Of a stretch of DNA of 64,000 nt, positions 1-64,000 are shown one piece after another. This DNA is from Herpetosiphon giganteus. GTDB lineage: Bacteria; Chloroflexota; Chloroflexia; Chloroflexales; Herpetosiphonaceae. Location of the stretch: the NCBI RefSeq assembly GCF_016907925.1, contig NZ_JAFBCZ010000004.1:124001-188000 (forward strand). The letters run 5' to 3'. The notes under the pieces are model-generated. The model did no database searches. It saw only the letters and a list, made by a program, of their open reading frames with translations, and was not told where the DNA came from. Each line of letters begins with the position of its first letter. The first letter of the stretch is position 1. Position numbers and translations under genes: made by a program.

Positions 1-1
1 A

Positions 2-610
2 GCCCTTGCCAAAACCTACAGCACCCGCCCGGTCTACGACCAGTTGGCGGGCGAATTGCATTGGGGCGAAGTTTTGGCGGTGCGTGGCCCAAATGGCGCA
101 GGCAAATCGACCTTTTTGCGCCTGTTATGTGGTCTCGAACGCCCAAGTGCTGGCAAAATTGCCTATCAATGGCAAGGCCAAACCTATAGCCCAAACACCA
201 TGCGGCCATGGATTGGCTTTGTTGGGCCGGATGTGGCCTTGTATCGCGAATTGAGTGCGCTGGAACATTTGCAATTTCTCGCCAAAGCCCGTGGTTTGGC
301 CGCCGAGCAAGCCTATTGGTGCGAGCTATTGGCACAGGTTGGGTTGGCTACGCGCGAGCATGAGCGGGTGGCACATTTTTCATCGGGCATGGCGCTACGT
401 TTGAAATATGCAATTGCCCTGTTAGCCAAACCACCAGTGTTGCTGCTCGATGAGCCAACTGCCATGTTCGATGAGCATGGTCGCCAATTTGTGGCCCAAC
501 TGGTTGAACAACAGCGCCAGCATGGCCTAACCGTTTTGGCAACCAACGATGATCGCGATGCAACTTGGGCAGATCTTGTTTTGACTGTAGGAGCCGCTGC
601 CCGTGGCTAA
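2..610 (+). CDS. ccmA: Heme exporter ATP-binding protein CcmA (5' end cut by window edge)
   Basis: ATPase subunit of the CcmABCD complex that handles heme for cytochrome c maturation at the cytoplasmic membrane. The frame is open from base 2, so the start lies outside the window; 202 residues are visible. Walker A is GPNGAGKST near visible residue 29, followed by an ABC signature written FSSGM instead of LSGGQ and a Walker B LLLDEPT. The signature variant is usual for CcmA, where LSSG-type forms occur. The stop overlaps the GTG start of ccmB by 8 nt, so the two are translationally coupled. Identity follows from the ABC motifs together with the ccmB-ccmC-ccmE-ccmF genes directly behind it. Confidence 0.9.
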   Translation, partial: ALAKTYSTRPVYDQLAGELHWGEVLAVRGPNGAGKSTFLRLLCGLERPSAGKIAYQWQGQTYSPNTMRPWIGFVGPDVALYRELSALEHLQFLAKARGLAAEQAYWCELLAQVGLATREHERVAHFSSGMALRLKYAIALLAKPPVLLLDEPTAMFDEHGRQFVAQLVEQQRQHGLTVLATNDDRDATWADLVLTVGAAARG

Positions 611-1295
611 ACCAGCATTTTGGCAGGCTGCATGGGCCGTTGCCTATAAAGATTTACAAATCGAGCTACGTACTCGCTATGCCTTGAATGCAATGGCATT
701 GTTTGCAGTCACAACTGCGGTGATGGTGAGTTTTCGCTTAGGGCCGTTGGGCCTAAGTCGCGACCCGCGCTCGGCAGCAACCTTGGCAGTGCTCTTGTGG
801 ATTGCAATCTTTTTTGCGGCGATGAATGGCTTATCACGGACGTTTGTACGTGAGGAAGAGGCCCACACCGCAACCTTATTGCGCTTGAATGTACCAGCGT
901 TGGCAGTCTATTTGGGCAAATTAGTGGTCAATTTATTGATTTTGGCCTTGCTCGAAACGCTGGTCACGTTGCTCTTTATTGGCTTATTGAATGTCACAAT
1001 TGCCAAAGTTGGCTTGTTTCTGGCCACGCTCAGTTTGGGCGGTTTGGCCCTCGCTGGGGCAACGACAATTTTGGCAACCTTGGTAGCCAAAGCTGATGGC
1101 AAAGGCTCATTGTTTACGATTTTGGCTTTTCCGTTGGTACTACCATTATTGATTATCGCGGTTGAAACAACCGAATTAGCACTTAGCGGCGGCACATGGG
1201 CCTCTGCTGGCAGCGGCTTGCAATTGCTTGCGGCCTATACCATTGCTGAACATGTGGCCGCACTTTGGCTTTTTGAACGAGTTTGGGAAGCATAA
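603..1295 (+). CDS. ccmB: Heme exporter membrane subunit CcmB
   Basis: Integral membrane partner of CcmA, 230 aa, close to the family's usual length of about 220. About six hydrophobic helices are visible, starting near residue 28. An early FVREEEAHTATLLR segment resembles the cytoplasmic loop that contacts the ATPase in CcmB. The start is GTG at 603, inside the end of ccmA; no internal ATG gives a better-placed start. The next gene follows after 27 nt. Confidence 0.9.
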   Translation: MAKPAFWQAAWAVAYKDLQIELRTRYALNAMALFAVTTAVMVSFRLGPLGLSRDPRSAATLAVLLWIAIFFAAMNGLSRTFVREEEAHTATLLRLNVPALAVYLGKLVVNLLILALLETLVTLLFIGLLNVTIAKVGLFLATLSLGGLALAGATTILATLVAKADGKGSLFTILAFPLVLPLLIIAVETTELALSGGTWASAGSGLQLLAAYTIAEHVAALWLFERVWEA

Positions 1296-1322
1296 ACGCT
1301 CTCATGGTGGGAACAATTAAGC

Positions 1323-2285
1323 ATGCTTGCGACAACCTTTAAGTGGTTTACTGGAATTTGGCTGGGACTGGTCGCCGTGGCCATGTTTTTGTGGGTGCCG
1401 GCTCACGAGGGCTTGGGCAACGTTGGACGAATTGTGATTATGCACGTGCCAACGGGCTGGCTGACCAGCGTCGCCTTTTTGTTTTCGGCAATTTATAGCT
1501 GGCGCTACTTGCGCCATGGCCGCGCTCGCGACGATGCCTTGGCCTTGGCTGCGGCAGAATTGGGCTTAATTTTCAGCGTTTTAGCAACCGTCACTGGGGC
1601 GATTTTTGCCAAAGTTGTGTGGGGAACCTACTGGAATTGGGACCCACGCGAAACCGCAATTGCCGCCTTGATGCTGATTTACGCTGCCTATTTTGCCTTG
1701 CGAACCTCGATTGAAGATCGCCAACGCCAACGCTATCTTGGTTCGATCTATGCCCTGCTGGCTTTTGTAGCCGTTCCATTTTTGATCTTTGTGATTCCAC
1801 GGGTCACCGATGATACCTTGCACCCGAATTGTGCGATTTTGAATACGCCCAACTGCCAAGGCATTGAATTGACTGAAAATGGGCGGATTATCGGCACCGT
1901 CGAAGATTTCAAAGTTGAATTATTGGGCATCGAGCAACAAGCTGATCTGACGGTTGCCACGGTCAGCATTTTATCGAATGGCACAAATTACACCTTAAAA
2001 CCGTCTTTTAATCGGGCCAGCAACAAGCCCGAAACGATTGAGCGTTTGCCCGAAACCTTGCGCGATGTCCAAATCAAACGCTTAGTGGGCGAGCCAGGCA
2101 ATCAAACGGTTGAAATTGCAATCGCCAACACTGGCAATATTGGCCTGTTGACCGAGCAACGCACCTTACTGACCTTCTTTGCCAGCCTCTTTGGCTTTAC
2201 GCTGCTGTTTTTCTGGCTCTGGTGGTTGCGTGCCGATGTGCTCGACATCAATGAACAATTAGTACAACAAGGAATTACGATATGA
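1323..2285 (+). CDS. ccmC: Heme-handling protein CcmC with an extra extracytoplasmic domain
   Basis: Membrane protein that presents heme to CcmE. The tryptophan-rich motif WGTYWNWDPRET (about residues 100-111) is the heme-binding WWD-type signature. The protein has 320 residues against about 220-250 in typical CcmC. The extra length is a soluble block between the fifth and sixth helices (about residues 160-275), with two cysteines in its first part (HPNC and PNCQG) and a beta-rich, Asn/Thr-rich composition. The last helix is near residues 280-305. The stop overlaps the ccmD-like start (ATGA). What the inserted domain does is not known from the sequence. Confidence 0.88.
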   Translation: MLATTFKWFTGIWLGLVAVAMFLWVPAHEGLGNVGRIVIMHVPTGWLTSVAFLFSAIYSWRYLRHGRARDDALALAAAELGLIFSVLATVTGAIFAKVVWGTYWNWDPRETAIAALMLIYAAYFALRTSIEDRQRQRYLGSIYALLAFVAVPFLIFVIPRVTDDTLHPNCAILNTPNCQGIELTENGRIIGTVEDFKVELLGIEQQADLTVATVSILSNGTNYTLKPSFNRASNKPETIERLPETLRDVQIKRLVGEPGNQTVEIAIANTGNIGLLTEQRTLLTFFASLFGFTLLFFWLWWLRADVLDINEQLVQQGITI

Positions 2286-2506
2286 ACGGATTAACCGATC
2301 CAGGCCTCGCCATGTATGTGGCGGCGGCGGTAACTTTAGTGGTTTGGCTGGGCATTTTTGCCTATTTGCTGAAAATTGACCGCCAAGCCAAAGCCCTGCG
2401 CCAAGCCTTGCAAGAACGCCAAGCCAACCCAAGCACCGAAGCAACCAACGCGCCAATTCGGCCAGAACGGGTCAACCCCGAACGAAAGGAAACCAGCAAT
2501 GTCTGA
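2282..2506 (+). CDS. ccmD: CcmD-like small membrane protein
   Basis: A 74-aa protein with one N-terminal membrane helix (about residues 9-27), then a charged, Gln/Arg-rich cytoplasmic tail. This is the layout of CcmD, which tethers CcmC to CcmAB and CcmE. CcmD is poorly conserved, so the call rests on size, topology and position between ccmC and ccmE. It starts in the ATGA overlap with ccmC and ends 8 nt inside ccmE. Confidence 0.7.
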   Translation: MNGLTDPGLAMYVAAAVTLVVWLGIFAYLLKIDRQAKALRQALQERQANPSTEATNAPIRPERVNPERKETSNV

Positions 2507-2903
2507 AGCAACAACTCCCCGTTTTCGGCTTAAACCGTTGCACATGGTCGGAATCGCGCTGCTGGTCTTGGCTGGCTGGTTGGGCTTTACCTCGATGGGC
2601 GATTCGCTTACGCCCTATGTCAACGTGAGCGAAGCCAAAGCCAGCGGACGCAACGTCCAAGTGATGGGCTACCCCCAAAACCAAGGCACGGTTGAATCGG
2701 GTGCATTCCGCTTTACCATGCGTGATGAAATGGGCCAGCCGATTGAAGTGCTCTATCGCCAGCCCAAGCCAGGCAACTTTGATCAAGCGATTAGTGTGGT
2801 GGCGATTGGCGCATTCGATGAGAGCCAAGGCATTTTTGTCGCCGACGATTTGTTGGTCAAATGCCCATCGAAGTATCAAGAAGATACCCAAGCAGCCAAG
2901 TAG
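2499..2903 (+). CDS. ccmE: Heme chaperone CcmE, cysteine type (CxxxY)
   Basis: Periplasmic heme chaperone anchored by one N-terminal helix (about residues 15-33), followed by an OB-fold domain (NVQVMGYPQN..., FRFTMRDE, VVAIGAFD). The heme-binding residue, His in Escherichia coli CcmE (HxxxY), is Cys122 here in KCPSKYQ, giving CxxxY. This variant is known from archaea and some sulfate reducers and goes with the so-called System I*. The open frame extends 41 codons upstream, but ATG 2499 has AAGGA about 9 nt upstream and gives the right N terminus. 134 aa. Confidence 0.9.
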   Translation: MSEATTPRFRLKPLHMVGIALLVLAGWLGFTSMGDSLTPYVNVSEAKASGRNVQVMGYPQNQGTVESGAFRFTMRDEMGQPIEVLYRQPKPGNFDQAISVVAIGAFDESQGIFVADDLLVKCPSKYQEDTQAAK

Positions 2904-2961
2904 GTCGGATGGCTTGGGCCTGCTTGGTTCAAGCCAGCAAACCAAACCCTGAGGATTGTCG

Positions 2962-5307
2962 ATGAATTTGTTTATGTTTGGCACATTGTTGCTAGTTGTC
3001 GCCTTAGTCGCCACCTTTACCGCAACTACATCCTATATTTTGCTGATTGCAGGCCAGCGCACCGCCTTGAGTTGGGGGCGTTGGGGCGTGCGGATCGCCG
3101 CAGTTGCGATCGTTGGGGCAGCGCTGTTGCTTTTGGCTTTGTTCTATTTTGGGCGCTATGAGTTTGATTATGTCTACAACTACTCATCGAACGATTTAGA
3201 GCTGCGCTACAAACTTTCGGCGCTGTGGGCTGGGCAACAAGGCTCATTTATGATTTGGGCTTTGGTTGGCTTATTGGCAGCGCCGTTGCTGCTGCGGCGT
3301 TCGCGCGAGTTCGAGCCGTTTGTGCTGATGCCCTTGATGGCGGTGCAGGTGGCGATTATCAGCTTTATGCTGATCAACAATCCATTTGCCTTGCGCTTCG
3401 ATGTTGCCAAACAAATCATCTATGCAGAAGATGGGCGCGGATTGAATGAGCTGCTGCACAATCCATGGATGGTGATTCACCCGCCAATTTTGTTCTTGGG
3501 CTATGGCTTGTTGGCAATTCCTTTTGCCTATGCCATCGCTGGGCTGTGGCGGCGCGATTACGATGCCTGGGTCAAGGCTGCTTTGCCATGGACAATTACG
3601 GCGTGGGTTGTGCTGACCACGGCATTAACCCTTGGCGGCTATTGGGCCTACGAAACCCTTGGTTGGGGTGGTTATTGGGCTTGGGACCCAGTGGAAAACT
3701 CATCGCTCTTGCCATGGCTGACTGTAACGGCCTTGCTGCACGGCATGTTGGTACAACGCGCCCATGGTGGTTTGCGCCGCGCCAACATCAGCCTTGCGAT
3801 TGCAACCTACGGCTTGGTGATGTATGCCTCATTCCTGACCCGTTCGGGAATTTTGGGCGATTTCTCAGTCCACTCATTTACCGAGGATGGCCTTGGCACG
3901 ACCATGGCAGTGGTGTTGATTCTTGGCTTAGTAGCTTCGCTCGCCATTTTCATCAAGCGCTGGCGCGACATTCCGGTCAACAAACTTTCAGAGAACCTGT
4001 TTTCACGTGATAGTTTCTTTGTGCTAGGCATGTTTTGTTTGGTGATTGTCACGCTGATTGTGGGCATTGGCACCTCGATGCCGCTGTTTTCACAAACCCC
4101 AGTGTTGCGCGATGGCCTACGCACGACCTTTGCCAAAGCCTTTGATATTGCTGCTAGCCAAGATGGCCGCTTTAGCCTGCAACCAAGCTTCTTCCGCACC
4201 GTCACGCCGCCGTTTGGTTTGGTCGTGATTGGCTTGATGACGTTGGCTCCGTTGCTTGGCTGGCGCGGTGGCAACACGCGCAAGTTTATCTATGCCCTGC
4301 GCATGCCTGCCATTCTGGCTGTGGTTGCGACGGTGGTTGGCTTGCTGCTTGGCGTGCGCAAACCGCTTTCGCTGGCCTATCTTGGATTTGGCAGTTTAGG
4401 GCTTGGGGTCAATTTGTTGATGATCGTGCGCACAGTGCGCGGCGGCTGGATGCGCATCGGCGGCTATGCGGCGCATATTGGCGCAGCCCTGTTGGTGATT
4501 GGCTTTGTCGGCTCGTCGGCCTACAGCTCGCCCGACATCAACATGACGATTCCTTTGAACACCACCCAAACTGCCTTTGGCCACAAAATTACGTTCGAAG
4601 GCTATGCCACCCGTACCAACAACCAAGGAGCCGAAAAAGGCGTAATCGATTTGGCGGTGCAACGCGAGAATGGTGCAGTGCAGGATGCAGCGCCACAGCT
4701 GTATCTCAACCCACGCGATGGTCAATGGATCAGCAATCCAGCGATTATTCGCGAATGGTGGGGCGATTTGTATATCTCGCCAGGGAAATATTTGGCCGAG
4801 AGCAACCCCAATTTGCTAACCTTGGCCCAAGGCCAAAAAGGCAGCGTTGGCCCCTATAGCTTTGTGTTTCAAAACTTCGATTATAGCCTGCCCGAAGGCC
4901 ATACTGGGGCTGAAACCAACACCGATGAAATTACGATCAAAGCGCGTTTGACCTTCTACGACGAAGCTGGCAACGCCACGACAATCGAGCCAGGCTTACG
5001 GGCAATTGCCGAGGTTGGCAACCAACCAGAGCCATATACCTTGGCCGATGGCAATCAAGTGTTGATTTCGGCGCTGAGCTTGGAAAATCGTCAAGTGCAA
5101 TTGCAAATCGTTGGCTTGGATTTGCCAATCTTGCCAGAACGGGCTGATATTTTTGTTAGCACCAAACCGGCAGTTGGCTTGGTTTGGGTTGGCACTGTTG
5201 TGATGACACTTGGTGGCTCGTTGGCAGCTACGCGCCGCTTTATCGAACATGCCACCAAAAAGCGCGCCCAAGCCAGCGTGCCTGAGGCCGCAACCCAAGC
5301 CGCTTAA
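2962..5307 (+). CDS. ccmF: Cytochrome c heme lyase subunit CcmF
   Basis: Large polytopic protein (781 aa) that attaches heme from CcmE to apocytochrome c. The WWD motif is GGYWAWDPVENSS, followed by SLLPWL. About 14-15 hydrophobic helices are visible, with a soluble beta-rich segment of about 200 residues before the last helix, as in the family. ATG 2962 is preferred over an in-frame TTG at 2956 because GAGG lies 7 nt upstream of it. A 58-nt gap separates it from ccmE. Confidence 0.93.
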   Translation: MNLFMFGTLLLVVALVATFTATTSYILLIAGQRTALSWGRWGVRIAAVAIVGAALLLLALFYFGRYEFDYVYNYSSNDLELRYKLSALWAGQQGSFMIWALVGLLAAPLLLRRSREFEPFVLMPLMAVQVAIISFMLINNPFALRFDVAKQIIYAEDGRGLNELLHNPWMVIHPPILFLGYGLLAIPFAYAIAGLWRRDYDAWVKAALPWTITAWVVLTTALTLGGYWAYETLGWGGYWAWDPVENSSLLPWLTVTALLHGMLVQRAHGGLRRANISLAIATYGLVMYASFLTRSGILGDFSVHSFTEDGLGTTMAVVLILGLVASLAIFIKRWRDIPVNKLSENLFSRDSFFVLGMFCLVIVTLIVGIGTSMPLFSQTPVLRDGLRTTFAKAFDIAASQDGRFSLQPSFFRTVTPPFGLVVIGLMTLAPLLGWRGGNTRKFIYALRMPAILAVVATVVGLLLGVRKPLSLAYLGFGSLGLGVNLLMIVRTVRGGWMRIGGYAAHIGAALLVIGFVGSSAYSSPDINMTIPLNTTQTAFGHKITFEGYATRTNNQGAEKGVIDLAVQRENGAVQDAAPQLYLNPRDGQWISNPAIIREWWGDLYISPGKYLAESNPNLLTLAQGQKGSVGPYSFVFQNFDYSLPEGHTGAETNTDEITIKARLTFYDEAGNATTIEPGLRAIAEVGNQPEPYTLADGNQVLISALSLENRQVQLQIVGLDLPILPERADIFVSTKPAVGLVWVGTVVMTLGGSLAATRRFIEHATKKRAQASVPEAATQAA

Positions 5308-5376
5308 TCGTAATGGTTTATTCAAGGATATTAAGGCTTCAAAACCAACAATTTAGTGGTTCATCAATGCATGCAT

Positions 5377-5464
5377 GATCACCATTAATTGTCCTTGAGG
5401 GGGTGCAGGGGGATTAAAGCCCCCTGCGTTTCCCGCCTTGAGGCGGGACGGAAGGGTGGTGATC
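5377..5464. repeat. Dispersed hairpin repeat, family A, copy 1
   Basis: Outer arms GATCACCA and TGGTGATC enclose two inner hairpins: GCAGGGGG/CCCCCTGC and CCCGCC/GGCGGG. A second, inverted and diverged copy lies at 12659-12735. Copy number elsewhere cannot be seen here. Confidence 0.8.
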
Positions 5465-5565
5465 ACGAATGCTGATTAACAACATATGCTTGAAAGAAGA
5501 AGCATCATGGGTGAGGGAACATAATGGTTCATTCAAAAACCATTACAACCTAATCCATAATAACC

Positions 5566-5598
5566 GCTACGGATGCAAGCAGCGTTTACATCCGTAGC
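5566..5598 (+). terminator. Stem-loop downstream of ccmF
   Basis: A 10-bp perfect stem (GCTACGGATG with CATCCGTAGC) and 13-nt loop, without a clear T-run. It lies 18 nt before the TPR start and could be a terminator or a 5' leader structure. Confidence 0.4.
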
Positions 5599-5615
5599 TA
5601 GCGAGTTTAAACAGA

Positions 5616-6386
5616 ATGTCGGAACAACCCGATGAATTAGATTATCGTCCGCTGCCACCTCGGCGCGGCAATGTACCGATTAAACCAATCGATGTTGAGC
5701 GTGCAGTCCGTTGGCGCTGGCTGAATGGTTGGCTGGTCTTGGTTGTCACAACCGCGCTGGTACTTACAGGAACTGGCGGCCTGATTTGGATTAATACCCG
5801 CCCGCCCGCCGAGAGAACCCCGCAAGAAATGCCGCTGTTTGCCTCGGCAATTCTGAGCGAAATTAGCGATCCCAATGTGCGCGACCAGCTCTTGGCGCTT
5901 GATGCCAGCACATCGCAGGCCCAAAGCGTGATCAACCAAAACCCACGTGATCCGAATGGCTGGATTATGCTTGGCCATGCCCATTATGATTTTATTCAGA
6001 TGATTTATGAGCATGCACCTAACGGCCAAGCCTATGTGCAAAACCTCAGCCGTTGGATTCAAGCCAGCGATGCTTATTCGCAAGCCTTGGCCTTGGATAA
6101 CTTCCAGCCCTTGATTCGTTCGGATCGGGCGGTGGCGTTGGCGCGCTATGGCATCGGCTTTGGTAATCCATTTTATAGCGAACAAGCGCTTGCCGAGGCT
6201 GAAACTGCGTTGGCCCAAGATGATCAGACCTTGCTGGTGTTGCTGAATGTCGGGCGCGTGTATGCCCTGCTGCCAGAGCCACGCATGGACGATGCCAAGC
6301 GTTTATGGCGCAAAGTGATTGAGCTTAGCCCCGACAGCATCCAGGCCCAACTAGCCCAGAGCCTGCTTGATGGAGCCAAGCCCTAG
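5616..6386 (+). CDS. Membrane-anchored TPR protein, CcmI/CcmH-like
   Basis: 256 aa: a cytoplasmic N terminus rich in Pro and Arg, one membrane helix (about residues 36-58), then an extracytoplasmic helical region with TPR-like units (PRDPNGWIMLGHAHY, WIQASDAYSQALALD, DAKRLWRKVIELSPDS). In cytochrome c maturation, CcmI-type TPR proteins hold apocytochrome c for CcmF. The position between ccmF and a TlpA-type thioredoxin supports that role, but the sequence similarity is only architectural. No strong ribosome site precedes ATG 5616. Confidence 0.65.
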   Translation: MSEQPDELDYRPLPPRRGNVPIKPIDVERAVRWRWLNGWLVLVVTTALVLTGTGGLIWINTRPPAERTPQEMPLFASAILSEISDPNVRDQLLALDASTSQAQSVINQNPRDPNGWIMLGHAHYDFIQMIYEHAPNGQAYVQNLSRWIQASDAYSQALALDNFQPLIRSDRAVALARYGIGFGNPFYSEQALAEAETALAQDDQTLLVLLNVGRVYALLPEPRMDDAKRLWRKVIELSPDSIQAQLAQSLLDGAKP

Positions 6387-6394
6387 GAGCAATT

Positions 6395-6964
6395 ATGACC
6401 AGCGAACTAGAAACAACCGTCAAGCAAGGCCTTTCGCGCAAAGAATGGCTTTGGCTGGGCGCAGGAATTGTTGTCGCAATTATCGTTATTGCGACGGTGG
6501 CAATCTTAACGAGTGGCAATAGTAATAAACCGCAAACCGTGGTTGGGATTGACCGCCCAGTGCCTGCCATGGTGCTGAAAACGGTTGATGGCGGCAGCTT
6601 TAACCCAACCGAATACCGTGGCAAGCCCTTAATTATTAATTTTTGGGCCTCGTGGTGCGAGCCATGCAAGGAAGAAATGCCAGCCTTAGTGCGCACAGCC
6701 GAGCGCTATGGTGATAAAATCGCCGTCGTGGGCATCAACCTGACCGACCAAGATAAGGATCAGGAAATTCGGCGCTTTATTCAGCGCTACGCCGTAACCT
6801 ACCCGATTGCGCTTGATAATGAGCGGGTTGCCCAACAAGCATTTGGGATTTTTAATATTCCAGTGACTTTTTTTATTGATTCTGAAGGGATTATTCGGTA
6901 TACTCGGATTAATGCGATTACCGAGACTGAGATGGATCATGTATTATCAGAATTATTGCCCTAA
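6395..6964 (+). CDS. TlpA/ResA/CcmG-type thiol-disulfide oxidoreductase
   Basis: 189 aa: an N-terminal anchor helix (about residues 18-40) and a thioredoxin fold with active site WCEPC (Cys88, Cys91) and the cis-Pro segment FNIPVTFFID. The family keeps apocytochrome c thiols reduced for heme attachment outside the membrane. AGGAGC precedes ATG 6395 and the gene follows the TPR protein after 8 nt, so they are probably one transcript. With CcmE and CcmF it completes a System I-like set; no CcmH-type CxxC protein is visible in this window. Confidence 0.85.
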   Translation: MTSELETTVKQGLSRKEWLWLGAGIVVAIIVIATVAILTSGNSNKPQTVVGIDRPVPAMVLKTVDGGSFNPTEYRGKPLIINFWASWCEPCKEEMPALVRTAERYGDKIAVVGINLTDQDKDQEIRRFIQRYAVTYPIALDNERVAQQAFGIFNIPVTFFIDSEGIIRYTRINAITETEMDHVLSELLP

Positions 6965-7004
6965 AAAATCGGGTTAGTGTTTTTTTGGAGAGGATCTCTC
7001 ACGT

Positions 7005-7685
7005 ATGGAACAACCATTAATTTTAGTTGTAGATGATGAACCCGATGTAGCCCAGTTGCTGTCGTTGCAACTCACCATGGAAAAATATCGGGTTCAAATT
7101 GCCTACGACGGGCCAACTGCCATCGAGTATGTCCGCTCGCTCACACCCGATTTAATCATTTTGGATGTGATGTTACCAGCCATGGATGGCTACGAAACCT
7201 GCCGGCGGATTCGTGAGTTCAGCAATGTGCCAATTCTGATGCTCACTGCCAACATTCAAGACCAACAAATCGTTTCGGGCTTGGATAGCGGTGCCGATGA
7301 TTATATGACCAAGCCGTATAGCCCAAGCCAATTGCTGGCCCGCGTGCGTGCCTTGTTGCGGCGGATTCCACCGCAACGACCAATTATCACCGCAGGCGAA
7401 GGCTTGATGGTGCTCGATCGCCAACGCCGCGAGTTGAAAGTCAAAGATAAAGTGATTGATCTCACACCAACCGAATATCAGTTGTTGATTTTGCTGGCTG
7501 ATAGCGTTGGTCAAGTTGTGCCCCACGAAAAATTGCTTGGCTCGATTTGGGGCAGTGGCAAAGAATCAGATCACGATTCGCTGAAAGTCTATATCTGGCA
7601 TTTACGGCGCAAATTAGAAGACAACCCCCGTCAGCCGAAAATTCTGCTGACCGAATGGGGTGTTGGCTACCGCCTCGCCGAATAA
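7005..7685 (+). CDS. OmpR/PhoB-family response regulator
   Basis: 226 aa. Receiver domain (residues 1-115) with acidic pair DDE near residue 10, phospho-acceptor Asp54 (ILDVMLP) and Lys in DYMTKPYSP. A C-terminal winged helix (about 130-226) has LTPTEYQLLILLA and VYIWHLRRKLE. No histidine kinase sits beside it: the kinase at 10619 is of the NarL-partner class and so is not an obvious cognate. It lies 40 nt after the tlpA-like gene, with GGAGAGG about 11 nt upstream of its ATG. It could be co-transcribed with the ccm genes. Confidence 0.9.
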   Translation: MEQPLILVVDDEPDVAQLLSLQLTMEKYRVQIAYDGPTAIEYVRSLTPDLIILDVMLPAMDGYETCRRIREFSNVPILMLTANIQDQQIVSGLDSGADDYMTKPYSPSQLLARVRALLRRIPPQRPIITAGEGLMVLDRQRRELKVKDKVIDLTPTEYQLLILLADSVGQVVPHEKLLGSIWGSGKESDHDSLKVYIWHLRRKLEDNPRQPKILLTEWGVGYRLAE

Positions 7686-7714
7686 ACCAGGTTTGCTTGT
7701 AGCTTGAGGAATAA

Positions 7715-7742
7715 GCGGCACGATCAACGTCGATCGCGCCGC
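7715..7742 (+). terminator. Likely terminator of the response regulator gene
   Basis: An 11-bp stem with one mismatch (GCGGCACGATC with GATCGCGCCGC) and a 6-nt loop, 29 nt after the stop and followed by TTTGGCATTTT. Confidence 0.55.
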
Positions 7743-7860
7743 TTTGGCATTTTAGCGGCTTCTGCTCAACCGAACGCAGCAAGCAGGCGTGCGCCTCAAG
7801 ACTGATAGCCAAAACTTAAAGCAATGGTATGATGAATAAAACCTTGAGGAGCATCCGCTA

Positions 7861-9810
7861 ATGTCTGTCTTAATTGCAAATGATCTCGGCAAATGGTTTG
7901 GAGCCGATCAAATATTTGAAGCTATTTCGTTCCAAGTGGCCCGTGGCGATAAAATTGCCTTAGTTGGGGTTAACGGAGCTGGTAAATCGACGTTGATGAA
8001 AATTATTGCTGGCATCGATAGCGCCAGCGAAGGTGCGCTGCATCGCTCACGCGGTTTGCGCGTCACCTATCAAGCCCAAGAAGCAACCTTTGCCCCCGAT
8101 TCGACCTTGGAGCGCGAAGCGCATGCCGCTTTTGCCGCGCTCAGCGCCATCGAAGATGAAATGCGCCAGCTCGAAGTAACCATCGCCAATCCCGATGATC
8201 CGCAGTGGGAGCAGGCAATGGAGCGCTATGGCGAGTTGCAACATCGCTATGAGCACGCTGGTGGCTACGAAAAAGAACATCGCATTACCCGCACCATCCA
8301 AGGGCTTGGCTTTACTGATGCCCAGTGGACTCAGCCAATCGCCCAGTTTAGCGGTGGTCAACGCACCCGCGCTGCGCTCGCAGTGGCACTGCTCGGCGAT
8401 CCCGATATTCTCTTGCTCGACGAACCAACCAACCACCTTGATATGGCGGCCTTGGAATGGCTCGAAGGCTTTTTGCGCGAATGGGATGGCACATTAATCG
8501 TTATTTCCCACGACCGCTACTTCCTCGACCGCGTTTCAAACCGCACATGGGAAATGGAATGGGGACGCTTGCAAGATTACGCCGCCTCATATTCAAAATA
8601 TCAAACAATTAAAGCTGAACGCATGGAACGTTTAGCCAAAGAGTTTGAAGCTCAACAGCAGATGATCGCCAAAACCGAAGAGTTTATTCGGCGCTTCAAG
8701 GCTGGCGTGCGTGCTCGCGAAGCCAAAGGCCGTGAACGCCGCCTCAACCGCTTCAAAGAAGGCTGGAATAGCATTCACGGCCATGTGAAGGCAATTGAAG
8801 GCCCGCAACGCCGCAAAGAACTGAAATTTGCGTTGCAGACCAATCTTCGTTCTGGCGATGTGGTGTTGGCCTTAGAGCAACTTGGCGTTGGCTACACCGA
8901 GAACGGCCAAAACACGACCTTGCTACAATTTGATGAATTGTATGTGATGCGTGGCGAACGGGTGGCCTTGCTTGGGCCAAATGGCAGCGGCAAATCAACC
9001 CTGCTCAAAACCGTGGTTGACCAACTTAAGCCGCTGGCAGGCAGCTTTGAGGTTGGAGCCAACGTGCAGCTTGGCTACTATGCCCAAGGCCACGAAGGGC
9101 TTGATTTCAACAACACGATTTTAGATGAAGTGTTGCGCCATAACCCGCAAATGGGCGAAACCCGCGCCCGTACAATGCTCGGCAACTTCTTGTTTACCAG
9201 CGATGATGTGTTTAAGCAAATTCGCGATCTTTCGGGGGGCGAGCGTTCGCGCGTCGCGTTATCGCAGTTGATGCTCAACGGCGGCAACTTTTTGATGCTC
9301 GACGAACCAACCAACCACTTGGATATTCAGGCCCGCGAAGCGCTTGAGGGTGTACTTAATGATTTTAATGGTACATTACTCTTTGTCTCGCACGACCGCT
9401 ATTTTATCGATGCGGTGGCTGATACCTTGTGGTTGGTGAATGATGATGGCAGCATTACCCGCTTCCCGGGCAATTATTCGGCCTTAGCGGCGCAACGTGA
9501 AAACGAACGCCGTGCCGCTGAAGCAGCCGCCATCGAAGCCAAACGCGCCGCCGAGCGCCAAACCAAGGCCAACAAAGCCAATCCCACGCCAGTGCCAGCC
9601 AGCGCCAAACGCCAACTCCAAAATCTTGAGCGCGAAATTGCCACGTTGGAGCAACGCAAAGCTGCGCTTGATGCAGAAATTATGCAGGCCTCAACCAAGC
9701 AAGATACCCGCAAAATTGGCGAACTTGGCAGCCAATACGCTGCGCTCGAAAACCAACTCAGCGATTTTTATGCCCGCTGGGAGCAATTGGCCGAAGAAGT
9801 CGGAGCGTAA
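7861..9810 (+). CDS. ABC-F family ATPase (Uup/YdiF-like)
   Basis: 649 aa, two ABC domains and no membrane segment. The first has GVNGAGKST, FSGGQRTRAAL and LLLDEPTNHLD; the second GPNGSGKST, LSGGERSRVAL and LMLDEPTNHLD. Between them lies a basic helical linker (about residues 235-330) of the kind that enters the ribosome in ABC-F proteins. The C terminus is Ala/Glu/Lys-rich coiled coil (about 535-640), as in Uup/YdiF-type members. ABC-F proteins act on ribosomes, either in translation fidelity or antibiotic protection; which applies here cannot be told. Confidence 0.9.
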   Translation: MSVLIANDLGKWFGADQIFEAISFQVARGDKIALVGVNGAGKSTLMKIIAGIDSASEGALHRSRGLRVTYQAQEATFAPDSTLEREAHAAFAALSAIEDEMRQLEVTIANPDDPQWEQAMERYGELQHRYEHAGGYEKEHRITRTIQGLGFTDAQWTQPIAQFSGGQRTRAALAVALLGDPDILLLDEPTNHLDMAALEWLEGFLREWDGTLIVISHDRYFLDRVSNRTWEMEWGRLQDYAASYSKYQTIKAERMERLAKEFEAQQQMIAKTEEFIRRFKAGVRAREAKGRERRLNRFKEGWNSIHGHVKAIEGPQRRKELKFALQTNLRSGDVVLALEQLGVGYTENGQNTTLLQFDELYVMRGERVALLGPNGSGKSTLLKTVVDQLKPLAGSFEVGANVQLGYYAQGHEGLDFNNTILDEVLRHNPQMGETRARTMLGNFLFTSDDVFKQIRDLSGGERSRVALSQLMLNGGNFLMLDEPTNHLDIQAREALEGVLNDFNGTLLFVSHDRYFIDAVADTLWLVNDDGSITRFPGNYSALAAQRENERRAAEAAAIEAKRAAERQTKANKANPTPVPASAKRQLQNLEREIATLEQRKAALDAEIMQASTKQDTRKIGELGSQYAALENQLSDFYARWEQLAEEVGA

Positions 9811-9814
9811 CGAA

Positions 9815-9975
9815 ATTATGAATTATGAATTATGAGGGATGAACGTAACCGTTAAGAGTGCGAAGGACGCTAAAAAGTTCAGATTTTGGCATTAAACATT
9901 GTTAATAGCAGTCTTAGTGCTCTTCGTGTCCTTCGTGGTTAAAAACTTCATCCTTCATAATTCATAATTCATCCT
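9815..9975. repeat. Intergenic inverted repeat plus 'ccttcgtgtcc' repeat element
   Basis: Runs of ATTATGAATTATGA near 9818-9840 are mirrored by TCATAATTCATAATTCATCC near 9953-9975. Between them is CTTCGTGTCCTTCGTGG (about 9922-9938), which recurs in diverged form at 28304-28330 and 63588-63652. Confidence 0.65.
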
Positions 9976-9990
9976 TGTATAAGGGCTTGT

Positions 9991-10599
9991 ATGTATCGAA
10001 TTGGATTAACTGGCAATATTGCATGTGGCAAAAGCACGGTTGTGGCGATGCTGCAAGAATTGGGCGCAGCGGTGTGTGATGCTGATGCAGTGGTGCATCA
10101 GGTACAAGCGCCTGACGGCAGCGCCTATCAGCCAATCGTTGAAGCCTTTGGGCTAGCGATTGTGCAAGACCAAACGTTGGGCCAGCCAATTAATCGCCAA
10201 GCCCTTGGCCAAATCGTATTTGCCGATCAAGCCCAATTGCGGCGCTTGGAAGCCTTGGTGCATCCAGCAGTGCGCCAACATATTCTGGCTTGGCTGGAAA
10301 CCCAACAACAATTGCAAACTAAGGTCGTCGTGATCGATGCAATTAAACTGATCGAAAGTGGCTATCCGGCCATGTGTGATGCAGTTTGGGTGGTGAGCGC
10401 CGACCCAGCCATCCAATTGGCTCGTTTGATCGAACACCGTGGAATGAGCGAAGCCGAAGCATTGCTGCGGATTAATGCTCAAAATAGTCAGGCCGATAAA
10501 ATCGCCCATGCTGATGTTGTAATTGATAATAGCGGTTCGCTCGCGGATACCCGCCGCCAAGTTGAACAAGCATTTTTGGCGATTCAACGCCATGATTAA
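9991..10599 (+). CDS. coaE: Dephospho-CoA kinase
   Basis: 202 aa, the usual family length. It catalyses the last step of CoA synthesis, ATP-dependent phosphorylation of the 3'-OH of dephospho-CoA in the cytosol. The P-loop is GNIACGKST (residues 8-16), followed by DADAVVHQV with the substrate-binding acidic residues, LEALVHPAVR and VIDAIKLIESG. This last segment usually reads PLLFE, so it is somewhat divergent. AAGGG precedes ATG 9991. The kinase gene follows 19 nt later. Confidence 0.9.
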   Translation: MYRIGLTGNIACGKSTVVAMLQELGAAVCDADAVVHQVQAPDGSAYQPIVEAFGLAIVQDQTLGQPINRQALGQIVFADQAQLRRLEALVHPAVRQHILAWLETQQQLQTKVVVIDAIKLIESGYPAMCDAVWVVSADPAIQLARLIEHRGMSEAEALLRINAQNSQADKIAHADVVIDNSGSLADTRRQVEQAFLAIQRHD

Positions 10600-10618
10600 C
10601 CATAGTAAGGAGCCAGTT

Positions 10619-12616
10619 ATGCGTGTTCTTGATGCCCCAACCAATCAAGCACGACCAACCCCACAACCCCGATTAACCCCAGCCATGAGCTTTGGCTTGG
10701 CAACGCTTGGCGTATTTATTGGGGTTGGCTGGCTCTGGATTGCCCCACACTGGCTGGCATTATTGATTACGCTTGGCTCGTTGAGCCTGTTGCTTGGCCA
10801 AGCATGGACGAGCATTCAACGCACCGAACGCGAACGCACGGTGCTGGCGCAAGCGCATAGCGCCCTCGATAGCGAATATAACAGCATCCAAACTGATTAT
10901 GCCACGCTCGAACGGGCCTACGAAGATTTGCAACAATCGCATCAACGCTTGCAACGCCGCATCGACGAACGCACCGCTGAACGCGATCAATCGACCAATC
11001 AATTGCAAACCTTGCTCGACGATACTCGTTCATATGTAGCTCAACTAACGGCCTTGAACGAAGTTTCAGTTGCCTTGAATGCCACGCTTGATCGCGATGA
11101 AGTGTTGGCTTGTATCTTGCGCCAACTTGAACGGGTGGTTACCTTCGATAGCGCTTCGGTGCAGCAACTCGAAGATGATGAGTTACAAGTAATAGCTGCC
11201 CGTGGCATGAACAACGAAGTCTATGATTTGCGGATTTCGGTGCCCGAAAATGAGCTAGCGCGGCGGGTGGTTGGCTCGCCTGGGCCGGTGGTTTTGGGCG
11301 ATGTGCGCAAAGATCCATCGTTTGTGATGCAGCCTGGGCCAATTCGTTCATGGATTGGGGTTGCATTGCGCGTCGGCGAACGCACAGTTGGAATTCTGAC
11401 GATTGATAGCCATCGCGAAAATGCCTATACCGCCGATGATGGCCACTTAGTTGCCAATTTTGCCAATCAAGCAGCTTTGGCCTTGCACAATTCACATTTA
11501 TTTGCAGCAGCAGAACGGCGCGCCACTGAAATGGCCTTGCTTTTGGAAATGACGCGCACGGTTGGCTCGACCTTGCACTTGCCCGAAGTGTTGCTGCGCG
11601 CCGCCGCCGCGATTGGCGAAGCCTTGCATGCAGAAGATGTCTTGGTTCTGTTGCTTGATGAACAGGGCGAGCGCTTGACTCCCCAAGCGGGCGCAATGGG
11701 CGACCACAATTATTTGCGCATGCGCTGGGCCAACCCAACCTCGCTGAGCAACGAGCCAACCTTGGCCAAAGTGATCAAGCAAGGCTGCGCGCGCGTGATT
11801 CACGCGGTTTCGCCTACAATTCCCTACCAAACCTTGTTGGCTTTGCCATTGAGCATCAAGGATCAAGTTTTAGGGGTTGTCTTGGTGGCAACGCCTGATC
11901 GCGATGCTCCATTTGGGCCACAGCAATTGGTTTTGGCCGAAGGCTTGGCGACCTCGGCGGCAATCGCGATTGAGCAAGCCCGCTTGTATGATCAAGCTCG
12001 GCGGGCGGCCCAAGCAGAAGAGCGTTCGCGTTTGGCGCGTGAATTGCATGATTCTGTCACCCAAACCCTGTTTAGCATGACCTTGACGGCGGAAGCAGCC
12101 CGTGCCCAAGTGGAGCGCAACCCAGTGCGGGCTGCCACCCAAATCGATCGCTTGAAGGCTGCGGCACATCAATCGCTTGGGGAAATGCGCGAGCTGCTGC
12201 TGCAATTGCGGCCAACGCCGTTGCAAGAACATGGCATCATCAAATCGCTGCATGAACATATTGCTAGCTTGAATGCCCAAGATGTGGCCATTAATTTGGA
12301 ATGCGAAGGCGAAGATTCGGTGCTCAGCCCAGCCCATGCCGCTGGCTTATATCGAATTGCCCAAGAAGCGATTTCAAATGCGCTGCGTCATGCCCAAGCA
12401 ACCAACGTGCGGGTCAGCTTTAGTTTTGCCAGCAAATCGACGACCTTGATGGTAAAAGATAATGGTTGTGGCTTTGACCCAGATTTATTGGAGCGCAGCG
12501 GGCGACATTTGGGGCTAACCAGTATGTCGGAACGCGCCGGAGAACTTGGTGGCACGCTCGATGTCGCTAGTGTGGTTGGCGAAGGGACGTGCCTAACTGT
12601 GCATTTGCATGGGTAA
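10619..12616 (+). CDS. GAF-domain sensor histidine kinase (HisKA_3 / NarX-like)
   Basis: 665 aa: two N-terminal membrane helices (about residues 22-65), a coiled coil (75-155), two GAF domains (about 165-310 and 325-465), a HisKA_3 dimerisation domain with phospho-acceptor His in RELHDSVTQTLFS, and a HATPase domain with N box EAISNALRHA and VKDNGCGFD. Kinases of this class phosphorylate NarL/LuxR-type regulators; none is adjacent. ATG 10619 is chosen because TAAGGAG lies 6 nt upstream; the open frame running into coaE has no ribosome site. Confidence 0.9.
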   Translation: MRVLDAPTNQARPTPQPRLTPAMSFGLATLGVFIGVGWLWIAPHWLALLITLGSLSLLLGQAWTSIQRTERERTVLAQAHSALDSEYNSIQTDYATLERAYEDLQQSHQRLQRRIDERTAERDQSTNQLQTLLDDTRSYVAQLTALNEVSVALNATLDRDEVLACILRQLERVVTFDSASVQQLEDDELQVIAARGMNNEVYDLRISVPENELARRVVGSPGPVVLGDVRKDPSFVMQPGPIRSWIGVALRVGERTVGILTIDSHRENAYTADDGHLVANFANQAALALHNSHLFAAAERRATEMALLLEMTRTVGSTLHLPEVLLRAAAAIGEALHAEDVLVLLLDEQGERLTPQAGAMGDHNYLRMRWANPTSLSNEPTLAKVIKQGCARVIHAVSPTIPYQTLLALPLSIKDQVLGVVLVATPDRDAPFGPQQLVLAEGLATSAAIAIEQARLYDQARRAAQAEERSRLARELHDSVTQTLFSMTLTAEAARAQVERNPVRAATQIDRLKAAAHQSLGEMRELLLQLRPTPLQEHGIIKSLHEHIASLNAQDVAINLECEGEDSVLSPAHAAGLYRIAQEAISNALRHAQATNVRVSFSFASKSTTLMVKDNGCGFDPDLLERSGRHLGLTSMSERAGELGGTLDVASVVGEGTCLTVHLHG

Positions 12617-12658
12617 GTGCCGATATGTTATAGATGGTTTTGGTAAGTCTATGGATCG

Positions 12659-12735
12659 CCACCCTTCCGTCCCTCCCCTGGAGGGAAACGCAGGGGGTTT
12701 TCATCCCCCTGCACCCCCTAAAGGATAATTGGTGG
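12659..12735. repeat. Dispersed hairpin repeat, family A, copy 2 (inverted)
   Basis: Reverse complement of the element at 5377-5464, with the same nested hairpins: GCAGGGGG next to CCCCCTGC, and the CCACCCTTCCGTCCC end. It lies between the convergent kinase and SMR genes, where a hairpin could also terminate transcription. Confidence 0.75.
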
Positions 12736-12802
12736 CAATCCAGCATATTGATGATCGATTGAAATCTTGTTGTTGAGGAACATCGATAACGCTTAATTGC
12801 AA

Positions 12803-13129
12803 TTAGGCAGGCTTGCCACCCAACAATTTAAGCCCGATAATGCCTGCAACGATCATCACCAAACATGCCAAGCGCAAAGGCTGGGCCGATTCACCAAACA
12901 GCCAAATGCCCAAAATTGCCGTGCCCGCCGTGCCAATACCCGTCCAAATTGCATAGGCTGTACCTAAGGGCAAATCGCGCAAGGCCATTGCCAACAAGGC
13001 CATACTACCAATCAACATCACACCAGTCGCAATGCTTGGGCCAAGTTTGGTCAGCCCTTCACTATATTTCAAGCCAAGCGCCCAACCAATTTCCAACATG
13101 CCTGCCACGACTAAATAAAACCAAGCCAT
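12803..13129 (-). CDS. sugE: SMR-family exporter, SugE/Gdx-like
   Basis: 108 aa with four membrane helices. Glu in [15 protein letters not shown] is the conserved SMR proton/substrate-coupling Glu. The segments KLGPSIATG and [14 protein letters not shown] match the SugE/Gdx branch, which exports guanidinium or quaternary ammonium ions, rather than EmrE. The start is ATG 13129 with AGGAG 7 nt upstream; the frame extends six more codons without support. It is divergent from an Lrp-type regulator across an inverted repeat. I saw no guanidine riboswitch in its leader. Confidence 0.85.
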
Positions 13130-13190
13130 TGTAAAACTCCTAAACATGGGTGTTAATCAAGCTCATGCAGCGTCGCATAGCCTGAATTAA

Positions 13191-13215
13191 TCATTACATC
13201 AGTGGTATGTAATGA
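13191..13215. promoter_or_regulatory. Inverted repeat between sugE-like and Lrp genes (candidate operator)
   Basis: Perfect 9-bp arms TCATTACAT (13191-13199) and ATGTAATGA (13207-13215) with a 7-nt spacer. It sits in the divergent promoter region, so it could bind the adjacent Lrp-type protein. Confidence 0.5.
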
Positions 13216-13240
13216 TCCTAACAAATTTGGGAACAAAATG

Positions 13241-13289
13241 CTGACGAAAAACGTCATTGTGCCAAACCCCGAAGAGTGTGTTTCGTCAG
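13241..13289. promoter_or_regulatory. Second inverted repeat upstream of the Lrp gene
   Basis: CTGACGAAA (13241-13249) and TTTCGTCAG (13281-13289) are perfect inverted arms, with an overlapping short hairpin TGACG-AAAAA-CGTCA (13242-13256). It ends 8 nt before the ribosome site of the Lrp gene. It may be an autoregulatory site or a leader hairpin. Confidence 0.4.
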
Positions 13290-13310
13290 TCCACATTGGA
13301 GGAATACGTT

Positions 13311-13784
13311 ATGACAATGGACGAGCTTGATCATGCCATTTTAGAAGTCTTGCAAACCGATGCCCGCCTCCCCAATCGGGCGATTGCCAGCAAAGTTGGC
13401 AGCAGCGAGCCAACCGTGCGCCGCCGCATTGAGCGCTTGGTCGAAGACGGTTTGATTAAGATAGTGGCAGTTGCTTCGCCCTATGCTTTAGGCTATCAAG
13501 TGGTGGCAATCATCGGCATGCAAATCGATCGCGCGTATCAGCGCCAGATTGAGCAAGCCTTATGCAATTTACCAAATGTGCATTTTGTGGGCCTGACCTT
13601 GGGCAGCTATGATGTTGTTTTAGAAGCGTGGTTGCGCTCCACCGATGAGTTATTAGACCTGTTGGCCGACCATATTGCACCCTTGCCAGGAGTGCAACGG
13701 GTTGAGCCATGGCAGGTTTTGAAGCTCAGCAAATACAATTACGATTGGGGCAACCAGCCATCAATTAGCAATTCTCACCATTGA
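13311..13784 (+). CDS. Lrp/AsnC-family transcriptional regulator
   Basis: 157 aa. An N-terminal HTH (residues 1-55; LDHAILEVLQTDARLPNRAIA, VRRRIERL) and a C-terminal RAM/AsnC ligand-binding domain (about 65-145) with VHFVGLTLGSYDVVLEAW. Such proteins sense amino acids or related small molecules and commonly regulate a divergent transport gene. ATG 13311 has GGAGG 8 nt upstream, so the 18 extra upstream codons are rejected. The neighbour across the intergenic repeats is the SMR exporter. Confidence 0.88.
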   Translation: MTMDELDHAILEVLQTDARLPNRAIASKVGSSEPTVRRRIERLVEDGLIKIVAVASPYALGYQVVAIIGMQIDRAYQRQIEQALCNLPNVHFVGLTLGSYDVVLEAWLRSTDELLDLLADHIAPLPGVQRVEPWQVLKLSKYNYDWGNQPSISNSHH

Positions 13785-13809
13785 CGCAAGCTTAACTGAC
13801 GCGTACAAT
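13781..13809 (+). promoter_or_regulatory. Sigma70-type promoter of the VanW gene
   Basis: TTGACG (13781-13786), 17-nt spacer, TACAAT (13804-13809). It is 42 nt upstream of the VanW start and overlaps the end of the Lrp gene. Confidence 0.65.
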
Positions 13810-13850
13810 GGCCTAATACTGAATTACTAAGCAATTGGGAGAATAGAACT

Positions 13851-15293
13851 ATGCCAGGTCAACGTTGGCGGATTGTACCGTCACTGGTCTTGGGATTGGC
13901 ACTGTTTGGGCTTGCCCCAGCAGTACCAACAGCTCCAGTTAGCGCTGCCGTGCAGGCCCAACAAACGACTGCATGGGAGCCATATCGCTATTTTCCGGCA
14001 ACTGGCCACAACATCTCGTTTGATGTAAAACGTTTCTACGAGCGCCAAGGCGATCTTGAAGTGTTTGGCTTGCCATTAACCGAAGTGATTTGGGAGAATG
14101 GGTTTCAGGTACAATATTTTGAGCGCGCACGCTTGGAAATTCACCCTGAAAACAAGAATACCGATTATTATATTTTGGCCACCCGCTTAGGCGCGGTTGC
14201 CGCCGAAGGTCGCGAAGCTGAAGAGCCATTTGTGTGGCGCACCGGCCCAAGCTACGAAGGCGCGACTTTCTATCCTGAGTCGGGGCACTCATTAGGCGGC
14301 GGCTTCCGCGATTATTGGACCAACCATGGTGGCTTGTACACCTTTGGCTACCCAATTAGCGAAGAGTTTTCCGAAGTTAACGCCGAAGATGGCCAAACCT
14401 ATACGGTGCAATATTTTGAACGTGCCCGCATGGAATGGCATCCAGAGCACGCTGGCACCAAGTGGGAAATTCAACAAGGGTTGTTGGGCAAGCAATACAT
14501 CACCCGCATGGGCATTGATCAAAATGTGCTGAAGCCAGCCCGCGAAGTGCAAAAACTCGGCGGGGCAACGACCTACTATCGCGGCTCGAACGCCGAACGG
14601 ATTAACAACATCAAACGCTCGGCTGATCGCTTCAAAGGCATTACAGTCAAAGCTGGCCAGGTCTTTTCGTTCAACCAAAATGTTGGCGATGTTTCCGAAG
14701 AAGCTGGCTTTACCGATGGCTATGCCATTGTCAATGGAAAGCTCGAAAAAGTGGTTGGTGGCGGTTTATGTCAAGTTTCAACCACGATGTATCGGGCGGT
14801 CTTCAACAGCGGCTTGCCAATTGTCGAGCGCTACGGCCATAGCTACATCGTCTACTACTATGAAAATATTTTGGGCTTCGATGCAACCGTGTTCGTACCA
14901 GAGGTCGATTTCCGCTGGAAGAACGATTTAGGCACCGATATTTTCATGTGGACTGATACCGACACCAGCGCCGGACGGGTAACCTTCACGTTGTGGGGCT
15001 ATGGCGATGGCCGGCGCGCCAGCATGGAAGGTCCAACCTATTCCAACGAGCAACAACCAGGCAAACCGGTTTGGCAATACGACAAAACCATGCGCCGTGG
15101 GGCAGTTGAGCAACTCGTCCATGGGCGGGCAGGCATGGATGTGACGATGTATCGCGTCATTACCAATGCCAATGGCGCAACCAATCGCGAACGTTTCTTT
15201 ACTCGCTACTACCCATGGGAAGATTTCTATTTGTATGGGCCTGGAGTCAAGCCACCAGCAGGCGTGACAATTGCACAACCCCGCTATCCATAG
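13851..15293 (+). CDS. Secreted VanW-family protein with N-terminal repeats
   Basis: 480 aa. A signal peptide (residues 1-34, ending PVSAAVQA) is followed by two related modules (about 45-110 and 140-205), each with an FG-P-E core and ending VQYFERAR-E-HPE. A VanW domain follows (about 235-365) with FSFNQNVGDV, GGGLCQVSTTMYRAV and ERYGHSYIVYYY. The remaining residues form a beta-rich tail. VanW domains occur in vancomycin-resistance loci and in many cell-wall proteins of unknown function; nothing here links it to glycopeptides. The role is probably in the outer envelope. Confidence 0.85.
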   Translation: MPGQRWRIVPSLVLGLALFGLAPAVPTAPVSAAVQAQQTTAWEPYRYFPATGHNISFDVKRFYERQGDLEVFGLPLTEVIWENGFQVQYFERARLEIHPENKNTDYYILATRLGAVAAEGREAEEPFVWRTGPSYEGATFYPESGHSLGGGFRDYWTNHGGLYTFGYPISEEFSEVNAEDGQTYTVQYFERARMEWHPEHAGTKWEIQQGLLGKQYITRMGIDQNVLKPAREVQKLGGATTYYRGSNAERINNIKRSADRFKGITVKAGQVFSFNQNVGDVSEEAGFTDGYAIVNGKLEKVVGGGLCQVSTTMYRAVFNSGLPIVERYGHSYIVYYYENILGFDATVFVPEVDFRWKNDLGTDIFMWTDTDTSAGRVTFTLWGYGDGRRASMEGPTYSNEQQPGKPVWQYDKTMRRGAVEQLVHGRAGMDVTMYRVITNANGATNRERFFTRYYPWEDFYLYGPGVKPPAGVTIAQPRYP

Positions 15294-15319
15294 GCACAAA
15301 TCCACGTTAAGCGAACAAA

Positions 15320-15348
15320 CCAACGAGCGTCCTGAGGGCGCTCGTTGG
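15320..15348 (+). terminator. Stem-loop after the VanW gene
   Basis: 10-bp perfect stem CCAACGAGCG/CGCTCGTTGG with a 9-nt loop, 27 nt after the stop. There is no T-run, so termination strength is uncertain. It separates VanW from the membrane-protein array. Confidence 0.5.
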
Positions 15349-15370
15349 CATATGCAGAGGAGCTAGAGCG

Positions 15371-16012
15371 ATGGCAGATCAGCCACTAAGCAGCCAATTA
15401 AATGCTACACATAACCCCCAACAGCTTGATAATCAAACCCCAAGCTATCAGGTTGCAAGCCAAAACGTCAATCAGCCTAAACGCTTGCGGCGCTGGTTTG
15501 GCTATAACGTACTGGCCTTCATGTTCGCTTTTGCAGTGTTCTATGGATTCGTGATTTGCATACTCATGGTCGCCGTGTATGAGCCTTTCAACCTTGACTG
15601 GATCGATAACCCAAGGCTGAACCCAATGCTTTCAATTGGGATACCAGGGGTACTGATTGGCTTGAGTGCAATGGTCGGCACTACCGCCCAACGCGATGGA
15701 TTGAACAAACGAGTTTCATTCTGGCCATGGATCTTAAAAACTGGTTTGATCACAACCATCATAAGCTCGGCAAACGTAGCGATCTTTATCTTTATGCTTC
15801 AACCACAGTCATTATTTAACAAAAACACTCGTTTAATCAGTATGCTGTATTTCATTGCCTGCATTGGGCTGATTACGTTGGCAACCGCAATGGCCCAACT
15901 GTCCGAAGTTAAAAAAATTGCCCAACGACCTAATGATTGGGTAAAAATCACAGTGTTAACCTGGACAGGCATTGCCTGCATACTCGGTGGCTGCATCTAT
16001 ATAATCTGGTAG
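15371..16012 (+). CDS. Array membrane protein 1 (four-helix paralogue family)
   Basis: 213 aa, first of nine tandem paralogues (15371-22242). Shared layout: a hydrophilic Pro/Gln-rich N terminus ending Y-V--A (here YQVASQ), a junction R-W-GYN-LAF (here [11 protein letters not shown]), about four membrane helices, and a C-terminal signature near W...T-LTWTG. Here the end is [24 protein letters not shown] lies 7 nt before ATG 15371. I do not recognise the family and no catalytic motif is visible. The proteins are likely in the cytoplasmic membrane with the Pro/Gln tail in the cytoplasm. Confidence 0.8.
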
Positions 16013-16031
16013 GTACGCTTAATTGCAATAG

Positions 16032-16040
16032 TGCTACAAT
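16032..16040 (+). promoter_or_regulatory. Extended -10 element before array gene 2
   Basis: TGCTACAAT, an extended -10 type sequence 68 nt upstream of the start. No good -35 is visible. It suggests the second array gene may have its own promoter. Confidence 0.35.
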
Positions 16041-16107
16041 TCCTAGGCCTTTTATTCCCAATTTAAGCTTGCGCAGCACGCTGATTGATCTATCAGGAGA
16101 TGTGTTT

Positions 16108-17043
16108 ATGTCTGATCGGATTCCCCCAACCACACCGATACATCCAGCCAATTTAGACCAACCAATTCCAACCCAAGCCCTTCAGCCTCAAGTAACGCGG
16201 GCATTTGATGGGTCAAGCCAAGAATTGCCAGCGAATCCAGCACCGTATGGTTATGGTCAGCAACAAGGCTACCAACCACAGGGCTATCAACAACCACAAG
16301 CGCCGTATGGCCAACAAAACTACGGCCAACCGCAAGCGCCCTATGGCCAACCACAGGGCTATCAACAACAAGGCTATGGCCAGCCGCAAGCGCCCTACGG
16401 CTATCAACAGCCAGTCGTCTATGGCAACCCTGGGTATATGGGGCCGCCACAATTTATTGCAGATATTAATGCACCTGATCGCGGGACGCGTTGGGTTGGC
16501 ATGAATGTGCTCGGCTTTTTTATCTCATCGATGATCTTTCTGAGCCTTTTTGTTATCCTAGGTATGATCATTGCCGCCGATTACATCGATTCAAATCCAA
16601 ACTTTCAAAACTTTAATGATTTAGACAATAGAGGTTTGATTGGCTACGTGCTTTATAGTTTATCGGGCGCGATTACTGCCGCAGTTGTGGCCTTAATTCA
16701 ACGTGGGGCTTTGCATAGTAAAGTTTCGTTGTGGCCATGGGTTGGCAAAACAGCGCTCGCGGTTGGCATTTTACTGCCGCTAAGCACCTTTCTCAGTGTA
16801 GAGCTACTTCAGATATTGCCAATTAGCGAAGGCAATTTTTTGATTTATATGCTCATGGTAACCTTTATTTTTGCTGTGACCGCGTTTGGTACAGCCTTTG
16901 TCCAATATTTTGAAGTCCAAGAGGTTGCCAATCGGCCAATGCAATGGCTGATCACGACTGGGCTAACATGGACAATCCTTGGTGGTTTGGTAGTTGGTGG
17001 CATGGTTGGCTTCTTTGCGATGGCAATTGCAGGCGAAATCTAA
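16108..17043 (+). CDS. Array membrane protein 2, with a Gln/Tyr/Gly/Pro repeat tail
   Basis: 311 aa, the longest array member. The N-terminal tail (about residues 50-115) is a low-complexity tract of QGYQQPQ, QAPYGQ and NYGQPQ units, comparable with the GSQPYGQ repeats of the kinase at 53862-55412. The family core follows: [11 protein letters not shown], about four helices, a central [13 protein letters not shown] and the ending [12 protein letters not shown]. The start is ATG 16108 with AGGAG 8 nt upstream; a longer open frame from 15937 overlaps the previous gene and is rejected. Tyr/Gln-rich tails often mediate self-association, but no role is demonstrated here. Confidence 0.8.
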
Positions 17044-17071
17044 CCAGCCGCCAAATCTCGAACGCGATCGT

Positions 17072-17108
17072 TGCTGGGTTTCCTCAGCTACAGAGAGGAA
17101 ACCCAGCA
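17072..17108 (+). terminator. Stem-loop after array gene 2
   Basis: Perfect 14-bp arms (TGCTGGGTTTCCTC with GAGGAAACCCAGCA) and a 9-nt loop, no T-run. It could attenuate read-through or protect mRNA ends within the array. Confidence 0.5.
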
Positions 17109-17152
17109 CACCTGATTAATCAGCAACCAATAAGGAGAGAAGAGAGGTTTTT

Positions 17153-17779
17153 ATGCTTGAACCATCGATGAATCCTCAGCAGCTAGCACATGCCGATTCG
17201 CCCCAAGGTTATCGTGTGCCAACTGCGCCGCTAACCAACCTCAATCAGCCAAATCGTTGGAAACGCTGGGTTGCAGTTAATGGCGTGGCTTGCTTTGGCG
17301 CAATCATACTCTTTCCAATTATTGTGATCATTGCTACTTTCATCCAAAACATGCACCCGTTGATATTTGACCAGCTAGACAGCGACAATCACTTATTTTT
17401 TATGCTCGGTTTGGGAATTATGGCAACATTAACTGCTATTCCCGTCGCCATGATTCAACATACAGCCTTTGGCGCTGCGATCCCACGTAGGCCTTGGGTC
17501 GCCAAATCGGCCTTGACAGCTGGGCTGCTGCTACCAACAAGTATGTTTTTGGCCCAGTTTAGCCTCCAAAGCCTCAACCAGCATTACGGTTTCATCCTGA
17601 TTATTTTTTTATTGATCGTTTTTGGGATGACCGCGTTTGGTACAGCATTAATTCAAGGACTTGAAATTCAAGCTGTTGTCGAATATCCACGCGATTGGGT
17701 TTGGATCAGTAGTTTAACCTGGAGCAGCATGAGCATCCTACTTGGCAGCCTGCTCCTTGCCTTGGTGGTGCTCCTATGA
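17153..17779 (+). CDS. Array membrane protein 3
   Basis: 208 aa member of the array family. N terminus ends YRVPTAPLTNLNQ, junction RWKRWVAVNGVACF, four helices, then LEIQAVVEYPRDWVW and SSLTWSSMSILLG. It is closest in layout to members 1 and 2, sharing with member 2 the segment GMTAFGTA versus [14 protein letters not shown] precedes ATG 17153 at a workable distance. Function unknown. Confidence 0.78.
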   Translation: MLEPSMNPQQLAHADSPQGYRVPTAPLTNLNQPNRWKRWVAVNGVACFGAIILFPIIVIIATFIQNMHPLIFDQLDSDNHLFFMLGLGIMATLTAIPVAMIQHTAFGAAIPRRPWVAKSALTAGLLLPTSMFLAQFSLQSLNQHYGFILIIFLLIVFGMTAFGTALIQGLEIQAVVEYPRDWVWISSLTWSSMSILLGSLLLALVVLL

Positions 17780-17877
17780 TGGAGCAAAACACGCTGACCA
17801 AGATGACCAAGCACACGCTTGCCTAAGCGGAATCAGGCAAGCCGCAGGAAGCGCTGGATTCGTAAGGAGTTGAGCAA

Positions 17878-18501
17878 ATGAGTGAAGAACCGCAAGTGCC
17901 ACTTAACCAAACAACACCGCTATATCACGTGCCATCGGCCCAGCTTGCAGCCCATAAGCAACCACGCCACTGGCTCGCTTGGCTGGGCATAAATTGCTTA
18001 GCATTTTTCATCAGCAGCATCATCTATCCAGTGCTCAACCTTGCGCTCATCTTCAGCATTGGAGCGACCAATGTGCAACTGCCACTGATCAACGGCCAGC
18101 GCGCGCTGCAACCCAACCTATGGGTCATCCTCATAATTCCTGTGTTTATCACGATCTTGATTGCAAGTTTGCTGCAAAGTCTGGCGATTAATCATCGTTT
18201 CAAGCGGCTATTTTGGAGCCTGAATAGTGCAACGCTGGGAACATTGAGCTTTGTTGGGATTACGTATTTCATTCTGTCCAAGCACGAGCCAACAACCCTC
18301 GCTGGCTATATCTGGGCTATTTTCTTTATTTTTGGGTTTACTTCAAGCGCAATTAGTTGGCTTCAATGGCGCGGAATCCGCCAGTTGGTTGATAATGCTT
18401 GGCAATGGGCATTAATCACCACGCTTAGCTGGACAACTCTAGGCAGCTTGATTTGGGGGGCTGGCTTGGGCTTTTGGCTCCGCAATTTAATGCGCCACTA
18501 G
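17878..18501 (+). CDS. Array membrane protein 4
   Basis: 207 aa. The N terminus has YHVPSAQLAAHKQPRHW, then WLAWLGINCLAFF, about four helices, SSAISWLQWRGIRQLVDNAW and TLSWTTLGSLIWGAGLG. Similarity to members 5 and 8 is visible in the FTSSAISW / SIISWVQW / ATSSAIGI segment. AAGGAG lies 9 nt before ATG 17878. A short inverted repeat GCTTGCCT/AGGCAAGC (17817-17842) precedes it. Function unknown. Confidence 0.78.
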   Translation: MSEEPQVPLNQTTPLYHVPSAQLAAHKQPRHWLAWLGINCLAFFISSIIYPVLNLALIFSIGATNVQLPLINGQRALQPNLWVILIIPVFITILIASLLQSLAINHRFKRLFWSLNSATLGTLSFVGITYFILSKHEPTTLAGYIWAIFFIFGFTSSAISWLQWRGIRQLVDNAWQWALITTLSWTTLGSLIWGAGLGFWLRNLMRH

Positions 18502-18516
18502 CCGAAGGAGTAGCCG

Positions 18517-19122
18517 ATGAGCGAAGAACCAGAACCAATTACATCAAATAAACCTAATTATCATGTGCCAACGGCTCAGCCAGCGGATACTGTTCAACCA
18601 AATCATTGGATGCAGTGGATTGCGATCAATTGTTTTGGCTTTGGGCTAAGCTGCATCCTATTTCCAAGCTTGGTTGCTGGTTGTATGCTCATTTTTGGAA
18701 CACTCAAAGATTCGGGTGCTGCTGGCCAAGCACCCATGTCGGATGGGTTAATCTTTATCATTGTCGTGGGTATTCCTACATTTATAACCATCTATCTCGT
18801 CACGCTACTTCAGTGGGCAACAATGGAAGAAGGGATTAAACGTAGTACTTGGGTTAACTACAGCACAATTATTGGCACACTTGCCTTGCTTGCTTGGCTC
18901 CATGATCAGCTGCCAATAAAATTTCCAGCGCTTGACAATTATGTCGGCTTTATGTTTCAGGGTTTTGTGCTTGCTTCCAGTATCATTAGCTGGGTACAAT
19001 GGCTTGAACTACGCAAAATAGTCGATCATGCATGGCAATGGGTAGTCGTCAGCATCACCATCTGGACAGGCATCGGCACGTTCGTTCTGGGAATAGGAAT
19101 TGGCTCTATAGTAGGCCGCTAG
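18517..19122 (+). CDS. Array membrane protein 5
   Basis: 201 aa. It begins MSEEPEP, nearly the same as member 4 (MSEEPQV). YHVPTAQPADTVQPNHW and WIAINCFGFG follow, then about four helices, SWVQWLELRKIVDHAWQWV and TIWTGIGTFVLGIGIG. AAGGAG is 7 nt upstream of ATG 18517 and the gap to member 4 is 15 nt, so they share a transcript. Function unknown. Confidence 0.78.
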   Translation: MSEEPEPITSNKPNYHVPTAQPADTVQPNHWMQWIAINCFGFGLSCILFPSLVAGCMLIFGTLKDSGAAGQAPMSDGLIFIIVVGIPTFITIYLVTLLQWATMEEGIKRSTWVNYSTIIGTLALLAWLHDQLPIKFPALDNYVGFMFQGFVLASSIISWVQWLELRKIVDHAWQWVVVSITIWTGIGTFVLGIGIGSIVGR

Positions 19123-19142
19123 GAGCAAGCGATGAGCAAGCG

Positions 19143-19421
19143 ATGAGCGAAGATCCAACAGCAAGCCCAACCAGCGATCAAGCGCCGCCAAATTATCGCG
19201 AGTATGGTCGCCATCCATATCCCTATAATCAGCGACCCAAACCCAACAACGATCCGCAACTCGGTTATTTTGTGCCCGCAATCCCTAATCAGCGAGGCCA
19301 GCACGTTAAACGCTGGGGCTGTGGGCTTGGCTATTTCATTTTAGCAATTATGGCCAGCTGTATCATCGTGCCAATTCTCTGTATCTTCATCCACACCCTG
19401 AGAGCATTATTCGAAGGCTAG
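19143..19421 (+). CDS. Array membrane protein 6, truncated to one helix
   Basis: 92 aa. It keeps the Pro/Tyr/Asn-rich N terminus, the YFVPAIPNQ element and the RWGCGLGYFILAI junction with one helix, but ends where the others continue with three more. It may be a working single-helix variant or a decayed copy. The 5' side carries an 11-bp tandem duplication (GAGCAAGCGAT twice, about 19123-19144), so AGGAG is 6 nt from a dead-end ATG (19132, stop after four codons) but 17 nt from the real start. This suggests weak translation. Confidence 0.6.
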   Translation: MSEDPTASPTSDQAPPNYREYGRHPYPYNQRPKPNNDPQLGYFVPAIPNQRGQHVKRWGCGLGYFILAIMASCIIVPILCIFIHTLRALFEG

Positions 19422-19436
19422 CCGCAGGAGCATCAG

Positions 19437-20090
19437 ATGTCTGAACCACTACCGAACCAATATGATTACACACAGCAGCAAACGCAACCAAGCTATCGTG
19501 TGCCAATCGCCGTTGATAACACGATCAATGCACCCAAGCGGTGGCGACGTTGGGTTGGCTACAACGTTTTAGCGTTTAGCATAGGTTGCATGAGTATGCT
19601 CTTAGGCACGTTTGTAATGGCGCTTATTTCAGATACAGTACGCAACGGATTACAGCAATTTGTCGAGAAGCTCTCGTTTAATGTGGCAGGCGTGCAAGCG
19701 ATTGCTATATTGCTCGGTTTCCCGCTCTTTCTGAGCATCGGCGTTGCCAGTATCATTCAATGGGCAGCCTTGTATCAGCAAGTAGCGGTTAAATCATGGG
19801 TTGCAGAGAGTGCAGTAAGTGGGCTTGGCGCAGCATTTTTGGTAGTATCCGTGATTATCATATCGATTATGCAACGCTCAGACACACCTCCATCGATAAA
19901 TTATCTATGGATCGTTTTTACCATGTTCCTGATAATTTCAACGGGCATTAGTTACTTTCAATGGAGGCAACTACGCACCATCCTCATCCATGCGTGGCAC
20001 TGGCCACTAATCGCAATCGCAACCTGGACTGGCATGGGTACGCTCATTGTCGGGCTTGGAATGGGCATAATTATCAATAACCTTCGCTAA
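19437..20090 (+). CDS. Array membrane protein 7
   Basis: 217 aa. The segment AVDNTINAP plus RWRRWVGYN is shared almost exactly with member 9 (21571-22242), marking a recent duplication pair. About four helices follow, with WRQLRTILIHAWHWPLI and TWTGMGTLIVGLGMG at the end. AGGAG lies 8 nt before ATG 19437. Immediately after its stop is a 32-nt piece of a foreign gene end (20091-20122). Function unknown. Confidence 0.8.
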   Translation: MSEPLPNQYDYTQQQTQPSYRVPIAVDNTINAPKRWRRWVGYNVLAFSIGCMSMLLGTFVMALISDTVRNGLQQFVEKLSFNVAGVQAIAILLGFPLFLSIGVASIIQWAALYQQVAVKSWVAESAVSGLGAAFLVVSVIIISIMQRSDTPPSINYLWIVFTMFLIISTGISYFQWRQLRTILIHAWHWPLIAIATWTGMGTLIVGLGMGIIINNLR

Positions 20091-20122
20091 TTAGCGAATG
20101 CCCAACATCGCCAAGCCCATGG
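20091..20122. repeat. Duplicated remnant of the 3' end of the GAF-STAS gene
   Basis: 31 of 32 bases match 22239-22270, the 3' end of the convergent GAF-STAS gene (its last codons read PMGLAMLGIR on the minus strand). The remnant sits directly after array gene 7, just as the intact sequence sits directly after array gene 9. Confidence 0.9.
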
Positions 20123-20147
20123 ATTTGTTGCTAGATTGGAGAATTCA

Positions 20148-20852
20148 ATGATCATTTCCGCAGATGCATTCTGTCATGCGATTTTGTTCCAAGATTATGC
20201 AACAATTCGCTCGGCAATTGGCGCAGGATTTGACGTTAACGGCCTTCGCAGCAACGGGCGCACTTCGTTTGTGCAAGCTGCCCAACCAGCGAAAGATATG
20301 GTAGTTTTACGCATGCTTTATGAGGCTGGTGCAGTGGCAGACACTCCTTGGTTAGAAGAGCTTTTTAATGATTTTGCCAATGGCATCGAGCGCACCAAAG
20401 CTCCAAGTCCCTGCCTCGACGCGGGAACTCCCGATTTTACCGACGAATTTACAGTTACCCGCTTTGAATATCAAGCGGGAATTTTGTATTTTTCCGAGGC
20501 AAGCAGCGATATTGAAATCGAGATTAAACCATTTATTCTAAATGGTGAGTGTGTTCAAACTTCAATTCGGGCTGATGGAATCGCCCTGTCACCAACACTT
20601 GATGATCTGCCAGATCGAACATTCAACTTCCCATTTAATCCCGATGATGGGTATATCGACGCATCGATCTATCTTTGTTATGGGCATAATTCCGTCAATA
20701 TTAGTTCAATTAGCTTCAAAAACCTCACACCCAATAAGCAACAGATCGATGCAGTTATTGAAATGCTTTTCGTGTTTGATGAGATAATTCCTGGCTATCC
20801 AACCGAAGCCCAAACCCTCGAAATATCCTTGGCAATTCAAACGATCGATTGA
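20148..20852 (+). CDS. Ankyrin-like N terminus with unknown C-terminal domain
   Basis: 234 aa, unrelated to the array proteins around it. Residues 5-70 resemble two ankyrin-type units (DYATIRSAIGAGFDVNGLRSN, then RTSFVQAA and LRMLYEAGAVAD). Residues 80-234 are an acidic, beta-rich region with no family I recognise. No signal peptide or membrane helix is seen, so it should be cytoplasmic. ATG 20148 is chosen with GGAG 6 nt upstream, over a TTG at 20136. It may bind the cytoplasmic tails of the neighbouring membrane proteins; that is only a guess from position. Confidence 0.65.
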   Translation: MIISADAFCHAILFQDYATIRSAIGAGFDVNGLRSNGRTSFVQAAQPAKDMVVLRMLYEAGAVADTPWLEELFNDFANGIERTKAPSPCLDAGTPDFTDEFTVTRFEYQAGILYFSEASSDIEIEIKPFILNGECVQTSIRADGIALSPTLDDLPDRTFNFPFNPDDGYIDASIYLCYGHNSVNISSISFKNLTPNKQQIDAVIEMLFVFDEIIPGYPTEAQTLEISLAIQTID

Positions 20853-20924
20853 TCGTCGCTTATCAACACAGGGAATTAAGGTCTAGGTTGAATTGATAAG
20901 CGAGACTATTTGAAGGGGCAGCAG

Positions 20925-21560
20925 ATGTATGAAGAAGGTCAATCGCCAATTGGAGCAATTAAGCCCACAACAACAGAACCCAATCTACCGCAAGCCTATC
21001 AGATTCCAACCATGCGGATAGCAGCCTACAATCGGCCAGGCCGCTGGCGAGGCTGGGTTGGCATTCAATGCTTGGCATTTTGCCTTGGCTGCATGCTCTG
21101 TTTGGGATTAATGGTTGTTGGTATATTTTTATTTGGCTATCTCACTGATTCAATCATCAATAGTCCCAACCTTCAGCTATTAAATTCGGGATTGATCGGG
21201 ATACTTTGTGGCGCAGTTTTTGTAACGATCTATAACATAAGCAGCGTACAAGCAGTGTTCATCAAGCATGCAGTCAAGCGGGTAACTTGGAGTTTCCATA
21301 GCGCAATTGTTGGCACGCTTACATTTACCCTTACCGCGATAAGTAGCCTTTTCTTGGGTGCAAATGATATTCTGCTCACAGGTTTGGTTTTTGGTGCAAC
21401 TTCAAGTGCTATTGGCATCATTCAAGCAATGAAACTCCGTTCAAGCCTTGATAATGCATGGCATTGGGCGCTTGTCACAGTGCTTACGTGGACAACTTTA
21501 GGCACATTGATCATCGGTGTATGGCTCATGCGATGGTTACAACCATTGAACGGCTCTTAA
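20925..21560 (+). CDS. Array membrane protein 8
   Basis: 211 aa. N terminus ends YQIPTMRIAAYNRPGRW, then RGWVGIQCLAFCLG, about four helices, SSAIGIIQAMKLRSSLDNAWHW and VLTWTTLGTLIIGVWL. It is nearest to member 4 in the last part (SFHSAIVGTLTF versus SLNSATLGTLSF). ATG 20925 has AAGGGG 6 nt upstream; the TTG at 20910 is rejected. It follows the ankyrin-like gene by 72 nt. Function unknown. Confidence 0.78.
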   Translation: MYEEGQSPIGAIKPTTTEPNLPQAYQIPTMRIAAYNRPGRWRGWVGIQCLAFCLGCMLCLGLMVVGIFLFGYLTDSIINSPNLQLLNSGLIGILCGAVFVTIYNISSVQAVFIKHAVKRVTWSFHSAIVGTLTFTLTAISSLFLGANDILLTGLVFGATSSAIGIIQAMKLRSSLDNAWHWALVTVLTWTTLGTLIIGVWLMRWLQPLNGS

Positions 21561-21570
21561 GGAACAGCAG

Positions 21571-22242
21571 ATGCATGAAGAACCACCAAACCTAGCCGAT
21601 GAGCAGCAGCAAATGCAACCACGCTACGACGCTCAACCAAGCTATCATGTGCCAAGCGCCGTTGATAACACGATCAATGCGCCGGAGCGTTGGCGGCGTT
21701 GGGTTGGCTACAACGCGTTAGCGTTTGGCCTCAGCTGCGGCATTATGCCCTTGGGCTGTTGCCTTATGTCGATCATAGCGACGGTGCTCCGCCATGGATT
21801 GCAGGACTTCGTTAATACTCGTACCTTAGACATGGCTGAAGCAGGCGCAATCTTTCTCTTGCTTAGTTTTCCGCTCTTTTTAACCATAAGTATCGCCAGC
21901 ATGATCCAACGTTCAGTATTGTATCACCAAGTGCCAGCCAGCCGCTGGATATTTGGCAGTGCCCTGAGCGGAATTGTTGCTATGTTTGGCGCAATGCTCT
22001 TAATTGGCTTGATTGCCTCGCTGCTGAACCTCGACTTCACGCTGTCTACCTATTTCTTGAGTATCGTTGGCATCTTTGCTGGCACATCAGCAGGCATTGG
22101 ATTTTTTCAGTGGAGACAATTGCGCAACATTATGGTCAATGCTTGGCACTGGCCGCTCATCTCAGGCGCAACCTGGACTGGGCTTGGAACCTTGGTGCTT
22201 GGGCTGGGCTTGGGCTATATCTATGTTCGCTTAAAAGTTTAG
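21571..22242 (+). CDS. Array membrane protein 9 (last of the array)
   Basis: 223 aa. It shares AVDNTINAP and RWRRWVGYN with member 7 and has WRQLRNIMVNAWHWPLI and TWTGLGTLVLGLGLG. AAGGA precedes ATG 21571 and member 8 ends 10 nt upstream. Its stop codon overlaps the stop of the convergent GAF-STAS gene (22239-22242), so there is no room for a terminator between them. Function unknown. Confidence 0.8.
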   Translation: MHEEPPNLADEQQQMQPRYDAQPSYHVPSAVDNTINAPERWRRWVGYNALAFGLSCGIMPLGCCLMSIIATVLRHGLQDFVNTRTLDMAEAGAIFLLLSFPLFLTISIASMIQRSVLYHQVPASRWIFGSALSGIVAMFGAMLLIGLIASLLNLDFTLSTYFLSIVGIFAGTSAGIGFFQWRQLRNIMVNAWHWPLISGATWTGLGTLVLGLGLGYIYVRLKV

Positions 22243-23162
22243 CGAATGCCCAACATTGCCAAGCCCATGGGTAAATCGCGGGCGGTGCGAATATTTTTGA
22301 GATGAATGCCAGCCCGAATCAGACCTTCGATCAAGCTTGGGCGCAAGCCAATCAGCATGCTTTTGGCCCCAATCAGTTCAATCGCTTTGACAATCGTACT
22401 AATCGCTTGAATCGCATCGGGATCGAAGGTCAGCAGGCCGCTGCCATCAAGCAACACATGCTCACAACCACGCTCGCGCAAGGTTTCGAGAATTGTCTGG
22501 GTCAGATGTTCCCAACGCAAGCGATCAAGCACGCCAATTAACGGCACGATCAACACATCATCGGAAAGCGGGATGCGTGGAATATCAAGCTCGCTCACTT
22601 CAAGCTCTAGCTCAGCCAACACTTGGGCGTTATCGAGAGCCAATGCCACCGAGCTAGCAACCGTGGTCAGCAAAGCTTCTTCAAACTCGCCATACAAGGC
22701 CGCTTGGTAACTTTGAATATTCAAAACCCCAATAAAATCGTCGCCAATTAGCAATGGCACGCTCATCCAGGCCCGCGAGCGTTTTTCTGCTTGGCCAAAA
22801 CTGCGGGTGTTTTCGATGCTGAATCGTTTGCTCAAATCTTCATGCAAATCATCAAAACGGATCAATTGGCGATTGGCAATAATCCAAGCCACCACTTTGG
22901 AGCGCCGATAATCCCAGGTATACGGCTCGGTTTTCTCAATGTCCCCATCAATCGAGTAGATCGTTTGCATGGTATCGGTTTTGGGCTGATAGTGCTCGAT
23001 AAAACCAGCATCGAATTGCAAGACGTTATGCAATTGCTGAAAAATGGTGCGACAGACATCAGCCAAATCGCGCGGCAGCAAAATTGCCCGAATCAATTCG
23101 TGAATCGCCACAATCGTTTGGGCAACCGGCTGATGATGACGGCTCCCTTCATACACACTCAT
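22239..23162 (-). CDS. GAF-STAS protein (RsbR-like), second of a pair
   Basis: 307 aa: an N-terminal GAF domain (about residues 30-165; FIGVLNIQSYQAALYGEFEE is a typical core) and a C-terminal STAS domain (about 190-295; HVLLDGSGLLTFDP, AIELIGAKSMLIGL). The RsbR/RsbT stressosome scaffold has this sensor-STAS layout. The Ser/Thr normally following the VD pair in STAS is Pro here (FDP), so phosphorylation at that site is not possible. ATG 23162 has GAGG 5 nt upstream. It lies directly behind its paralogue. Confidence 0.8.
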   Translation of the reverse strand: MSVYEGSRHHQPVAQTIVAIHELIRAILLPRDLADVCRTIFQQLHNVLQFDAGFIEHYQPKTDTMQTIYSIDGDIEKTEPYTWDYRRSKVVAWIIANRQLIRFDDLHEDLSKRFSIENTRSFGQAEKRSRAWMSVPLLIGDDFIGVLNIQSYQAALYGEFEEALLTTVASSVALALDNAQVLAELELEVSELDIPRIPLSDDVLIVPLIGVLDRLRWEHLTQTILETLRERGCEHVLLDGSGLLTFDPDAIQAISTIVKAIELIGAKSMLIGLRPSLIEGLIRAGIHLKNIRTARDLPMGLAMLGIR

Positions 23163-23173
23163 ACACACCTCAC

Positions 23174-24082
23174 TCAAATTTGGCGCTTGAGATAGCGCAA
23201 ACTTTGCTGCACATCGCGCACAACCACCACGTTATGCTGGCTGAGAATCGGGCTAAGCACTGCGCTATTTTCAGCTTGCACCCCGCTAATAATGCAGGTT
23301 GCACCCAATAAGCGCAAAGCGCCAATCAATTTGTTGAACAGGCCCGTTGCTTGCGGGTCGAATGAGCGCATGCCAGTTAAATCGAGTACGACATAGCGAA
23401 TGCGCTGGCGTTCGACATGGCCCAAAAGAATCGTTTGCAGAATGCTGAGGCGCTGCTGATCAACCCGCCCAATCACGGGCACAATCCATAAATGTTGATC
23501 AACTGGAATCGTCGGGGCGCTCAGGGCTAAACGCAAAACTTCCAATTCTTCGATGCGCTGAATTTGATTAATTGTGGTAGCAAGCATTAAACTGAGGGTT
23601 TGCAAGAGCTGCAATTCACGCTCGCCATAGGCCGCCAATTCGTGATGTTGAATCGTGACTAAGCCCAAAACTTGGCTGCCAAGGGTAATTGGTAAGCCCA
23701 GCCAACTACAACTGGCATGATGGAAATCAGCTCCCAAGGCATGCTCAAGGTTGATGTCGCTATGGCTGGCGTTATAAATATCGTCAAAGAGCAGCGGTTT
23801 TTTATGGCGCAAAATCCAAGCGCTCGGCGTATGCGGCTTGATCGTAACTGGCTCATCAGCAAAACTGCCGCGCCGATGGGCAATTACATACACATGGCGC
23901 AAGGCTTGTTGCTGATCAAAAAAGCTGATCGTACCATGATCAATTGGCACAACCTGCTCCAGCAAATGATAAAACGCTTCGTAAATTACAAAGCGATCGC
24001 GGGTGCGATGAATAACTTGGCCAAACTCTTGAATACATTCCAACTCAGCGCGTGCCCGTACCAACGCCTCAGTCGTCGGCAT
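23174..24082 (-). CDS. GAF-STAS protein (RsbR-like), first of a pair
   Basis: 302 aa, about the same layout as the gene after it: GAF domain (about residues 20-160; VLGLVTIQHHELAAYGERE) and STAS domain (about 185-295; YVVLDLTGMRSFDPQATG, ALRLLGATCIISG). It also has Pro at the usual phospho-site (FDP). The two genes are a tandem duplication and follow the ACT-domain gene by 25 nt in the same direction. No RsbT-type kinase or other stressosome gene is visible nearby, so the role is open. Confidence 0.8.
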   Translation of the reverse strand: MPTTEALVRARAELECIQEFGQVIHRTRDRFVIYEAFYHLLEQVVPIDHGTISFFDQQQALRHVYVIAHRRGSFADEPVTIKPHTPSAWILRHKKPLLFDDIYNASHSDINLEHALGADFHHASCSWLGLPITLGSQVLGLVTIQHHELAAYGERELQLLQTLSLMLATTINQIQRIEELEVLRLALSAPTIPVDQHLWIVPVIGRVDQQRLSILQTILLGHVERQRIRYVVLDLTGMRSFDPQATGLFNKLIGALRLLGATCIISGVQAENSAVLSPILSQHNVVVVRDVQQSLRYLKRQI

Positions 24083-24107
24083 AGCTCAAATCCTTCAGCT
24101 CCACGGT

Positions 24108-24488
24108 TCAGCTAATCGTATGTCCAGCCGCCGTCAAGACTGCCACAGCTTCGCCAAATTCGTGCTCGCGAAGCAAAAGATAATCGGTATCGTAGGTTGA
24201 TAGCACAAAAATACTGATCTGGGCTTGAGCTAGCGGCGTTGCTAAACTGGCCAAAATCCCGACTTGACTAAAATCTAAGCTGCCTGCCACTCGCAAACCA
24301 CGCCAATTGCGCTCGGCCTGCACGGCTGCGGGCACAAACTGGCGTTCACAAACGATCGAAAGCTCGTCGCTGGTGCGGCTTATACTTACAAATGGGCTTT
24401 GCATCGCCCATTCAGGCCATGGCTCGCCAACATCCAAACGGGCGACTGCCAAGACTTCAGGATAGGTGATTAATGATAATTGATGCAT
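24108..24488 (-). CDS. ACT-domain protein (CASTOR/ACT_7-like)
   Basis: 126 aa with two ACT-like halves. The second reads GLRVAGSLDFSQVGILASLATPLAQAQISIFVLSTYDTDYLLL, typical of the small proteins that bind amino acids or nucleosides. ATG 24488 begins one nt after the preceding gene's stop, so translation is coupled; the longer TTG frame is rejected. It is likely a cytosolic regulatory protein; the ligand is not known. Confidence 0.75.
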   Translation of the reverse strand: MHQLSLITYPEVLAVARLDVGEPWPEWAMQSPFVSISRTSDELSIVCERQFVPAAVQAERNWRGLRVAGSLDFSQVGILASLATPLAQAQISIFVLSTYDTDYLLLREHEFGEAVAVLTAAGHTIS

Positions 24489-24489
24489 G

Positions 24490-25080
24490 TTACTCGCGGA
24501 CTCGTTGAGCAGCAAAGAGCGCTCCCAACATCACAAAAAAGCCATTCGGCAAGGTTATGCCAAGGTAACGCCGCGAAATTGATTCGCCAAGATAGAGCGT
24601 CCATTGGCTTGGGTTAATTTCGTTGCTCACGCCCAACGTCCAAAGCAGCGCGACGATTGCCGCCAGCACCACACCTGCGCCTGCAATCCACATCAGTTGC
24701 GGATTGCGCCGCTCGTTGGAGAGGCGGCCAACGACTTCGCCGCTTACAAGGCTAATTGCAAACACAAACCAAAAACTCCAATCACCCCAACCACCAACCA
24801 AGCGAAATTGGCCCCAGGCAATCCCACCAAGAATCGCCACGCCAAGCATCGCAGCAATCGTTTTCAAATATTGTTGCTTGGTAACTTGGCTGAGCAAGGT
24901 TGGCACATAATAGCCAGTGCGGCCAGCGACCGCACCAGTGCAATCGGGGCAGCGCCAACCAACGGGTGTACGCACCGCGCAACGGCCACAAATTGGGTTC
25001 AAACATTTCGAGCAACGTAAGAGCGTCGCCTCTTTGGGGTGATTAACACAAAATAACTCTTCTTCTACGGTTGTTTGCAT
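24490..25080 (-). CDS. B-box zinc-finger membrane protein
   Basis: 196 aa. Residues 10-45 carry C-x2-H and four Cys pairs in B-box spacing (FCVNHPKEATLLRCSKC, PICGRCAV, GWRCPDC), a likely zinc site. About four membrane helices follow (residues 75-195). Proteins of this layout are common in Chloroflexota and are of unknown role, sometimes fused to rhomboid or other membrane domains; no protease residues are seen here. ATG 25080 lies 4 nt after the WecG-like gene's stop. Confidence 0.75.
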   Translation of the reverse strand: MQTTVEEELFCVNHPKEATLLRCSKCLNPICGRCAVRTPVGWRCPDCTGAVAGRTGYYVPTLLSQVTKQQYLKTIAAMLGVAILGGIAWGQFRLVGGWGDWSFWFVFAISLVSGEVVGRLSNERRNPQLMWIAGAGVVLAAIVALLWTLGVSNEINPSQWTLYLGESISRRYLGITLPNGFFVMLGALFAAQRVRE

Positions 25081-25084
25081 AGAT

Positions 25085-25852
25085 TTAGCCTCGTTTGATG
25101 CGTTGAGCTTCGCGCCAAGCCGCCCAACCAAAAAGCACCACAGCAGTAAAGATTCGCCGCCAACGCTGTGGATGCCGAATTAATCGCCATAACCATTCTA
25201 GCCCAAATTTACGCATCCATTGCGGCGCGCGCGGACGCAAGCCAGCCAGATCATCAAACGTGCCGCCAACTCCAATTCCCAATTTAATGCCCAGTGGCGC
25301 ACCATAGCGCCGAATCCACAAATCTTGGGCTGGCGCGCCATAGGCCACCAACACAATCTCTGGCTGAGTGCGCCGAATTTCAGCAGCAATCGCTGCTTGA
25401 TCTGGTTCGCGCGGCGAGCCAGCCCAGGTGCCGACAATTTGGCACTTGGGATAGCGTGCTTGCAACACCGCCGCTGCTTTGGAGGCAACGCCATCGGCAG
25501 CACCCAGCAAAAAGATTTTCCAGCCGCGCTCGGCGCTTTCGGCAGCCAAGCGCTCAGTCAAATCGATGCCAGTTACTTTGGCGCGCAGCTGTTTGCCTTG
25601 CCAGCGCGCCGCATGCAACAACCCTGTGCCATCGGGAACCGACAGGCTGGTTGCCGCCAAGGTCGCCCGAAAGGCCACATTGCTTTGAGCCGCCATCACA
25701 AACTCAGGGTTAACCGTGGCAATTTGATGCACGCCACCAGCAGCCAGCATTGCTGCAATCAAATCGATCGTTTCATCCATGGTTACGTCATCGACGCGCA
25801 CCCCAAGAATGTCGACCGAAGCTAAATCTGCTGGACGTTGAAAACTAGGCAT
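25085..25852 (-). CDS. WecG/TagA/CpsF family glycosyltransferase
   Basis: 255 aa, the family's usual size. Transfers an N-acetyl-hexosaminyl sugar such as ManNAc or ManNAcA to an undecaprenyl-linked acceptor at the inner face of the membrane. Conserved segments: NPEFVMAA, PDGTGLL, GWKIFLLGAADGV, GAPAQDLWI, and GVGGTFDDLAGLRPRAPQWMRK with the C-terminal LEWLWRLIRHPQRWRR. hisIE ends 2 nt before its start. No other polysaccharide gene is adjacent, so the acceptor cannot be named. Confidence 0.88.
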   Translation of the reverse strand: MPSFQRPADLASVDILGVRVDDVTMDETIDLIAAMLAAGGVHQIATVNPEFVMAAQSNVAFRATLAATSLSVPDGTGLLHAARWQGKQLRAKVTGIDLTERLAAESAERGWKIFLLGAADGVASKAAAVLQARYPKCQIVGTWAGSPREPDQAAIAAEIRRTQPEIVLVAYGAPAQDLWIRRYGAPLGIKLGIGVGGTFDDLAGLRPRAPQWMRKFGLEWLWRLIRHPQRWRRIFTAVVLFGWAAWREAQRIKRG

Positions 25853-25854
25853 AG

Positions 25855-26493
25855 TTATTGTTTTTCCTCACGTTGGCGGCCATGACGTTCGCGCAAGGTA
25901 AACCACACATCTTCTGGCGAAACACCTTGGTTGAGCAAGAGCACAAACAAGTGATAGATCAAATCGCTCGCTTCGTTGCGCAGTTCATCTGGATTGCCAT
26001 TTTTGGCCGCAATAATGACTTCGGCTGATTCCTCGCCGATTTTCTTGCCAATTTTATCAACGCCTTTTTCCAGCAAGTAGGTGGTGTATGAGCCAATCGG
26101 CCTCGTTTGCTCACGTTCACGCAAAAATTCAAACAATTGGCTGACGAAGGCCAACGGCACAGCACTACTTTCGCGTTTGGTGCCATCAAGCGTGGTATGA
26201 AAGCACGAGCGTTCGCCAGTGTGGCATGTTGGGCCGCTTGGCTCAGCCAAAATCAATAAAGCATCGTTATCGCAATCGGTACGGGCCGCGATAAATTTTA
26301 ATACATTGCCGCTGGTTTCGCCCTTGGTCCATAATTCTTGACGCGAACGGCTCCAAAAGGTCACGAAGCCGCTGGTTTGGGTTTTGGCCAGCGCTTCAGC
26401 GTTCATATAGCCAACCATCAAGACCTCACCGCTACGGGCGTGTTGCACTACCGCCGGAATCAGGCCTTGGCTATCGTAGGTTAGTTCCACCAT
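25855..26493 (-). CDS. hisIE: Bifunctional PRA-CH / PRA-PH (histidine biosynthesis)
   Basis: 212 aa. The N-terminal HisI domain (residues 1-110) opens the purine ring of phosphoribosyl-AMP and carries the metal-binding segments RTDCDNDALL and PTCHTGERSCFH. The C-terminal HisE domain (about 118-205) hydrolyses phosphoribosyl-ATP and has KIGEESAEVIIAAKN and ASDLIYHLFVLL. The fused form is common in bacteria. It is cytosolic, steps 2-3 of histidine synthesis. No other his gene is in the window. It follows the purH terminator, so it probably starts a new transcript. Confidence 0.93.
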   Translation of the reverse strand: MVELTYDSQGLIPAVVQHARSGEVLMVGYMNAEALAKTQTSGFVTFWSRSRQELWTKGETSGNVLKFIAARTDCDNDALLILAEPSGPTCHTGERSCFHTTLDGTKRESSAVPLAFVSQLFEFLREREQTRPIGSYTTYLLEKGVDKIGKKIGEESAEVIIAAKNGNPDELRNEASDLIYHLFVLLLNQGVSPEDVWFTLRERHGRQREEKQ

Positions 26494-26513
26494 AACATCA
26501 CTTTCTTTCAGCT

Positions 26514-26555
26514 AAAAAGAGGCCAGCGAGGCCGCAAACCGACCAGCGCTGGCCT
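26514..26555 (-). terminator. Intrinsic terminator of purH
   Basis: On the minus strand a 9-bp perfect stem (AGGCCAGCG with CGCTGGCCT) is followed by CTTTTTAG, 11 nt after the purH stop. Confidence 0.75.
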
Positions 26556-26565
26556 GTCGTTAATT

Positions 26566-28086
26566 TTAGTGCTTGAAGTGGCGCGTCGCTGTGAAGATCA
26601 TCGCAATGCCTGCGGCGTTGGCAGCAGCAATTACTTCATCATCACCTTGCGAGCCGCCAGGCTGCACAATCGCGCTCACGCCAGCCTCAATCGCTGCCTG
26701 AATGCCATCGGCTTTGGGGAAGAAGGCATCGGAAGCCAGCACGCTGCCCTTAGCGCGCTCGCCAGCTTTGCGAATCGCGGTCAACACCGAATCGACCCGC
26801 GATGGCTGACCAGCGCCCATGCCAACCAATTCTTCGCCTTGCACCAACACAATTGCATTCGATTTAACGCTGGCACAAGCCTTCCAAGCGAATTGCAAGG
26901 CGGCCAGTTGGTCGGCGCTGGGCACAGTTTCAGTGACAACTCGCCAAGCATCCCAATCGTCATTGCCAACGCGATCAACGTGCTGGGCCAAAATACCGCC
27001 GCCAATGCTGCGATATTCCCAATCGTTGCTGGCCGAACGGCTGGTATCGACGCTCAACAAGCGCAAATTGGGCTTTTCGGCCAAAATTGCCAAGGCTTCA
27101 GGGCTGAAGGCTGGGGCAATAATCACTTCGTAAAAATATTTTTTCAGCACATTCGCCAAAGCCTGATCAACCGGACGATTGACCCCGACAATGCCGCCAA
27201 AGGCCGAAATCGGATCGCCCGCCCGCGCTGCTTTATGCGCCGCCACCAAATCCTCTGCCGAAGCAAGGCCACATGGATTCGTATGCTTGATGATCGCCAC
27301 GGTTGGCTGATCGAAATTCTGAATCACTTGCAACGTTGCGTCTGCATCAAGCAAATTGTTGTACGAAAGCTCTTTGCCCTGATGTTGCACCGATTGGGCC
27401 AAGGTGTTGGCGGCAGCATTCGGCGCGCGATAAAAAGCCGCTGCTTGATGCGGATTCTCGCCGTAACGCAGCGATTGAGCCAATTCCCACGCCAAAGGCA
27501 ATTGTTGCGGGAAAGTTTCAGCGGTCAAGTAGGCCGCAATCGCGCTATCGTAGGCCGCTGTGTGGGCAAAAGCTTTGGCAGCCAATTGGCGACGCAGTTC
27601 GGGGGTAATTTGTTGGTTGCGCAAGGCCTCCAAGACGCGTGGATAATCAGCAGGATCGATCACGATCAGCACATGGGCATGATTTTTGGCCGAAGCGCGC
27701 ACCATGGTTGGGCCGCCAATGTCAATTTGCTCGACCGCTTCTTCCAAACTCACATCTGGCTTGGCAATGGTTTGGGCAAACGGATAGAGGTTGACGACCA
27801 CCAAATCGATCAGGCCGATATGGTGCTCGCCTAATTGGGCAACGTGTGATGGTTTATCGCGGCGCGCCAAAATTCCAGCGTGCACGCCAGGATGCAAGGT
27901 TTTGACCCGACCTTCCAAAATTTCGGGAAAGCCAGTCAAATCGCTGACGCTGCGCACTGGCACGCCAGCACTTACCAAGGCCGATTTTGTGCCGCCAGTT
28001 GAAAATAATTCGATGCCCAAATCGCTCAAGCCCTGAGCAAAATCCGCCAACCCCGACTTGTCTGAAACACTGACAATAGCTCGCAT
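26566..28086 (-). CDS. purH: Bifunctional AICAR formyltransferase / IMP cyclohydrolase
   Basis: 506 aa, usual length. The N-terminal MGS-like IMP cyclohydrolase domain (about 1-190) has VSVSDKSGLADFA, STGGTKSAL and RVKTLHPGVHAGIL. The C-terminal AICAR transformylase domain (about 195-506) has SLRYGENPHQAAAFY, KHTNPCGLA and PSRVDSV. It carries out the last two steps of purine synthesis in the cytosol. ATG 28086 is taken as start (GGAG about 9 nt upstream); the open frame running on into the leader is the riboswitch, not coding. The gene is controlled by a ZTP riboswitch at 28128-28206. Confidence 0.95.
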   Translation of the reverse strand: MRAIVSVSDKSGLADFAQGLSDLGIELFSTGGTKSALVSAGVPVRSVSDLTGFPEILEGRVKTLHPGVHAGILARRDKPSHVAQLGEHHIGLIDLVVVNLYPFAQTIAKPDVSLEEAVEQIDIGGPTMVRASAKNHAHVLIVIDPADYPRVLEALRNQQITPELRRQLAAKAFAHTAAYDSAIAAYLTAETFPQQLPLAWELAQSLRYGENPHQAAAFYRAPNAAANTLAQSVQHQGKELSYNNLLDADATLQVIQNFDQPTVAIIKHTNPCGLASAEDLVAAHKAARAGDPISAFGGIVGVNRPVDQALANVLKKYFYEVIIAPAFSPEALAILAEKPNLRLLSVDTSRSASNDWEYRSIGGGILAQHVDRVGNDDWDAWRVVTETVPSADQLAALQFAWKACASVKSNAIVLVQGEELVGMGAGQPSRVDSVLTAIRKAGERAKGSVLASDAFFPKADGIQAAIEAGVSAIVQPGGSQGDDEVIAAANAAGIAMIFTATRHFKH

Positions 28087-28127
28087 GAACCAAAGCTCCA
28101 TTCGCGGTGTACATAGGGCGAAAAACC

Positions 28128-28206
28128 CTTTGCCCAGGCGAGCGGCATCTGCGCAAATCGGCTCCCCCGTGGTTACCCACGTTTGTGTGTCGCCAGTCAC
28201 CGATTC
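28128..28206 (-). ncRNA. ZTP (pfl) riboswitch in the purH leader
   Basis: The minus-strand leader matches the pfl motif: GGTGACTGGCGA, then hairpin GTGGGTAACCAC, GGGGGAGCCGA, a variable linker, and CGCCTGGGCA as the second subdomain. ZTP and ZMP (AICAR) accumulate when 10-formyl-THF is low, and PurH consumes ZMP. Just downstream, GGGC (in the aptamer end) can pair with GCCC before the start codon, a possible expression platform. Confidence 0.9.
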
Positions 28207-28213
28207 AAGCGCC

Positions 28214-28242
28214 ATTATAGCCGCGCCCCGCTTGGAGTGCAA
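28214..28242 (-). promoter_or_regulatory. purH promoter
   Basis: Minus strand: TTGCAC (28242-28237), 17-nt spacer, TATAAT (28219-28214). Transcription would begin at about the first base of the riboswitch. Confidence 0.65.
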
Positions 28243-28255
28243 AGCCAACCAATAA

Positions 28256-28334
28256 GATCCACAAAGGACACGAAGGGTACGAAGTAGGGTAATCAAAAAG
28301 CCTTTTCGTGTTTCTTCGTGTCCTTCATGGATCA
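28256..28334. repeat. Copy of the 'ccttcgtgtcc' intergenic repeat
   Basis: Contains CACAAAGGACACGAAGGGTACGAAG and, in inverted sense, TTCGTGTTTCTTCGTGTCC, making an imperfect inverted repeat between purH and the tetR-like gene. Related sequences occur at 9922-9938 and 63588-63652. Confidence 0.6.
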
Positions 28335-28335
28335 G

Positions 28336-28971
28336 CTACACAACTGGTTTTTCTAAGCCAACGCCATTGATGATCATGCGAACGCCAGCAGAAAAATGGC
28401 TATCATTATCGCGATTCAGCCACTCGCTGAAAGCTTGGGCAAAAAGTGACGAATGTTGGCTAAGCGTCGAGAGGTCGTTGGCAGGTGCATGTGGATTTTG
28501 GGCGCTTGGCGGCGAGGTTTGTTCTTCAATCACCCAGCCAAAGGTAAAGTTAATCAGGGTCAAGGTAATATCGATGGTTTGACTTAGGGCAAAGCCTGCA
28601 TTAACCAAAACCCGCACACTTAAATCCCACAGCAACACCAAGGTAGCAGCAGCATCAGGATGCGCCCCAGCAACCACCCGCGCACCTTCGCGATAAGCTA
28701 ACAAACTGCGGCGTAATTGCTGCGCCAACAGATCGAGCCACTCCGCCCAGTCACGCTGATCATTCGTAAAATCCCAATCAGCAAAGCCTTGAGCGAGAAT
28801 TTGGCCCGCCATTGCATCGAGCAGATGTTCTTTACTCGGAATATGGTGGTAAATCGAGGCTGCCTTTACATTCAGTTGGGTGGCAAGTCGCCGCAACGTT
28901 ACGCCCTCTAGCCCAGCCTGATTAAGCATTTCGAGCGCAATAGCAACAATGTGGCTTTTTGAAATTGGCAT
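28336..28971 (-). CDS. TetR-family repressor, tetracycline-repressor class
   Basis: 211 aa. The N-terminal HTH (residues 4-50: IALEMLNQAGLEGVTLRRLA, IYHHIPSKEHLLDAMA) closely follows classical TetR (ALELLNEVGIEGLTTRKLA). The C-terminal ligand domain is of the TetR_C type. It is divergent from a TetX-like monooxygenase across a 33-bp palindrome, so it most likely represses both genes and responds to a substrate of the oxygenase. No strong ribosome site precedes ATG 28971. Confidence 0.85.
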   Translation of the reverse strand: MPISKSHIVAIALEMLNQAGLEGVTLRRLATQLNVKAASIYHHIPSKEHLLDAMAGQILAQGFADWDFTNDQRDWAEWLDLLAQQLRRSLLAYREGARVVAGAHPDAAATLVLLWDLSVRVLVNAGFALSQTIDITLTLINFTFGWVIEEQTSPPSAQNPHAPANDLSTLSQHSSLFAQAFSEWLNRDNDSHFSAGVRMIINGVGLEKPVV

Positions 28972-29014
28972 AGGAATCGTGATTAACCTCTTGACAAACC
29001 AACACTTAACCAGT

Positions 29015-29047
29015 AACCTAACAGTGTTAGTCTAACACTGTTAGGTT
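29015..29047. promoter_or_regulatory. 33-bp palindromic operator between tetR-like and tetX-like genes
   Basis: Two perfect 16-bp arms (AACCTAACAGTGTTAG and its complement) flank a single T. TTGACA at 28991-28996 lies just upstream and could be the -35 of the rightward promoter, putting its -10 inside the palindrome. Confidence 0.85.
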
Positions 29048-29161
29048 GAGAATGTTTGTACTGACGAGTGCACTATCAATGCTTGATACCTCGGCCTTAT
29101 TGTAAACCAAGCCTGCTTGGTTTGGTATTGATTGCATGCTTTGCTTGCTCAAGGAGTTGGG

Positions 29162-30307
29162 ATGTTGCTTGCTGAAAAAACAGTAGCAATTGTTGGTGGC
29201 GGCCCAGGCGGTTTAACTTTAGCGCGTTTATTACAATTACAAGGTGTAAAGGTTCAGGTCTACGAACGTGATACCAGCAGCGCTAGTCGGGTTCAAGGCG
29301 CAACCCTCGATTTGCACGCAGAATCTGGTTTGGCGGCCTTACGCCAAGCTGGCTTGATTGAGGCTTTTTATGCTCATCATCGGCCAGAAGCAGGCAAATT
29401 ACGCATCGTTGATCCACAATTGGCAATTAGCTACGATTGGGATAGTGGCTATGAGCATGAAGTACGGCCAGAAATCGATCGCGGGCCGCTCCGTACAATC
29501 TTGCTCGATTCACTGGAACCGAATACGGTGGTGTGGGATTCGCAGTTTGCAGCGCTGGAACCTGCTGGTAAAGGCTGGTTGCTTCGATTTAAAAACGGCA
29601 CCACAGCTCGCGCCGATGTAGTGATTGGCGCTGATGGCGCTCGTTCGCAGATTCGACCATATCTCAGCTCAATCAAACCATGTTATTCAGGCATCACGAT
29701 TGTTGAGGGCAATCTGTATGCTGCAGCGAAACATGCGCCTGCGCTTGATCAATTGGTTGGTGGCGGCAAAGTCTTTGCGCTTGGTAAGCAGCAATCGTTA
29801 ATTCTCAGTGCCAAAGGCGATGGCAGTTTAGCCTTTTATACTGGCTGCAAAGTAGCCGAATCATGGGTTCAGAGCTGCGGAATCGACTTTAGCAATAAAA
29901 ATTCAGTTTTAGCGTGGTTCAAACAAGCCTTTGCAGAATGGGATGCTGACTGGCAAGCGCTCTTTGCTGGTGATGAAATGACATTTGTGCCCCGCCCGCA
30001 ATACTATTACCCACTTGATCAAGCATGGTCAGCCCAACCAAACCTGACGATCATCGGCGATGCCGCCCATGTGATGCCGCCCTATGCAGGCGAAGGGGTT
30101 AATATGGCCTTGCAAGATGCGCTTGAGTTAGCAGAATGCCTAACCAGTTCGCAACATCCCTCAATTCATGCAGCAATTGCCGCCTTTGAGCAAACAATGT
30201 GCAGGCGAGCTGCCGAAGTAACCCAATTGACCCTCAGCTCAACCGACATGCTGCATAGCGAGACAGCGATTGAAGAATTAGTTGCAATGTTTAACGAGGT
30301 AGCATAA
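29162..30307 (+). CDS. FAD-dependent monooxygenase, TetX-like
   Basis: 381 aa, close to Tet(X) length. The N-terminal FAD-binding GGGPGGLTLARLLQ (residues 11-24), the middle GADGARS, and the C-terminal GDAAHVMPPYAGEGVNMALQDA motifs define the PHBH/TetX group of NADPH-dependent hydroxylases. Tet(X) enzymes hydroxylate and inactivate tetracyclines. The partner TetR-class repressor favours a related substrate, but no residue seen here proves it, and other aromatic substrates are possible. ATG 29162 has AAGGAG 5 nt upstream. Confidence 0.85.
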   Translation: MLLAEKTVAIVGGGPGGLTLARLLQLQGVKVQVYERDTSSASRVQGATLDLHAESGLAALRQAGLIEAFYAHHRPEAGKLRIVDPQLAISYDWDSGYEHEVRPEIDRGPLRTILLDSLEPNTVVWDSQFAALEPAGKGWLLRFKNGTTARADVVIGADGARSQIRPYLSSIKPCYSGITIVEGNLYAAAKHAPALDQLVGGGKVFALGKQQSLILSAKGDGSLAFYTGCKVAESWVQSCGIDFSNKNSVLAWFKQAFAEWDADWQALFAGDEMTFVPRPQYYYPLDQAWSAQPNLTIIGDAAHVMPPYAGEGVNMALQDALELAECLTSSQHPSIHAAIAAFEQTMCRRAAEVTQLTLSSTDMLHSETAIEELVAMFNEVA

Positions 30308-30337
30308 CGAACCGAGAAGATAGAACATAGTGGCCAT

Positions 30338-30395
30338 GGCTCTAGGCTATCGGAACAATTTGGAGATAATCAAACAATTCCGATAGCCTAGAGCC
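30338..30395. terminator. Long inverted repeat between convergent tetX-like and gcvPB genes
   Basis: Perfect 18-bp arms (30338-30355 and 30378-30395; core CTCTAGGCTATCGGAA) with a 22-nt loop. It is placed 30 nt after tetX and 12 nt after gcvPB, so it can serve both as terminator. Fragments of the arm sequence (GCTATCGGAA, GGCTCTAGG) also occur near 61420 and 63500. Confidence 0.65.
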
Positions 30396-30407
30396 AAATT
30401 TTGGGGT

Positions 30408-31877
30408 TTATTTGCTGAGCAACGCCGCGATTGCCGCTTGATCGTATTTCAGGATTGGGCGGCGGGCAGCGGTTGCTTCATCGAGCCGACGGACTGGTGC
30501 GGTCGTTGGCGCTGCGTGCAATAGCTCGGGGTTTTCGACCGCCTCAAGCGCAATTTGCTTCATTGCATCAATAAAGGCATCCAAGTTGCGCTTTGATTCG
30601 GTTTCGGTTGGCTCGATCATAATCGATTCGGCCACGCTGATTGGGAAATAGACTGTTGGTGGGTGAAAACCAAAGTCGATCAAGCGCTTGGCAATATCCA
30701 AGGTGTGCACGCTTGGCGCGCCCTTGATTTTGCCTTGCAACACTACTTCGTGCATACAAGTGCGATCGTAGGCCACCGGATAAATTTTATCCAAATTGAC
30801 CCGCAGATAGTTGGCGTTCAACACGGCGTGCTCGCTGACCGAGCGCAAGCCAGCAGCGCCGAGCATGCGAATGTATGTGTAGGCGCGCACGAACATGCCG
30901 AAGTTGCCCTTGAAGGCTTTCAGGCGGCCAATGCTCTTGGCTGGCGTGTGGCGGGTATATTGACCATCTTTGAGCGCCACGATTGGGCCTGGCAGATAAT
31001 CGGCCAAGAATTCTTTACAACCAACAGCACCACAGCCAGGGCCGCCGCCGCCGTGAGGCGTGGTGAAGGTTTTATGCAAGTTGTAGTGCATAAAGTCGAA
31101 GCCAACATCGCCTGGCTTGACGATACCCAAAATCGCGTTGAAATTCGCGCCGTCGCCATACATCAAGCCGCCAGCTTCATGCACAATTTTGGCAACTTCA
31201 TGCACGTTTTCATCAAACAAGCCCAAGGTATTGGGGTTGGTCAACATCAAGCCAGCGGTGCGTGGGCCAACTTTGGCCCGCAGATCAGCCAAATCAACAT
31301 TGCCCCGACTATCGGTAGCAATTTCGACCACTTTGAAGCCAACCATCGCGGCGGTCGCTGGATTGGTGCCGTGGGCCGAATTGGGGCACAACACTTCATC
31401 ACGCTGATCGTCGCCACGGTCAAGGTGATAAGCGCGGAAGACCAAAATGCCCGCAAATTCGCCTTGCGCGCCAGCTGCTGGCTGCAAACAAACTTGATCA
31501 AAGCCCGAAATTTCGGCCAAAATATCTTGCAATTCATAGGTCAATTGCAACGCACCTTGGACGGTTTCTTCTGCTTGCAAGGGGTGAATGAAGGCAAAGC
31601 CCGGCAAGCGAGCTGCCTCTTCGTGAATTTTAGGATTGTACTTCATCGTACACGAGCCAAGCGGATACATGCCCGTGTCGATGCAGAAGTTGCGCTGTGA
31701 GATGCGAGTGAAGTGGCGCACCACCTCGGTTTCGCTAATCTCGGGCAAGCCTGCTAAATCGTCGTCGCGCAGCAAATGGGCTGGTAACTCGGTTTCGGGC
31801 ACGCCAGCATCGGGCAGGGCTGCGCCAATTTTACCGGGGCTGCTCAATTCAAAAATTGGTGGTTCGTAGGTATGCAT
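30408..31877 (-). CDS. gcvPB: Glycine decarboxylase P-protein subunit 2
   Basis: 489 aa. Larger-numbered half of the split P-protein, which decarboxylates glycine with PLP and passes the aminomethyl group to lipoyl-GcvH. The PLP lysine lies in [16 protein letters not shown], and [13 protein letters not shown] is the N-terminal landmark. ATG 31877 has GGGAGG 8 nt upstream, so the extra 22 upstream codons (inside gcvPA) are rejected. Last gene of the riboswitch-controlled gcv operon, 4 nt after gcvPA. Confidence 0.95.
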
Positions 31878-31881
31878 TGGC

Positions 31882-33213
31882 TTAACCTCCCAACACTGCG
31901 ACGAGGTGGTCGATATCGTTTTTCGTATTTTGCTCGGTGACACAGATCAGCATTGCATTATCCAAGTGTGGATAATCCTTGCTTACATCGTAGCCGCCGA
32001 TAATGCCTTGGGCGTGTAAGGCTTGGGTAATTTCCGCCACAGACCGAGGACAGCGCACCACAAATTCATGGAAGAATGGCCCTTGCTCAAGCACTTCGTA
32101 GCCATCAAGTTGGCCAATTGCTTTGGCGGCGTAATGAGCGCGTTGATAGCAAAGCTCAGCAACTTTGCGCAAGCCAGTTTTGCCCATCAACGAGGTGTAA
32201 ATCGTGGCTGCCAGCGCCATCAAGCCTTGGTTGGTACAAATATTTGAGGTCGCTTTTTCGCGGCGAATATGTTGCTCGCGGGTTTGCAACGTTAGCACGT
32301 AGCCTAATTGGCCGTTGAGGTCGGTGGTTACGCCAACCAAACGCCCAGCCATGCGCCGCAAAAGCTTTTCGGTGCAGCTAAATACGCCAACGTATGGCCC
32401 GCCAAAGCTGAGCGGAATCCCCAACGGCTGGCCTTCCATCACCGCAATGTCTGCGCCAACCATCCCTGGAGTTTGAAACAAGCCCAAAGCAATTGGGTTG
32501 GTAACCATCAACAAGAGTGCGCCAGCAGCGTGAATTTGCTCGGCAACCGGCTTCAAATCGTGCAGCACGCCCAAGAAATCAGGCGATTGCACAATAAACA
32601 CCGCAGTTTCGTTATCGACCAAGGCCGCAGCATCAGCCACGCTCGCAGCTGGATTTTCGTCGCCAGTGATCGTTACATCCAAGCCTTGGGTATAGCTGCG
32701 CAACACGCCGCGATATTGCGGATGCACCGACGGAGCCACCACAATTTTGCGTCGATTGCGAGTTGCATTAATCGCCATAATTGCGCCTTCAGCCATGGCC
32801 GTTGCTCCATCGTAGTGCGAAGCATTGGCGGCATCCATTTGCAACAAGCCACACATCAGCGATTGATATTCAAAAATCGCTTGCAAGGTGCCTTGCGAAA
32901 TTTCGGGCTGGTAGGGCGTGTAGGCGGTGTAGAACTCCGAGCGACGCAACAACGAATCGACTGCGGCTGGAATAAAGTGGTTGTAGGCTCCTGCACCCAA
33001 GAAACAGCTATAGTTCAGCACATCGCTGTTTTTGCTGCTCAAGCGGCGTAATTCGCGGGCCATTTCACCTTCGGCAAGCGCGGCGGGCAGATCGAGCGTT
33101 GGAAACCGAAGATCAGCAGGAACGTCGACAAAGAGATCAGCGACATCGGCAACGCCAATCGCCTTCAGCATCTCTGCGCGTTCGCTCTCGGTAATCGAAA
33201 TGTAGTGACTCAT
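31882..33213 (-). CDS. gcvPA: Glycine decarboxylase P-protein subunit 1
   Basis: 443 aa, typical of the split-type subunit. Landmarks: [51 protein letters not shown] and FGGPYVGVF. It pairs with GcvPB to form the active enzyme. ATG 33213 has AGAGG 5 nt upstream; the frame continues upstream through an AAGGATG repeat but that part is not coding. It is followed by gcvPB after 4 nt. Confidence 0.95.
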
Positions 33214-33225
33214 ATAACCTCTGAC

Positions 33226-33253
33226 AAGGATGAAGGATGAAGGATGAAGGATG
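33226..33253. repeat. Tandem heptamer repeat (AAGGATG x4)
   Basis: Four perfect copies of AAGGATG in the gcvH-gcvPA gap, 13 nt upstream of the gcvPA start. A slippage-prone tract with similarity to TTCATCCTTCAT runs near 9947. Confidence 0.85.
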
Positions 33254-33396
33254 AAACCTAAACCTTTAGCCTTGCAATCCATGGTTTACGAATTTGTTGC
33301 TATTTGGCGTGGGGTACCCCGCGCCTTGTGGGTAGGAAAAAGGGTTTGGGGGTGAGGAAGGTCAATCCCCGACCCCCGACCCCTGATCCCTAACCC

Positions 33397-33786
33397 CTAC
33401 TTATCTGCTTCTTCTTTGATAAATTGTTCGTATTCGGCGGCGCTCAGCAGACCGCTTGGCTCGCTGGTAAATTCAAATTTAGCCAACCAGCCATCGCCAT
33501 ACGGATCGTCGTTGACCAACTCTGGCGCGTCGATCACGGCGTTGTTAATTTCAGCCACGCTGCCGCTAAGCGGTGCGTAAATTTCTGAAACCGCCTTGAC
33601 TGATTCAACCGTGCCAAACGATTCACCGATTTCAAACGTCTTGCCAACATCGGGCAATTCCACAAATACCACATCACCAAGTTGGCTTTGGGCAAAATGG
33701 CTGATGCCAACGGTTGCTGTGTTGCCATCGATCCGCACCCATTCGTGTTCTTTGGTATACAGCAAGTCACTTGGTACATTGGACAT
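33397..33786 (-). CDS. gcvH: Glycine cleavage H-protein
   Basis: 129 aa, usual size. Lipoyl carrier protein that shuttles the aminomethyl group between P-, T- and L-proteins. The lipoylated Lys lies in GTVESVKAVSEIYAP. The C-terminal GDGWLAKFE is also conserved. ATG 33786 has AAGGAGG 8 nt upstream. There is a 183-nt gap before gcvPA, longer than other spacings in this operon. Confidence 0.95.
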   Translation of the reverse strand: MSNVPSDLLYTKEHEWVRIDGNTATVGISHFAQSQLGDVVFVELPDVGKTFEIGESFGTVESVKAVSEIYAPLSGSVAEINNAVIDAPELVNDDPYGDGWLAKFEFTSEPSGLLSAAEYEQFIKEEADK

Positions 33787-33881
33787 GTGGTGGTCCTCCT
33801 TCAATAACGCCAAAACAGCACAATCAGCATAGATTGTTGGGCGCTACTATCAACCAAAGCGGCTATTTATGCAAGAGCAAG

Positions 33882-34967
33882 CTATTTTTTGTAGCGTGCT
33901 TTGTAGAATGGCGTTTTGACGACGCTGGCGCGCACTGGCTTATCGCGAATCAGGACATCAACTTCAGCGCCAACTTTAACGCTGCCAGCTTTGACCAAGG
34001 CATAGGCCAGATTTTTGCCTAAGCTTGGGCTGGGCATGCCCGTCGTTACCACGCCCAATTCGCTGCCATCAAGCGCCACAACTGGGTAGCCTTGGCGGGC
34101 AATCCCGCGTCCAGTCATTTCCAAGCCAATCAACGTCCGAGCAGCACCATTGGCCTTAATATCTTGCAAGGCTTCCGAGCCGATAAATGGGCCTTTATCG
34201 AGTTTTACCACCCAGCCCAATTTGGCTTCATAGGGATTAATATCGCGATCGATCTCATGGCCATACAGCGCCAAACCCGGCTCAAAACGGAGGCTATCGC
34301 GTGCGCCCAAGCCAATTGGCGTAGCGCCAGCTTCCGATAACCGATCCCAGATCCGTTCGATCTCGCTAGCAGGCAAGAACAACTCGAAGCCATCTTCGCC
34401 AGTGTAGCCAGTGCGCGAAATATAGCCAGCAACGCCATCCACTGTGGCCTTAGTGATGCCGTGGAAAGCTAAATTGATTACATCGGCATCAGTCAAACCC
34501 GCTAGCAGGCTTTCGGATTTTGGCCCTTGCAAAGCGATCATCGCCAATTCTTGTGAGCGATCAGTCAGCACCACATCGTAGCCAGCAGTATGTTGATTGA
34601 GCCAAGCCCAATCTTTTTCGGCGTTGCCAGCGTTAGCCACCACCATCCATTCGTCGGGGCCAAGGTGGTAGGTAAAAATATCGTCGACAATCCCGCCATC
34701 TTCGTAGCACATAATCCCATAATCGGATTGACCGATGGCAGTTTTGCTAATATCAAAGGTATCGATCAGTTGGATGAAGCGTTCGCTATCGGGGCCAGTA
34801 ACCCAAAAGCGCGCCATATGGCTAATATCAAACAGCCCAGCACCTTCGCGGGTCGCCTTATGTTCAGCAATAATTCCGGCGTATTGGACTGGCATATCCC
34901 AGCCGCCAAACTCGACCATTCTGGCTCCAAGGGCGCGATGGCGAGCGTTGAGTGGTGTTTGTTTCAT
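33882..34967 (-). CDS. gcvT: Aminomethyltransferase (glycine cleavage T-protein)
   Basis: 361 aa. Transfers the methylene group from aminomethyl-GcvH to tetrahydrofolate and releases ammonia. Conserved segments: MPVQYAGIIAEHKATREGAGLFDISHMARF, SRTGYTGEDGFELF, GARDSLRFEPGLALYGHEID. ATG 34967 (GAGG 7 nt upstream) is preferred to a TTG one codon earlier. It lies 20 nt after the LipM-like gene. Confidence 0.95.
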   Translation of the reverse strand: MKQTPLNARHRALGARMVEFGGWDMPVQYAGIIAEHKATREGAGLFDISHMARFWVTGPDSERFIQLIDTFDISKTAIGQSDYGIMCYEDGGIVDDIFTYHLGPDEWMVVANAGNAEKDWAWLNQHTAGYDVVLTDRSQELAMIALQGPKSESLLAGLTDADVINLAFHGITKATVDGVAGYISRTGYTGEDGFELFLPASEIERIWDRLSEAGATPIGLGARDSLRFEPGLALYGHEIDRDINPYEAKLGWVVKLDKGPFIGSEALQDIKANGAARTLIGLEMTGRGIARQGYPVVALDGSELGVVTTGMPSPSLGKNLAYALVKAGSVKVGAEVDVLIRDKPVRASVVKTPFYKARYKK

Positions 34968-34987
34968 CAAAAAACCTCATAAATCAC

Positions 34988-35773
34988 TTAGCGTCGTTGT
35001 AACCATGCAGGGTTGCTATAGCGTTCGTGGCGCAAACGCTCAGCCGTAGCCTGCTCTTGGTCGGTCAGTTGGTCTGGTTGCAATGTTATGTTGAAGGCAC
35101 TCGCGAAGCCTGCAACAATCGCTTGGTGGGCCTCGTCAAAGCTAATGGGCCGTTGAGCTGCTTCGTCAAGCGCAATCAAGCGTTCGGCCAACGCTATAGG
35201 ATCAAGCTCAGCTGGCAGATGTAAAACCTTGCTTAATTGCTGGTGATCGGCGTGGAGCAGCACCGTGCCATGTTGCAACATTGCGCCACGAGTGCGAGTT
35301 TGGGCGCTACCAACCAATTTGCGCCCAGCCACAATCAGCTCAAAATCGTTTGGCGTATCGAAGCAAGCGGCAGATTTTGGTGCAGCACTTGCGCCGCTAG
35401 CCCAATCGATGCTGCTCACCAATTGGCGCAAACCAACCAATAAGCCATGGCTGATTGTACGATAGGTGCTTAAAACACGACCCCCAAGCAATGGGTTGCT
35501 GTTGGGGGCGGTAATGGAATAGGTTAATTCAGCATCGTGTAAAATCGCGCGCCCGCCGGTAGGTCGGCGCACAATCTCGATTTGGGCTTGCTCGCAGGCA
35601 GCTACATTAACATCGCTATAGGGCTGAAATGCGCCGATTGAGAGGCAGGCAGGCTGCCAACGGTAGATGCGCAGGGTAGGGTAGGCCGATTGATTGGCAT
35701 GCAGCGCCAACGCATGATCAATTGCCATATTGGTTGCGCCATCGGCGGCGGCTGAAACAATATAACGCCACAT
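34988..35773 (-). CDS. LipM-like octanoyl/lipoyl transferase (biotin/lipoate ligase family)
   Basis: 261 aa. RRPTGGRAILHDAELTYS is the lipoate-binding signature of the LplA/LipM fold. GRKLVGSAQTRTRGAMLQHG carries the conserved Lys. The segment AACFDTPNDFE has a Cys where LipM/LipL acyltransferases carry the catalytic Cys (PSCF-). This favours octanoyl transfer to GcvH (with LipA, at the right end of the window) over ATP-dependent lipoate ligation. It is the first gene of the gcv operon, directly behind the riboswitch. ATG 35773 has only a weak ribosome site; the open frame continuing upstream is the riboswitch. Confidence 0.82.
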   Translation of the reverse strand: MWRYIVSAAADGATNMAIDHALALHANQSAYPTLRIYRWQPACLSIGAFQPYSDVNVAACEQAQIEIVRRPTGGRAILHDAELTYSITAPNSNPLLGGRVLSTYRTISHGLLVGLRQLVSSIDWASGASAAPKSAACFDTPNDFELIVAGRKLVGSAQTRTRGAMLQHGTVLLHADHQQLSKVLHLPAELDPIALAERLIALDEAAQRPISFDEAHQAIVAGFASAFNITLQPDQLTDQEQATAERLRHERYSNPAWLQRR

Positions 35774-35790
35774 GAGCACATCGCTTAAAT

Positions 35791-35828
35791 AAAAAAAGAG
35801 ATCGCGACATAAAAAATGCCTGATCTCT
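35791..35828 (-). terminator. Riboswitch expression-platform terminator
   Basis: Minus strand: AGAGATC (35828-35822), 18-nt loop, GATCTCT (35803-35797) followed by a run of Ts (35796-35791). The 5' arm adjoins the second glycine aptamer, as expected if glycine binding prevents terminator formation. Confidence 0.85.
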
Positions 35829-36000
35829 GTCCATTGACCTGAGAGATTCCTTGCGTTGCAAGTTACTCCATCGGTGCAAGTAAATGCTTGCTCTCCAGAG
35901 CGCTGTCGAGACACGGTGTTGGAGCCTGAAAGATTCATCAACGGGTTGGCTACCCGTAATTTGCTTCGTCGGCGATCCCAGTGGGATACTCTTCCGCGTC
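35829..36000 (-). ncRNA. Tandem glycine riboswitch
   Basis: Minus-strand aptamer 1: GCGGAAGAGTATCCC, GCCGACGAAGCAA, GAATCTTTCAGGCTCC, GACAGCGCTCTGGAGAG. Aptamer 2: GCACCGATGGAGTAAC, GGAATCTCTCAGGTC, AATGGACAGAG. These match the conserved glycine aptamer segments in order, twice. It controls the LipM-like gene and gcvT-H-PA-PB, genes of glycine catabolism. Confidence 0.93.
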
Positions 36001-36019
36001 CTTCATTCAGCGATATTGG

Positions 36020-36028
36020 GTTATAGCA
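36020..36028 (-). promoter_or_regulatory. Extended -10 of the gcv operon
   Basis: Minus strand TGCTATAAC, about 20 nt upstream of the riboswitch 5' end. No good -35 is visible, as is common with extended -10 promoters. Confidence 0.5.
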
Positions 36029-36068
36029 GTAGTATACGCCGCTGTGAGTATTTGGTCAATTGACATAC

Positions 36069-36197
36069 TTATTGGTTTGAGGCCTGATTTACGTCGAATT
36101 GCACATCGCTTGGTTCGCTAAAGTTGCGCAAGCCGATGATCACTGGAGCTATAGCACAGCAGAGCAACATAAATGCCCAGAACACGACAGTCAACAT
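36069..36197 (-). CDS. Small single-helix membrane protein (42 aa)
   Basis: An ATG frame of 42 codons with GAGGAG 9 nt upstream. Residues 2-23 form one hydrophobic helix (LTVVFWAFMLLCCAIAPVII), followed by a polar tail with two acidic patches. It stands alone between the glycine riboswitch and the AMMECR1 gene. The strong ribosome site and membrane-like composition argue that it is expressed. No known family is recognised. Confidence 0.55.
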   Translation of the reverse strand: MLTVVFWAFMLLCCAIAPVIIGLRNFSEPSDVQFDVNQASNQ

Positions 36198-36497
36198 ACC
36201 AAGGCGCTCCTCAAATAAAAAGTTCAAGTATCAAGTGAGTTTATGCTTTGTTTCACACAGCGTTGTGCAATGCAAGTGATATGCCATCAATCACGATTTT
36301 AGAAGTCAATTTTTCGCTAGGCGTAGTTTCAAGTATGCTGCTTGCTGCGGCTCAGCACAATAGCTGTTTCAGCATGGCCGACCCATGACCTTTGCCGAGC
36401 AAGTTGATCACCACCTGATTTAGCTGCGGCCTAGTACGATGATGGCTGCTAGATTATATGCTGCTTTGACAAATCTGCAAATTAGAGTAGTCGTTGC
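36198..36497. other. Gene-free stretch
   Basis: 300 bases between the small membrane protein and the AMMECR1 stop. I see no gene, structural RNA or clear hairpin in it. Confidence 0.6.
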
Positions 36498-37064
36498 TTA
36501 GCTGACAGTTAGCTGATAATTACCTGATAACTCAATAATCCGCCTAACCTGAAAGCGTTCAAGGGTTGCGGGTGTATCCAATGCAAGCTGAGCACGTTGA
36601 TAAGCAAGTTGGCGTTGTTGCTCAAAGGTCGTAATGCCGCTCGCGTTGGGCAACACCACACCCTGATTGCGCCCGCGTACGACGCGCAAACCAGCAACCT
36701 TTGGGTCATGGGCATCAATGTTTTTAAGCAACGCCAAATGTTCAACCACATCAACGATATAGCTCAACTGCTCAAGCTCATCAATACTGACTGGGCTAAA
36801 TCGGGGGTCGTGCACAGCGGCGGCAATCGCGGTATAAATCACTTCCTTGGCCAGCGACGACTGTTTGGGGCGCACATGGCCAACACAGCCACGCAGTTTG
36901 CCAGCCTTGATCAAACTCACATAGATGCCGTATGGCTCGCGCTGCTCAACGGGCAACGGATCAGGCACCGCCACAATTTCTGCTTGGCGAATAAAGCAAT
37001 TCACCGCTTGCCGAGCCAAAAGAATTAACGGGTCGTGGACGCTGACAGCTGCTTGTTTAGGCAT
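36498..37064 (-). CDS. AMMECR1 family protein (AmmeMemoRadiSam system protein A)
   Basis: 188 aa. Conserved AMMECR1 segments: GIYVSLIKAGKLRGCVGHV (family core LRGCIG) and AAAVHDPRFSPVSIDELEQLSYIVDVVE. The fold is known but the biochemical role is not. In many prokaryotes it is co-encoded with a Memo-like protein and a radical SAM enzyme. Here the radical-SAM-like partner is 20 nt upstream; no Memo gene is visible. ATG 37064 has AGGAG 7 nt upstream, so the TTG two codons earlier is rejected. Confidence 0.88.
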   Translation of the reverse strand: MPKQAAVSVHDPLILLARQAVNCFIRQAEIVAVPDPLPVEQREPYGIYVSLIKAGKLRGCVGHVRPKQSSLAKEVIYTAIAAAVHDPRFSPVSIDELEQLSYIVDVVEHLALLKNIDAHDPKVAGLRVVRGRNQGVVLPNASGITTFEQQRQLAYQRAQLALDTPATLERFQVRRIIELSGNYQLTVS

Positions 37065-37084
37065 CGGCAAGCTCCTAAGCTCGT

Positions 37085-38080
37085 TTAGTCATTTAATTTA
37101 TTGCGTTTGAAGAGCGATGAGCGAATATAGACTTCGCTGCCACAGTTTTCGCAATGGCTATCTTCAACCCCAACTACCCGTGGCTGGCCTTCGAAACGCT
37201 CGATCACTGCCCATTCGCATTTGGGGCAGCGGGTGGTTTCGGTTGGTTGCGCGCCATAGACAAACGGCAAGTCCAAGCCTTGGGCCATTTTACGCACCGA
37301 AGTTGCAGCATTGGTATCGGCATCGCGGCTGGGAATAATCCGCCAAGGAATCAGGCCATTGAATTTGCGCTTGATCCAGCGCGCAATGCCTTCAATTTCG
37401 GCAGTGCTATCATTTACGCCCGTCACAATTGGCGTGGTTATTTCAAGATGACAACCCCAGCGTTTGACTGCATGCTCAGCTCCAGCAAAAATTCCTTGCC
37501 ATTGCTCAACCCCAGTTAATGCTTTGTAACTGGCATCGCTCAAGCCATAGACTGTCAACATCAGTCCATCGATATAGGGCGCAAGCTGATCGATCGCTGG
37601 TTTCGACCAAAAACCATTGGTCACCATGCCGGTCATACGGCTGGTCGAGCGTGCCAAGCGGGCAGTTTCCAACACATGCTCAAAATTCATGGTTGGCTCG
37701 TTATAGGCCCAAACCACGCCTCTGGTCATGCGTTCTTGCGAAAAGCCCACTACTCGCTCAGGATCGATCGAGCGTTGTTTGGCGGGATCGTCGGGAATAT
37801 GCGCGTGATAGGCAGCATCGTGGTGGGCAGGAAACGACGTACCCCAACCACCTATTGCAAACACGCTCGCGCCAGGAAAAAAATGGCGAAAGCCATAATC
37901 CTCAACTGGGCCAATTGTTGCTGCTGAAACTAAACCATGGTTATGGGCAATAATTGCCTGATCTTGGCGTTGGCGCACACCACAACGACCCCATTCACCA
38001 TCAGCGAGTAGACAGCGCCATTGACATACCTCGCAGCGCAATCCTTGCGCCGAGCGTGACACGAGTGTTGTTTCGTGCAT
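37085..38080 (-). CDS. AmmeMemoRadiSam-type radical SAM protein lacking the cluster cysteines
   Basis: 331 aa, the family's length. Conserved flanks are present: a Cys cluster near the N terminus (LRCEVCQWRCLL, GRCGVR), HFFPGASVFAIG, YNEPTMNFEHVLE, GMVTNGFWSKPA and ITTPIVTGVND. A C-terminal zinc ribbon has CPKC and CENCG. But the segment that should read GCNFxCxxCQN, the CxxxCxxC site for the 4Fe-4S cluster, reads GTSFPAHHDAAY, with no cysteine. So radical SAM chemistry by the usual route is not expected. ATG 38080 has GAGG 9 nt upstream. Operon with AMMECR1. Confidence 0.8.
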   Translation of the reverse strand: MHETTLVSRSAQGLRCEVCQWRCLLADGEWGRCGVRQRQDQAIIAHNHGLVSAATIGPVEDYGFRHFFPGASVFAIGGWGTSFPAHHDAAYHAHIPDDPAKQRSIDPERVVGFSQERMTRGVVWAYNEPTMNFEHVLETARLARSTSRMTGMVTNGFWSKPAIDQLAPYIDGLMLTVYGLSDASYKALTGVEQWQGIFAGAEHAVKRWGCHLEITTPIVTGVNDSTAEIEGIARWIKRKFNGLIPWRIIPSRDADTNAATSVRKMAQGLDLPFVYGAQPTETTRCPKCEWAVIERFEGQPRVVGVEDSHCENCGSEVYIRSSLFKRNKLND

Positions 38081-38254
38081 GAAAGATTTCCTCGTTGCCC
38101 TACGTGTCGCGTCTTCTACACAGCCGTGATGACGCTCGATTTGCTTCTGCAACTATAGTACCACGCGCTGATAGGAATTCGGTTGATTTAACCGCATTTA
38201 GAGCAGCAATTTTAGCGATCATCGCTGGCATTCGTGCGAGCGATGATCGTTGGC

Positions 38255-39346
38255 TTAGCGAACTGTTAGTTGGAGGCGTTGGATGGCATTGTGATGATAG
38301 CCTTTGACATTCCACGCTGGTTGATCAGGCTGTTGCTGACCAAGCGTATCGGTCGCGCGCACCCAGCACTCATACTCGCCAGAAGCCAATTCTAGTTTCG
38401 CTTGCCAGCGGCTCCAGCAGCCAAGTTGTGGCTCGTCAAGCAAGCTAGCAGTTTGCCAATGCTGGCCTTGATCTAGCGAAATTTCGACACGATCCACCAG
38501 CGCTTGACCGCCAGTAATTGCATACCCCGCAAGGGTGATGACCCCAGCAGCCAAAGCTTGTTCTGGCGCTGGTTGGCAAACCACTGCATTGACTGGCAAT
38601 TCGTGCAACATCGGAGCTTCGTGCCAAGCTTCAGGCTCGCTGCTTTGGGCCAAACGATAGGCCCGTCGCTGAAAATAGTTGTGTGATGGCTCAGCGCTGA
38701 ATTCAAGCGAACGCAACCATTTGATGCTCCGCGCGCCTACAATCCCAGGAATAACTAAGCGCAACGGGCCGCCATGCAGCGCTGGCAAGGCTTCGCCGTT
38801 CATGGTATAGGCCAATAAGGCATGCTCAATCATCGGCTCGTCAAGCGGAATCGAGCCACCAAAGCCAAAACTTTGGCCATGGCGCTCCACCTGATCGTAG
38901 CTCACACCCAGCAAATGCTTGGCCGCAGGCTGAATGGCGCAGCGCTCAAGCAAGGCCCGCAAGGGTGCGCCACCCCATGTCGCGGTACTAAGGCCATTCG
39001 CGCCCCACGGCAATTCGCCATAAATCGCTTTGTAGGCATGCATTTCTTGGCGGCGATTACCAGCGCACTGCAAGGTTGCAACTTGCTCAACATAGGGCAA
39101 TTGCTGTTTAATTTCGCCAATGCTGATGCTCCATGGCTCGTCAATTAAGCCGTGAATTGTAATGCTCGTTGTTTCAGAATCAAGCGTTGGAACCGTGCCA
39201 TGAGTGCGCACAAAAAATTGGCTATTTGGCTGAATATAGGTATCAACCAGTTCATCCAAGGGCGTTCCAGCGTTCAACGGCTCGGCCTGCACCACCTGCA
39301 TTGTGGCACTTTTGGCAGCAGCAAACACAGACTGACTATCTCGCAT
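38255..39346 (-). CDS. Sulfite-oxidase-family molybdopterin enzyme
   Basis: 363 aa. Molybdenum-cofactor domain (about residues 40-250) with Cys in ATLQCAGNRRQEM as the expected metal ligand, GVSYDQVERHGQSFGFG, PLDEPMIEHALLAY, and MNGEALPALHGGPLRLVIPGIVGARSIKWL. A C-terminal Ig-like dimerisation domain follows (about 270-363). No Tat signal or heme domain is seen, so it would be cytoplasmic, unlike animal sulfite oxidase. The substrate is not known: sulfite and related compounds are candidates. ATG 39346 has AAGGAG 8 nt upstream. Confidence 0.88.
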   Translation of the reverse strand: MRDSQSVFAAAKSATMQVVQAEPLNAGTPLDELVDTYIQPNSQFFVRTHGTVPTLDSETTSITIHGLIDEPWSISIGEIKQQLPYVEQVATLQCAGNRRQEMHAYKAIYGELPWGANGLSTATWGGAPLRALLERCAIQPAAKHLLGVSYDQVERHGQSFGFGGSIPLDEPMIEHALLAYTMNGEALPALHGGPLRLVIPGIVGARSIKWLRSLEFSAEPSHNYFQRRAYRLAQSSEPEAWHEAPMLHELPVNAVVCQPAPEQALAAGVITLAGYAITGGQALVDRVEISLDQGQHWQTASLLDEPQLGCWSRWQAKLELASGEYECWVRATDTLGQQQPDQPAWNVKGYHHNAIQRLQLTVR

Positions 39347-39484
39347 CGAAATCACTCCTTTCTAAGGGGATGTTGATGGCAACATCCATGAACAACACTG
39401 TTCTTTGCAATTAACTAGGGCTAGATTTTCTCTGCAACGGAGGGCCGAAATCGATGCAGCGCTTGCGAGTATAGCATAAATCAG

Positions 39485-39624
39485 CTTCCCTCACCCCCAA
39501 CCCCTCTCCCACGCGGCGGGCGCGGGGCTTTAACACCGTGGTTCTTGCGTAATTCGTCGGAAATCCACGGCAGCTCCCCCTCGCCCGCGTTTTCGTGGGA
39601 GATGGGGCTGGGGGGTGAGGGAAG
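39485..39624. repeat. Dispersed long hairpin repeat, family B, copy 1
   Basis: The ends CCCTCACCCCCAACCCC and GGGGCTGGGGGGTGAGGG are inverted, with inner GC-rich segments CTCCCACG/CGTGGGAG and CCGTGG/CCACGG. A related element lies at 61450-61543. It occupies most of the 295-nt gap between the sulfite-oxidase and kinase-like genes. Confidence 0.8.
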
Positions 39625-39641
39625 CTTTTCTTTTAGGCGGC

Positions 39642-40901
39642 TTAGGATTGAGGAAGCTCAGCGCTGGCTTTCAACGGCAAGTAGACAGTAAAATGACTGC
39701 CAATGCCAGGGTTACTGCTGAAGGTAATATCGCCGCCAAGCAACAGCGCCAAACGCTTGCTAATGGCTAGGCTCAAGCCAGTGCTTGGTTGATTGCTAAA
39801 ACTTTTGCTGGCGCGTAACGGCTCCTGAAATAAGAGCGCCTGTTGTTCGGGAGTCATGCCAATGCCCGTATCGAGCACGTGAAAGGCCAAACATGGCTGC
39901 TCGTTGCGCATTTCTTCCATCACTTCGATTCGTACCGAGCCATCGTGAGTAAATTTAGCAGCATTGCCAACCACATTGACTAAAATTTGGCGCACCAGCC
40001 GATTATCGCTCCAGAAAACACATTGGCGGGTGGCAATTTGCACATGGAACGAATTGTGGTTGCGCACCATCAGCGGCCCGACAATCACATTCAATTGATC
40101 AATCAGCGGCCCCAAACACACTTCTTCAGAATGCACCGCAAGTTGACCATGCTCAATTTTGGCCAAATCGATCATATCGTCGATTAATGCCAACAGCTGG
40201 GCACTGGTTTCTTGAATGTGATGCGCAGTTGGTTCCAACTCGGCAACCCCAGCCTCAAGCAATTGCTCAGCCAATAATTGACTATCGGTCATAATCGTCT
40301 GAATTGGCTTGTGCAATTGCTGGCTCATTTTGGCAAGCAACGGTGTTTTACTCGGCACTTGCGGATCGTTGGTGAGATTTGATTGAAAGACATCGTGGGG
40401 CAAGGTTGTTAGCTGTTGCACTTGGCGAAACAGCTCAAATTGATGGCTAAGCTGGCGCGCAATTAATTGCAAACTCTCGAGTTGTTGGGCGCTAAGCTGG
40501 CGTGCTTGATGATCGATCACCGCAATACAGCCAAGCGCAAAGCCTTGCTGAGTAATAATCGGCATACCAGCATAAAACTGAAAGCCTTGCTGAACAAGCG
40601 GATGATGGCCGAACTTATGCGCCAAACTTGCCTGATCATAGACAACGAGATCGCGCTCAATAATTGTTTGGGCACAACATGAATATTTACGCGGAATAGT
40701 TTTGAGCTGGCTGCCAAACGCCGCCTTAACATACTGATATTTATGGTCGATCAACGAGATAATTGCAATTGGCGTAGCACAAAACAATGCAGCCAAACGC
40801 ACTAATTCATCAAACTCGTGGATATAGGGGCGCGCCAGCAAACCATAACTTTGCAGGGCAGCAAGCCGTTGGGCTTCATTGGTAGGATATTGAGTACGCA
40901 T
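39642..40901 (-). CDS. GAF-domain histidine-kinase-like protein without the phospho-acceptor His
   Basis: 419 aa: an N-terminal GAF domain (about residues 20-165; FCATPIAIISLID, GMPIITQQGFALGCIAVID), a HisKA-like helix pair (about 185-245), and a full HATPase domain (about 290-415) with NVVGNAAKFTHDGS, DTGIGM and GSHFTVYLPL. The H box normally MSHELRTPL reads MSQQLHKPI: Gln replaces the phosphorylated His. ATP binding looks intact. It may be a pseudo-kinase that regulates another kinase. It is soluble. ATG 40901 has GAGGAG just upstream. Confidence 0.82.
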   Translation of the reverse strand: MRTQYPTNEAQRLAALQSYGLLARPYIHEFDELVRLAALFCATPIAIISLIDHKYQYVKAAFGSQLKTIPRKYSCCAQTIIERDLVVYDQASLAHKFGHHPLVQQGFQFYAGMPIITQQGFALGCIAVIDHQARQLSAQQLESLQLIARQLSHQFELFRQVQQLTTLPHDVFQSNLTNDPQVPSKTPLLAKMSQQLHKPIQTIMTDSQLLAEQLLEAGVAELEPTAHHIQETSAQLLALIDDMIDLAKIEHGQLAVHSEEVCLGPLIDQLNVIVGPLMVRNHNSFHVQIATRQCVFWSDNRLVRQILVNVVGNAAKFTHDGSVRIEVMEEMRNEQPCLAFHVLDTGIGMTPEQQALLFQEPLRASKSFSNQPSTGLSLAISKRLALLLGGDITFSSNPGIGSHFTVYLPLKASAELPQS

Positions 40902-40964
40902 GACGGCTCCTCGCTAAAATCAAGATCGCTGGGCATTAAGGGATACTATGATCTTGACATAGCG

Positions 40965-41372
40965 TTAAGCCAGTGTCGAGGGGGCTGTTTGGGTGACTTC
41001 GCTGATAGTACGGTCTATAAGCTGAGAATGGACATTTGTCGCATGCAGCGCAGCAACGAGCACCGCTAGTGAAGCTTCAGGTTGGCATTGATCACCACAG
41101 GTAAAACAATCCCAGAAGGCCGCTCCATGCTCAGGATAGGTGTGCAACGAGGCATGGCTTTCGCCTAACACCGCCACGATGGTAACACCTTGGGGCGTGA
41201 ATTGATGGCCCACAATTTCGAGCACTGTGGCGTTGGTCGCAGCTGCTGCTTGCATCACAATCGTTTGCAGCAAAGCGCGATCGTTGAGGATTGCTGCTGA
41301 GCAGCCACCTAAATTTGCAAGTAGGTGTCGCCCAGCAGCGGGATAGGTTGGATCTTGGATGAAATTGCTCAT
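40965..41372 (-). CDS. speD: S-adenosylmethionine decarboxylase proenzyme
   Basis: 135 aa, class 1B size. Makes decarboxylated AdoMet, the aminopropyl donor for spermidine. The self-cleavage site is in GESHASLHTYPE (new pyruvoyl group from the Ser after Glu), and the catalytic Cys lies in CFTCGDQC. Last gene of the six-gene polyamine/envelope operon: its ATG overlaps the preceding stop (ATGA, 41369-41372). Confidence 0.93.
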   Translation of the reverse strand: MSNFIQDPTYPAAGRHLLANLGGCSAAILNDRALLQTIVMQAAAATNATVLEIVGHQFTPQGVTIVAVLGESHASLHTYPEHGAAFWDCFTCGDQCQPEASLAVLVAALHATNVHSQLIDRTISEVTQTAPSTLA

Positions 41373-42211
41373 GAATTGTATTGCCAGCGCGGTGCGCCTT
41401 CAACTCCTTCAGCATTCCAGGCATTAAACCAATCATCCATCAATGCGCTCAGACAGGCCCGAAAAACCGCTTCTGCTTGCAGAATATGGCTTTGGCCACG
41501 GGCTGCAAACCAAGCTAGTTGGACAAACGCGCCTAAATCATTGACATCGGTTGGCGTTAATCCATCGGTATTTTCGTTCGACCACCAATCGCGAATCACA
41601 CGATCAAGCACGACTTCGACGGCAATCTTACGAAAATTGGCTGGAGTGTTGGGCGGTAGTTGGTTCACTGCATCGTTGGCAAAGCGCACATGTTGGGTCA
41701 GCAAAATCACCGTTGACGGTGGAAGCCGGCCATAACCAGAAGCCTTGAGCACCTCGTTTTTGCGTGATGCAGCATAGATGCCAGCCCCGATTGCTGTGCC
41801 TGCGCCAGCCAAGCCAATTGCTTTGGCAAAGCTTGAATTACTGAACATCAGTGCGCCAAGCGCTCCCATCATCAACCAGGTGATGATATAGGAAACAATC
41901 GACATATCTGCATCGAAAAAAGCAATCGCGATAACATTAACGATAAAATGCGCCAAAAACCAGCCACCAATTGCTAAAAAGCTGGCAAAGCCACTCATCC
42001 AGCGCTTGATGATAAAATAGGCTGCAATACCAACAATGACCATCATAATCACAAGAAATACTGGCATGCCACCAGTAAGCACGCGACTAGAGCGGCCAAA
42101 AATGATATTGCCCAGCAACAACGATAGAAAACTGGCAATAGCCCCACCCAAGCCAAGACTAAGCGTATAGATGCCGAAGCGTTGCCAAAATGGTTGGGTT
42201 TGTGTATCCAT
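41369..42211 (-). CDS. Membrane protein with C-terminal domain shared with the 42482-42856 protein
   Basis: 280 aa: about five membrane helices (residues 15-170), then a soluble domain (about 175-275). This domain aligns with the stand-alone protein two genes upstream: GYGRLPPST versus RFGRIPPDT, VVLDRVIRDWWSNENTDGLTPTDVNDLGAFVQLA versus IILGIVLRDWRENENVSGLLPDDVADLRSFVQLA (each quoted only in part here), and LMDDWFNAWNA versus LMEDWLANWNA. I do not recognise the domain. ATG 42211 starts one nt past the DUF350 stop; its 3' end overlaps speD. Confidence 0.75.
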   Translation of the reverse strand: MDTQTQPFWQRFGIYTLSLGLGGAIASFLSLLLGNIIFGRSSRVLTGGMPVFLVIMMVIVGIAAYFIIKRWMSGFASFLAIGGWFLAHFIVNVIAIAFFDADMSIVSYIITWLMMGALGALMFSNSSFAKAIGLAGAGTAIGAGIYAASRKNEVLKASGYGRLPPSTVILLTQHVRFANDAVNQLPPNTPANFRKIAVEVVLDRVIRDWWSNENTDGLTPTDVNDLGAFVQLAWFAARGQSHILQAEAVFRACLSALMDDWFNAWNAEGVEGAPRWQYNS

Positions 42212-42212
42212 G

Positions 42213-42437
42213 TTAGGTTGCCACTGCCATAATGACAATTGCGGCCAAGGCAATTGTTACCGCAGCCATTTGAATTGCTGCCGCAACATTGCCACGTTTA
42301 ATCTCTTCCCGATAATCAATCGGATCAAGCAAATCGTAAAGGCGCGCGCCACCGTAAAAAATCAAAACACTGACGAGTGTCCAACCAATCGAGGCGGCAA
42401 TCCGGCCTAACAGGGGCAAAATGGTTTCAGAGGACAT
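42213..42437 (-). CDS. DUF350-like small membrane protein
   Basis: 74 aa with two membrane helices. The junction YDLLDPIDYREEIKRGNVAAAI matches the DUF350 consensus (a P-D- segment, then EI--GN-AAAI). DUF350 proteins have no settled function but are repeatedly found with polyamine-related and envelope-stress genes. AAGGAG lies 5 nt before ATG 42437. It has about half the length of a full two-repeat DUF350 protein. Confidence 0.78.
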   Translation of the reverse strand: MSSETILPLLGRIAASIGWTLVSVLIFYGGARLYDLLDPIDYREEIKRGNVAAAIQMAAVTIALAAIVIMAVAT

Positions 42438-42481
42438 GCATGCTCCTTAACTATCAAGAGGGCTTTATCCAGCATGAGTGC

Positions 42482-42856
42482 TTAGTATTTACCTGGTGGG
42501 CCTGGATCGCCTGGTGCGTTCCAATTGGCGAGCCAATCTTCCATCAATCCGGTCAAGACCGCCCGAAAAACCGGTGCGCCCTGATTTTCAAGATCGTTGC
42601 CAGCAAGGGTTGCCGCCAGCTGTACAAACGAACGTAAATCGGCCACGTCATCGGGCAATAGCCCAGAGACGTTTTCATTTTCGCGCCAGTCGCGCAACAC
42701 AATCCCCAAAATGATTTCGGTTGCTGCGGCCCGCGTGCCATGGCCAGCATGGTTGGGCAACGCAGTGACAACTTGACCAGCAACGGTTTGGGCTAAGCCC
42801 GCAACCAATTGGGCGGTGTCTGGCGGAATCCGGCCAAAACGTGGCGGTTGAGTCAT
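42482..42856 (-). CDS. Stand-alone copy of the domain shared with 41369-42211
   Basis: 124 aa, soluble. Nearly all of it corresponds to the C-terminal domain of the membrane protein at 41369-42211: FGRIPPDT, IVLRDWRENEN, DDVADLRSFVQLA, LTGLMEDWLANWN. The composition is acidic, helical and Trp-rich. GAGGAGG lies 4 nt before ATG 42856. It sits between femX-like and DUF350 genes with 44-nt gaps on both sides. Family unknown. Confidence 0.72.
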   Translation of the reverse strand: MTQPPRFGRIPPDTAQLVAGLAQTVAGQVVTALPNHAGHGTRAAATEIILGIVLRDWRENENVSGLLPDDVADLRSFVQLAATLAGNDLENQGAPVFRAVLTGLMEDWLANWNAPGDPGPPGKY

Positions 42857-42900
42857 TAAGCCTCCTCGGAAGCACTAAAAGGCATCCTCACACCAATTAG

Positions 42901-43926
42901 CTATGCCAATTCGCGCACTGCCCGAATAATGACATCGGCTAATTGTTCGGTGAAATAATAATCATATGCACCAATCAAGGCGATTGCTTGGCCGCCAAAA
43001 GCCCGTTTGAAGCGCGAAAAGCCAGCAAACGGATGATGAGGATCGCCAGTTGGTTCAAATCCATAAAAATCGTAACAGCGACAGCCCAAACGCTTGCCAT
43101 GTTGAATCGCAGCCCATTGCAAGGCGTAGCCCGCCATTTGCTCACGCAGTTGGTTGCTAATGCCACCATATTGATAAACCGCTCGCTGCCCATAGGTAAC
43201 CAACAACATGGTTCCCAAGGTTTGGCCAGCATATTCGGCAAATAACAAATGGGCATGGCCCAACGGCGCAAGCGTCGCCAACAGATCGTTAAAATGATCA
43301 ATCGGCTCAACATAGAAATCGTCGCGCTCGCCAGCCTCATCCATCAAGCGATAAAACAAGGGAATATCAGCCACATCATGCGAGATGCGGACTGTTACGC
43401 CACGCCGCGCCGCCAAGCGAATATTGTAGCGGCCTTTGGGTTTCATCGCTGCCAGCAAGCTTTGCTCGTCAGGCTGCAAATCCAAATACAGCGTTTCACG
43501 GGCCAGAATATCGACTGGCGCACGCCGCCAATCGCGCAGCAAATTGGGCGCTGGGCGTTCCAGCCGTGGCTCGATGCGCAAACCAATTGCCCCATATTCA
43601 GCAGCATGCTGTTCGGCAGCTTCGCGCAATAAGCGCAAGCCTTGGCGGGCCAACGCTTGATCGTGCCATGGCAAAATTGGTCCATCAGCAGCGATTAAAT
43701 TGCTACCAACGCCGCTTTGGGCAGGAATCGTGCACAGCATGCCGCCAATTAATTGCTCAGCATCAAACAAGCCAAAATGCACAACCTGCAAGTCGCGTTG
43801 CTGTTTAAATTGGCTCCAAGCAAGGCTTTGCATCACGCCGCCAGCAGGGTTTGCTTGCACTAAAGCCTCCCACTGCTGGCCCAGCTCGCTGGCAATCGTT
43901 AATTGGGGCAGAATCGCAACCTGCAT
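42901..43926 (-). CDS. FemX/FemAB-like aminoacyl transferase
   Basis: 341 aa, two GNAT-like domains. Family landmarks: QSLAWSQFKQQ, the central MKPKGRYNIRLAARRGVTVR, and the C-terminal YDFYGFEPTGDPHHPFAGFSRFKRAFGG. FemABX enzymes add amino acids from aminoacyl-tRNA to the peptide of lipid II; relatives act on other acceptors. Its ATG overlaps the stop of the SpeE-like fusion by one base (43926), so it is coupled to polyamine genes rather than to cell-wall genes. The substrate may thus be unusual. Confidence 0.82.
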   Translation of the reverse strand: MQVAILPQLTIASELGQQWEALVQANPAGGVMQSLAWSQFKQQRDLQVVHFGLFDAEQLIGGMLCTIPAQSGVGSNLIAADGPILPWHDQALARQGLRLLREAAEQHAAEYGAIGLRIEPRLERPAPNLLRDWRRAPVDILARETLYLDLQPDEQSLLAAMKPKGRYNIRLAARRGVTVRISHDVADIPLFYRLMDEAGERDDFYVEPIDHFNDLLATLAPLGHAHLLFAEYAGQTLGTMLLVTYGQRAVYQYGGISNQLREQMAGYALQWAAIQHGKRLGCRCYDFYGFEPTGDPHHPFAGFSRFKRAFGGQAIALIGAYDYYFTEQLADVIIRAVRELA

Positions 43927-46379
43927 TATTTCAAGCTCTGCAAAAACTTCTTAGCTGCATTGTCTTGTTTTGGCAATGAACTAAGTTGATCGTTCAAGAC
44001 CTGAATCAACTGCTCGGTGCGGGCAATATCATCGTTGGTGCGGCGCAACGCTTCGTCAACCCGAATTTCGGTTGTGCCATACTCGACAATATCGCTTGGC
44101 CCATAGCTACGTTGAATCGAGGTGTATTCGGTTTTATCCGAGTTAAGCAAGCTCAAATCGCTCTTGACGCTGGTTAAATCGGCTTCAATCCGCTGCTTGA
44201 TCGCTGCATACTCAGTTGTTTGCTTGCTCAAAAACGGAATCAAAACTTTGGTGCGAAACTCATCTGGATACGGCTCACTCAGCGGTTGGGTTAAGCCGCT
44301 ATCGCTGTACCAGCCAGTTTTGTTGAGATAGGCCTTGCTGCCATCGGGCTGCTCTAAGATTGCCAACGTGCCTTCAGCATTCATCCAAACGCTGGAGAAT
44401 AGTTGAAAGCCACCAGCAGTTGGCGCAACCCGAATCGCTGGCTGATTAGCAGGAATCGAACCCAAGCTTTTGATTGCTTGATCAAGCGTGCCACGGGTTT
44501 GTACAATGTTGTTTAATTCGGCTTCATCATCGTTGCGCCATGGCACAAAACCCGCCCAACTGACCCAATCGATCCAATCTTGTTTGGCTTTGACGCTGCC
44601 ATCAAGCCCGCGGCGCTGGCGATCAAGCTCGCGATGGGTACGCCAAACCAAGGCTTCGTCGCGTTTCAAAAACACAATTGGCAAGCCATCTTCTGCATCA
44701 ACCACGGTCATTACTTGGTCGGCAAGCAAGAGATATGATTGATCGGTCAAGCTGATCACAACTTCGCCATTGGCCAAAATATCGGTTTCTGGGGTCAAGC
44801 GATAAAGTGCATCGCCTTCGTTGGGATCTTCGCTTGGGCGTTGATTGCGGTTGTAGTTGCGATACGAGCTACCACCATAATATGAGCCATAGTAGCGATA
44901 GCGGCGCGTTGGATAGGCCGAGCCATATTCGTCAATCACGCTACCGCGCCCATAGGTGCCGCTCGAAAAGCCGCGACCTTCAACCGTTGAAGGCGGCGCT
45001 TGCACCACATCGTAGGGCGAATTTGTGCGCACCATCGATTGGCTGGAGGTTGCGCCCGAACCAGCAGAAGTATCGCCTTTGGCGTAGGTTGTATCAGGGT
45101 GCAGCAAGTTGGCCAAAATAATCACCAGCGCAATCACCGAAACGATGCGTAAACCACGGCTGAGCAACAATTGCGGGTTTTCCCATGTGCGCTGAAGGTG
45201 GCGGCGCAGCAAGCGCAATTCGGCCACCAATTTGCGTGGCAACTCGCGGCTACGGCGCAGCAAGGCCTCAACCAAGCGCCGCAAATCGAGCGAATTCAGA
45301 AAGCGCAATGGGTTGGCAATAAATTCACTGACCATACTGCGGGTTTGTTCAGCGCGCAAGGCTGGCATCACCTGCACGACTTGCTCAAAAACTTGGCTTT
45401 CATCAAGCCCTTGATCGGCCTGCAAGGCTTGCTGAACCGCGTTTGGCATCAGGGTTGCGCTGGTATGTGGCTTGGGCAGCGGCGCTGGATCATGCACAAA
45501 ATCAAGTGAAGTCCAATCGGTGCCACTGGCTTCATCCCAGGTTGGCGCGAATAAGCTATGCAACAGCGCATCGCTGGCCAATTTGGTTGGTTGGGCAGTG
45601 GTGCGTTTTTCGGCCAGTGCGGATGGGAAGGCAAAGGCCCGTTTAAGCTGCTCGCTATCGTGCAAAAACTCGCGTGGCTCAGCCAACGGCAAATAATCAA
45701 ACTCACGCGGACGAAACGCTTTACGGCTGCCAACGAAAAAGCCCCAATCATCGCCATAGCCAGCCTCGGTAAACGAGGGCAACGAAAAGCGATAGGGCTT
45801 AGGATTCAGGTTCGCAGTCCGAATGCTGTTGTAAATCATCCAATAGGCGACTGGCGTTTGCGATGGCGAAGCTGCGTTGACCGCGATAACACCTTGAGGA
45901 TGCAAAATATATGCCAATTGCTGATACCAATCGATGCTCTGCAAACGAGCACCAACCTGATCGCGGGGCACAGTAAAATCACAAATGATTAAATCGTATT
46001 CATCAGCTGCTTGTGCTGCCTGATCAACAAATTGAACCGCATCGCAGATATGGATTTTGAGGCGAGGGTTGGTCATGGCATGCTGATTCAGCTCAGGCCA
46101 TTCATTTTGAGCCAAATCAAGGATGGTCGGGTCATAATCGACCAAATCGATCTGCTTGATGGCTGAGGATTTAAGCAATTCGCGGGCAACAAAGCCATCG
46201 CCACCACCACAAATCAACGCTCGGAGTTGGCGTTTGGGGCGGCGTGCTTGGGCTAATGCGAGCGCAGGCAAGGCCAAAAGCTCGTGGTACACCCCTTCAT
46301 CACGGCTATCAAACTGCAAATCGCCGTCAATATAGACGGCAAGGGATTGATCGGAGCGTTGATCAAGGACAATGGTCAT
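43926..46379 (-). CDS. Spermidine-synthase-like protein fused to a membrane anchor and C-terminal domain
   Basis: 817 aa. Residues 1-240 are a SpeE-like methyltransferase fold: ICGGGDGFVAREL (AdoMet-type loop), VDYDPTILDLA, ICDAVQFV and DLIICDFTVP with the catalytic Asp position. A Ser/Pro and Arg-rich linker (about 250-410) leads to one membrane helix (about 415-435, VIALVIILANLL). Outside it are a Tyr/Gly/Ser-rich stretch (RRYRYYGSYYGGSSYRNY) and a domain of about 300 residues ending in coiled coil. I cannot name the last domain. ATG 46379 has GGAG 7 nt upstream. First gene of the polyamine/envelope operon. Confidence 0.8.
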   Translation of the reverse strand: MTIVLDQRSDQSLAVYIDGDLQFDSRDEGVYHELLALPALALAQARRPKRQLRALICGGGDGFVARELLKSSAIKQIDLVDYDPTILDLAQNEWPELNQHAMTNPRLKIHICDAVQFVDQAAQAADEYDLIICDFTVPRDQVGARLQSIDWYQQLAYILHPQGVIAVNAASPSQTPVAYWMIYNSIRTANLNPKPYRFSLPSFTEAGYGDDWGFFVGSRKAFRPREFDYLPLAEPREFLHDSEQLKRAFAFPSALAEKRTTAQPTKLASDALLHSLFAPTWDEASGTDWTSLDFVHDPAPLPKPHTSATLMPNAVQQALQADQGLDESQVFEQVVQVMPALRAEQTRSMVSEFIANPLRFLNSLDLRRLVEALLRRSRELPRKLVAELRLLRRHLQRTWENPQLLLSRGLRIVSVIALVIILANLLHPDTTYAKGDTSAGSGATSSQSMVRTNSPYDVVQAPPSTVEGRGFSSGTYGRGSVIDEYGSAYPTRRYRYYGSYYGGSSYRNYNRNQRPSEDPNEGDALYRLTPETDILANGEVVISLTDQSYLLLADQVMTVVDAEDGLPIVFLKRDEALVWRTHRELDRQRRGLDGSVKAKQDWIDWVSWAGFVPWRNDDEAELNNIVQTRGTLDQAIKSLGSIPANQPAIRVAPTAGGFQLFSSVWMNAEGTLAILEQPDGSKAYLNKTGWYSDSGLTQPLSEPYPDEFRTKVLIPFLSKQTTEYAAIKQRIEADLTSVKSDLSLLNSDKTEYTSIQRSYGPSDIVEYGTTEIRVDEALRRTNDDIARTEQLIQVLNDQLSSLPKQDNAAKKFLQSLK

Positions 46380-46505
46380 GGTTGTTCTCCATACAACGGG
46401 TTTGCTGGGGTTGGTACGTGGAATGCTCACTATAGGTTACAGAGTTCTCGGCAGCATGTCAATATACAACGCCGCTATTGGCCAGAACTATAGGCATATA
46501 GGAGT

Positions 46506-48110
46506 CTAGGAAACGCTTGCAAGCATTAGTTTCGAGGCTTTGGGAAAACGAATGCAAAAGCTGGTGCCAACGCCCAGCTGGCTTTCAACCGCCACCGAGC
46601 CACCCATGGCTTCGCTTAATTCTTTGACCAAGGCTAGGCCTAAGCCAGCGCCCTGATGCTGTTCGTTGGCATGATCGTTGGCCCGATAAAAGCGCTGCCA
46701 AATTGAATCAAGCTCGGCGGGGTCGATCCCAGCACCAGTATCGCGCACATAGATCTCAATCTGGTCGCCATGATTCAGGGCTTGCACCACCACCAAGCCA
46801 CCAGGTGGGGTATAGCGCAAAGCATTATGCAACAAATTGCGCAAAATTTGCTCAAAGCGTTGGGGATCGATCAAGGCTTGATCAAGCTCGGCGGCACACT
46901 CTGCCAACACATCCACCCGCGATTGCCGCCATGCCAAAGGCTGAACGGTTTGGACAATGCGATTAATTAAAGGAGCAAGATCATGCGCTTCGCGGTTGAG
47001 GGTCAAACGGCTAACTTCGCTGGCCGAAAGCAAAAACAAATCTTCAATCAATTGTTGTAAGCGCAGCGTTTCGCGCTCCATCACCAGCAAATCGCGCTGT
47101 ACTTGGGGCGCTAGTTGTTCTGCTTGCAAATTCGATTCAAGGTAGCCGCGCATGGTCGCAACTGGCGTGCGCAATTCATGCGAAACGCTGGCAACCAAGG
47201 CCCGCCGATCATCCAGCAAGCCCGCAACACGATCGCGCTCGGTTTTCAGGGCATTGACGGTCGTATCGAGTTGTTCGGCCATGGCATTGAAATTGGCTTG
47301 CAGCTGGGCAATCTCATCATTGCCATACACCACAATTCGCGAGCTATAATCGCCCTCGCGCAGTGCAGTTGTCGCCATTGCCAAGGCCTCAATCCGCCGC
47401 ATAACGCGCCGAATCAGCATATACGAAAGAATCATCGCCACGGGCAAAAAGATAAACAGGCCGAGGATCATCAGCGCGCCATAGATCGAACCTAGCAACG
47501 AATATTGCACGACATTTTCAATCAAGAATGTGGTTGAATTATCGGAGTTCGCCAACTCATTGCCACGCATATAAATCGAAAGTCCGGCCACGGTAACCCC
47601 AAAAATTACCATCAAGACAAAAACAATGGTTAATTGATCGTGGGTCAATGTCCAAAGTAACGAACGTTTGCGCAAGCGATTCCACCAACGCCAAAACCAC
47701 ATTAAGCAACGGGTTCCCATAAATGTCACATTGTGGATGCTAAAAAAGAGCAGCATATCGGGAAACGCTATATAAAATTCATCCTGCCATGCACTCATGG
47801 GACGTGAAAGTTCATACCACGAAACAAAACTCCCAAGCAGGGTCAAGCTGATCAGCGCAAGCACAAATGCAGCAAGCTCGAGCAGTAATTTGCGCCAAAA
47901 TCCACCTTCGGTGAAAGCCAAACTCAAGCCAAACACCACAGCGCTAATGCCAATAATAAAAAAGCCGCCATTCATCAAGACATATACATCAACGGGTAGC
48001 CACTCAACAAGCAACAATAGGCTACCTAAGAAGATGCTGTTGAAGAGCAGCATGTACAGCCAAGCCCGCCACAGCCCCGCTTGCGCATACCAACGCAGCC
48101 AATACTTCAT
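46506..48110 (-). CDS. HAMP-domain sensor histidine kinase
   Basis: 534 aa: several N-terminal membrane helices (about residues 15-125), a second membrane pair around 165-235, a HAMP domain (about 235-290), HisKA with SVSHELRTPVATMRG (His phospho-acceptor intact), and a HATPase domain with NLLHNALRYTPPGG, DTGAGIDP and GAGLGLALVKELSEAMGG. Partner of the regulator at 48107-48823: its ATG overlaps that gene's stop (ATGA). The many N-terminal helices suggest it senses the membrane itself rather than a large periplasmic ligand. Confidence 0.92.
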   Translation of the reverse strand: MKYWLRWYAQAGLWRAWLYMLLFNSIFLGSLLLLVEWLPVDVYVLMNGGFFIIGISAVVFGLSLAFTEGGFWRKLLLELAAFVLALISLTLLGSFVSWYELSRPMSAWQDEFYIAFPDMLLFFSIHNVTFMGTRCLMWFWRWWNRLRKRSLLWTLTHDQLTIVFVLMVIFGVTVAGLSIYMRGNELANSDNSTTFLIENVVQYSLLGSIYGALMILGLFIFLPVAMILSYMLIRRVMRRIEALAMATTALREGDYSSRIVVYGNDEIAQLQANFNAMAEQLDTTVNALKTERDRVAGLLDDRRALVASVSHELRTPVATMRGYLESNLQAEQLAPQVQRDLLVMERETLRLQQLIEDLFLLSASEVSRLTLNREAHDLAPLINRIVQTVQPLAWRQSRVDVLAECAAELDQALIDPQRFEQILRNLLHNALRYTPPGGLVVVQALNHGDQIEIYVRDTGAGIDPAELDSIWQRFYRANDHANEQHQGAGLGLALVKELSEAMGGSVAVESQLGVGTSFCIRFPKASKLMLASVS

Positions 48111-48823
48111 CGTGGTGCTTCCGCTTGCAAGCGATAGCCAAGGCCCCAAACCGTTTCAATCGCATCGCCAAAATCAGCCAGCTTTTTGCGCAAACGCAGC
48201 ATCGCATTATCGACCGAACGATCGCCGCCAACATAGCTTTGACCCCAAATTGTATCGAGCAAATAGTTGCGGCTAAATGCGCGGCCTGGATTGCGCAACA
48301 ATAAATCGAGAATTGCAAACTCAGTTGGCGTAAGATCCAACTCCTGCTGGCGCAAAGCAACGGTATGCAAATGCGGGTCGAGCACTAATTCGCCATAGCG
48401 CAAAACTTCGGTCGCTGGTTGCACATCGGCCTGCAACAACTGCTGAATCCGTTGGTCGCGGCGCAACAACGCCCGCACGCGGGCGATCAGCTCGCGCATG
48501 CCAAATGGCTTGGTCAAATAATCATCAGCGCCAAGCTCCAAACCCACCACCAAATCGGTTTCTTCGCTGCGTGCCGTTAACATCAGCACAGGTGTAGATT
48601 TGGTTTGGCGAATCGTGCGCAAGACCTCTAGGCCATCAAGCTGCGGCAACATCCAATCTAAAATAACCAAATCTGGTTGATGTTGCTGGTGTAAACTTAA
48701 GCCTGTGCGGCCATCGGCGGCATGCCAAACCCGATAGCCCAAATTGTTGAGTTCGCGCACCAACACATCGGCCAAATCGACAGCATCTTCTATTACCAAA
48801 ATTGTCGGCACATGCTCAGCCAT
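48107..48823 (-). CDS. OmpR/PhoB-family response regulator
   Basis: 238 aa. Receiver domain with Asp56 (VILDWMLP) and Lys in DDYLTKPFGMRE. A winged-helix DNA-binding domain follows, with LTPTEFAILDLLLRNPGRAFSR and VDNAMLRLRKKLAD. First gene of a two-gene operon with the kinase behind it. ATG 48823 has AAGGA about 8 nt upstream; a TTG two codons earlier is rejected. The gene is divergent from the interrupted thioesterase, 30 nt away. Confidence 0.93.
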   Translation of the reverse strand: MAEHVPTILVIEDAVDLADVLVRELNNLGYRVWHAADGRTGLSLHQQHQPDLVILDWMLPQLDGLEVLRTIRQTKSTPVLMLTARSEETDLVVGLELGADDYLTKPFGMRELIARVRALLRRDQRIQQLLQADVQPATEVLRYGELVLDPHLHTVALRQQELDLTPTEFAILDLLLRNPGRAFSRNYLLDTIWGQSYVGGDRSVDNAMLRLRKKLADFGDAIETVWGLGYRLQAEAPR

Positions 48824-48853
48824 CGCCAAATCCTTCTGTTATGTGAGGTTTCA

Positions 48854-49273
48854 ATGAGTGACGATTTAACCGCCATTGGGCAACAAATTCTTGCCAGCCA
48901 ACCCTTCAGCCAATTGCTCAAAGCGCAGATTAGCGAGTTTCGCCAAGGCTATGCAGAATTACGGCTGGCGATCAGCCCTGAGCTAACCCAACAATTTGGC
49001 TTTGTTCATGGCGGTGTGCTCAGCTATGCTGCCGATAACGCCCTGACCTTTGCCGGCGGCTCGGTGCTTGGCATGCAGGTCGTAACTGCTGAATAAAAAA
49101 TTAATTATGTCAAACCAGCTCAAGGCCACGAATTAATTGCCAAGGCCAGTGTTTTGAGCAACGGCAGTCGCCAAGCAGTCTGTCACTGTTTGGTCTATTG
49201 TCGAGACGATCAGGCCGAACACTTAGTTGCAATCGCCCAAGGCACAATTATGACCCTCAGCAGCAAACGCTAG
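48854..49273 (+). pseudogene. PaaI-like hotdog thioesterase interrupted by one in-frame stop
   Basis: Reading from ATG 48854 (GTGAGG upstream), a PaaI/YdiI-type hotdog protein runs through GFVHGGVLSYAADNALTFAGG to residue 80, then meets TAA (49094-49096). The same frame continues with INYVKPAQGHELIAKASVL and ends at 49273, giving 138 sense codons overall. The continuation is clearly the second half of the fold (INYVKPA is the conserved strand). One base change to a sense codon would restore it. It is a recent pseudogene, or a sequence error. Confidence 0.8.
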
Positions 49274-49316
49274 CCCATACTATACCGAGAATTAGGCAGC
49301 CGCGTCAATTCAAGCA

Positions 49317-49345
49317 TTGACAAATAATAGCACATTTGGTCTAAT
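49317..49345 (+). promoter_or_regulatory. Sigma70-type promoter of the metallo-hydrolase gene
   Basis: TTGACA (49317-49322), 17-nt spacer, TCTAAT (49340-49345), 49 nt before ATG 49394. Confidence 0.6.
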
Positions 49346-49393
49346 CTTCTTTGTAATGAATAGGATTGACCACTTTTCGCGAAGGGAACTGTG

Positions 49394-50098
49394 ATGATGA
49401 GCCAAAATACGCCACAGCGGTTATACCTGATGCAGGTTGGCGATATGCCGGAATATCAGATTCCAATCGTGTGCTATCTGGTGCAAACCAGCGCTGGCCA
49501 AAATATCCTGATCGACACTGGGTTGCCTGAGCTTATGCCTGAAGAAGCAGCAGATTTTGCGAATGGGCAAGATGTAATTGCTCAGTTGGCGAGCATTGGC
49601 CTCCAGCCAGCTGATATTGATACGATCATTTCGACTCATTATGATATTGACCATGCTGGCCGACATGCGCACTTCCCCAAGGCGCAATATATTGTGCAAC
49701 GAGCGCATCACCTCGATGCCCAAAGCAATCCCCGCTTTGCGGCCAATCGCGGGCAATGGGAGCAAGCAAACGAACGAATTCAGCTGGTTGATAGCGATAC
49801 CGAGCTGCTGCCCGGATTAGAACTGATTGAAACCAGCGGCCATGTGCCTGGTCATCAATCAGTGCTGGTGCGACTGCCACAAACCGGAGCAGTGCTCTTG
49901 CCAATTGATGCTGTAGCATTCAGCGCCGACTTTATTCGTGATAAAGCTGATGCAGAAAACCCCGATGCAGCAGCAATTCAAGCCAGCACGATCAAGCTGC
50001 TTGATCTGGTCGAGCAAGAGCAAATTGAGCTAGTCATTTTCGGTCACGACAATCAGCAATGGCAAAGCCTTAAAACGCTGCCAGATTTTTACGCCTAA
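49394..50098 (+). CDS. Metallo-beta-lactamase-fold hydrolase (lactonase-like)
   Basis: 234 aa. Layout of the AttM/AiiA-type N-acyl-homoserine lactonase group: LIDTGLPELMP, metal motif THYDIDHAGRH, TSGHVPGHQSVLV, LPIDAV and the last His in FGHDNQQW. The usual HxHxDH reads HYDIDH, with Asp in place of the second His; this would alter one metal site. The native substrate is not known and quorum-signal lactonase activity is only a family possibility. GAAGGGA precedes ATG 49394. Confidence 0.8.
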   Translation: MMSQNTPQRLYLMQVGDMPEYQIPIVCYLVQTSAGQNILIDTGLPELMPEEAADFANGQDVIAQLASIGLQPADIDTIISTHYDIDHAGRHAHFPKAQYIVQRAHHLDAQSNPRFAANRGQWEQANERIQLVDSDTELLPGLELIETSGHVPGHQSVLVRLPQTGAVLLPIDAVAFSADFIRDKADAENPDAAAIQASTIKLLDLVEQEQIELVIFGHDNQQWQSLKTLPDFYA

Positions 50099-50158
50099 AC
50101 CACCCTCAAAGCTTGGTAGCCCAAACCAATCATCCTCAAATAGGTTAATTCAACAATC

Positions 50159-50195
50159 ACCCGCATCCATTTTTTCTACGCTGATGGATGCGGGT
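50159..50195 (+). terminator. Stem-loop after the metallo-hydrolase gene
   Basis: 12-bp perfect arms ACCCGCATCCAT and ATGGATGCGGGT with a 13-nt loop. The tail AGTTCTTCC is only moderately T-rich. Confidence 0.55.
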
Positions 50196-50321
50196 AGTTC
50201 TTCCCCAACACTTATTTAAACTCAGCACAGATTTTCTATTCTCAAATCAGCATAACCAACAAATTTTTAGTGGCTTGAACAAGCCAAATTACCGTTAATC
50301 AACATAAAAACATGATATAGA

Positions 50322-50363
50322 TAGCACCATGCAAAATACCCAAATTTGCTATAATAGCACCAT
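50322..50363. promoter_or_regulatory. Promoter and direct repeats upstream of the XRE-type gene
   Basis: ATAGCACCAT occurs at 50322-50331 and 50354-50363, 32 bp apart (three helical turns). TGCTATAAT (50347-50355), an extended -10 element, overlaps the second copy. This placement fits an operator for autoregulation. Confidence 0.5.
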
Positions 50364-50421
50364 TAATTTCAGGCTGTAACAGCATGAAACCGAGGGTAAG
50401 AGTCCTTGAAAAAGGAAAACT

Positions 50422-51291
50422 ATGACCGAACAAGTAAATGTACCAAGCGCCAACGATAGCTTTATCGAGGTTGCCGAAATAATCCGCATTCGGCATAAGC
50501 GTGCTTTTGAAGATGCAATGCGCGATGGGAAAAAGCCGAAAACGAATAGCTCGCCATTTTCTCAACAAGCAATTTGGAGTGAGTTTCCAGTTTATAAGCG
50601 GTTGCTCGAAAAACGGGCCAAAATTACGGTTCCCGAGGCAATTGTGCGCGGCATCGCTGTCCTTTTAAAATGTAATATCAGCGAGCGGAATATGTTATTA
50701 GGCGCTGCTGGCTATAAATTAGATCCTGAAGTGCTGACCGGCATTGCCCTTCAACAACACCTTGATCGCTACCGAAACATTGTGCATAAACTAAATATTC
50801 CTGCATTTATTCTCAATCACGTTTGGGATATTTTAGAAGTCAATCAAGTTATGGATCGCTTATTTAAGCATTATATGGATAGTTTTAACAGTATTCTTGA
50901 ATCTGATCGCAATATTCTCAATTTAATGTTTGATCCGCATTACGGGTTTAAAAAGCTATTTAAGCTTGATCTTATGCAGTGGCAATTAATAACTCAGAGT
51001 TATATTTACAATTTTAGGCATGCAACCAAGGGTTTCGAGTTTGAGGAGTGGTATCAAGCAAAAATCAACTATCTCAATCAATTTAGCGATTTTAAATTAA
51101 TTTGGCAGCAGGTTGAGGATAATTTATATAAAGAATACGATCCATCATTAACCTATTTTACCAGCCAATTTTTTGGCTTTCGCTCAATTTATCTCAGCGA
51201 ATCAGAAAAATTTGCCTATCCACGAATCAATGCCTATATCAGCGACGATCCAAACGTGCAATTAGTGCTCTTTTCGGTAAGAGCTCAATAA
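50422..51291 (+). CDS. XRE/MmyB-like transcriptional regulator (divergent)
   Basis: 289 aa. The N-terminal third resembles an XRE-type HTH region with an insertion, ending RNMLLGAAGYKLDPEV. The rest follows the MmyB/MLTR ligand-binding layout: AFILNHVWDILEVNQVMDRLF, then RNILNLMFDPHYGFKKLF. In that family the C-terminal PAS-like domain binds a fatty acid or similar ligand. Base composition is distinctly more AT-rich than neighbours, suggesting foreign origin. AAAGGA precedes ATG 50422. No obvious target gene adjoins it, apart from its own repeats. Confidence 0.65.
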   Translation: MTEQVNVPSANDSFIEVAEIIRIRHKRAFEDAMRDGKKPKTNSSPFSQQAIWSEFPVYKRLLEKRAKITVPEAIVRGIAVLLKCNISERNMLLGAAGYKLDPEVLTGIALQQHLDRYRNIVHKLNIPAFILNHVWDILEVNQVMDRLFKHYMDSFNSILESDRNILNLMFDPHYGFKKLFKLDLMQWQLITQSYIYNFRHATKGFEFEEWYQAKINYLNQFSDFKLIWQQVEDNLYKEYDPSLTYFTSQFFGFRSIYLSESEKFAYPRINAYISDDPNVQLVLFSVRAQ

Positions 51292-51296
51292 AGCAA

Positions 51297-51336
51297 TGCC
51301 AGCACGCTTAAGCATAAACGTGCTGGCACTTTATTT
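51297..51336. terminator. Bidirectional terminator between the XRE-type and HAD genes
   Basis: 10-bp perfect stem TGCCAGCACG/CGTGCTGGCA with a 12-nt loop, then CTTTATTT. The convergent HAD gene ends at its right edge. Confidence 0.75.
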
Positions 51337-52030
51337 AGCAACCCAAGGCATCGGCCAAGGCGGCCAAGCTTGGCACAACCAAATCGGGCTGGGCTTCGGC
51401 AACAGGCGTTGCGCCAAAACCAGGGTTGGCATGGCGGCGATTGACCCAAACCGTATTGAGACCAAGCTGGTTAGCGGGCACAATATCGTGGAACAAGCTT
51501 TGCGCCACATGCAAAATTGCGCTTTGCGGCAAGGCCAAGCGTTCAAAGGCGCGCTGAAAATTATTCAACGCAGGTTTGTACGATTGCACTTGTTGGGCGG
51601 TGATAATCCAATCGAATTTCAGGCCCAAGCGTTGCTCCGAAGCAGCAAACAAATCATCATCAACGTTGGAGATGATCGCTAATTTATAGCGTTGCTGCAA
51701 GCGCTGCAAGGCTGCTGGCGAATCGGCGAAGGCTGGCCATTGCTTAACCGACAAGCCGAATTCGCGGCATTCTTCGGCAGTTGGCGTGAAGCCCAAACGC
51801 TGGCCAAGTTGCTCGAGCACCGTTGCAACCACGGTTTTATAGGCCAAATATGGCCCTGCTTCGAGCGCACTTTCAAGCTCACCATACAATTGCAAAGCAG
51901 CTTCTTGCTCGATATTAACCCCGTAGCGAGCAAAAATTGGCTCAAGCGCTGCCCACAAGCCAGTTTCCCAATCGATCAAGGTGCCATAGCAATCAAAGGT
52001 TAACACCTGAAATTGAGCTGGGTTCACCAT
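51335..52030 (-). CDS. HAD-superfamily hydrolase, haloacid-dehalogenase type II-like
   Basis: 231 aa. HAD motif I is FDCYGTLIDWE (the nucleophile Asp followed by CYGT, as in type II 2-haloacid dehalogenases). Motif II is IISNVDDDL, motif III the Lys in SYKPALNNF, and the end ILHVAQSLFHDIVPANQLG. The motif-I pattern suggests dehalogenase-like fold, but many such proteins are phosphatases; substrate unknown. ATG 52030 has GGAGG 6 nt upstream; ATG 52036 would sit against the ribosome site and is rejected. Confidence 0.82.
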   Translation of the reverse strand: MVNPAQFQVLTFDCYGTLIDWETGLWAALEPIFARYGVNIEQEAALQLYGELESALEAGPYLAYKTVVATVLEQLGQRLGFTPTAEECREFGLSVKQWPAFADSPAALQRLQQRYKLAIISNVDDDLFAASEQRLGLKFDWIITAQQVQSYKPALNNFQRAFERLALPQSAILHVAQSLFHDIVPANQLGLNTVWVNRRHANPGFGATPVAEAQPDLVVPSLAALADALGC

Positions 52031-52047
52031 CAGCATCCTCCAAATAC

Positions 52048-52082
52048 AAAAAAACCGCGCTTATCAACAGCGATAAGCGCGG
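52048..52082 (-). terminator. Intrinsic terminator of the FHA gene
   Basis: Minus strand: perfect 11-bp stem CCGCGCTTATC/GATAAGCGCGG, 6-nt loop, then seven Ts, 15 nt after the FHA stop. Confidence 0.92.
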
Positions 52083-52097
52083 GCAGTCAACGCACAA

Positions 52098-53813
52098 TTA
52101 GTGCAAATGCAAAGTCACAACAACTTTGCCAAATTGCAGTTGGTCGCCATGGTTGACTGGGGCTGGTGCATGGGGAGCCAATTTTTGGCCATTAACTTTT
52201 GAATAGTTGGTGCTATTCAAATCTTCCAGCGTCCAATTGCCGCCAGTGTTGTGCAAGCGCGCGTGCTGCCGACTCACGCCGCCGCCTTCGCCGCCGTGGT
52301 TGGTCAAATCGACCTCAGGATAAATGCCGCTAATTGGGTCTTCGCGGCCAATCACATAGACTTGCTTATCGGTGGGCAGATTGAGCACCACGAGGCTGCC
52401 AGCGACCACTAAATGCGGCGTAACTGGCGCTGCTGGCGCGACTGGTGCTGGAGCCGACCATGCTGGCGCTGGTTCTGGCGCTGCTGGCGTTGGCGCGGCC
52501 CATGCTGGCGTAGCTTCAACCGCTGGAGCAGGCACGGCCACCGGTTCGGCTGGAGCAACTGGCGCTGGCGCTGGTTCACTAGGAGCAGCAGCTGCAACCG
52601 TTGGGGCATCGTAGGTGTTGACTGGAGCCGATGGAATTGGCGGAGCAGCAGGCGCGGCAGGCGCGCCGCCGAGCAAGGCGGCCAATTCGGCTTCGGCTTC
52701 GGCCAAGGCATGCTTGCTTTCTTCCAAGCCAGCTGCGATATGGGCGGGCAAGGCGCGGCCAGCATAGCGCGCTGACATTTGCTCGAACATCGCCAAGTTA
52801 TCTTGGTGTTCAGCAATTGCTGTTTCTAAGCGCTCGACTTCTGCTGGGTCGGGCAAGGCCGCAGCTTGAGCAGCCTCGGCAGCGGCTTCAGCAGCAGCTT
52901 TGGCGGCAGCTTGGGCTTGATCGAAGGCGACAAGCGCTGCTTGGGCTTCGGCCAAACTGGTTTTGGTTTCTTCAATCCCAGCGGCAATGTGGGCAGGCAA
53001 GGCGCGGCCAGCGTAGCGCGCTGACATTTGCTCGAACATCACCAAATTATCTTCTTGTTCGATAATCGCTGCTTCAAGTGCCGTTCGCTCGGCGGCTACG
53101 GCCTCAGCGTCAACTGCCGGAGCAGCTTCGACAGCTGGCTCTTGGCTGGCTGTAACCGCAGGCTCATCTTCGTAGAGTGGTTCTTCAGGTGCGATCAGGA
53201 CTGGGGCAGCCTCAGCCACCGGAGACTCGAATGGTTCTTCGGCAGCAACTGGCGCAGCTTCTGCGATAGGAGCAGCAACCGGCTCTTCGGTTGCAGCCAC
53301 AACTGGCTCGGACTCGTTGCTTGGTGCTGAAAATGGTTGTTGTTCTTCAATTGGCACAGTTGGCAACTCCTCATCGGGCGCAACATTGGTTAATTCGGCT
53401 AAACTTGGCTCGGCAGCTTGCACTGCTGGCACGCCATCTGGTGGCGTAACTGCTTCGCTCGCGCTTGGCGCAGGCGTTGCAACTGGCGCAACATCGACAC
53501 CGACGGCAACTGCTGGAGCATCAAGTGAAGCCCCACATTGATCGCAGTAGCGATCGCCTGGTTGATTAATATAGCCACATTCACGACAGTTGAGCGAACT
53601 TGCCGCTGGCTCCGCTTGGGCTGGTGGAGCAGGAGGAGCTTGATCGGCTGGTACAAACATCGTTGGGGCATCATAGCTTTGATCAGTATGCAAATTGGGA
53701 ACAGCCCCAACTTGGGTTGCTTCTTGACTCATTGCAGGATCAAGCCGGGCACCACAATATTCACAAAAACGGTTGCTGCCATCATTCGTATGTCCACAGC
53801 TTGGACACTTCAT
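52098..53813 (-). CDS. Zinc-ribbon and FHA-domain protein
   Basis: 571 aa. Two zinc ribbons (residues 3-24, CPSCGHTNDGSNRFCEYCG; about 74-97, CRECGYINQ, CDQCG). A long Ala/Pro/Glu-rich linker contains two near-identical helical units (EQMSARYAGRALPAHIAAG, about residues 265 and 345). A second Ala/Pro-rich linker leads to a C-terminal FHA domain (about 475-571) with GREDP, SRQHARLHNTGG and LEDLNSTNYSKVNG. FHA domains bind phosphothreonine, so the kinase upstream (53862-55412) is the likely source of its ligand. ATG 53813 has AGGAGG just upstream. Confidence 0.87.
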   Translation of the reverse strand: MKCPSCGHTNDGSNRFCEYCGARLDPAMSQEATQVGAVPNLHTDQSYDAPTMFVPADQAPPAPPAQAEPAASSLNCRECGYINQPGDRYCDQCGASLDAPAVAVGVDVAPVATPAPSASEAVTPPDGVPAVQAAEPSLAELTNVAPDEELPTVPIEEQQPFSAPSNESEPVVAATEEPVAAPIAEAAPVAAEEPFESPVAEAAPVLIAPEEPLYEDEPAVTASQEPAVEAAPAVDAEAVAAERTALEAAIIEQEDNLVMFEQMSARYAGRALPAHIAAGIEETKTSLAEAQAALVAFDQAQAAAKAAAEAAAEAAQAAALPDPAEVERLETAIAEHQDNLAMFEQMSARYAGRALPAHIAAGLEESKHALAEAEAELAALLGGAPAAPAAPPIPSAPVNTYDAPTVAAAAPSEPAPAPVAPAEPVAVPAPAVEATPAWAAPTPAAPEPAPAWSAPAPVAPAAPVTPHLVVAGSLVVLNLPTDKQVYVIGREDPISGIYPEVDLTNHGGEGGGVSRQHARLHNTGGNWTLEDLNSTNYSKVNGQKLAPHAPAPVNHGDQLQFGKVVVTLHLH

Positions 53814-53861
53814 ACTTCCTCCTTCGACAAGGGAGCACACAAGAATGCAAAAATAAGAACT

Positions 53862-55412
53862 TTAATATTTATCTGAGATACTACCTATAATTCCCATCAC
53901 CACACACGCTAAGACCATCGCCACGGTTGCAAATATTAGGCCGCGAACTGCCTGCGAACGACCTTTGCGCGAATCGCGGGTGGCTTTTAAACTCACCGCA
54001 ACAATACTCACAATTAATGAGACAAAGCCAGCAAACCCGCCAAAGCCTGCCATTAACAAAGCTGTGTCATAGCCCATATCTTCATAGAAAAAGCCGCTGA
54101 TCACCATAATGAGGCTTAAAAAGCCCATAACTTGGGCGGTTTGGGCAACGCCGGTGGTTTTGGCTTGCGGCACACTTGCAGCTTGCAAATGATGCGTTGC
54201 TGGATGCATCGGCGGCGCTGGCGGAATAAACGGTTGCGCATAGATTGGCGGCGCTGGCGGAGTATAGGGCTGCGCATAGGGTTGCGCCACTGGCGGCCCA
54301 TATGGCTGTGAGCCAGTTTGACCATAGGGTTGCGAGCCAGTTTGACCATACGGCTGTGAGCTTGGCTGGCCATAGGGTTGCGAGCCAGTTTGACCATACG
54401 GCTGTGAGCTTGGCTGGCCATAGGGTTGCGAACCAGTATGGCCATACGGTTGCGAACCAGTTTGGCCATACGGCTGCGACACTGGCCGCGCTTGGGCTGA
54501 TTGCGCATAGCCAACATTTGGCAAGGCCGAGGTGCTTGGGCGTTGGGCCACATACACATCGGCACTCTGTTGCGAAGCATTCGATAGCGCGCGGCGCAAC
54601 GCAACCATTGAGGCAAAACGAGTTTGCGGATCATGGCTCATCGCCGTCATCAGCACCGAACTGATCGCCTCTGACACTGCTGGGTTGATCGTATGCGCCA
54701 GCGGTACATTGAAGGGCTGGGCAATTGGATCGTGGCCAGTCATCAATTGATGCAACAACACGCCCAAGGCATAGACATCGGAGCGGGCATCAGTTTGGCC
54801 CGTGCCATATTGCTCTGGCGCAGAATAGCCCATTGTGCCAAACGCTTGGGTATCTTGGGATTGCCCAGGCTTAAACAAACGCGCAATCCCGAAGTCAATC
54901 AATTTCACTTGACCTTCGGGAGTACGCATAATATTGGCAGGCTTCAGATCGCGAAAGACAATCGGTGGGGTGCGGCTATGCAAATAGTGCAGCACCTCGG
55001 TCAGTGGCTCGGCAAACGCCACCACATCAGCGACTGGCCATGGCGGCGGGCTATTGCGCAAAATGCTGGCCAAGGTTTCGCCAGGCACAAATTCCATCAC
55101 CAAATACTCACGCCCGTGATCGCTAAAGTGATCGGTCACACGCGGCAGATTGGGATGGTTCAAACGTGCCAGCAATTTTGCTTCTTCATGAAACGATTTG
55201 CGGGCGCGCTCGCGCTCATCTTCTGTTTTGAGCAGGGCCGTACTCATCTCTTTGATCGCGCAATCAATATCAAGGCGCTGATCGTAAGCCAAATACACAG
55301 CCCCCATGCCGCCTTGGCCAAGCCGTTGTTTGAGCAAATAGCGATAGCCCAAAATCAACTCAGGGGGCAAGGCACCTGTTTTTGAGTTTTCTTCCGATAA
55401 CAAATCGCTCAT
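53862..55412 (-). CDS. PknB-like Ser/Thr protein kinase with repeat tail and membrane helices
   Basis: 516 aa. The kinase domain (about residues 22-290) has GQGGMGAVYLA, the catalytic loop FRDLKPANIM (Phe for the usual His), DFGIARLF and GYSAPEQYG. A tail (about 315-410) is built of GSQPYGQT-type octamers. Two to three membrane helices lie at the C terminus (about 430-515). It should phosphorylate Ser/Thr in partners such as the FHA proteins here, countered by the PP2C gene upstream. ATG 55412 has AAGGA 8 nt upstream. Confidence 0.9.
   Translation of the reverse strand: MSDLLSEENSKTGALPPELILGYRYLLKQRLGQGGMGAVYLAYDQRLDIDCAIKEMSTALLKTEDERERARKSFHEEAKLLARLNHPNLPRVTDHFSDHGREYLVMEFVPGETLASILRNSPPPWPVADVVAFAEPLTEVLHYLHSRTPPIVFRDLKPANIMRTPEGQVKLIDFGIARLFKPGQSQDTQAFGTMGYSAPEQYGTGQTDARSDVYALGVLLHQLMTGHDPIAQPFNVPLAHTINPAVSEAISSVLMTAMSHDPQTRFASMVALRRALSNASQQSADVYVAQRPSTSALPNVGYAQSAQARPVSQPYGQTGSQPYGHTGSQPYGQPSSQPYGQTGSQPYGQPSSQPYGQTGSQPYGQTGSQPYGPPVAQPYAQPYTPPAPPIYAQPFIPPAPPMHPATHHLQAASVPQAKTTGVAQTAQVMGFLSLIMVISGFFYEDMGYDTALLMAGFGGFAGFVSLIVSIVAVSLKATRDSRKGRSQAVRGLIFATVAMVLACVVMGIIGSISDKY
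54290..54480. repeat. Coding tandem repeats (octapeptide GSQPYGQT)
   Basis: About eight 24-base units inside the kinase gene, alternating GSQPYGQT, SSQPYGQT and GSQPYGHT forms. Near-identical DNA units suggest ongoing expansion and contraction in frame. Confidence 0.85.
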
Positions 55413-55445
55413 GGAGAAAATCCTTCGTATCAGCAACTCAGCGCG

Positions 55446-55454
55446 ATTATAGCA
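55446..55454 (-). promoter_or_regulatory. Extended -10 of the kinase gene
   Basis: Minus strand TGCTATAAT, 34 nt before the kinase start. Same 9-mer as before the XRE-type gene and in the 56944-56995 region. Confidence 0.55.
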
Positions 55455-55572
55455 CGATGTTGCGCTCAAAAGCGCCCAGAATCGTGACAAAACGATCAGA
55501 ATGTGATCGCTGGCGTAAGGCCGTCACAGCATACGACGCATTCTATCTTTAATTAGTTTCAGCCTCAGGCCG

Positions 55573-56898
55573 CTAATGCTGCTGGTTGGTACGCTCTTCG
55601 GCGGATAACAGCACCACCGTTACATTATCGCGTGCTCCGCGGCTATTGGCAATAGCAATCAAGCTGCCACAACATGCTTGCGGTGATGATGCTTCAAACA
55701 CTGCATCGCGCAATTCTTCATCAGAAAGCTCGTTAATCAAGCCATCGGAGCAAAGCAACAACCAATCGCCAGCCTCAAGCGGCTGCTCAGTCATATCCGA
55801 TTCGACTGTGGCTTCGACTCCAACCGAGCGGTAGAGCACATGGCGACGCGGATGGGTACGTGCTTCCTCAGGCGTTAGCTCGCCAATATCAACCAAGCGC
55901 GCCACCATCGTGTGATCGACGGTAATTTGGGCAATTTGTTGGGTCTTTTCGCTGACTCCTTTGCGGTTAATCAGGTAGACCCGCGAATCACCAACGCTGC
56001 CAATCCAGGCTTTTTCGCCAACAACCAAGGCCACCACGACCGTCGTGCCCATGCCCCGGAGTGATGATTTAACTTCTGCTTCGCGAAAGATGGTGCTATT
56101 GGCCGCAGCAATGGCCGCCCGCACCACATCGCGCCAGCCATCAAAACTGCGGTCGACATTACGGCTATAATCGCGCAGATGATTGACAATCGTTTGGCTA
56201 GCCAAGGCGCTGGCCCGTTCGCCACCTTGGGCACCGCCCATGCCATCGGCCACCAAACAGCAGATCACCGGCGTGCCATCACGCAAACGAAATTGCTCGA
56301 CCAAGGCAGAATCTTGGTTGACTGAACGACGCGTACCAACATCGGAAAGCAGGCCAACAGTATAGCGAAGTGTTTGCGACATAGGCTGGACCTTTTCTGC
56401 ATTGGCCACCAACGGATTACCGCAGGCAATGCAATAGCGTGCATTGACCCGATTGCCCTTGCCGCAGCGCGAGCAGCCAAGCGGAAAGCGGCGGGCTGGC
56501 GTTAATGTGGTGGTAATGCGAATTGTTTCGCGGCCTTGAGCCAACTGATGACTAACGCTCCCAAGGGCTTTGCGCAATTCTTCAATACTCGTGATGGCTT
56601 CCTCTCTGGTTGCCTCACCAGTTTGCAGGCGCATCTGCCACCATTCAACGCCAGCATGCACCATTTGTTCCAAGGCTCGCAGGCTAATCTTCTCGCCTTC
56701 AAGCTGGATTCGGCGTGGTGCTGGTAAAACAACTTCTTCATAATCCATCGGCTCGGCGGCCACGGCTGGTTCTGGCGCTGCGAGCGGCGTTGCGACTGAA
56801 CGCAGCGGAAACCCGCAATGACGGCAGAAACGCGCCGTTTCATCAACCAGACGATGACAGCGTGGGCATGGAGCGCCAGTAGGCGTTGCAAGGCTCAT
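55573..56898 (-). CDS. PP2C-family Ser/Thr phosphatase with zinc ribbons
   Basis: 441 aa. An N-terminal zinc ribbon (residues 10-32, CPRCHRLVDETARFCRHCG), a helical linker, a second ribbon (about 140-165, CSRCGKGNRVNARYCIACG) and a PP2C domain (about 180-435). The latter has SVNQDSALV, VADGMGGAQGGERAS, WIGSVGDSRVYL, DHTMVARLVDIGELT, LCSDGLINELSDEEL and SRGARDNVTVVLL, with the metal-binding Asp residues present. It reverses phosphorylation by the neighbouring kinase by analogy with PknB/PstP. ATG 56898 has GGGAGG 8 nt upstream. Confidence 0.92.
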   Translation of the reverse strand: MSLATPTGAPCPRCHRLVDETARFCRHCGFPLRSVATPLAAPEPAVAAEPMDYEEVVLPAPRRIQLEGEKISLRALEQMVHAGVEWWQMRLQTGEATREEAITSIEELRKALGSVSHQLAQGRETIRITTTLTPARRFPLGCSRCGKGNRVNARYCIACGNPLVANAEKVQPMSQTLRYTVGLLSDVGTRRSVNQDSALVEQFRLRDGTPVICCLVADGMGGAQGGERASALASQTIVNHLRDYSRNVDRSFDGWRDVVRAAIAAANSTIFREAEVKSSLRGMGTTVVVALVVGEKAWIGSVGDSRVYLINRKGVSEKTQQIAQITVDHTMVARLVDIGELTPEEARTHPRRHVLYRSVGVEATVESDMTEQPLEAGDWLLLCSDGLINELSDEELRDAVFEASSPQACCGSLIAIANSRGARDNVTVVLLSAEERTNQQH

Positions 56899-56943
56899 TC
56901 GAGCAACCTCCCATTCGGCAGGAACGGTTGTGGTCTGGAGCAG

Positions 56944-56995
56944 TGTGCTATAATGCGCGTGTTTGAGTCTGCTCACATGCTGCGATTATAGCACA
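56944..56995. promoter_or_regulatory. Face-to-face extended -10 elements between PP2C and FHA-ABC genes
   Basis: TGTGCTATAAT (56944-56954, + strand) and its exact inverted copy ATTATAGCACA (56985-56995). Each contains TGCTATAAT. The plus element would drive the FHA-ABC gene and the minus element the PP2C gene, so the two transcripts overlap at their starts. Confidence 0.55.
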
Positions 56996-57061
56996 GCCTT
57001 CATCCATGCCACTAGATAGCGTTAATCGTGCTGCATGAAGCTTGGCATTTAAGGGGGAATG

Positions 57062-59695
57062 ATGACACGCTGTATTCACTGCGGTGCTGCCATTCAGCCT
57101 AATACAAAGTTTTGCCCAAGTTGTGGGAAAGCCCAACAGGCCGCACCAAACCAAGCCAACCCAGCCTTCGGCGGTGGGGCTACCACCATCTTGCATTCCT
57201 CAATGGCCTTTTTAGAGGTGCAAGAAACTGGGCAGGCTCCCCGCCAGATTCCATTAGCCAACCAGCCAATAACCTTTGGCCGCAAGCCCGATAACGATAT
57301 TATTGCGTCATCGCGGTTTGTTTCATCGCATCACGCGCGCATTGAGCCAGAAGGCCAACGCCACGTTATTGTCGATCTTGGCAGCACCAACGGGCTGCTC
57401 TTCCAAAGCCAACGTGTGCCACGCCATAGTTTTAACGATGGCGATTCGGTGCGGATTGGCGACCCCGTAACCGGCAACTTTGTTACCCTGACCTATCGCA
57501 ATCAGCAGGTTGCCACGCCAACAGCAGAGGTTGGCCATGTCAGCCGCTTTGATTTGAGCAATAAGCCAGCAGTCACAATTGGCCGCGAAGGCTCGGCGCT
57601 CAATTTACCCAATCCCCAAGTCTCGCGCAACCACGCCGAAATTCGCGCCATCCAAGGCGGTCACGAGGTACGCGACCTTGGTAGCACCAACGGTACCTTT
57701 GTTAATGGTAATCGAATCACTGCAACCCGCTTGAATCGCGGCGATGTGATTCAAGTTGGGCCATTTAAATTGGTCTACGATGGCATGTCGCTTGATCAAT
57801 TCGATCAACGTGGTGCTTTGCGCATCGATGCCCATTCGTTGGTGCGCTTGGTCGGCGGCAATCGGGTCATCCTGAATAATGTGTCGCTGGTGATCGAGCC
57901 ACGCGAGTTTATTGCTCTGGTTGGTGGCTCGGGCGCAGGCAAATCGACCTTGATGGGCGCGCTGTCGGGCTACAATCGGGCCAACAAAGGCGCGGTTTTG
58001 GTCAATGGCGACGATTATTATGCCAACTTCGATGCCTATCGCGCTATTTTGGGCTATGTGCCACAAGACGATATTTTGCACAGCAGTTTGCCAGTTGATG
58101 TGGCCTTGCGCTATACCGCGAAGTTGCGGCTGCCCGCCGACACTGCCAGCAGCGAAATCGAAACCCGTATCGATCGGGTGCTCAAAGATGTTGAGATGAG
58201 CGCCCATCGTGGCAAGCAGGTGAATCAGCTTTCTGGTGGTCAGCGCAAACGGGTTTCAATTAGCTCCGAGCTGTTGGCCGATCCCAGCTTGTTCTTTCTC
58301 GATGAACCAACTTCGGGGCTTGACCCGGGCCTCGAAAAGAAGATGATGTATACCTTGCGCCAATTGGCCGATTCAGGGCGCACAATTGTCTTGGTAACGC
58401 ACGCCACCGCCAACATCACCCAATGCGATCATGTGGTATTTATGGCCGATGGGCGCATGGTTTGGTTTGGGCCGCCCAGCGAAGCCTTGAATTTCTTTAA
58501 TGTCACATCGGGCGATTTTGCCGATATTTACACCAAACTTGAGGGCGATGCCGACCCGAACCATCCGTTAATTACAACTGAACTGCGGCAGGAATTTGAA
58601 ACATGGCGGCAACACAACAACCAAGTGCGCCAAGTGCCACGGCTCTCCGAGCTATGGGAAATTCGTTTCCGCAACTCAGAAGCCTATCGCAAATATATTT
58701 GGGAACGGCTGCAACGTGCGCCGCAAGTGCCAGTGATGACTCCGCCGCAAGCGCCAATTCCCCAAGCGGCAATCCCAGGTGCATACCCAAATCAAGCCAG
58801 CACGTCGATTCCAACCTCGGCGGCTCCAGCAGGCAGGCCCAAACCGCCGCCAGTTTCGGCAATGCGCCAATTTGGCATTTTGACCAAACGCTATTTGCGC
58901 TTGATTGCCGCCGATCGGCGGAATTTGGCGATTTTGCTATTGCAAGCACCAATTATTAGCTTAATTTTGCTGTTGGTTGCCAAAGCCGATGCCTTACACG
59001 ACCCACGTTACGCCGATGCGCGCATGATTCCGTTCTTGCTGGGCGCGGTTGCGGTGTGGTTTGGCATTTTGAACTCAGCGCGCGAAATTACCAAAGAAGG
59101 CGCGATCTATCGGCGCGAACGCTTGGCAAACCTCAAAATCGTGCCCTATTTGGCCTCAAAAGTCGTTGTGCTTTCTGGCTTATGTCTCATCCAAAGCGTG
59201 ATTTTGATGGTGATATTAAACTTCAAGGTCGATTTCGACATTGGGGTTACGCATGCGCCGTTTGGGGTTTGGGGCGGCTTTTTAATCACCACCTTCCTTA
59301 CATCGCTAACGGGTTTGGGCGTTGGCTTGTTAATTTCGGCCTCGGTCAGCTCGTCGGATAAAGCTATGAGCATCATTCCATTTGCGCTAATTCCGCAAAT
59401 TGTGTTTGCGCTGGCTTTGTTGCCCTTGCCTTCGGCCTTGGCTCCGCTTTCGTTCTTCGTGGGCAGTCGCTGGGCGATGCAAGCCTATGGCTCGATTGGT
59501 GGCTTAACCGAGCCATATGACACTGGCAAGTGTGTTGGCCCGCCGCTCCCGCAAAACTGCGAAGTCTTTCCGACGGTCAATTATTCCTATAACGCTGGCT
59601 TTATTTTCTTGACTTGGTTTATTTTGATTGCCTATACGCTGGCATGTTTTGCCTTAACGGCGTGGTTGCTCAAACGCCGCGATAAGGAAGCCTAG
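57062..59695 (+). CDS. FHA-ABC transporter fusion (ABCG-like half transporter)
   Basis: 877 aa: a zinc ribbon (residues 4-24, CIHCGAAIQPNTKFCPSCG), two FHA domains (about 45-145, GRKPDNDI, SSHHARIEP, VDLGSTNGLLF; about 160-240, GREGS, SRNHAEIRA, RDLGSTNGTFVNG), and an ABC ATPase (about 255-480) with GGSGAGKST, LSGGQRKRVSI and FLDEPTSGLDPG. An ABC2 membrane domain with six helices follows (about 600-877). Such FHA-ABC fusions are known in cyanobacteria and Chloroflexota; cargo unknown. The FHA domains place it under control of the adjacent kinase. ATG 57062 is preferred to 57059 for spacing from AAGGGGG. Confidence 0.9.
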   Translation: MTRCIHCGAAIQPNTKFCPSCGKAQQAAPNQANPAFGGGATTILHSSMAFLEVQETGQAPRQIPLANQPITFGRKPDNDIIASSRFVSSHHARIEPEGQRHVIVDLGSTNGLLFQSQRVPRHSFNDGDSVRIGDPVTGNFVTLTYRNQQVATPTAEVGHVSRFDLSNKPAVTIGREGSALNLPNPQVSRNHAEIRAIQGGHEVRDLGSTNGTFVNGNRITATRLNRGDVIQVGPFKLVYDGMSLDQFDQRGALRIDAHSLVRLVGGNRVILNNVSLVIEPREFIALVGGSGAGKSTLMGALSGYNRANKGAVLVNGDDYYANFDAYRAILGYVPQDDILHSSLPVDVALRYTAKLRLPADTASSEIETRIDRVLKDVEMSAHRGKQVNQLSGGQRKRVSISSELLADPSLFFLDEPTSGLDPGLEKKMMYTLRQLADSGRTIVLVTHATANITQCDHVVFMADGRMVWFGPPSEALNFFNVTSGDFADIYTKLEGDADPNHPLITTELRQEFETWRQHNNQVRQVPRLSELWEIRFRNSEAYRKYIWERLQRAPQVPVMTPPQAPIPQAAIPGAYPNQASTSIPTSAAPAGRPKPPPVSAMRQFGILTKRYLRLIAADRRNLAILLLQAPIISLILLLVAKADALHDPRYADARMIPFLLGAVAVWFGILNSAREITKEGAIYRRERLANLKIVPYLASKVVVLSGLCLIQSVILMVILNFKVDFDIGVTHAPFGVWGGFLITTFLTSLTGLGVGLLISASVSSSDKAMSIIPFALIPQIVFALALLPLPSALAPLSFFVGSRWAMQAYGSIGGLTEPYDTGKCVGPPLPQNCEVFPTVNYSYNAGFIFLTWFILIAYTLACFALTAWLLKRRDKEA

Positions 59696-59697
59696 TT

Positions 59698-61347
59698 GTG
59701 AGCCAAAACGAGCCAATGCAATGGAATGCAGCAGCGTTGCAAAGCTTGCAAATCGAGGGCGTAAACGAGCGTTGGAACGCAGTCCAGGAGCAGTTGCATC
59801 CAATTCTCGTCGCCATCACCGAGCAACTTGCTAACGTTGCGGCGCGCCAATTTCCCAACACTTGGGGCTTGTATGAGGTCAGCGCCAAATCGGTTAGGGC
59901 GGTCAATCGGGGCCGCCAACGTGATCCAATCGAAGATTATCATCTGGTGATCGATCGGCCACCGCGTGGCTGCCATATTTACCTTGGGGTCAGCGGCAGC
60001 GAAGAACGAATTTTGGTTGGTATTCAACTCTGGAATAAGCGCAAACGCGAGTTGGCAGCGGTGTGGGATCGCGGGCGGGTGCTGTGGGAGCCATTAATCA
60101 GCAGTTTGCCCGATGTGCGCTACACCCGTGGCGAGCATGCCGAGCAGCAACTTTGGCTCGATGATTATCTGGCCAATCGCACCAGCAATTATCTGTGGGC
60201 GGGCTGGAGCTACCCATGGCAGCAAGCGCTGGATGATAGCCAGCAGTTTAATCAACAATTGATTAACCATATTTTGGCCTTGCTCCCGCTCAACGAGGCA
60301 ATTATGGAAATTGCCGAAGAAGAGTGGGAATTGCCACCGAGCCATGTGCGCGAGGCACGGCCAAGTTACGCCACGGGCTTCAACAGCCCAAGCATCGAGG
60401 AAATTAGCGCCAACATTCGCCAACGTGGTTTTATCTATCCCGAGGCGGTGTTGCGCTCGTATCACATTGCGCTGCAAACCAAACCATTGGTGATTTTGCC
60501 CGGCATTTCAGGCACTGGCAAAACCCGTTTGACGCGGGTTTATGCTGATGCAGTGCATCAAATCGCGCCGCATAGCGATAATCCCTATTATTTGGCGGTG
60601 GCGGTGCAGCCCGATTGGCATAACGCCCGCGATTTATTGGGCTATTTCAATGCGCTAACCCAAACTTTTCAGCCAACGCCAACCTTGCGTTTATTGTTGC
60701 GCGCCGCCGCCGATCCTGCCTATCCCTATTTTTTATGCCTCGATGAGCTGAATTTGGCGCGGCCAGAATATTATTTAGCACCCATTTTGAGTGCGCTGGA
60801 AACCGCCGAACACCTGATCGATTTAGGAATTCCGCAGGAAGTGGCCCAAACCGTTGATGGCGAAAGCGTGCGCAACCCACTACGTTTGCCGTTGAATGTG
60901 CATATCATCGGCACAGTTAATGTTGATGAAAGCACCTTTAGCCTCAGCGATAAACTGCTTGATCGGGCGAATGTGATTGAACTCACCGAGGTGGATTTGC
61001 TGGCGTGGCGCAGTAGTTATCGTCGCCCATTTGATGCCACTGCATGGCAATTATTGCTCGAATTACAGCCAATCTTGGCAGGGCTTGGTCATCCATTTGG
61101 CTATCGGGCGGTCGAAGAAATTGGCCGCTATTTGGAAGGAGCTGAGGGCATTATGCCGCTCAACACGGCGCTTGATTTACAAATTAAGCAAAAATTATTG
61201 CCAAAATTGCGTGGCGACGATAGCCAACGCTTTCGCAATGGCTTGCAAAGTTTAGCCCAAGCGCTCGCAGCCTATCCACAATCGCAGGCTAAAATTCAAT
61301 CCATGCTCGAACGCCTCGATCGCGAGGGCTTTGCTGATTTTTATTAA
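59698..61347 (+). CDS. McrB-like AAA+ ATPase, without McrC
   Basis: 549 aa. An N-terminal alpha/beta domain of about 200 residues of unknown type (DYHLVIDRPPRGCHIYLGVSG, VGIQLWNKRKRELAAVWD), then an AAA+ domain of the McrB class. Walker A is GISGTGKT (around residue 270), Walker B LCLDELNLARPEYYL, sensor region GTVNVDESTFSLSDKLLDRA. McrB normally pairs with the McrC nuclease in modified-DNA restriction; the next genes are purK and purE and no McrC is seen. GTG 59698 has AAGGA 9 nt upstream. The start follows the FHA-ABC stop by 2 nt, so the two are co-transcribed. Confidence 0.82.
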   Translation: MSQNEPMQWNAAALQSLQIEGVNERWNAVQEQLHPILVAITEQLANVAARQFPNTWGLYEVSAKSVRAVNRGRQRDPIEDYHLVIDRPPRGCHIYLGVSGSEERILVGIQLWNKRKRELAAVWDRGRVLWEPLISSLPDVRYTRGEHAEQQLWLDDYLANRTSNYLWAGWSYPWQQALDDSQQFNQQLINHILALLPLNEAIMEIAEEEWELPPSHVREARPSYATGFNSPSIEEISANIRQRGFIYPEAVLRSYHIALQTKPLVILPGISGTGKTRLTRVYADAVHQIAPHSDNPYYLAVAVQPDWHNARDLLGYFNALTQTFQPTPTLRLLLRAAADPAYPYFLCLDELNLARPEYYLAPILSALETAEHLIDLGIPQEVAQTVDGESVRNPLRLPLNVHIIGTVNVDESTFSLSDKLLDRANVIELTEVDLLAWRSSYRRPFDATAWQLLLELQPILAGLGHPFGYRAVEEIGRYLEGAEGIMPLNTALDLQIKQKLLPKLRGDDSQRFRNGLQSLAQALAAYPQSQAKIQSMLERLDREGFADFY

Positions 61348-61449
61348 ACGAGGGGTCGGGGGCTGGGGGTCACGGGAGAAGAACATAGAGCATAGAGCAT
61401 AGAACATAGAGGCGATTGGCTATCGGAAGCTGGTTGGTAATGAGGTGCA

Positions 61450-61543
61450 TGCCCTCACCCCTAGCCCACTGAACGCGGACGAGGGGAGCATCGGTTTCGC
61501 AGTTCCCCCTCGCCTGTTCGACGGGAGAGGGGGTGAGGGCATG
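61450..61543. repeat. Dispersed long hairpin repeat, family B, copy 2
   Basis: Inverted ends GCCCTCACCCCTAGCCC and GAGAGGGGGTGAGGGC enclose GCGGACGAGGGG and CCCCTCGCC. It corresponds to 39485-39624 (shared AGTTCCCCCTCGCC / AGCTCCCCCTCGCC segment). It follows a (GAACATAGAGCATA) type repeat at 61380-61409 that recurs near 63349-63377. Confidence 0.75.
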
Positions 61544-61614
61544 CTATAGTTGAACTTAGCCCATAGCCTACTCATCCTTCGTGAATCAAATTAACTTATA
61601 GCTAATAAGGCATT

Positions 61615-62760
61615 ATGACAAAACGTTTAGGCATTCTTGGTGGCGGGCAATTAGCTCGAATGTTGGTGCAAGCGGCGATTCCCTTGGGAATTGAAACCGT
61701 TATTTTAGCCAACCGCAACGACGAGCCAGCAGCGTTGGTGAGCAAAGCGGTGGTTGGCGATTGGAATGATCGAGCCTTGCTTGATCAATTTGCCCAAGCG
61801 GTTGATGTAGTGGTGCTTGAAAACGAGTTTATTGGCTCGGAAAAGCTGGCCTATCTCGCGAGCAAAGGGGTGCAACTGGTGCCTGATCAAGCAACCTTGG
61901 GCTTGATTGAGGATAAGGCGCAGCAGAAATTGACCTTGGCAGCAGCAGGCTTGCCCGTGCCAGCCTTGGGCTTAATCGAATCGCTGGGCGATGTTGAAGC
62001 CTTTGGAGCCGAGCATGGCTTTCCATTGATGCTTAAAACGCGACGCAACGGCTACGATGGTCGGGGTACGGCCAAAATTCGCAGCGCCGATGAGATTGCC
62101 AGCGCCTGCGCAGCCTTGGGTTTTCCGGAAAACCCAGTGTTTGTTGAGGCTTGGGTTCCCTTCGAGGCTGAGCTGGCAACCCTGATTATTCGCTCGGTCA
62201 ACGGCGAGCAATGCGTCTATCCAGTGATTGAAACCTACCAGCCAAGCGGGGTCTGTCGAGTAGTGCGCGCTCCAGCGCCCTTCTCAGCAGCAATTCAGCA
62301 ACAAGCCCGCGAGGTAGCCCAAGCAACCGCAGCCGCGCTCGGCGGCTTAGGCATCTTGGCGGTTGAGATGTTTCTGACCAGCAAAGGCCAGATTTTGGTC
62401 AACGAGCTTGCGCCTCGCCCGCATAACACGGGCCATTATTCAATTGAAGGCTGCTATTGTTCGCAGTTCGAAAACACCATCCGAGCAGCGCTGGGCTGGC
62501 CGTTGGGCGATCCACAGTTGCGCCAACAAAGCGCGGTAATGGTCAATGTGCTTGCGCCAACCAGCAGAGCCTTGGAAAGTAGCCTGATTCAAACCGCACT
62601 CCAACCACAAGTGCATGTGCATTGGTACGATAAACGTAGCGCCAAGCCAGGCCGTAAAATTGGCCATATTACCGCTGTGGGAGCTGATCTCAGCGAAGTT
62701 GAGGCGCGCGCCCAAGCCGCCGTCGATCAATTGGAGCAGGTGCTGGCCGAACCAGCTTAA
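61615..62760 (+). CDS. purK: 5-(carboxyamino)imidazole ribonucleotide synthase
   Basis: 381 aa, family length. ATP-grasp enzyme that carboxylates AIR with bicarbonate to N5-CAIR. N-terminal LGILGGGQLARMLVQAA, DKAQQKLTLAAAGLPVP, LKTRRNGYDGRGTAKI (ATP-grasp core), and LVNELAPRPHNTGHYSIEGCYCSQFE with PHNSGH-type motif (here PHNTGH). A cytosolic purine synthesis step, immediately before PurE. AAGG lies upstream of ATG 61615. Confidence 0.95.
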   Translation: MTKRLGILGGGQLARMLVQAAIPLGIETVILANRNDEPAALVSKAVVGDWNDRALLDQFAQAVDVVVLENEFIGSEKLAYLASKGVQLVPDQATLGLIEDKAQQKLTLAAAGLPVPALGLIESLGDVEAFGAEHGFPLMLKTRRNGYDGRGTAKIRSADEIASACAALGFPENPVFVEAWVPFEAELATLIIRSVNGEQCVYPVIETYQPSGVCRVVRAPAPFSAAIQQQAREVAQATAAALGGLGILAVEMFLTSKGQILVNELAPRPHNTGHYSIEGCYCSQFENTIRAALGWPLGDPQLRQQSAVMVNVLAPTSRALESSLIQTALQPQVHVHWYDKRSAKPGRKIGHITAVGADLSEVEARAQAAVDQLEQVLAEPA

Positions 62761-62858
62761 TCTGAACAAATTCACATTGTCAGGCAAAATCGGGTGCTGC
62801 AAAGGCGCGGCATCCTCGATCAAGGCTTGGCATTTTTATTGTATGCGAAAGGACAATC

Positions 62859-63365
62859 ATGAGCGCCGTAGTTGGGATTGTGATGGGCAGCGATTCGGAT
62901 TTGGCCACGATGCAAGCAGCAGCCAGCATTTGCCAAGAATTTGCGATTGAGTATGAGTTGCGGGTGGTTTCGGCCCACCGCACACCTGCATTGATGGCCG
63001 AATATGGCCAAACCGCCCACGAACGCGGCCTCAAAGTAATTATTGCTGGTGCTGGCGGCGCGGCCCATTTGCCAGGCATGCTGGCCGCCTATACCCCGTT
63101 GCCAGTGATTGGCGTGCCGGTGCCGATTGGTCATTTGCAGGGTGTTGATGCCTTGCTGTCAATTGTCCAAATGCCTGGCGGCGTGCCAGTTGCCACCGTC
63201 GCGATTGGTCAAGCCAAAAACGCTGGTTTGCTGGCAATTCAAATTTTGGCCACCGCCGATGCCGCCTTGCAAGCCAAATTGATTGAATATAAACAGACCA
63301 TGGCAACAGAATCACAGGCCAAGAACGAGCGCCTGCAAGCAAGCGCTAAGAACATAGAGCAATGA
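62859..63365 (+). CDS. purE: N5-CAIR mutase
   Basis: 168 aa. Class I PurE, which rearranges the PurK product N5-CAIR to CAIR. Active-site segments: [44 protein letters not shown] (catalytic His), PVIGVPV and [22 protein letters not shown] lies 5 nt before ATG 62859 and purK ends 98 nt upstream, so they form one transcript. The C terminus (about 150-168) is a charged extension. Confidence 0.96.
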
Positions 63366-63587
63366 ACATAGAACATAGTTGTGGGGATCGGTTATTAGGG
63401 GTCGGGGATCGGTGAGGCCTAAGCAAACAATGCTTCGGGCAATTCGTGGCAAAAAATTTAACGCAGAGGCGCAGAGAATGTATGGCTATAGGCTATGGGC
63501 TTTTGGCTCTAGGAAATTAATAATCTGGGCTAATCTGTGCAATCTGTGGCTACAATAATTATTATTCGTGGAATTCGTGGCAAAAGA

Positions 63588-63655
63588 ACAGCCTTCGCGT
63601 CCTTCGCGATCTTCGCGGTTCCGATCCTTCGTGCCCTTCGTGTCCTTCGTGGATC
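63588..63655. repeat. Cluster of 'ccttcgtgtcc' units
   Basis: At least six short direct repeats of CCTTCGCG or CCTTCGTG. Similar but shorter copies occur at 9922-9938 and 28304-28330. Confidence 0.75.
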
Positions 63656-63678
63656 AAATCCTTAACGCAGAGGGCTAT

Positions 63679-63709
63679 AAAAAAGGGATCGGGCACAAAA
63701 CCCGATCCC
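63679..63709 (-). terminator. Intrinsic terminator of lipA
   Basis: Minus strand: GGGATCGGG, 7-nt loop, CCCGATCCC, then TTTTTTATAG. It lies 27 nt after the lipA stop. Confidence 0.9.
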
Positions 63710-63735
63710 CAACAACCATTCCCCAACCCCCACAT

Positions 63736-63999
63736 CTACAAATCGGCGACGTGTTCGTGAGCGTGATACGACGAGCGCACCATCGGGCCTGATTCGACGT
63801 GGCGGAAACCACGGGCCAAGCCTTGCTCGCGGAACCAGGTAAAGGTTTCTGGTGGCACATAGCGATCAATCGCCCAGTGATCGCCCGATGGCGAGAGATA
63901 TTGGCCAATCGTCATGACATCAACATCTGAGCGGCGCAAGGCATCCATCACGGTCAGCACTTCTTCATCGGTCTCGCCAGCGCCAACCATCAAGCCACT
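63736..63999 (-). CDS. lipA: Lipoyl synthase LipA (3' end only; runs off the right edge)
   Basis: The last 87 or so residues of a radical SAM enzyme that inserts two sulfurs into octanoyl-protein. [14 protein letters not shown] (family: KSGLMVGLGET), [32 protein letters not shown] and the C-terminal [20 protein letters not shown], carrying the conserved SSYHA Ser. The cluster-binding N-terminal half is outside the window. It complements the LipM-like transferase and GcvH at 33.4-35.8 kb. Confidence 0.95.
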
Positions 64000-64000
64000 T

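Follow-up and report, generated by a model that had tools for sequence, protein, structure and literature searches.

What nine membrane-protein genes standing in tandem in Herpetosiphon giganteus are related to, and what such an array could do for its host, is the question raised by positions 15371-22242 of the window, that is, of the whole 64,000-nucleotide stretch that was analysed. The + strand of this part is filled by nine array genes and an ankyrin-like gene, with no toxin gene between the members, and is flanked in the window by a VanW gene and a GAF/STAS gene; the labels Lrp, SMR, rhomboid, transposase and ankyrin-like are our own sequence readings. All members are in + orientation; four of the intervening gaps measure 10-20 bp and the other five 45-109 bp. 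The features are:

15320-15348, + strand: hairpin with a perfect 10-bp inverted repeat, read from the sequence in the interval between the VanW-like gene and array gene 1
15371-16012, + strand: array gene 1, 213 aa, five long predicted helices and one of four residues (76-79)
16108-17043, + strand: array gene 2, 311 aa, Pro/Gln/Tyr/Gly tail of about 120 residues
17153-17779, + strand: array gene 3, 208 aa
17878-18501, + strand: array gene 4, 207 aa
18517-19122, + strand: array gene 5, 201 aa, of a type found in six of six Herpetosiphon genomes
19143-19421, + strand: array gene 6, 92 aa, tail and single hydrophobic stretch (by eye)
19437-20090, + strand: array gene 7, 217 aa, terminal-type member
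20091-20122, + strand: 32-bp copy of the GAF-gene 3′ end, 96.9% identical, a recombination scar; the GAF gene itself lies downstream
20136-20852, + strand: ankyrin-like gene, 238 aa, embedded cargo
20925-21560, + strand: array gene 8, 211 aa
21571-22242, + strand: array gene 9, 223 aa, terminal-type, five predicted helices
22239-22270, + strand: 3′ end of the convergent GAF/STAS gene, counterpart of the 32-bp copy

The nine same-strand frames stand where the preliminary description had placed them and align as one family; mechanical open reading frames starting at 15937, 19032 and 20910 are longer and enclose the starts at 16108, 19143 and 20925. A profile of the nine proteins recovered exactly these nine from their own genome, each with an E of at most 2.5e-16, as one array only, and the next-best matches were at E 0.115 and 0.253. 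Members in six Herpetosiphon species, identified as open frames, number 48 in all (45 full-length, three short), and the shared signature read from the single array recurs among the full-length ones, with the tail element Y-x-[VIGA][PA] in 44/45, the W-W-N/H/Q junction, as the pattern was written, in 35/45, and the C-terminal xW[TIS] in 44/45. At least two Q-x12/13-W repeats are present in 44 of the 45, and the inner Q and W residues are near-invariant over 41 aligned members (omitted were the three short ones, those of locus L039 at 7820 and 9809, and those of L041 at 8796 and 9845). When the two halves were compared with each other, the Q residues aligned with one another, as did the W residues (P 0.0011), though with a Prob of only 20.5. 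The Tyr/Gln/Gly tail of the gene at 16108 is real. In the 92-aa member at 19143 a single hydrophobic stretch is recognised by eye; being retained in three of six species, this gene is not a recent pseudogene. AGGAG-like ribosome sites precede most starts (by eye).

The four helices first proposed gave way to five long ones in the AlphaFold predictions for genes 9 and 1, both with a disordered tail and without an output domain. From the charges, the topology would be N-inside and C-outside; the charges back this in part, with 1.91 Lys+Arg vs 1.51 Asp+Glu in the fourth loop and an acidic tail. Foldseek against the PDB gave a best E of 0.72 and nothing at 0.001. With VIA-align, the gene 9 model ranked 4tkr first (Z 6.2, 133 residues, rmsd 4.3), with 3rlb at Z 5.5 (125 residues, rmsd 4.0), and the gene 1 model reached at best Z 5.6, with 5edl at Z 4.4. 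We took these matches (best Z 6.2 and 5.6) as no family assignment: the likeness of gene 9 to ECF transporter S-components (ThiT; 4tkr, 3rlb) lies under the stated helical-bundle noise level, and the Pfam match to ECF_trnsprt for one array member has an E of only 0.36. ECF S-components have six helices, whereas array members are predicted to have five.

The assignment to no known family stood in part. None of the array proteins reached a Pfam or NCBIfam cut-off, immunity families included. Names under the Pfam cut-off vary by member (ECF_trnsprt, CbiQ, 7TM_GPCR_Srw, 8xMP and others) and were set aside as noise, as was MASE3_PAS_HK, the sole NCBIfam name common to two members (E 0.58 and 0.88). 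No convincing match came from PADLOC (gene 4 to PDC-M18B, E 0.0035) or from PHROGs, searched with three of the nine array proteins and two of the QW proteins treated below (gene 4 to phrog_15254, unknown function, E 0.0065), and PDB sequences gave one match at E 2.5. Neither gene 9 nor the one QW protein searched had a relative in viral contigs, a plasmid search with one QW protein found none, and the gene 9 search of genome contigs yielded two loci, both Herpetosiphon. A literature search on the string qwlvlr found nothing, and the accessible part of the H. llansteffanense genome paper makes no mention of paralogues, tandem arrays, immunity, toxins or membrane proteins.

What did not stand is the isolation of these proteins, which, by profile comparison, are a divergent branch of a wider, unnamed family of membrane proteins in other Chloroflexota, for which we coin the name QW-repeat. 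The array profile matched six QW proteins at Prob 96.3 and E 1.6e-9, and 16 other QW stretches (16 of 21 kept) at Prob 94.6 and E 6.6e-8, these 16 being only partly independent, as their source profile descends from the array search; controls for the latter comparison gave 0.2 for the reversed profile and 0.0-0.2 for eight column shuffles. Conversely, a search with the QW profile recovered gene 9 (E 2.2e-10) and, at E<=0.001, array genes in three of six Herpetosiphon genomes; at most five candidates per genome were scored here, and at most seven in another search. Like the array proteins, QW proteins of Chloroflexota (e.g. L048:1297-1956 and L104:2856-3692) have two Q-x12/13-W inner-loop repeats between helices and an N-terminal W element, matching the profile over 107-136 columns, and some of their genes are likewise tandem (L099, L048, L047). 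The relatives have a fuller Q-W-L-V-L-R-R form, whereas the Herpetosiphon branch has helices poorer in G and a Pro/Gln/Tyr tail in which one Tyr is invariant, and its genes stand in long arrays. Scanning weak phylum-match loci with the QW pattern gave four positives of eleven (L047, L048, L051, L060) and seven negatives. Four proteins of the QW family that were tried stayed under every Pfam and NCBIfam cut-off. Two further results weaken the family claim: the QW profile match L098 (E 8e-4), by eye an ABC-type permease, seems fortuitous, and L101, the zinc-ribbon QW protein of Herpetosiphon, has a match under cut-off to Pfam NMN_transporter (E 7.1e-5).

QW domains occur fused to a Ser/Thr kinase, Kelch repeats and HAAS, with TPR and zinc-ribbon matches under cut-off in the kinase-fused protein and a zinc-ribbon fusion, also under cut-off, in a QW protein of Herpetosiphon (genome G002). 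These fusions, together with the conserved inner loops, could suit paralogous membrane sensors or anchors, whose QW domain would sense envelope or lipid state and pass the signal on through the cytosolic tail, a mode that may also hold for the relatives fused to kinase or Kelch parts. We consider this unlikely for the array, since its modelled members lack an output domain, and it gives no reason for the recombination-driven turnover described below.

The proposed profile search of Chloroflexota genomes gave distant QW relatives by profile comparison, and close members restricted to the genus Herpetosiphon within the genomes searched. Close members were found between identical flanks, as one array of 5-9 genes, in all six Herpetosiphon genomes and in none of 35 genomes of other relatives. 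The anticipated expansion and between-species difference were borne out, with 9, 5, 9, 9, 8 and 8 members over six species, one genome each; the five-gene array is that of H. aurantiacus, whose laboratory type strain is DSM 785. On the tree, four types occur in all six genomes (gene 1, gene 2, the gene 5 type and the terminal type), with the gene 1 and gene 2 types at one copy per genome, and the paralogue types arose before the species. Long branches were flagged in this tree for G0_8, G4_7, G4_4 and G2_8.

The four types could form the fixed core of a hetero-oligomeric envelope assembly with optional subunits. Such a membrane platform would recruit partners through its cytosolic tails rich in Pro and Gln, and might serve gliding, secretion or the septa of the filament. 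Besides the presence of the core in every genome, this is favoured by the long low-complexity tail of gene 2, retained across all six species, by overall purifying selection, and by the close spacing of the genes and their recurring ribosome-site junctions, which suggest one transcript. Nevertheless, fixed stoichiometric subunits would not usually include optional members or tandem copies, nor a chimera and replaced alleles, and we regard such an assembly as somewhat unlikely.

The array changes through unequal crossing-over: in one member, a chimera, parts of two others meet at a sharp breakpoint. Compared with the flanks on trimmed starts, synonymous divergence deviates at p<0.002 in 8 of 24 pairs, being higher in seven and lower in one, which points to an apparent import of alleles. 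In gene 2, misaligned repeats may contribute to the pS excess. Copies of the GAF end were found in two of the three arrays with the ankyrin-like gene, and the core pattern of the hairpin upstream of gene 1 has a single match in its own genome. Overall, the array turns over via recombination, duplication and, apparently, import.

Strict diversifying selection, one of the two explanations first offered, was not borne out: pairwise dN/dS was 0.07-0.60 in 24 orthologue pairs (on mechanical starts, which add some non-coding codons in genes 1, 2, 6 and others), and in none of the eleven regions did it reach 1 (22 pairs, short gene omitted, trimmed starts). The array values, although below 1, exceed those of the flanks in nearly all pairs, and outer loops (0.36 and 0.47) evolve faster than inner loops (0.13 and 0.16), as is common among membrane proteins. 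The fast outer loops and the allele replacement could fit surface decoys or variable phage-contact proteins evading phages or predators, but the outer loops are short, no region exceeds 1 and PADLOC offers no convincing match, so that we hold this very unlikely. Elevated dN/dS without positive selection would also be expected of neutral lineage-specific paralogues under relaxed constraint with no array-level function. This is equally improbable in our judgement, given the four types retained throughout, the near-invariant inner Q and W, and the absence of decayed members from the five intergenic stretches checked, the only places where they would be detectable. A 668-bp gap in the array of genome G001 was considered as a decayed member and rejected; it holds one small unrelated open reading frame.

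The idea of defence or self-recognition gained one indirect support from the ankyrin-like gene, which is present in three of six arrays and absent from two of six genomes. Its homologue in H. aurantiacus (56%) lies 322 bp from an RHS-HINT-WHH toxin gene, convergent to it, so that the usual same-strand order is not followed. "Ankyrin-like" is a sequence reading, and Pfam searched up to E 1 gave no ankyrin match, a difference from ankyrin immunity proteins; PADLOC gave PDC-M72A at E 0.042, and the C-terminal part has one 30.9% plasmid match in Vibrio campbellii with uninformative neighbours. On the other side, pieces of the H. aurantiacus RHS protein, one toxin kind, found no RHS/HINT relatives beside QW genes in 33 loci at 27 places (phmmer E<=0.1, mostly 1.5-kb flanks), the sole positive being the query's own locus. 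An RHS motif scan of the QW loci (0/33) was discarded because the motif also missed the known RHS gene; a looser motif gave four matches in the H. aurantiacus RHS locus and one in one of the 33 QW loci (L067).

Polyimmunity loci, in the accessible text of Zhang et al. 2012 (PMC3482391), are toxin-free, of one orientation, with short gaps and variable content, usually one per genome, with a recombinase gene adjacent in several, not all; that text reports no extended polyimmunity loci in the phylum of our array. The array resembles them in being toxin-free, same-strand, varying and one per genome, with close-spaced distant paralogues and an ankyrin-type gene inside. It differs in its five-helix membrane proteins, in that no toxin link of the QW genes was found in the flanks searched, and in having no recombinase gene recognised by eye among the flanking genes listed. 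The pairing of an ankyrin-like protein with a neighbouring polymorphic toxin gene in a predator recalls ankyrin immunity proteins, namely Imm-Ank (PMC3482391) and the self-protection protein of the predator Bdellovibrio (PMC4686830).

Our best explanation as a whole, held tentatively, is a Herpetosiphon-specific recombining array, a divergent QW branch, with a polyimmunity-like role. The host, a predatory soil bacterium, would have to withstand toxins both from rivals and from its own kind. As a protein embedded in the membrane, each member would block or bind one class of envelope-active toxin, incoming or self-made, through its variable outer loops or its membrane domain, with the Q-W loops and tail as common inner scaffold, and the ankyrin-like gene would encode a soluble immunity protein acquired by the same locus. 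Toxin self-protection as the function itself is possible but doubtful: the kinase and Kelch fusions equally suit a sensor or anchor, the four fixed types suit a core assembly, and no region has dN/dS above 1. That this would be the first polyimmunity locus of polytopic membrane proteins, and a new envelope-immunity class from the QW-repeat family, kept and reshuffled by a wolf-pack predator against its own and kin weapons, we consider rather unlikely.

An orphan membrane-protein array is now tied to the unnamed QW-repeat family, and the chimera with its sharp breakpoint gives a view of how such an array grows. The array also offers a testable place in which to seek self-protection in predatory Chloroflexota.

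Nine same-strand ORFs between 15371 and 22242 of the window encode related proteins of 92–311 aa, as a preliminary description had claimed, and a profile of the nine proteins matches exactly these nine in the 6.16-Mb genome of Herpetosiphon giganteus (E 2.5e-16 or better; next-best match, E 0.115). The claim that they belong to no known family was borne out by Pfam and NCBIfam, which gave no match above cut-off, and by PADLOC, which gave no convincing one. When 400 Chloroflexota genomes were searched with 41 members, 26 genomes, including six Herpetosiphon, were matched at E<=0.1, and the strongest matches outside the genus (E 1.2e-5 and 9.1e-5) were membrane proteins with Q-W-x-x-L-R...A-x-W-W repeats, a motif present in four of the 11 weak loci inspected. 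We call this membrane family of Chloroflexota, with its Q-x12/13-W inner-loop repeats, the QW-repeat proteins. The array profile matched an alignment of six of them (Prob 96.3, E 1.6e-9), which as a query found 30 of the 400 genomes at E<=0.001 and retrieved array gene 9 (E 2.2e-10) and array genes in three of the six Herpetosiphon genomes. Since these six had been chosen via the array profile, the comparison was repeated on a further 16 QW stretches (Prob 94.6, E 6.6e-8, 136 columns; controls, 0.2 for the reversed profile and 0.0–0.2 for eight column shuffles). Similar proteins probably occur in cyanobacteria.

In other Chloroflexota, the QW domain is fused to a Ser/Thr kinase (L097, 2790-5765, with TPR and zinc ribbon below cut-off) or to Kelch repeats (L094, 1528-3552, by Pfam), and no Pfam match was found for the membrane domain of these two fusions. 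Locus L095 carries a Kelch fusion like that of L094, recognized by eye, L051 joins the domain to HAAS, and L101, from a Herpetosiphon genome, combines it with a zinc ribbon and also matches NMN_transporter (E 7.1e-5), both below cut-off. For four QW proteins, neither Pfam nor NCBIfam gave a family above cut-off. A sensor or anchor role of the array proteins is a serious rival to an immunity-like function, doubtful as we judge it.

Structure models were made for genes 9 and 1, two distant members of the family, each with 20 sequences from Herpetosiphon (mean pLDDT 77.0 and 79.8; pTM 0.69 and 0.70). About four helices had been proposed, but both models show a disordered tail followed by five long helices. 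Mean Lys+Arg versus Asp+Glu is 2.04 versus 0.33 just N-terminal of helix 1, 2.04 versus 0.62 in loop 2-3, and 1.91 versus 1.51 in loop 4-5, while acidic residues outnumber basic ones in loops 1-2 and 3-4 and the tail. By the positive-inside rule, this distribution suggests that the N terminus and the Q-W loops lie inside and the C terminus outside, with the weakest support at loop 4-5. The 41 aligned members all retain Y25, W44, W126, Q180, W194, and W202 (numbered as in gene 9), and nearly all retain Q113. Q113-W126 and Q180-W194 resemble two units of an internal repeat; when the halves were compared, Q paired with Q and W with W (P 0.0011, Prob only 20.5). Inspection by eye shows a four-codon ORF (ATG AGC AAG CGA TGA) at 19132-19146 that shares bases with the start codon of gene 6, the short gene at 19143, an arrangement that would suit translational coupling.

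Each of six Herpetosiphon genomes has a single array and, at E<=0.01, 35 other relatives have none, and a scan of genome contigs with gene 9 found just two loci, both Herpetosiphon. The expansion that had been proposed is evident, with 9, 5, 9, 9, 8, and 8 members between the same flanking genes in the six species rather than constant single copies. Since the 45 full-length members do not cluster by species in their tree (34 species-label changes versus a shuffled mean of 29.2), the paralogue types are older than the species. All six genomes contain four of the types (gene 1, gene 2, gene 5, and the terminal type of genes 7 and 9), and three contain the short form (gene 6; 61–65% identity over 98 aligned residues, 72–79% in local alignments). 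A fixed membrane assembly is a further serious rival, which we consider unlikely, though less so than the sensor or anchor role. The second and third array genes of H. aurantiacus are separated by a 668-bp insert (L037:6565-7232), whose single small ORF, judged by eye, is unrelated and has one hydrophobic stretch.

The array has the following neighbours:
15320-15348: perfect hairpin upstream of gene 1
22239-24082, minus strand: two adjacent genes, each with GAF and STAS domains, overlapping by a few bases

The GAF/STAS pair adjoins the array in all six species. The hairpin core pattern occurs once in its own genome, and three other species (L037, L038, L039) have GAGCG-loop-CGCTC-like sequences ahead of genes 1 and 3.

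At L039, two genes form a repeated unit of 1335 bp, whose copies agree fully over 1169 bp and then show 45 differences in the final 166 bp. Over its final 180 bp, the upstream copy instead matches the 3′ end of a different array gene perfectly (180/180), with the switch about 166–187 bp from the unit end, and this copy is a chimera from unequal crossing-over. In eight of 24 orthologue pairs, synonymous divergence departed from the pooled value of five flanking genes (p<0.002; seven higher, one lower), and in one species pair it ranged from 0.036 to 0.451 across the array versus 0.223 in the flanks, the kind of pattern expected from allele import or gene conversion. Just after gene 7 (20091-20122) lies a 32-bp copy of the downstream GAF gene's end, and in genome G002 the ankyrin-like gene is preceded by one of 26 bp; we read these as scars of insertion at the array end. 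The dN/dS values were 0.07–0.60 in the array (24 pairs) and 0–0.12 in the flanks (25 comparisons), with a slight overlap between the two at gene 2. Regionally (22 pairs), they were 0.36 and 0.47 in outer loops, 0.29 in the tail, 0.15–0.27 in helices, and 0.13 and 0.16 in inner loops; diversifying selection had been suggested, but no region exceeded 1.

The ankyrin-like gene (20136-20852) occurs in four of six Herpetosiphon genomes, and among 400 Chloroflexota genomes none beyond these four matched at E<=0.001. In three of the four it is part of the array: the window and G004 have it between genes 7 and 8, and G002 has it after the last gene. The H. aurantiacus homologue, 56% identical, lies outside the array:
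L109:95-9406 and 9729-10454: RHS-PT-HINT-WHH polymorphic toxin gene and ankyrin-like homologue, convergent

The homologue is 322 bp from the 3103-aa toxin ORF, whose RHS repeats, PT-HINT domain, and WHH nuclease domain all lie in its 3′ part; the gap holds no ORF over 63 aa. This suggestive adjacency points to immunity without proving it. A transposase-like ORF was seen by eye near the toxin gene. Since the C-terminal part of the ankyrin-like protein is matched by a Vibrio campbellii ORF (L112:9947-10405; 30.9% over 55% coverage), that domain may be more widespread.

As portrayed by Zhang et al. (PMC3482391), homogeneous and heterogeneous polyimmunity loci contain no toxin gene, have their genes on one strand at short spacing, differ among relatives, and mostly occur once per genome, the extended ones then known only from some Proteobacteria, Bacteroidetes, Firmicutes, and Actinobacteria. 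The Herpetosiphon array matches the layout portrayed there, but its content is not yet a fit: in a phmmer search of 33 loci at 27 places, covering short flanks and a single kind of toxin, pieces of the RHS protein had no match next to QW genes. That the array is an actual polyimmunity locus is accordingly less likely than a mere likeness in function. Because its content does not yet fit while its layout does, we propose only tentatively that the array may work like a polyimmunity locus in Herpetosiphon.
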